Source of the DNA: Clostridiales bacterium
GTDB lineage: Bacteria > Bacillota_A > Clostridia > Saccharofermentanales > Saccharofermentanaceae
Direction of reading: 5' to 3'
Length of the DNA: 8,179 nucleotides
Assembly (NCBI GenBank): GCA_024695545.1
Contig: JAILHZ010000104.1
Span: 1 to 8,179, forward strand
The notes under the pieces were generated by a model. The model was not told where the DNA came from. It saw only the letters and a program-made list of their open reading frames with translations, and did no database searches. Within the stretch, counting starts at the first letter, position 1; each line of letters opens with the position of its first letter. Below are positions 1 to 8,179 of this stretch, piece by piece. A program made the translations under genes and the position numbers.

Positions 1-106
1 GATTATAGGGATTACGCACGAGGACGAAGCCTTCTTTGATCCGGTTACAGAGCCACTCGGAATAAAAGGCCGGAATATCGGTGCGCATGCCTGTCTGGAT
101 GATCAT
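1..106 (-). CDS. DUF1848 family protein (N-terminal part, runs off the window)
   Basis: Only the first 35 codons are present; the gene continues beyond position 1. The peptide begins MIIQTGMRTDIPAFYSEW and continues through a Lys-Glu-Gly-Phe-Val-Leu-Val-Arg-Asn-Pro-Tyr-Asn stretch. This start (RTDIPAFYSEW, then VLVRNP) is the one I know from DUF1848 proteins, an uncharacterised bacterial family. The start is well set: AAAGGAG lies at 115-121, 8 nt upstream, inside the end of the sirtuin gene. The ATG overlaps the sirtuin stop as ATGA, so the two are probably translationally coupled. Its place as the third gene after a macrodomain and a class M sirtuin suggests it works with the ADP-ribosylation pair; that is inference. 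No catalytic residues can be judged from this fragment. Confidence 0.8.
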   Translation of the reverse strand, partial: MIIQTGMRTDIPAFYSEWLCNRIKEGFVLVRNPYN

Positions 107-930
107 GGTTTCAGCTCCTTTAGGACCTCGCCGATATCGCCCGTGATCAGGATCGCCTGGTCCTTGATCTCCTCCGGACAGATGGCTTCTTCGAAGTTGA
201 TGCAGGCATAGGTCGCCTGCGGATTCTGCGCGGTCATTCTCCAGAACGGATACTTAATGATGACCGGTGTGTTGTATCCGACACCCAGTTCCAGGAAAAG
301 AATTTTCCCCGACTTATGCGTTTCCAGAAATACTTCGTATCTCGAGCACGCAAGTTTCCATCCGTCATCCTCGACAAACTTATCGTCGGAACGAAGATTC
401 ATGGTAAGCGGTTTCCCGCACTTCGGACATCTCGGGATCAGCTCGGACGGGATACGCATATCCTTCTGCTGCTCGTACATTTTCTTTATCATCTCTTCGT
501 TATCGTAGGTGTCCTGTGTACAGGGCTCCGTGCACTGGAAAAGGCCGTAATCCCCCTGAGTATAAAAGAGCCGTTCCTTATCGAATCCCGCCTTCTGGAA
601 GCAGTGATCCACGTTCGTCGTTAGGACAAAATAGTCCTTGTCCTTCACCAGCGAAAAGAGGTCGTCGTACACAGGTTTCGGCGCATCCAGATAACGGTTG
701 ATGTAGATGTATCTGGACCAGTACGCCCACATGATCTCCGGCTCCATTCCCAGCACATGAAAGCCGCCGGTATACATGTCCGTGAAGCCGTACTTTTCAG
801 AAAAGTCGGAAAAGTATTTCTCGAACCGCTCACCGCTATAGATAAAGCCCGCCGAAGTAGAAAGACCCGCGCCGGCACCGATCACGACAGCATCCGCCTC
901 GGATAGGGCTTGCTTCAGTTTTTCATACAT
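103..930 (-). CDS. Class M sirtuin (SirTM-like), probable protein ADP-ribosyltransferase
   Basis: A 275-residue cytoplasmic sirtuin. The NAD-binding motif is GAGAGLSTSAG (residues 18-28) and the ribose/nicotinamide motif TTNVDH is at 104-109. A structural zinc site is visible as C133-x3-C137 and C168-x2-C171, and a late LELGVGYNTPVIIKYPFW block (214-230) matches class M proteins. Classical deacetylase sirtuins have a catalytic His before Gly in the 'HG' motif; here that place reads Gln125-Gly-Asp. This is the substitution known for SirTM enzymes, which ADP-ribosylate a protein (a lipoylated GcvH-like carrier in staphylococci and streptococci). So I expect a transferase rather than a deacetylase; the substrate here is unknown. 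I chose the ATG at 930, preceded by GAGGTGA at 936-942. A possible GTG at 939 lies inside that ribosome site. It overlaps the macrodomain gene by 8 bp and DUF1848 by 4 bp. Confidence 0.9.
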   Translation of the reverse strand: MYEKLKQALSEADAVVIGAGAGLSTSAGFIYSGERFEKYFSDFSEKYGFTDMYTGGFHVLGMEPEIMWAYWSRYIYINRYLDAPKPVYDDLFSLVKDKDYFVLTTNVDHCFQKAGFDKERLFYTQGDYGLFQCTEPCTQDTYDNEEMIKKMYEQQKDMRIPSELIPRCPKCGKPLTMNLRSDDKFVEDDGWKLACSRYEVFLETHKSGKILFLELGVGYNTPVIIKYPFWRMTAQNPQATYACINFEEAICPEEIKDQAILITGDIGEVLKELKP

Positions 931-1720
931 TACGATCACCTCGATTCAGAAGGTTCTGGTAAAACAGAAGATCAATATCCTTAAACACATTGAAAAGCAC
1001 TTTGATCCCGCTTCCGGTCGTATCCAGATATTCCTTCACCGTCGCCACGGCGATCTCCGCTGCTCTTTCATTCGGAAACATAAATACACCGGTAGAAATG
1101 CAGCAGAGGGCGACACTCGAAAGACCGGTTTCATCCGCCAGTTTCAGGATCGACCGATAGCAGGATGCCAGATCGTCTTCATTTTGTTTCGTCAGAACGT
1201 GCTGCACGATCGGGCCGACGGTGTGGATGATATACTTAGCCGGAAGATTAAATGCCGGCGTGATCTTGGCGCCTCCGGTCGGTTCCGGATATCCCTGTTT
1301 CTCGATAATGTCATTGCAGTAAAGCCGGAGCTGGATGCCGGCCTTGGAACCCAGGATGTTGTCCAGACATGAATGCAGCCACTGATAGCAGCCGGTGAAG
1401 CCGGAATTAGCCGGATTTACCACAGCATCCACCGCTAGCCTGGACATATCTCCCTGCCATAGATAGATCCGTGCATCCGAGCTGATGGGCTTAAGATCCT
1501 CTATTCTCACAATGCCTTCCGCTTCATTTTCCGCCGTCAGATATTCATCCTGAATCTTCAGAAATTCATCACTGATCGGATCGGGCATACGGATATTCAT
1601 AAGACCCCGAAGGAGATCTTTCTGTTCCTGTTCGCCGGCAGGTATTTCCACTTCGGCTGCATCCGACCTCTCCGCCAGAAGCTGCTTGATCAGCCAGATT
1701 CTCTGCTCATCATGATTCAT
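923..1720 (-). CDS. Zinc-type macrodomain protein, probable protein-ADP-ribose hydrolase
   Basis: A 265-residue protein with a helical N-terminal extension (about 1-80) followed by a macrodomain (about 83-260). Visible signatures are VVNPANSG (100-107), GCYQWLHSCLDN (110-121), PTGGAKITPAFNLPAKYIIHTVGPI (147-171) and STGVFMFP (209-216). The Cys111-x4-His116-x-Cys118 pattern matches the zinc ligands of the zinc macrodomain class that pairs with SirTM and removes mono-ADP-ribose from proteins. So this is probably the eraser for the sirtuin encoded next. The usual VNAAN reads VNPAN here, a mild oddity. Start: GAGGAG at 1728-1733 lies 7 nt before the ATG at 1720, which is better than a TTG further upstream at 1738. 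A short reading frame ends 4 nt before this start, so translation may be coupled. Cytoplasmic; no signal peptide. Confidence 0.9.
   Translation of the reverse strand: MNHDEQRIWLIKQLLAERSDAAEVEIPAGEQEQKDLLRGLMNIRMPDPISDEFLKIQDEYLTAENEAEGIVRIEDLKPISSDARIYLWQGDMSRLAVDAVVNPANSGFTGCYQWLHSCLDNILGSKAGIQLRLYCNDIIEKQGYPEPTGGAKITPAFNLPAKYIIHTVGPIVQHVLTKQNEDDLASCYRSILKLADETGLSSVALCCISTGVFMFPNERAAEIAVATVKEYLDTTGSGIKVLFNVFKDIDLLFYQNLLNRGDRNV
936..942 (-). promoter_or_regulatory. Ribosome binding site that decides the sirtuin start
   Basis: On the minus strand GAGGTGA stands 5 nt before the ATG at 930. The alternative upstream start (GTG at 937-939) is part of this same motif, so it cannot be served by it. 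The site lies inside the last codons of the macrodomain gene. Confidence 0.75.
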
Positions 1721-1724
1721 CGGC

Positions 1725-1781
1725 TCACTCCTCTTCAAAAGGTATATACCATATATGTTCAGATAGTTTTTGCAGTTCCAT
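1725..1781 (-). pseudogene. Short frame resembling the N-terminus of an MBL-fold hydrolase; deletion scar or leader peptide
   Basis: AAAGGAG (1787-1793) is followed after 5 nt by an ATG opening an 18-codon frame, MELQKLSEHIWYIPFEEE, which ends with TGA. From memory, this matches the opening of a group of metallo-beta-lactamase-fold hydrolases that start 'xLxKLSEHIWYxPxEEERDRP'. The frame stops exactly at the EEE codons. Those codons (GAA GAG GAG) also supply the GAGGAG ribosome site of the macrodomain gene, whose ATG begins 4 nt after the TGA. The rest of the hydrolase, including its HxHxDH metal motif, is absent. The simplest reading is a hydrolase gene deleted down to its first codons, leaving a translated leader coupled to the macrodomain gene. 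A functional leader peptide is possible. It starts 17 nt after the nitrilase stop codon ends. Confidence 0.5.
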
Positions 1782-1798
1782 CTTTTCTCCTTTACTCA

Positions 1799-2674
1799 TT
1801 ACCAGTGAACGAACTCTCCGCCGATCACGCCCCGCACTTCGGGATCAGCAAGGATCCCGTACTTCTCGGGTCGTCTGTATTTGTCGCCCATGATGTCGTT
1901 GCTTCGGTGTCCTCTCAGCTGATCCAGATCGAGTTCCGCGATATACACACCCGGCTCGCCCGGTGCTTCCAGTACGCACATATCTCTCACGCCCGGCTCA
2001 TCCCGAAGCCACGGCACGCCGTCGAAAAGCGTCGAGTGACCGTTGCAATCCGGCTGTCCTTCCGGGTAGTTGCAGGTCGCTACCGCCACCATGTTTTCGT
2101 AAGATCTAGCTCGAAGAGTGGAAAGCCGGTTGATCTCCATAGGACAGGCATTCGGCGCCAGGATCAGTTCCGCACCTTTGAGCATCAGGATTCGGGCGCT
2201 CTCCGGAAATTCTCTGTCGAAGCAGATCATGGATCCGAACTTTACTTTTCCTCTTCCGAAATCCAGGTCCGCGACGTAGAAATCATCTCCGCCACTTAAG
2301 ACTTTTTCATCGGCAAAAGCACATGGATGTACCTTTGAATAGTGAAGGATCTCTTTCCCTGTCCGATCAAAGAAGATCACGGAATTCAGCGGCTTCGGCT
2401 CGTGTTCTTCTAAGAAAGTGATGCCGATCGCCATCTGAAGCTCAGAGGCAAGATCCCGGAACGTTTTGACGAACTCACTGTCTTTTTTGATAGCGAGTTT
2501 GCGTATTTCGGCTTCATCCTGTGGAAGCGCATATCCGTCGCTCCACATCTCCGGAAAAAGCGCCACATCCGCGCCCTTTTCTTTTGCTTCCTCACAGGCC
2601 TTTTTCCCGATCAGAAGATTCTCATCAAGATCCTTACCGGGAAGGATCTGAAGTAATGCTATTTTCAGGTTCAT
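1799..2674 (-). CDS. Carbon-nitrogen hydrolase (nitrilase superfamily amidohydrolase)
   Basis: A 291-residue protein, normal for a single-domain carbon-nitrogen hydrolase, predicted to cleave an amide or carbamoyl C-N bond in the cytoplasm. The Glu-Lys-Cys triad is visible: Glu42 in FPEMWSDGY, Lys114 in HYSKVHPCAF and Cys151 in GSMICFDREFPE. The LILAPNACPMEINR block after the cysteine and the SYENMVAVATCNYP block near residue 200 fit N-carbamoyl/omega-amidase-like members, but the substrate cannot be named. I chose the ATG at 2674 because the mature family start (KIALLQI) follows at once. A GTG at 2701 would add nine Lys-rich residues and has no better ribosome site; the site for 2674 is also weak (GTGAGAG). 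The gene ends 17 nt before the next ribosome-served ATG, so it is probably cotranscribed with the macrodomain-sirtuin group. Confidence 0.88.
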   Translation of the reverse strand: MNLKIALLQILPGKDLDENLLIGKKACEEAKEKGADVALFPEMWSDGYALPQDEAEIRKLAIKKDSEFVKTFRDLASELQMAIGITFLEEHEPKPLNSVIFFDRTGKEILHYSKVHPCAFADEKVLSGGDDFYVADLDFGRGKVKFGSMICFDREFPESARILMLKGAELILAPNACPMEINRLSTLRARSYENMVAVATCNYPEGQPDCNGHSTLFDGVPWLRDEPGVRDMCVLEAPGEPGVYIAELDLDQLRGHRSNDIMGDKYRRPEKYGILADPEVRGVIGGEFVHW

Positions 2675-2732
2675 TTTATCTCTCACTTTACTCTTTTTCA
2701 CAAGAACAGATGGTTTTTCTTCTTTCTCTTGA

Positions 2733-4076
2733 TTAGATTTCCGCTGATGGATTTAGAATCGGAAGTTCAACATCATTCTTTACAAACGTGCACATGTATA
2801 TAGGGAGATATCGCGTTCTCTCTTCCCTCGACACATTGTATCCAGAGAACACAATCGCTTCGAGGATATCAAATTCTTCATTATTCAAGCAGTTCGTCAA
2901 AGCAGAATGCACATAGTAGTCTTTTCCACTTTTAATCTCGATGGGAAGGATATGTCCATTATGTTCAATTACACAATCCAACTCACCTAGCCGCTTGCTG
3001 TTGTAATAGTATGTATCAAACCCATGAGCACACAGTTCCTGCATCACCGCGTTCTCATATATGCCTCCACAATTGATTGTTTTATTCTCTGAAAGAATTC
3101 CAAGTTTCATAGACGGTCCGTATATATCTGTTAGCAGTCCAACATCAGACATATATAGTTTTACAAGACTGCTTTTCATATTCTGATTAAGAGCGATTTT
3201 CGGTTCCGTAGCATTATATACACAGATCGTAACTCCGGCGCTTTTGAGCCATAAGAAACTGTCTTCTACACGTTCGAATTTCAATCCTTTCTTTATATCT
3301 GCAAAGTTAAACCTCCTATTTTGCTTCAGCAATTCGGATGGTACCAGTTCATAGACCGATTGAAGCATCAGTTTCTTTTCTTTCGCTTCGTACTTCGTAA
3401 AGTCTCTTTTATATTCAGAGATGATGTTTTTCTGAATCGATGAAACTTTTCTAATATCACCACTTTCCACAAATTCATTCACACAGGCAGGCATGCCGCC
3501 AACAACCAAATATCTTCTGAATTGTTCCATCATCTTATTGTGGACGTTTTCCGTTACTTCTTTGTCTTCATCGAAGCATTCCCTCAAATAGTCTATTACT
3601 TCATCTTTTACGCCACACGCCCATAAGAACTCTATAAAATCGAGTGGATACATGGTTATCTCATCTAAATATCCAACAGGTGCAGATCGCAGATCTATTA
3701 GCTCTACCCCTAAGAGTGAGCCACTCAGTATGTATTTGAAACTCCCATCATCAACCCAGAATTTAATTTTCGTTACAATATCCTTATACTCCTGAACTTC
3801 ATCCAGAAAAAGGATCGTCTGGCCTTCTGTAAGACTTCTGTTTAACGAAGCAGAAATACTTATCTTTAAATCCTCTGTTGATTTACTGTTTTCAAATACA
3901 GCCACCAGCTCCGGATTTTTGATGAAGTTTATTTCTATGTAATCAGCATTCTTCTGTTTCAAACAGTTTCTAATCAGATACGTCTTACCAACTTGTCGCG
4001 CTCCACTGACAAGCATCGCATTCCGACCATCCGTTATCCAACTGTTAATGGCTGTCTCCAAGTGTCTCTTAAGCAT
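2733..4076 (-). CDS. AAA-type ATPase with DUF4143/PD-(D/E)xK-like C-terminus
   Basis: A 447-residue protein of the AAA_14-DUF4143 type, abundant in anaerobes and of unproven function. Walker A is GARQVGKT (25-32), Walker B is TILFLDEV (87-94), and a sensor-like YILSGSLLG follows (115-123). The RYLVVGGMPACVNEFVES block (188-205) and the GIYENAVMQEL block (338-348) are typical of the family. The C-terminal part carries a PD-(D/E)xK-like core: Glu341, GELDCVIE with Asp367, and IEIKSGK with Glu380 and Lys382. Start: ATG at 4076 with AGGAG at 4087-4091, 10 nt upstream, a little long. Its DNA is visibly richer in A+T than the genes on both sides and it has its own promoter and repeat array, which suggests later acquisition. 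No clear terminator follows, so its transcript may run on into the nitrilase gene. It may relate to mobile-element or defence functions, but nothing here proves that. Confidence 0.9.
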   Translation of the reverse strand: MLKRHLETAINSWITDGRNAMLVSGARQVGKTYLIRNCLKQKNADYIEINFIKNPELVAVFENSKSTEDLKISISASLNRSLTEGQTILFLDEVQEYKDIVTKIKFWVDDGSFKYILSGSLLGVELIDLRSAPVGYLDEITMYPLDFIEFLWACGVKDEVIDYLRECFDEDKEVTENVHNKMMEQFRRYLVVGGMPACVNEFVESGDIRKVSSIQKNIISEYKRDFTKYEAKEKKLMLQSVYELVPSELLKQNRRFNFADIKKGLKFERVEDSFLWLKSAGVTICVYNATEPKIALNQNMKSSLVKLYMSDVGLLTDIYGPSMKLGILSENKTINCGGIYENAVMQELCAHGFDTYYYNSKRLGELDCVIEHNGHILPIEIKSGKDYYVHSALTNCLNNEEFDILEAIVFSGYNVSREERTRYLPIYMCTFVKNDVELPILNPSAEI

Positions 4077-4089
4077 ATTGGCATCACTC

Positions 4090-4108
4090 CTATATAGTGA
4101 TTATATAG
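4090..4108. repeat. Inverted repeat over the -10 box, candidate operator
   Basis: CTATATA (4090-4096) and TATATAG (4102-4108) are perfect inverted arms around the 5-bp centre GTGAT. The repeat covers the -10 box and the start-point region of the ATPase promoter, where a bound repressor would block transcription. AT-rich arms can occur by chance, so the operator role is inference. Confidence 0.5.
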
Positions 4109-4128
4109 AGAAATCGCCACTTTTTCAA
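4100..4128 (-). promoter_or_regulatory. Near-consensus sigma-A promoter of the ATPase gene
   Basis: On the minus strand a -35 TTGAAA (4123-4128) is separated by exactly 17 bp from a perfect -10 TATAAT (4100-4105). The start codon follows 23 nt after the -10 box, so the leader is short. The -35 lies inside the gene-proximal unit of the 32-bp-spaced repeat array, and the -10 lies inside an inverted repeat. Confidence 0.8.
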
Positions 4129-4225
4129 TGCAAAAACAATCTGAATTTCCACTTTTTCCATGGTTTTTCCTTAGTTTTTTCCACTTTTTCCATGAAAAAT
4201 CATTCGAAATTTCCACTTTTTCCAT
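4114..4225. repeat. Four 16-bp direct repeats at an exact 32-bp spacing upstream of the ATPase gene
   Basis: The unit TTTCCACTTTTTCCAT (minus strand ATGGAAAAAGTGGAAA) is identical at 4146-4161, 4178-4193 and 4210-4225. A fourth copy at 4114-4129 matches 13 of 16 bases. All four starts are exactly 32 bp apart, and the 16-bp spacers between them differ in sequence. Because 32 is not a multiple of three, this is not a repeated peptide. It is close to three helical turns, so all units face the same side of the DNA. In the gene-proximal copy a changed base turns ATGGAAA into ATTGAAA, making the -35 TTGAAA. The array fills the gap between the transglutaminase-like gene and the ATPase gene. It is probably a binding array for a regulator of the ATPase gene, or an element-specific repeat. 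Confidence 0.85.
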
Positions 4226-4240
4226 AACGCAAGGCTTTCT

Positions 4241-4942
4241 TCACAGCTTCCGCATCCGCGCCACGTTCCGGTTCATGACTTTTCTTCCGTAGTGGACATA
4301 GGCGAAGTCCTTGATTTTGCTCCATGTCTGCTTGTGAAGAGTAAAGAAAGTATCCGGATCGTCGAAGGTTCCGAAGTCTTTCACCATCGATGCATTCTGC
4401 ACGAAAAGATCCAGTCCCCGCCAGGTCAGATCCAGTTCTGTCAGGTCCGGAACCGAGATGGCATATTTCTGAAAAGGCCCCTTCTTCGGATTCTCCTTCT
4501 TCTTCACGCCCTGCACATAGGCTTCGTCCGTGATTACGCCTTCCAGCGCGATCCATTTCCCGTCATAGAAAACCTCCACCCAGGTATGGGCGATCGTTTT
4601 TGGTGCAAGGATCGAGATGATGCCCGAGGTCGCCCCTTTCTGAAAGCACTTGCTGACTTCCGATCCGTGCAGTCGGCAGGGAATCCCGCATCCGCGAAGA
4701 AGCGCCATGAGAAGTGTAGCCTTGGTGTTGCACTGACCGTATCCGTCTGCGAGCACCTCTTCTGCGGTGAGCGTGTCGGAGCGGTTATATCCGAAAAGGA
4801 TCTCATTTCGGACATAGTCATAGATCGCGCCAATTCTGTCGAATGTGTCGAGGTTTTCCCAGCCACGAGACTCGATCAGATTTCGGATCGGTGCGGCGTC
4901 ATAGTTTACCATCGGGGTCTTTTTAAGATATTTATTTTCCAT
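4241..4942 (-). CDS. Transglutaminase-like cysteine protease-fold protein
   Basis: A 233-residue protein of the transglutaminase-like superfamily, with no signal peptide or membrane segment, so probably cytoplasmic. The core is visible: Cys71 in DGYGQCNTKATLLMALLRGCGIPCRL, His119 in IAHTWVEVFYDGKW, and then the position that normally carries the catalytic Asp, which reads Glu134 in IALEGVI. The Cys and His favour an active thiol enzyme (peptidase or amidase); the Asp-to-Glu change is unusual, and Asp139 nearby could serve instead. Start: ATG at 4942 with AGAGG at 4949-4953, 6 nt upstream. It follows the AraC-type gene by 50 bp on the same strand and is probably cotranscribed with it. The C-terminal ~60 residues are basic (RKVMNRNVARMRKL). 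The substrate is unknown. Confidence 0.85.
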   Translation of the reverse strand: MENKYLKKTPMVNYDAAPIRNLIESRGWENLDTFDRIGAIYDYVRNEILFGYNRSDTLTAEEVLADGYGQCNTKATLLMALLRGCGIPCRLHGSEVSKCFQKGATSGIISILAPKTIAHTWVEVFYDGKWIALEGVITDEAYVQGVKKKENPKKGPFQKYAISVPDLTELDLTWRGLDLFVQNASMVKDFGTFDDPDTFFTLHKQTWSKIKDFAYVHYGRKVMNRNVARMRKL

Positions 4943-4992
4943 ACTGTGCCTCTTTTCTTTTCATTTCTGGCATCAGTATAGAAAAACGGGGA

Positions 4993-5742
4993 TTAATAAA
5001 CTTTCAGAAATTCGCTATCTTTTATGGTGCTTCTCGCCGGAAGTCCCATGAGTCTTTTTACCGTGGAAGCAAAATGCGACGGTGAGTCAAAGCCCGCATC
5101 CATCGCGGCATCCGTGATCTTTCTTCCGCTTAAGATATCCTGGAATACTCTCTCCAGCTGGTGCAGGAGAAGATAGTCTTTTAATGTAATCCCCACCTGC
5201 TCTGAGAAAAGATGCGACAGACGGGACGAAGAAAGATGCAGTTCTTCCGCAAAATGGTCGATGGAGTGATCCGTGCAGCTGCAGTTTTCCAGCATGGAAA
5301 GGAACTCCATGATGCGCTCGTCCAAGTGCTTTTCGCAAGGTCCTGCGCCAATCACCTCATAGAGTTTTTGCATCAGTTTCGTGTAAGGTGCTTTTGAAAA
5401 AGAATCCATCATCGGACGGGCAAGCGCGGCCAATTCTTCCGCCTGAGCATCTTCCAGTGCGAAATACTCTTTCCCGCTAAGAAGCGCGCTCAGTTTCCGC
5501 CCCATATCCGAGGCAGGCTCAATCACGCAGGTAAAAAGAAGCCCGTCATGAAACTTCACGGCATGTTTCACATTGACATTCACGAACAGGCAGCGGTCGT
5601 GGATCTTCTCCTTCCCCACCTTCATCTCCGGGACACCCTCAAGGAACAGGAAAAACTGGATCATGCCGTGGCTGTGCGTCGCGGCTTCCAGATGATCCGT
5701 CAGTGAAGCAATCTTATCGATATCCCAGTAGATCCGGTTCAT
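4993..5742 (-). CDS. AraC-family transcriptional regulator
   Basis: A 249-residue regulator. The N-terminal half (about 1-130) looks like a cupin-type sensor domain, with HSHG (23-26) in a cupin-like setting and a KHAVKFH segment near 59-65. The C-terminal half carries the double helix-turn-helix of AraC proteins: first about 158-180 (DHFAEELHLSSSRLSHLF), second about 207-229 (ITDAAMDAGFDSPSHFASTVKRLMG). The family binds direct repeats near promoters and responds to a small ligand; the ligand is unknown. I chose the ATG at 5742 because the sensor domain starts there and AAAGGA lies 8 nt upstream. A longer upstream extension would overlap the previous gene and is low-complexity. It starts 31 bp after the phosphotransferase-like/GNAT gene. 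It may control this cluster, though no operator can be pointed to. Confidence 0.88.
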   Translation of the reverse strand: MNRIYWDIDKIASLTDHLEAATHSHGMIQFFLFLEGVPEMKVGKEKIHDRCLFVNVNVKHAVKFHDGLLFTCVIEPASDMGRKLSALLSGKEYFALEDAQAEELAALARPMMDSFSKAPYTKLMQKLYEVIGAGPCEKHLDERIMEFLSMLENCSCTDHSIDHFAEELHLSSSRLSHLFSEQVGITLKDYLLLHQLERVFQDILSGRKITDAAMDAGFDSPSHFASTVKRLMGLPARSTIKDSEFLKVY

Positions 5743-5773
5743 GCCTTTAGTCCTTTGCCTCCTGCTCACTTTT

Positions 5774-7378
5774 TTACTTGACTGCACTCTGTTCGAAAAA
5801 CTGTTTTCCCGTAAGAAGCCGCACCATCTTCCATCCGGCGCGGTGTTTAAGTAGGCTCTCCTTTTCCGGCTGAAAACCGAGATCGGAATATACTTTGCAT
5901 GCAAGCCACGTATTCGTCTGCGTATGGATCTTCGTCCTTTTGTACCCGAGGTCTTTCATGACGTTCAGGACAAAAGTGATCAGCGGCTTGGAAAGTCCTT
6001 TTCCCTGGACGTCCTTCTTTATGGCCACCCAGTGAAGCTGTCCTTCGTCCGGATCCGGCTCTCTATGGATATCGTAAAATGCCGTGGCGGTTCCGATCTT
6101 TTCACCGGCATCATTTTCGATAAAGAACATCCTTTTCGGAAGTTCTTCCTCTCTGCTTCCGTAATAACGCGCCCAGCATTCTTCTCCGTGCTCTTTACTT
6201 AAGACCTCACCGGAAGACAGTTCAATATCGATCCAGGCATCTTTATCTCCGGGTCTGTAATTCACGAAACGGTAGCCTTGGGGAAGTGGATACTCGGGGA
6301 TATCCGAGAGTCCTCCTTCAAAAACGAGATCGATATAACAGAGACGGTCATCATGGGTCATGAAGCACTTGGGATCCGGCGCGGGAAGTTCTTCCAGCAC
6401 CTTTTTCACTTCGCCTTCGATCTCATGAAGATACTTTATCCTTCCAATCGTATTTCTTACTTCCGCTTCACCGAGACGGATCTCTTCTTCCCGAGAACTC
6501 GCGATTCCCAGAGCACGGAGAATGTTATATTCCAGCCACGCTACCCACGAATAGGCGATCCCGTAAAGATCCTCATAAGAACGGAAGCCGTTGTCATAGG
6601 CTTGAAGATATCCGTCGAAAAACGCTTTCAGGTTCTCGCTTTTGAAATCCAGCTCCGTAGTCCCTGACCACTGCAGCGCCAGGTCCAGGCAGGTAGCGAT
6701 CGGATTCCCGCGGTTTAAGCATTCCAGATCGATCACATGAGCCTGTCCGTTATGCCACATGATGTTCTTCGGATCCATATCTCCGTTATTGATCGCACGC
6801 ATAGGAGGAAGACCGCATATTGCTTTGTTTAATGCCTCCTGCGCCTTTTCCAGAAGTTTCAGATCCTCTTTCAGATACGGCGCAATCGGGCTGTTCTTCT
6901 CTTCCGCCTGCTGAAGATAGGAAGAAAAATCGATCGCAGCGATCTCCGGCTCTTCGGGCTCCACATTATGTGCATCGATCCCATGGATCTTTCCGAGGAT
7001 TTCTCCTGCCGTAAAGCACTGTTCCTTCGTGATCGCACGCGGATCGGTGAGCCTTCCTTCCTGCCAGTTATAGATATAGAAATACCTTCCATCAAGAAGG
7101 AGCATCTTCTTCCCGTCAAAAGAAAGCGCGGGAACGATCGGAAGTCCATGTTCTTCAAGTACGCGCTCCAGATCTTCCGCAACCGCAAAGTTCGCAAGTG
7201 CGCCGGGGCGCTTCATGATCTCCGGATTTAAGCACTTCAGCGCATAGGTACCGGAACCGGTCTGCACCTTATACATCTTGTGCATCAGACCACCGGACAC
7301 AGGTTCGACCGGACCTGTGATCTCACCCAATCCGTATTTTTCAAACACTGCAGATGCAGTTTTATACTCTTCGTTCAC
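5774..7378 (-). CDS. Aminoglycoside-phosphotransferase-like kinase fused to a GNAT acetyltransferase
   Basis: A 534-residue two-domain protein. Residues about 1-320 are an APH/choline-kinase-like fold: the ATP-site lysine region YALKCL (Lys48), the catalytic loop INNGDMDPKNIMW (Asp200, Asn205) and the metal site VIDLEC (Asp217). The usual loop is HGDxHPxN; here the His is Asn198. Residues about 365-515 are a GNAT acetyltransferase: HWVAIKKDVQGKGLSKPLI carries the acetyl-CoA motif Q-G-K-G (458-461), and NTWLACKVYSDLGF (489-502) is the GNAT motif B region. Each domain is usually a separate protein. The family can phosphorylate or acetylate small molecules such as amino sugars or antibiotics; the substrate here cannot be told. 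Start: GTG at 7378 with AAGGAG at 7386-7391, 7 nt upstream. It lies between the DinB-like and AraC-type genes with short gaps. Confidence 0.85.
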   Translation of the reverse strand: MNEEYKTASAVFEKYGLGEITGPVEPVSGGLMHKMYKVQTGSGTYALKCLNPEIMKRPGALANFAVAEDLERVLEEHGLPIVPALSFDGKKMLLLDGRYFYIYNWQEGRLTDPRAITKEQCFTAGEILGKIHGIDAHNVEPEEPEIAAIDFSSYLQQAEEKNSPIAPYLKEDLKLLEKAQEALNKAICGLPPMRAINNGDMDPKNIMWHNGQAHVIDLECLNRGNPIATCLDLALQWSGTTELDFKSENLKAFFDGYLQAYDNGFRSYEDLYGIAYSWVAWLEYNILRALGIASSREEEIRLGEAEVRNTIGRIKYLHEIEGEVKKVLEELPAPDPKCFMTHDDRLCYIDLVFEGGLSDIPEYPLPQGYRFVNYRPGDKDAWIDIELSSGEVLSKEHGEECWARYYGSREEELPKRMFFIENDAGEKIGTATAFYDIHREPDPDEGQLHWVAIKKDVQGKGLSKPLITFVLNVMKDLGYKRTKIHTQTNTWLACKVYSDLGFQPEKESLLKHRAGWKMVRLLTGKQFFEQSAVK

Positions 7379-7418
7379 TTATTAACTCCTTCAAAAAAAG
7401 AAAGGTCCGGGAGCAGCC

Positions 7419-7943
7419 TCACAGCTGCACTTTCCCCTTGCGGTATCTTCCGAAAAAGACCCCGTCATCAACATACTTTTCCGTCTCTGATACCCACATG
7501 GGAAACTCTCCTTTCTCCAGGATCGTTTGTCCGTTAAGCATACCCGTGTGAAAGGAAATGTGGCGGAACTGCCGAAGGATCAGTTCCAGTCTCGTGTACC
7601 TGCTTCCGGACGGTTTTTCTGAAAGCATATCATCTGTAAGTCCATCAAGATATGCATATGTTTTTTCTTCGATCTCATCAAGATATTTCAAAAGCTGCTC
7701 ATCACTCAGAACCGCATCGCAGGGCTTTTCCGGGTCATCCATGCCCTCGACATGAAATGAAGGTTCTTCATATTCGAAAGGATTGATAAACCACTTGTCT
7801 GCAGAATGAAGCGCATGATAGACCCATCTCCAGCAAGGCGCCCCATAACAGATGGCATCCCGGTCATAAGTCTGGATCGAAGACCGGATATTCAGAAAAT
7901 TCGGCTTCACCGTTTCCTTGATAATTCTACAAAGATCATTCAT
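7419..7943 (-). CDS. DinB-family (YfiT/DinB-like four-helix bundle) protein
   Basis: A 174-residue protein with the features of the DinB/DUF664-like superfamily: a first metal-site His in the helix WRWVYHALHSADKWF (His43/His46) and the paired His128-x3-His132 in RQFRHISFHTGMLNG near the C-terminus. In related proteins these residues hold a divalent metal, and some members act as thiol-dependent S-transferases (bacillithiol or mycothiol type). Which reaction applies here is unknown. I chose the ATG at 7943 because GGGAG at 7952-7956 stands 8 nt upstream; an ATG at 7958 would place that ribosome site inside the gene. It is the first gene of the minus-strand cluster, about 27 nt after a likely start point from the promoter at 7977-7985. 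The next gene starts 40 bp on. Confidence 0.85.
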   Translation of the reverse strand: MNDLCRIIKETVKPNFLNIRSSIQTYDRDAICYGAPCWRWVYHALHSADKWFINPFEYEEPSFHVEGMDDPEKPCDAVLSDEQLLKYLDEIEEKTYAYLDGLTDDMLSEKPSGSRYTRLELILRQFRHISFHTGMLNGQTILEKGEFPMWVSETEKYVDDGVFFGRYRKGKVQL

Positions 7944-7976
7944 ATGCTCATCTCCCATTCATCGCTCATCAACTGC

Positions 7977-7985
7977 ATTATAGCA
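7977..7985 (-). promoter_or_regulatory. Extended -10 promoter of the DinB-first gene cluster
   Basis: The minus strand reads TGCTATAAT: a perfect TATAAT (7977-7982) with the TGn extension (7983-7985) just upstream. No good -35 is found 17 bp away (CAATTC at 8000-8005), which is common for extended -10 promoters. It is 33 bp before the DinB-like start codon. Confidence 0.6.
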
Positions 7986-8028
7986 TTCACCAGGAGCCTG
8001 AATTGATCTTGTTAGTATAAGAGCCAAA

Positions 8029-8057
8029 TTGACGTTTCCATACGGCGATGATACAAT
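8029..8057 (+). promoter_or_regulatory. Near-consensus sigma-A promoter for a small plus-strand transcript
   Basis: On the plus strand TTGACG (8029-8034) is followed by exactly 17 bp and then TACAAT (8052-8057), each one base from consensus. Transcription would begin near 8064. About 50 bp of sequence, then a hairpin and T-rich tail follow, so the promoter appears to serve a short RNA rather than a gene. Confidence 0.75.
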
Positions 8058-8063
8058 ACAAGC

Positions 8064-8154
8064 AGAAAGCACAGTCCGCGAGGACGGTTGCCTTAAAAAG
8101 TTACAAACTAACCACTCTAAGGACGGCCAATCCAGTTAGGGTGGTTATTATTTT
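8064..8154 (+). ncRNA. Candidate small RNA (about 90 nt), possible antisense antitoxin
   Basis: The transcript is bounded by the promoter at 8029-8057 and the terminator at 8109-8154. Near its 5' end an imperfect hairpin (8069-8091) is closed by a perfect GTCC/GGAC stem with a GCGA loop, a stable GNRA-type tetraloop. A linker of about 18 nt leads to the terminator hairpin. No start codon with a ribosome site is seen inside. The minus strand here is the 3' end of a probable small toxin gene, so the RNA would pair with the toxin messenger's last codons and 3' untranslated region. That geometry is known from TxpA/RatA-like and Fst-like type I systems. Boundaries are predicted, not measured. Confidence 0.6.
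8109..8154 (+). terminator. Intrinsic terminator of the plus-strand small RNA; shared hairpin with the toxin 3' end
   Basis: The stem 8109-8120 (TAACCACTCTAA) pairs with 8136-8147 (TTAGGGTGGTTA) over 12 bp with a single G-U pair and a 15-nt loop. It is followed by a T-rich run (TTATTATTTT, 8145-8154) on the plus strand. On the minus strand a T5 run lies only 13 nt beyond, so the hairpin may also stabilise the end of the toxin message. The hairpin sequence resembles, from memory, the 3' hairpins behind Firmicutes holin-like toxin genes. Confidence 0.75.
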
Positions 8155-8179
8155 CGCTTATACCTCTCGTCGAGGTACG
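8148..8179 (-). CDS. C-terminal end of a probable holin-like small toxin (type I toxin type)
   Basis: Only the last nine codons and the stop lie in the window: YLDERYKRK followed by TAA TAA (8148-8150 and 8145-8147). A short basic tail of this form, directly followed by an AATAACCACCCT...GGGTGG-type hairpin, is what I know from Firmicutes holin-like toxins (roughly 30-residue membrane peptides beginning with an 'xxYExxxLM' type segment). The start and the membrane segment lie outside the window, so the call rests on the tail, the double stop and the 3' context. It would be silenced by the convergent plus-strand RNA. Confidence 0.5.
   Translation of the reverse strand, partial: YLDERYKRK

Follow-up and report, generated by a model that had tools for sequence, protein, structure and literature searches.

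Many AAA_14-DUF4143 ATPase genes follow direct repeats spaced 32 or 33 bp apart, which may serve as their private operators

Direct repeats at a step of 32 or 33 bp precede the majority of the sampled genes in one subfamily of AAA_14-DUF4143 ATPases. The case described in detail here comes from a window of 8,179 nucleotides (the whole stretch of DNA analysed) of a Clostridiales bacterium. The array of the window sits between the ATPase gene and a transglutaminase-like gene. The ATPase belongs by its profile match to PDC-S01, a candidate defence locus, and the array is judged from sequence comparison to be probably its private operator array, bound and autoregulatory. No report of arrays upstream of PDC-S01/DUF4143 ATPases was found in the open-licence PMC literature, and the array is apparently an undescribed control element. 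The features of the window are as follows.

4210..4225, minus strand: repeat unit 1, outermost upstream, ATGGAAAAAGTGGAAA (repeat search)
4178..4193, minus strand: repeat unit 2, same sequence as unit 1 (repeat search)
4146..4161, minus strand: repeat unit 3, same sequence as unit 1 (repeat search)
4114..4129, minus strand: repeat unit 4, ATTGAAAAAGTGGCGA, a 13/16 copy holding the -35 box (sequence and subclade comparison)
4123..4128, minus strand: -35 box TTGAAA of the ATPase promoter (17 bp from TATAAT; subclade control)
4100..4105, minus strand: -10 box TATAAT of the ATPase promoter (sequence)
4087..4091, minus strand: AGGAG, resembling a ribosome-binding site (read off the sequence)
2733..4076, minus strand: AAA_14-DUF4143 ATPase, 447 aa, PADLOC PDC-S01 match (Pfam, PADLOC, AF2 model)
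3612..4076, minus strand: AAA+ core, residues 1-155 (alignment and AF2 model; borders set by the analyst)
3393..3611, minus strand: helical linker or lid, residues 156-228 (AF2 model; borders set by the analyst)
3147..3392, minus strand: winged-helix-like domain, residues 229-310 (AF2 model, structure comparison, covariation)
2772..3146, minus strand: PD-(D/E)XK nuclease-like domain, residues 311-435 (model; nuclease label according to PMC12988326)

On the plus strand, TTTCCACTTTTTCCAT begins at 4146, 4178 and 4210 with successive starts 32 bp apart, and the 13/16 copy, TCGCCACTTTTTCAAT, begins at 4114, one 32-bp step from 4146. Read on the minus strand, that of the ATPase, the unit is ATGGAAAAAGTGGAAA. 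The three identical 16-bp units and one 13/16 copy reported in an earlier, sequence-only reading of this DNA were therefore exact in position. The same reading called the spacers unrelated, which is not wholly so: 4130-4145 and 4194-4209 are equal at 11 of 16 positions in a count by eye, and the repeat search gave 87% over the 45-nt register. Its placing of the -35 box in the divergent unit was correct. TTGAAA (4128-4123) lies inside 4114..4129 and, with N17 and TATAAT (4105-4100), makes a strong sigma70-type promoter. An equally spaced exact 13-mer triple arose in 0 of 2000 trials when the 164-bp region was resampled by a first-order Markov model. The GC content is 38.6% in the ATPase gene, 32% in the array region and 51-52% in the two adjoining genes. 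Such an AT-rich gene beside its neighbours fits an acquired gene, as had been proposed. Of 391 genomes, only 8 held a match to the transglutaminase-like neighbour, none above 48% identity, so that an empty-site comparison had no orthologous site to draw on. No HTH gene was found between the ATPase and transglutaminase-like genes. The Pfam scan of eight window ORFs revealed no cas gene, for which reason a CRISPR array was rejected.

The Pfam scores of the ATPase are 84.2 bits for AAA_14 (cut-off 27) and 95.9 bits for DUF4143 (cut-off 28.1), and the PADLOC PDC-S01 profile matches it over residues 1-436, i.e. at full length, with an E value of 2.4e-181. PDC-S01 models matched all eight ATPases scanned, namely that of the window, two focal-clade homologues and five sister-clade proteins from four clusters. 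PDC-S01 (AAA_14-DUF4143) corresponds to COG1373. The AF2 model has a pLDDT of 88.7. Lys31 of Walker A, Asp92 and Glu93 of Walker B, and Glu365, Asp367, Glu380 and Lys382 of the nuclease-like domain are unchanged in 28 of 28 aligned ATPases. The best structural matches are the STAND ATPases SSO1545, PABY2304, CED-4 and NLRs, whose attached domains differ from those of the window ATPase. Orc1/Cdc6 structures (2qby, 2v1u) match it as well, sharing an AAA+ plus winged-helix fold. The ATPase query found no relative in a PDB sequence search or in the viral contigs searched; two repeat-pattern scans of viral contigs gave 10 and 23 stretches. No private arrays are known for the STAND ATPases named above. 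DNA binding and bending have been reported for Rx1, an NLR (PMC4599002), and an SSO1545-like ATPase domain for IniR, a mycobacterial regulator (PMC5760070).

Among the phyla in which arrays accompany AAA_14-DUF4143 ATPases are Bacillota, Bacteroidota, Spirochaetota and Actinomycetota. Distant homologues of the window ATPase were found by tblastn in 60 plasmid records, and eight records were inspected. In the records of Vescimonas, Segatella hominis, Prevotella and Collinsella, GAAAA(A)GTG units with a 33-bp step stand upstream of the homologues; the Acinetobacter record has a palindromic form spaced 32 bp. No clear array was seen upstream of the Segatella copri, Ruminococcus and Phocaeicola plasmid homologues. 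When species genomes were scanned, three AAAAGTG units roughly 32-33 bp apart were found in at least 117 stretches, 80 of which were examined. Same-strand ATPase homology begins within 600 bp downstream of 52 of these (four being remnants without the N-terminus), divergent ATPase homology accompanies three, and 25 are without ATPase homology, seven of the latter having no more than 515 bp of downstream sequence. The alternative proposal of the earlier reading, a repeat proper to an element carrying this ATPase, holds in part. The arrays follow the family across phyla, but the 16-mer itself is not the conserved feature, since the repeat sequence differs among ATPases and the period alone is shared.

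The frequency of the array was measured in evenly drawn genomes (196 of the class Clostridia, 100 Spirochaetota, 148 Bacteroidota), in which homologues of the window ATPase occurred in 52, 12 and 15, respectively. The 119 loci taken were the 79 returned and 40 Clostridia matches without a locus; 117 gave an ORF and two did not. Ten of the 117 were removed because they lie in centre genomes (G002, G008, G010) that had been reached through array-bearing loci. This left an unselected test set of 107 loci, drawn from 65 genomes that had not been picked for their arrays. A repeat was scored where a 14-bp window within 220 bp upstream matched itself at 12 or more positions, at lags of 12 to 60. Lag 33 was found at 48 of the 107 loci and lag 32 at 19, their union being 64, and every other single lag reached four at most. 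With the ten centre-genome loci, all of which carry arrays, the counts are 55, 22 and 74 of 117. Inside the 107 genes the same lags occurred once (33) and never (32), and downstream, at 64 scored loci, twice and once, so the array is one-sided. First-order Markov resampling of the 117 loci, which is not an exact shuffle, gave 0.15-0.7 expected per lag. The 43 unselected homologues without a 32/33-bp repeat at threshold count against a private operator; extending the search further upstream recovered no array in the homologues that lacked one. Over all samples, 129 arrays were detected by 32- or 33-bp seeding within 330 bp. They have two to six units (43, 64, 18, 3 and 1 arrays, respectively), and 237 of 242 steps are 32 or 33 bp, a figure that reflects this seeding. 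The step is uniform in 64 of 77 non-duplicate arrays of at least three units, and the median distance from array end to start codon is 40 bp. A very long form of about 730 bp (L105:6535-7267) gives five separate three-unit matches ahead of one ATPase.

The step appears to be specific to the subfamily. When DUF4143 proteins from all samples, array-selected genomes included, were clustered, the focal cluster had 32-33 bp in 105 of 158 members, a cluster marked by GPKWCGKT had 22-24 bp in 10 of 14, and another had 22-24 bp in 5 of 9. Four genes of the GPKWCGKT cluster (L317, L318, L358, L285) carry 23-bp arrays of three units each, with a sequence that differs per gene. A 53-member cluster was mixed (32-33 bp in 10, 22-24 bp in 5), a 32-member cluster showed weak irregular lags of 38-41 in 7, and none was seen in a further 5. 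The 39-40-bp lags in one cluster look irregular and are not claimed as a real step. Two phylum-wide DUF4143 samples provided 57 loci, 45 of which were scored (11 lacked an ORF and one had too little upstream sequence). The GPKWCGKT cluster had 22-23 bp in 3 of 3 and the mixed cluster 32-33 bp in 4 of 26, while the focal cluster had a 32/33-bp array in 0 of 4, which counts against a private operator. The nearly negative result from archaea does so too: among 25 scorable loci of 30 in Thermoproteota, there was one clear array, at 23 bp (L509), and lag 33 reached threshold in two others (L515, L521) with no obvious array. Sister subfamilies use 22-23 bp and the focal one 32-33 bp.

In the subclade of the window, the last repeat is the -35 box. 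This subclade comprises 14 homologues, 48-59% identical, plus the window. Of 13 close homologues, one without an ORF (L500) was left out, and one in which no array was seen (L504) was left out of promoter scoring. Eight of the 12 scored reach the array threshold. Close homologues mostly keep the array, and neither outcome that the sequence-only reading had named as evidence against itself appeared: loss of the array from orthologous loci that keep the ATPase promoter, or a scattering of the 16-mer with no spacing rule. Nine of 14 close homologues have a -35 hexamer inside a unit and a -10 box of at least 4/6 at 16-18 bp, with TTGAAA as the -35 consensus. A -10 box of at least 5/6 follows the last unit at 16-18 bp in 8 of 12 sequences of the window and subclade, and none of the 20 other units is followed in this way; in three of the 15 sequences the motif picked out no unit. 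Beyond the subclade the picture changes. A sigma70-like promoter scoring at least 9 was found at 76 of the 129 arrays and overlaps a unit in 33 of the 76, close to a rough hand estimate of chance. Promoter overlap was therefore rejected as a general rule and retained for the subclade alone. The idea of regulator sites on one helical face that extend into the promoter holds in part, in that the sites cover the gene's own promoter in the window and its subclade, though not as a general rule. A palindromic dimer site, prompted by four loci (L041, L116, L427, L428), was also dropped as a general rule: palindromy, expected of a dimer, reached p≤0.05 in 7 of 117 arrays when arms of 9 pairs were sought, a test outside which a 6-bp palindrome falls.

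The repeat sequence is specific to each ATPase and tracks its winged-helix domain, as far as sequence correlations can tell. In the upstream regions of array-selected genomes, paralogues of one genome have unlike repeats at the same step. Genomes chosen for one array hold up to 28 DUF4143 matches each, and three (G009, G010, G011) hold 28, 22 and 22 in 2.1-3.5 Mb, a high paralogue load. After ten of the 129 arrays were left out as duplicates, array similarity correlated with protein identity (rho 0.257, 7021 pairs, 0 of 2000 Mantel permutations), also under 50% identity (rho 0.221). The control segment directly upstream of the array gave a rho of -0.025. With the remainder of the protein controlled for, winged-helix identity gave a partial rho of 0.165 (0 of 1000 permutations; 105 of 119 arrays kept after filtering for length and gaps, giving 5408 pairs below 65% identity) and, in unselected genomes, 0.174 (0 of 1000). 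Positions of the winged helix flagged by covariation include 268-271 and 288. Among pairs with at least 40% identity, 66.8% share the same step, against 53.9% of all pairs (0 of 5000 permutations). Several results weigh against a private operator. The whole-protein rho was only 0.09 in the unselected set, random non-contiguous sets of 82 residues outside the winged helix reached up to 0.12, and the winged-helix region folded alone with low confidence (pLDDT 60.7). Two sister-clade paralogues of one genome (L280, L281) are 81% identical and have unlike arrays; their likely recognition helices differ, by eye, at three positions. The array-protein correlations are modest, and shared ancestry is not fully removable from them. 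Nevertheless, the ATPase's own winged-helix domain probably reads the array, a more probable reader than a separate regulator, since the array tracks this domain.

Under the preferred reading of a private operator, each repeat would be bound by one ATPase protomer (or dimer) via the winged helix. The step of about three helical turns would set the protomers on one face of the DNA, and AAA+ contacts among them are proposed to make binding cooperative. Occupancy reaching the -35 box would repress the ATPase gene. Such repression may keep the level of an ATPase-nuclease that could do harm low, until the gene is freed by a trigger or because the protein has become diluted, and the private sequence would stop cross-regulation among the many paralogues of one genome. 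The nearest precedent is in the RptR defence islands, where direct repeats overlap promoter core elements and autorepression is cooperative; the repressor, RptR, is a distinct protein of 9 kDa, and its 9-bp repeats each contain a 6-bp palindrome (PMC12255303). At the window locus, by contrast, neither a separate regulator nor a small repressor gene of its own in front of the operon was seen, the step is 32/33 bp, the sequences are ATPase-specific, and the units are mostly non-palindromic by the search for 9-pair arms.

The strongest competitor, though rather unlikely, is an assembly platform, on which the ATPase-bound array would mainly tether and pre-align protomers for a STAND-like oligomer formed on infection, with autoregulation as a by-product. 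The narrow, subfamily-specific and modestly heritable step (22-23, 32-33 bp) fits protein geometry, promoter overlap is not general, and the fold is near those of CED-4 and NLR ATPases, which oligomerise. However, the arrays stop a short way before the start codon, at a median of -40, and are fused to the -35 box in one subclade, as operators would be, and the oligomers and trigger are conjectural. A bolder combination of both ideas is likewise rather unlikely. PDC-S01 ATPases might be DNA-anchored sentinels, each with a barcode-like array of its own in its promoter region, at the step of its subfamily, which represses the gene and aligns protomers; an infection signal would then yield the active oligomer, and the private sequences would let dozens of paralogues in a genome act independently.

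It is unlikely that the array is a maintenance or mobility site, similar to an iteron, a centromere or an element end, of a mobile cassette that carries the ATPase. Orc1/Cdc6 and iteron-binding initiators bind arrayed sites beside their genes, and the Orc1/Cdc6-like fold, the AT-rich and probably acquired gene and the plasmid location of some homologues would suit such a role. So would relics: at four loci (L076, L082, L107, L114) the array is followed by a C-terminal ATPase fragment only, presumably decayed copies that kept the array. Unlike those initiators, however, the window ATPase has a fused nuclease-like domain. The eight scanned window ORFs contain no transposase, relaxase or replication gene by Pfam, and no replicon signs were seen in the window. 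The one-sided array (2 and 1 of 64 downstream) also differs from a Tn7-like transposon-end array, with repeats at both ends.

A host regulator unrelated to the ATPase is less likely still. Regulators encoded at another locus commonly bind operators, and arrays without the ATPase do exist, which also counts against a private operator. Ten well-formed orphan arrays had no ATPase found nearby (L063, L064, L068, L069, L088, L091, L096, L097, L113, L119). The orphan array of G007 is separated by about 13 kb from a similar array that is linked to an ATPase, and may be either an additional target or a remnant. Against a host regulator, several phyla share the step while the sequence differs among paralogues of one genome, the array follows the winged helix over and above the remainder of the protein, and four annotated homologue records have no common named neighbour gene. 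Moreover, same-genome and cross-genome pairs score about equally in array similarity per identity bin, and similarity rises with protein identity, which a single host regulator does not explain. A functionless repeat (chance, coding or a selfish tandem repeat) is scarcely credible, because, although one of the 80 pattern loci (L045) falls within a repetitive ORF and such matches therefore do occur, the 0 of 2000 trials for the window and a family-wide excess confined to two lags, with controls, stand against it.

By frequency, PDC-S01 reportedly ranks fourth among the defence loci of prokaryotes, with 29,494 in bacteria and 9,986 in archaea (PMC12988326), and in rumen genomes it is reported as the most frequent individual locus (PMC13356809). 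It is a guilt-by-embedding candidate, an ATPase fused to PD-(D/E)XK, and validation is pending for most such candidates (PMC12988326). No mechanism for this very common locus was found in PMC12988326; in its main text 'direct repeat' and 'tandem repeat' occur 0 times and a mention of an upstream array was not found. A cognate DNA ligand for a PDC-S01 member would turn the question of function into one of binding and reporter assays. Diverged array-ATPase pairs, several per genome, form a set for reading the winged-helix DNA code, with L280 and L281 as a natural pair for testing it, and they help to distinguish PDC-S01 promoters that are intact from those that have decayed. The arrangement may extend to other families of ATPase, as suggested by an array (L051:2240-2312) 185 bp upstream of an ORF starting MIKNPFLTYGYNGPEYFCDREAE, by eye an ATPase of a different type.

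Two further loci of the window deserve a record. Overlapping genes on the minus strand (103-1738) encode a presumably sirtuin-like protein, a label given without a Pfam match, and a macrodomain protein, and resemble an operonic ADP-ribosylation pair. A single ORF (5774-7378) fuses APH-type phosphotransferase and GNAT acetyltransferase domains according to Pfam.
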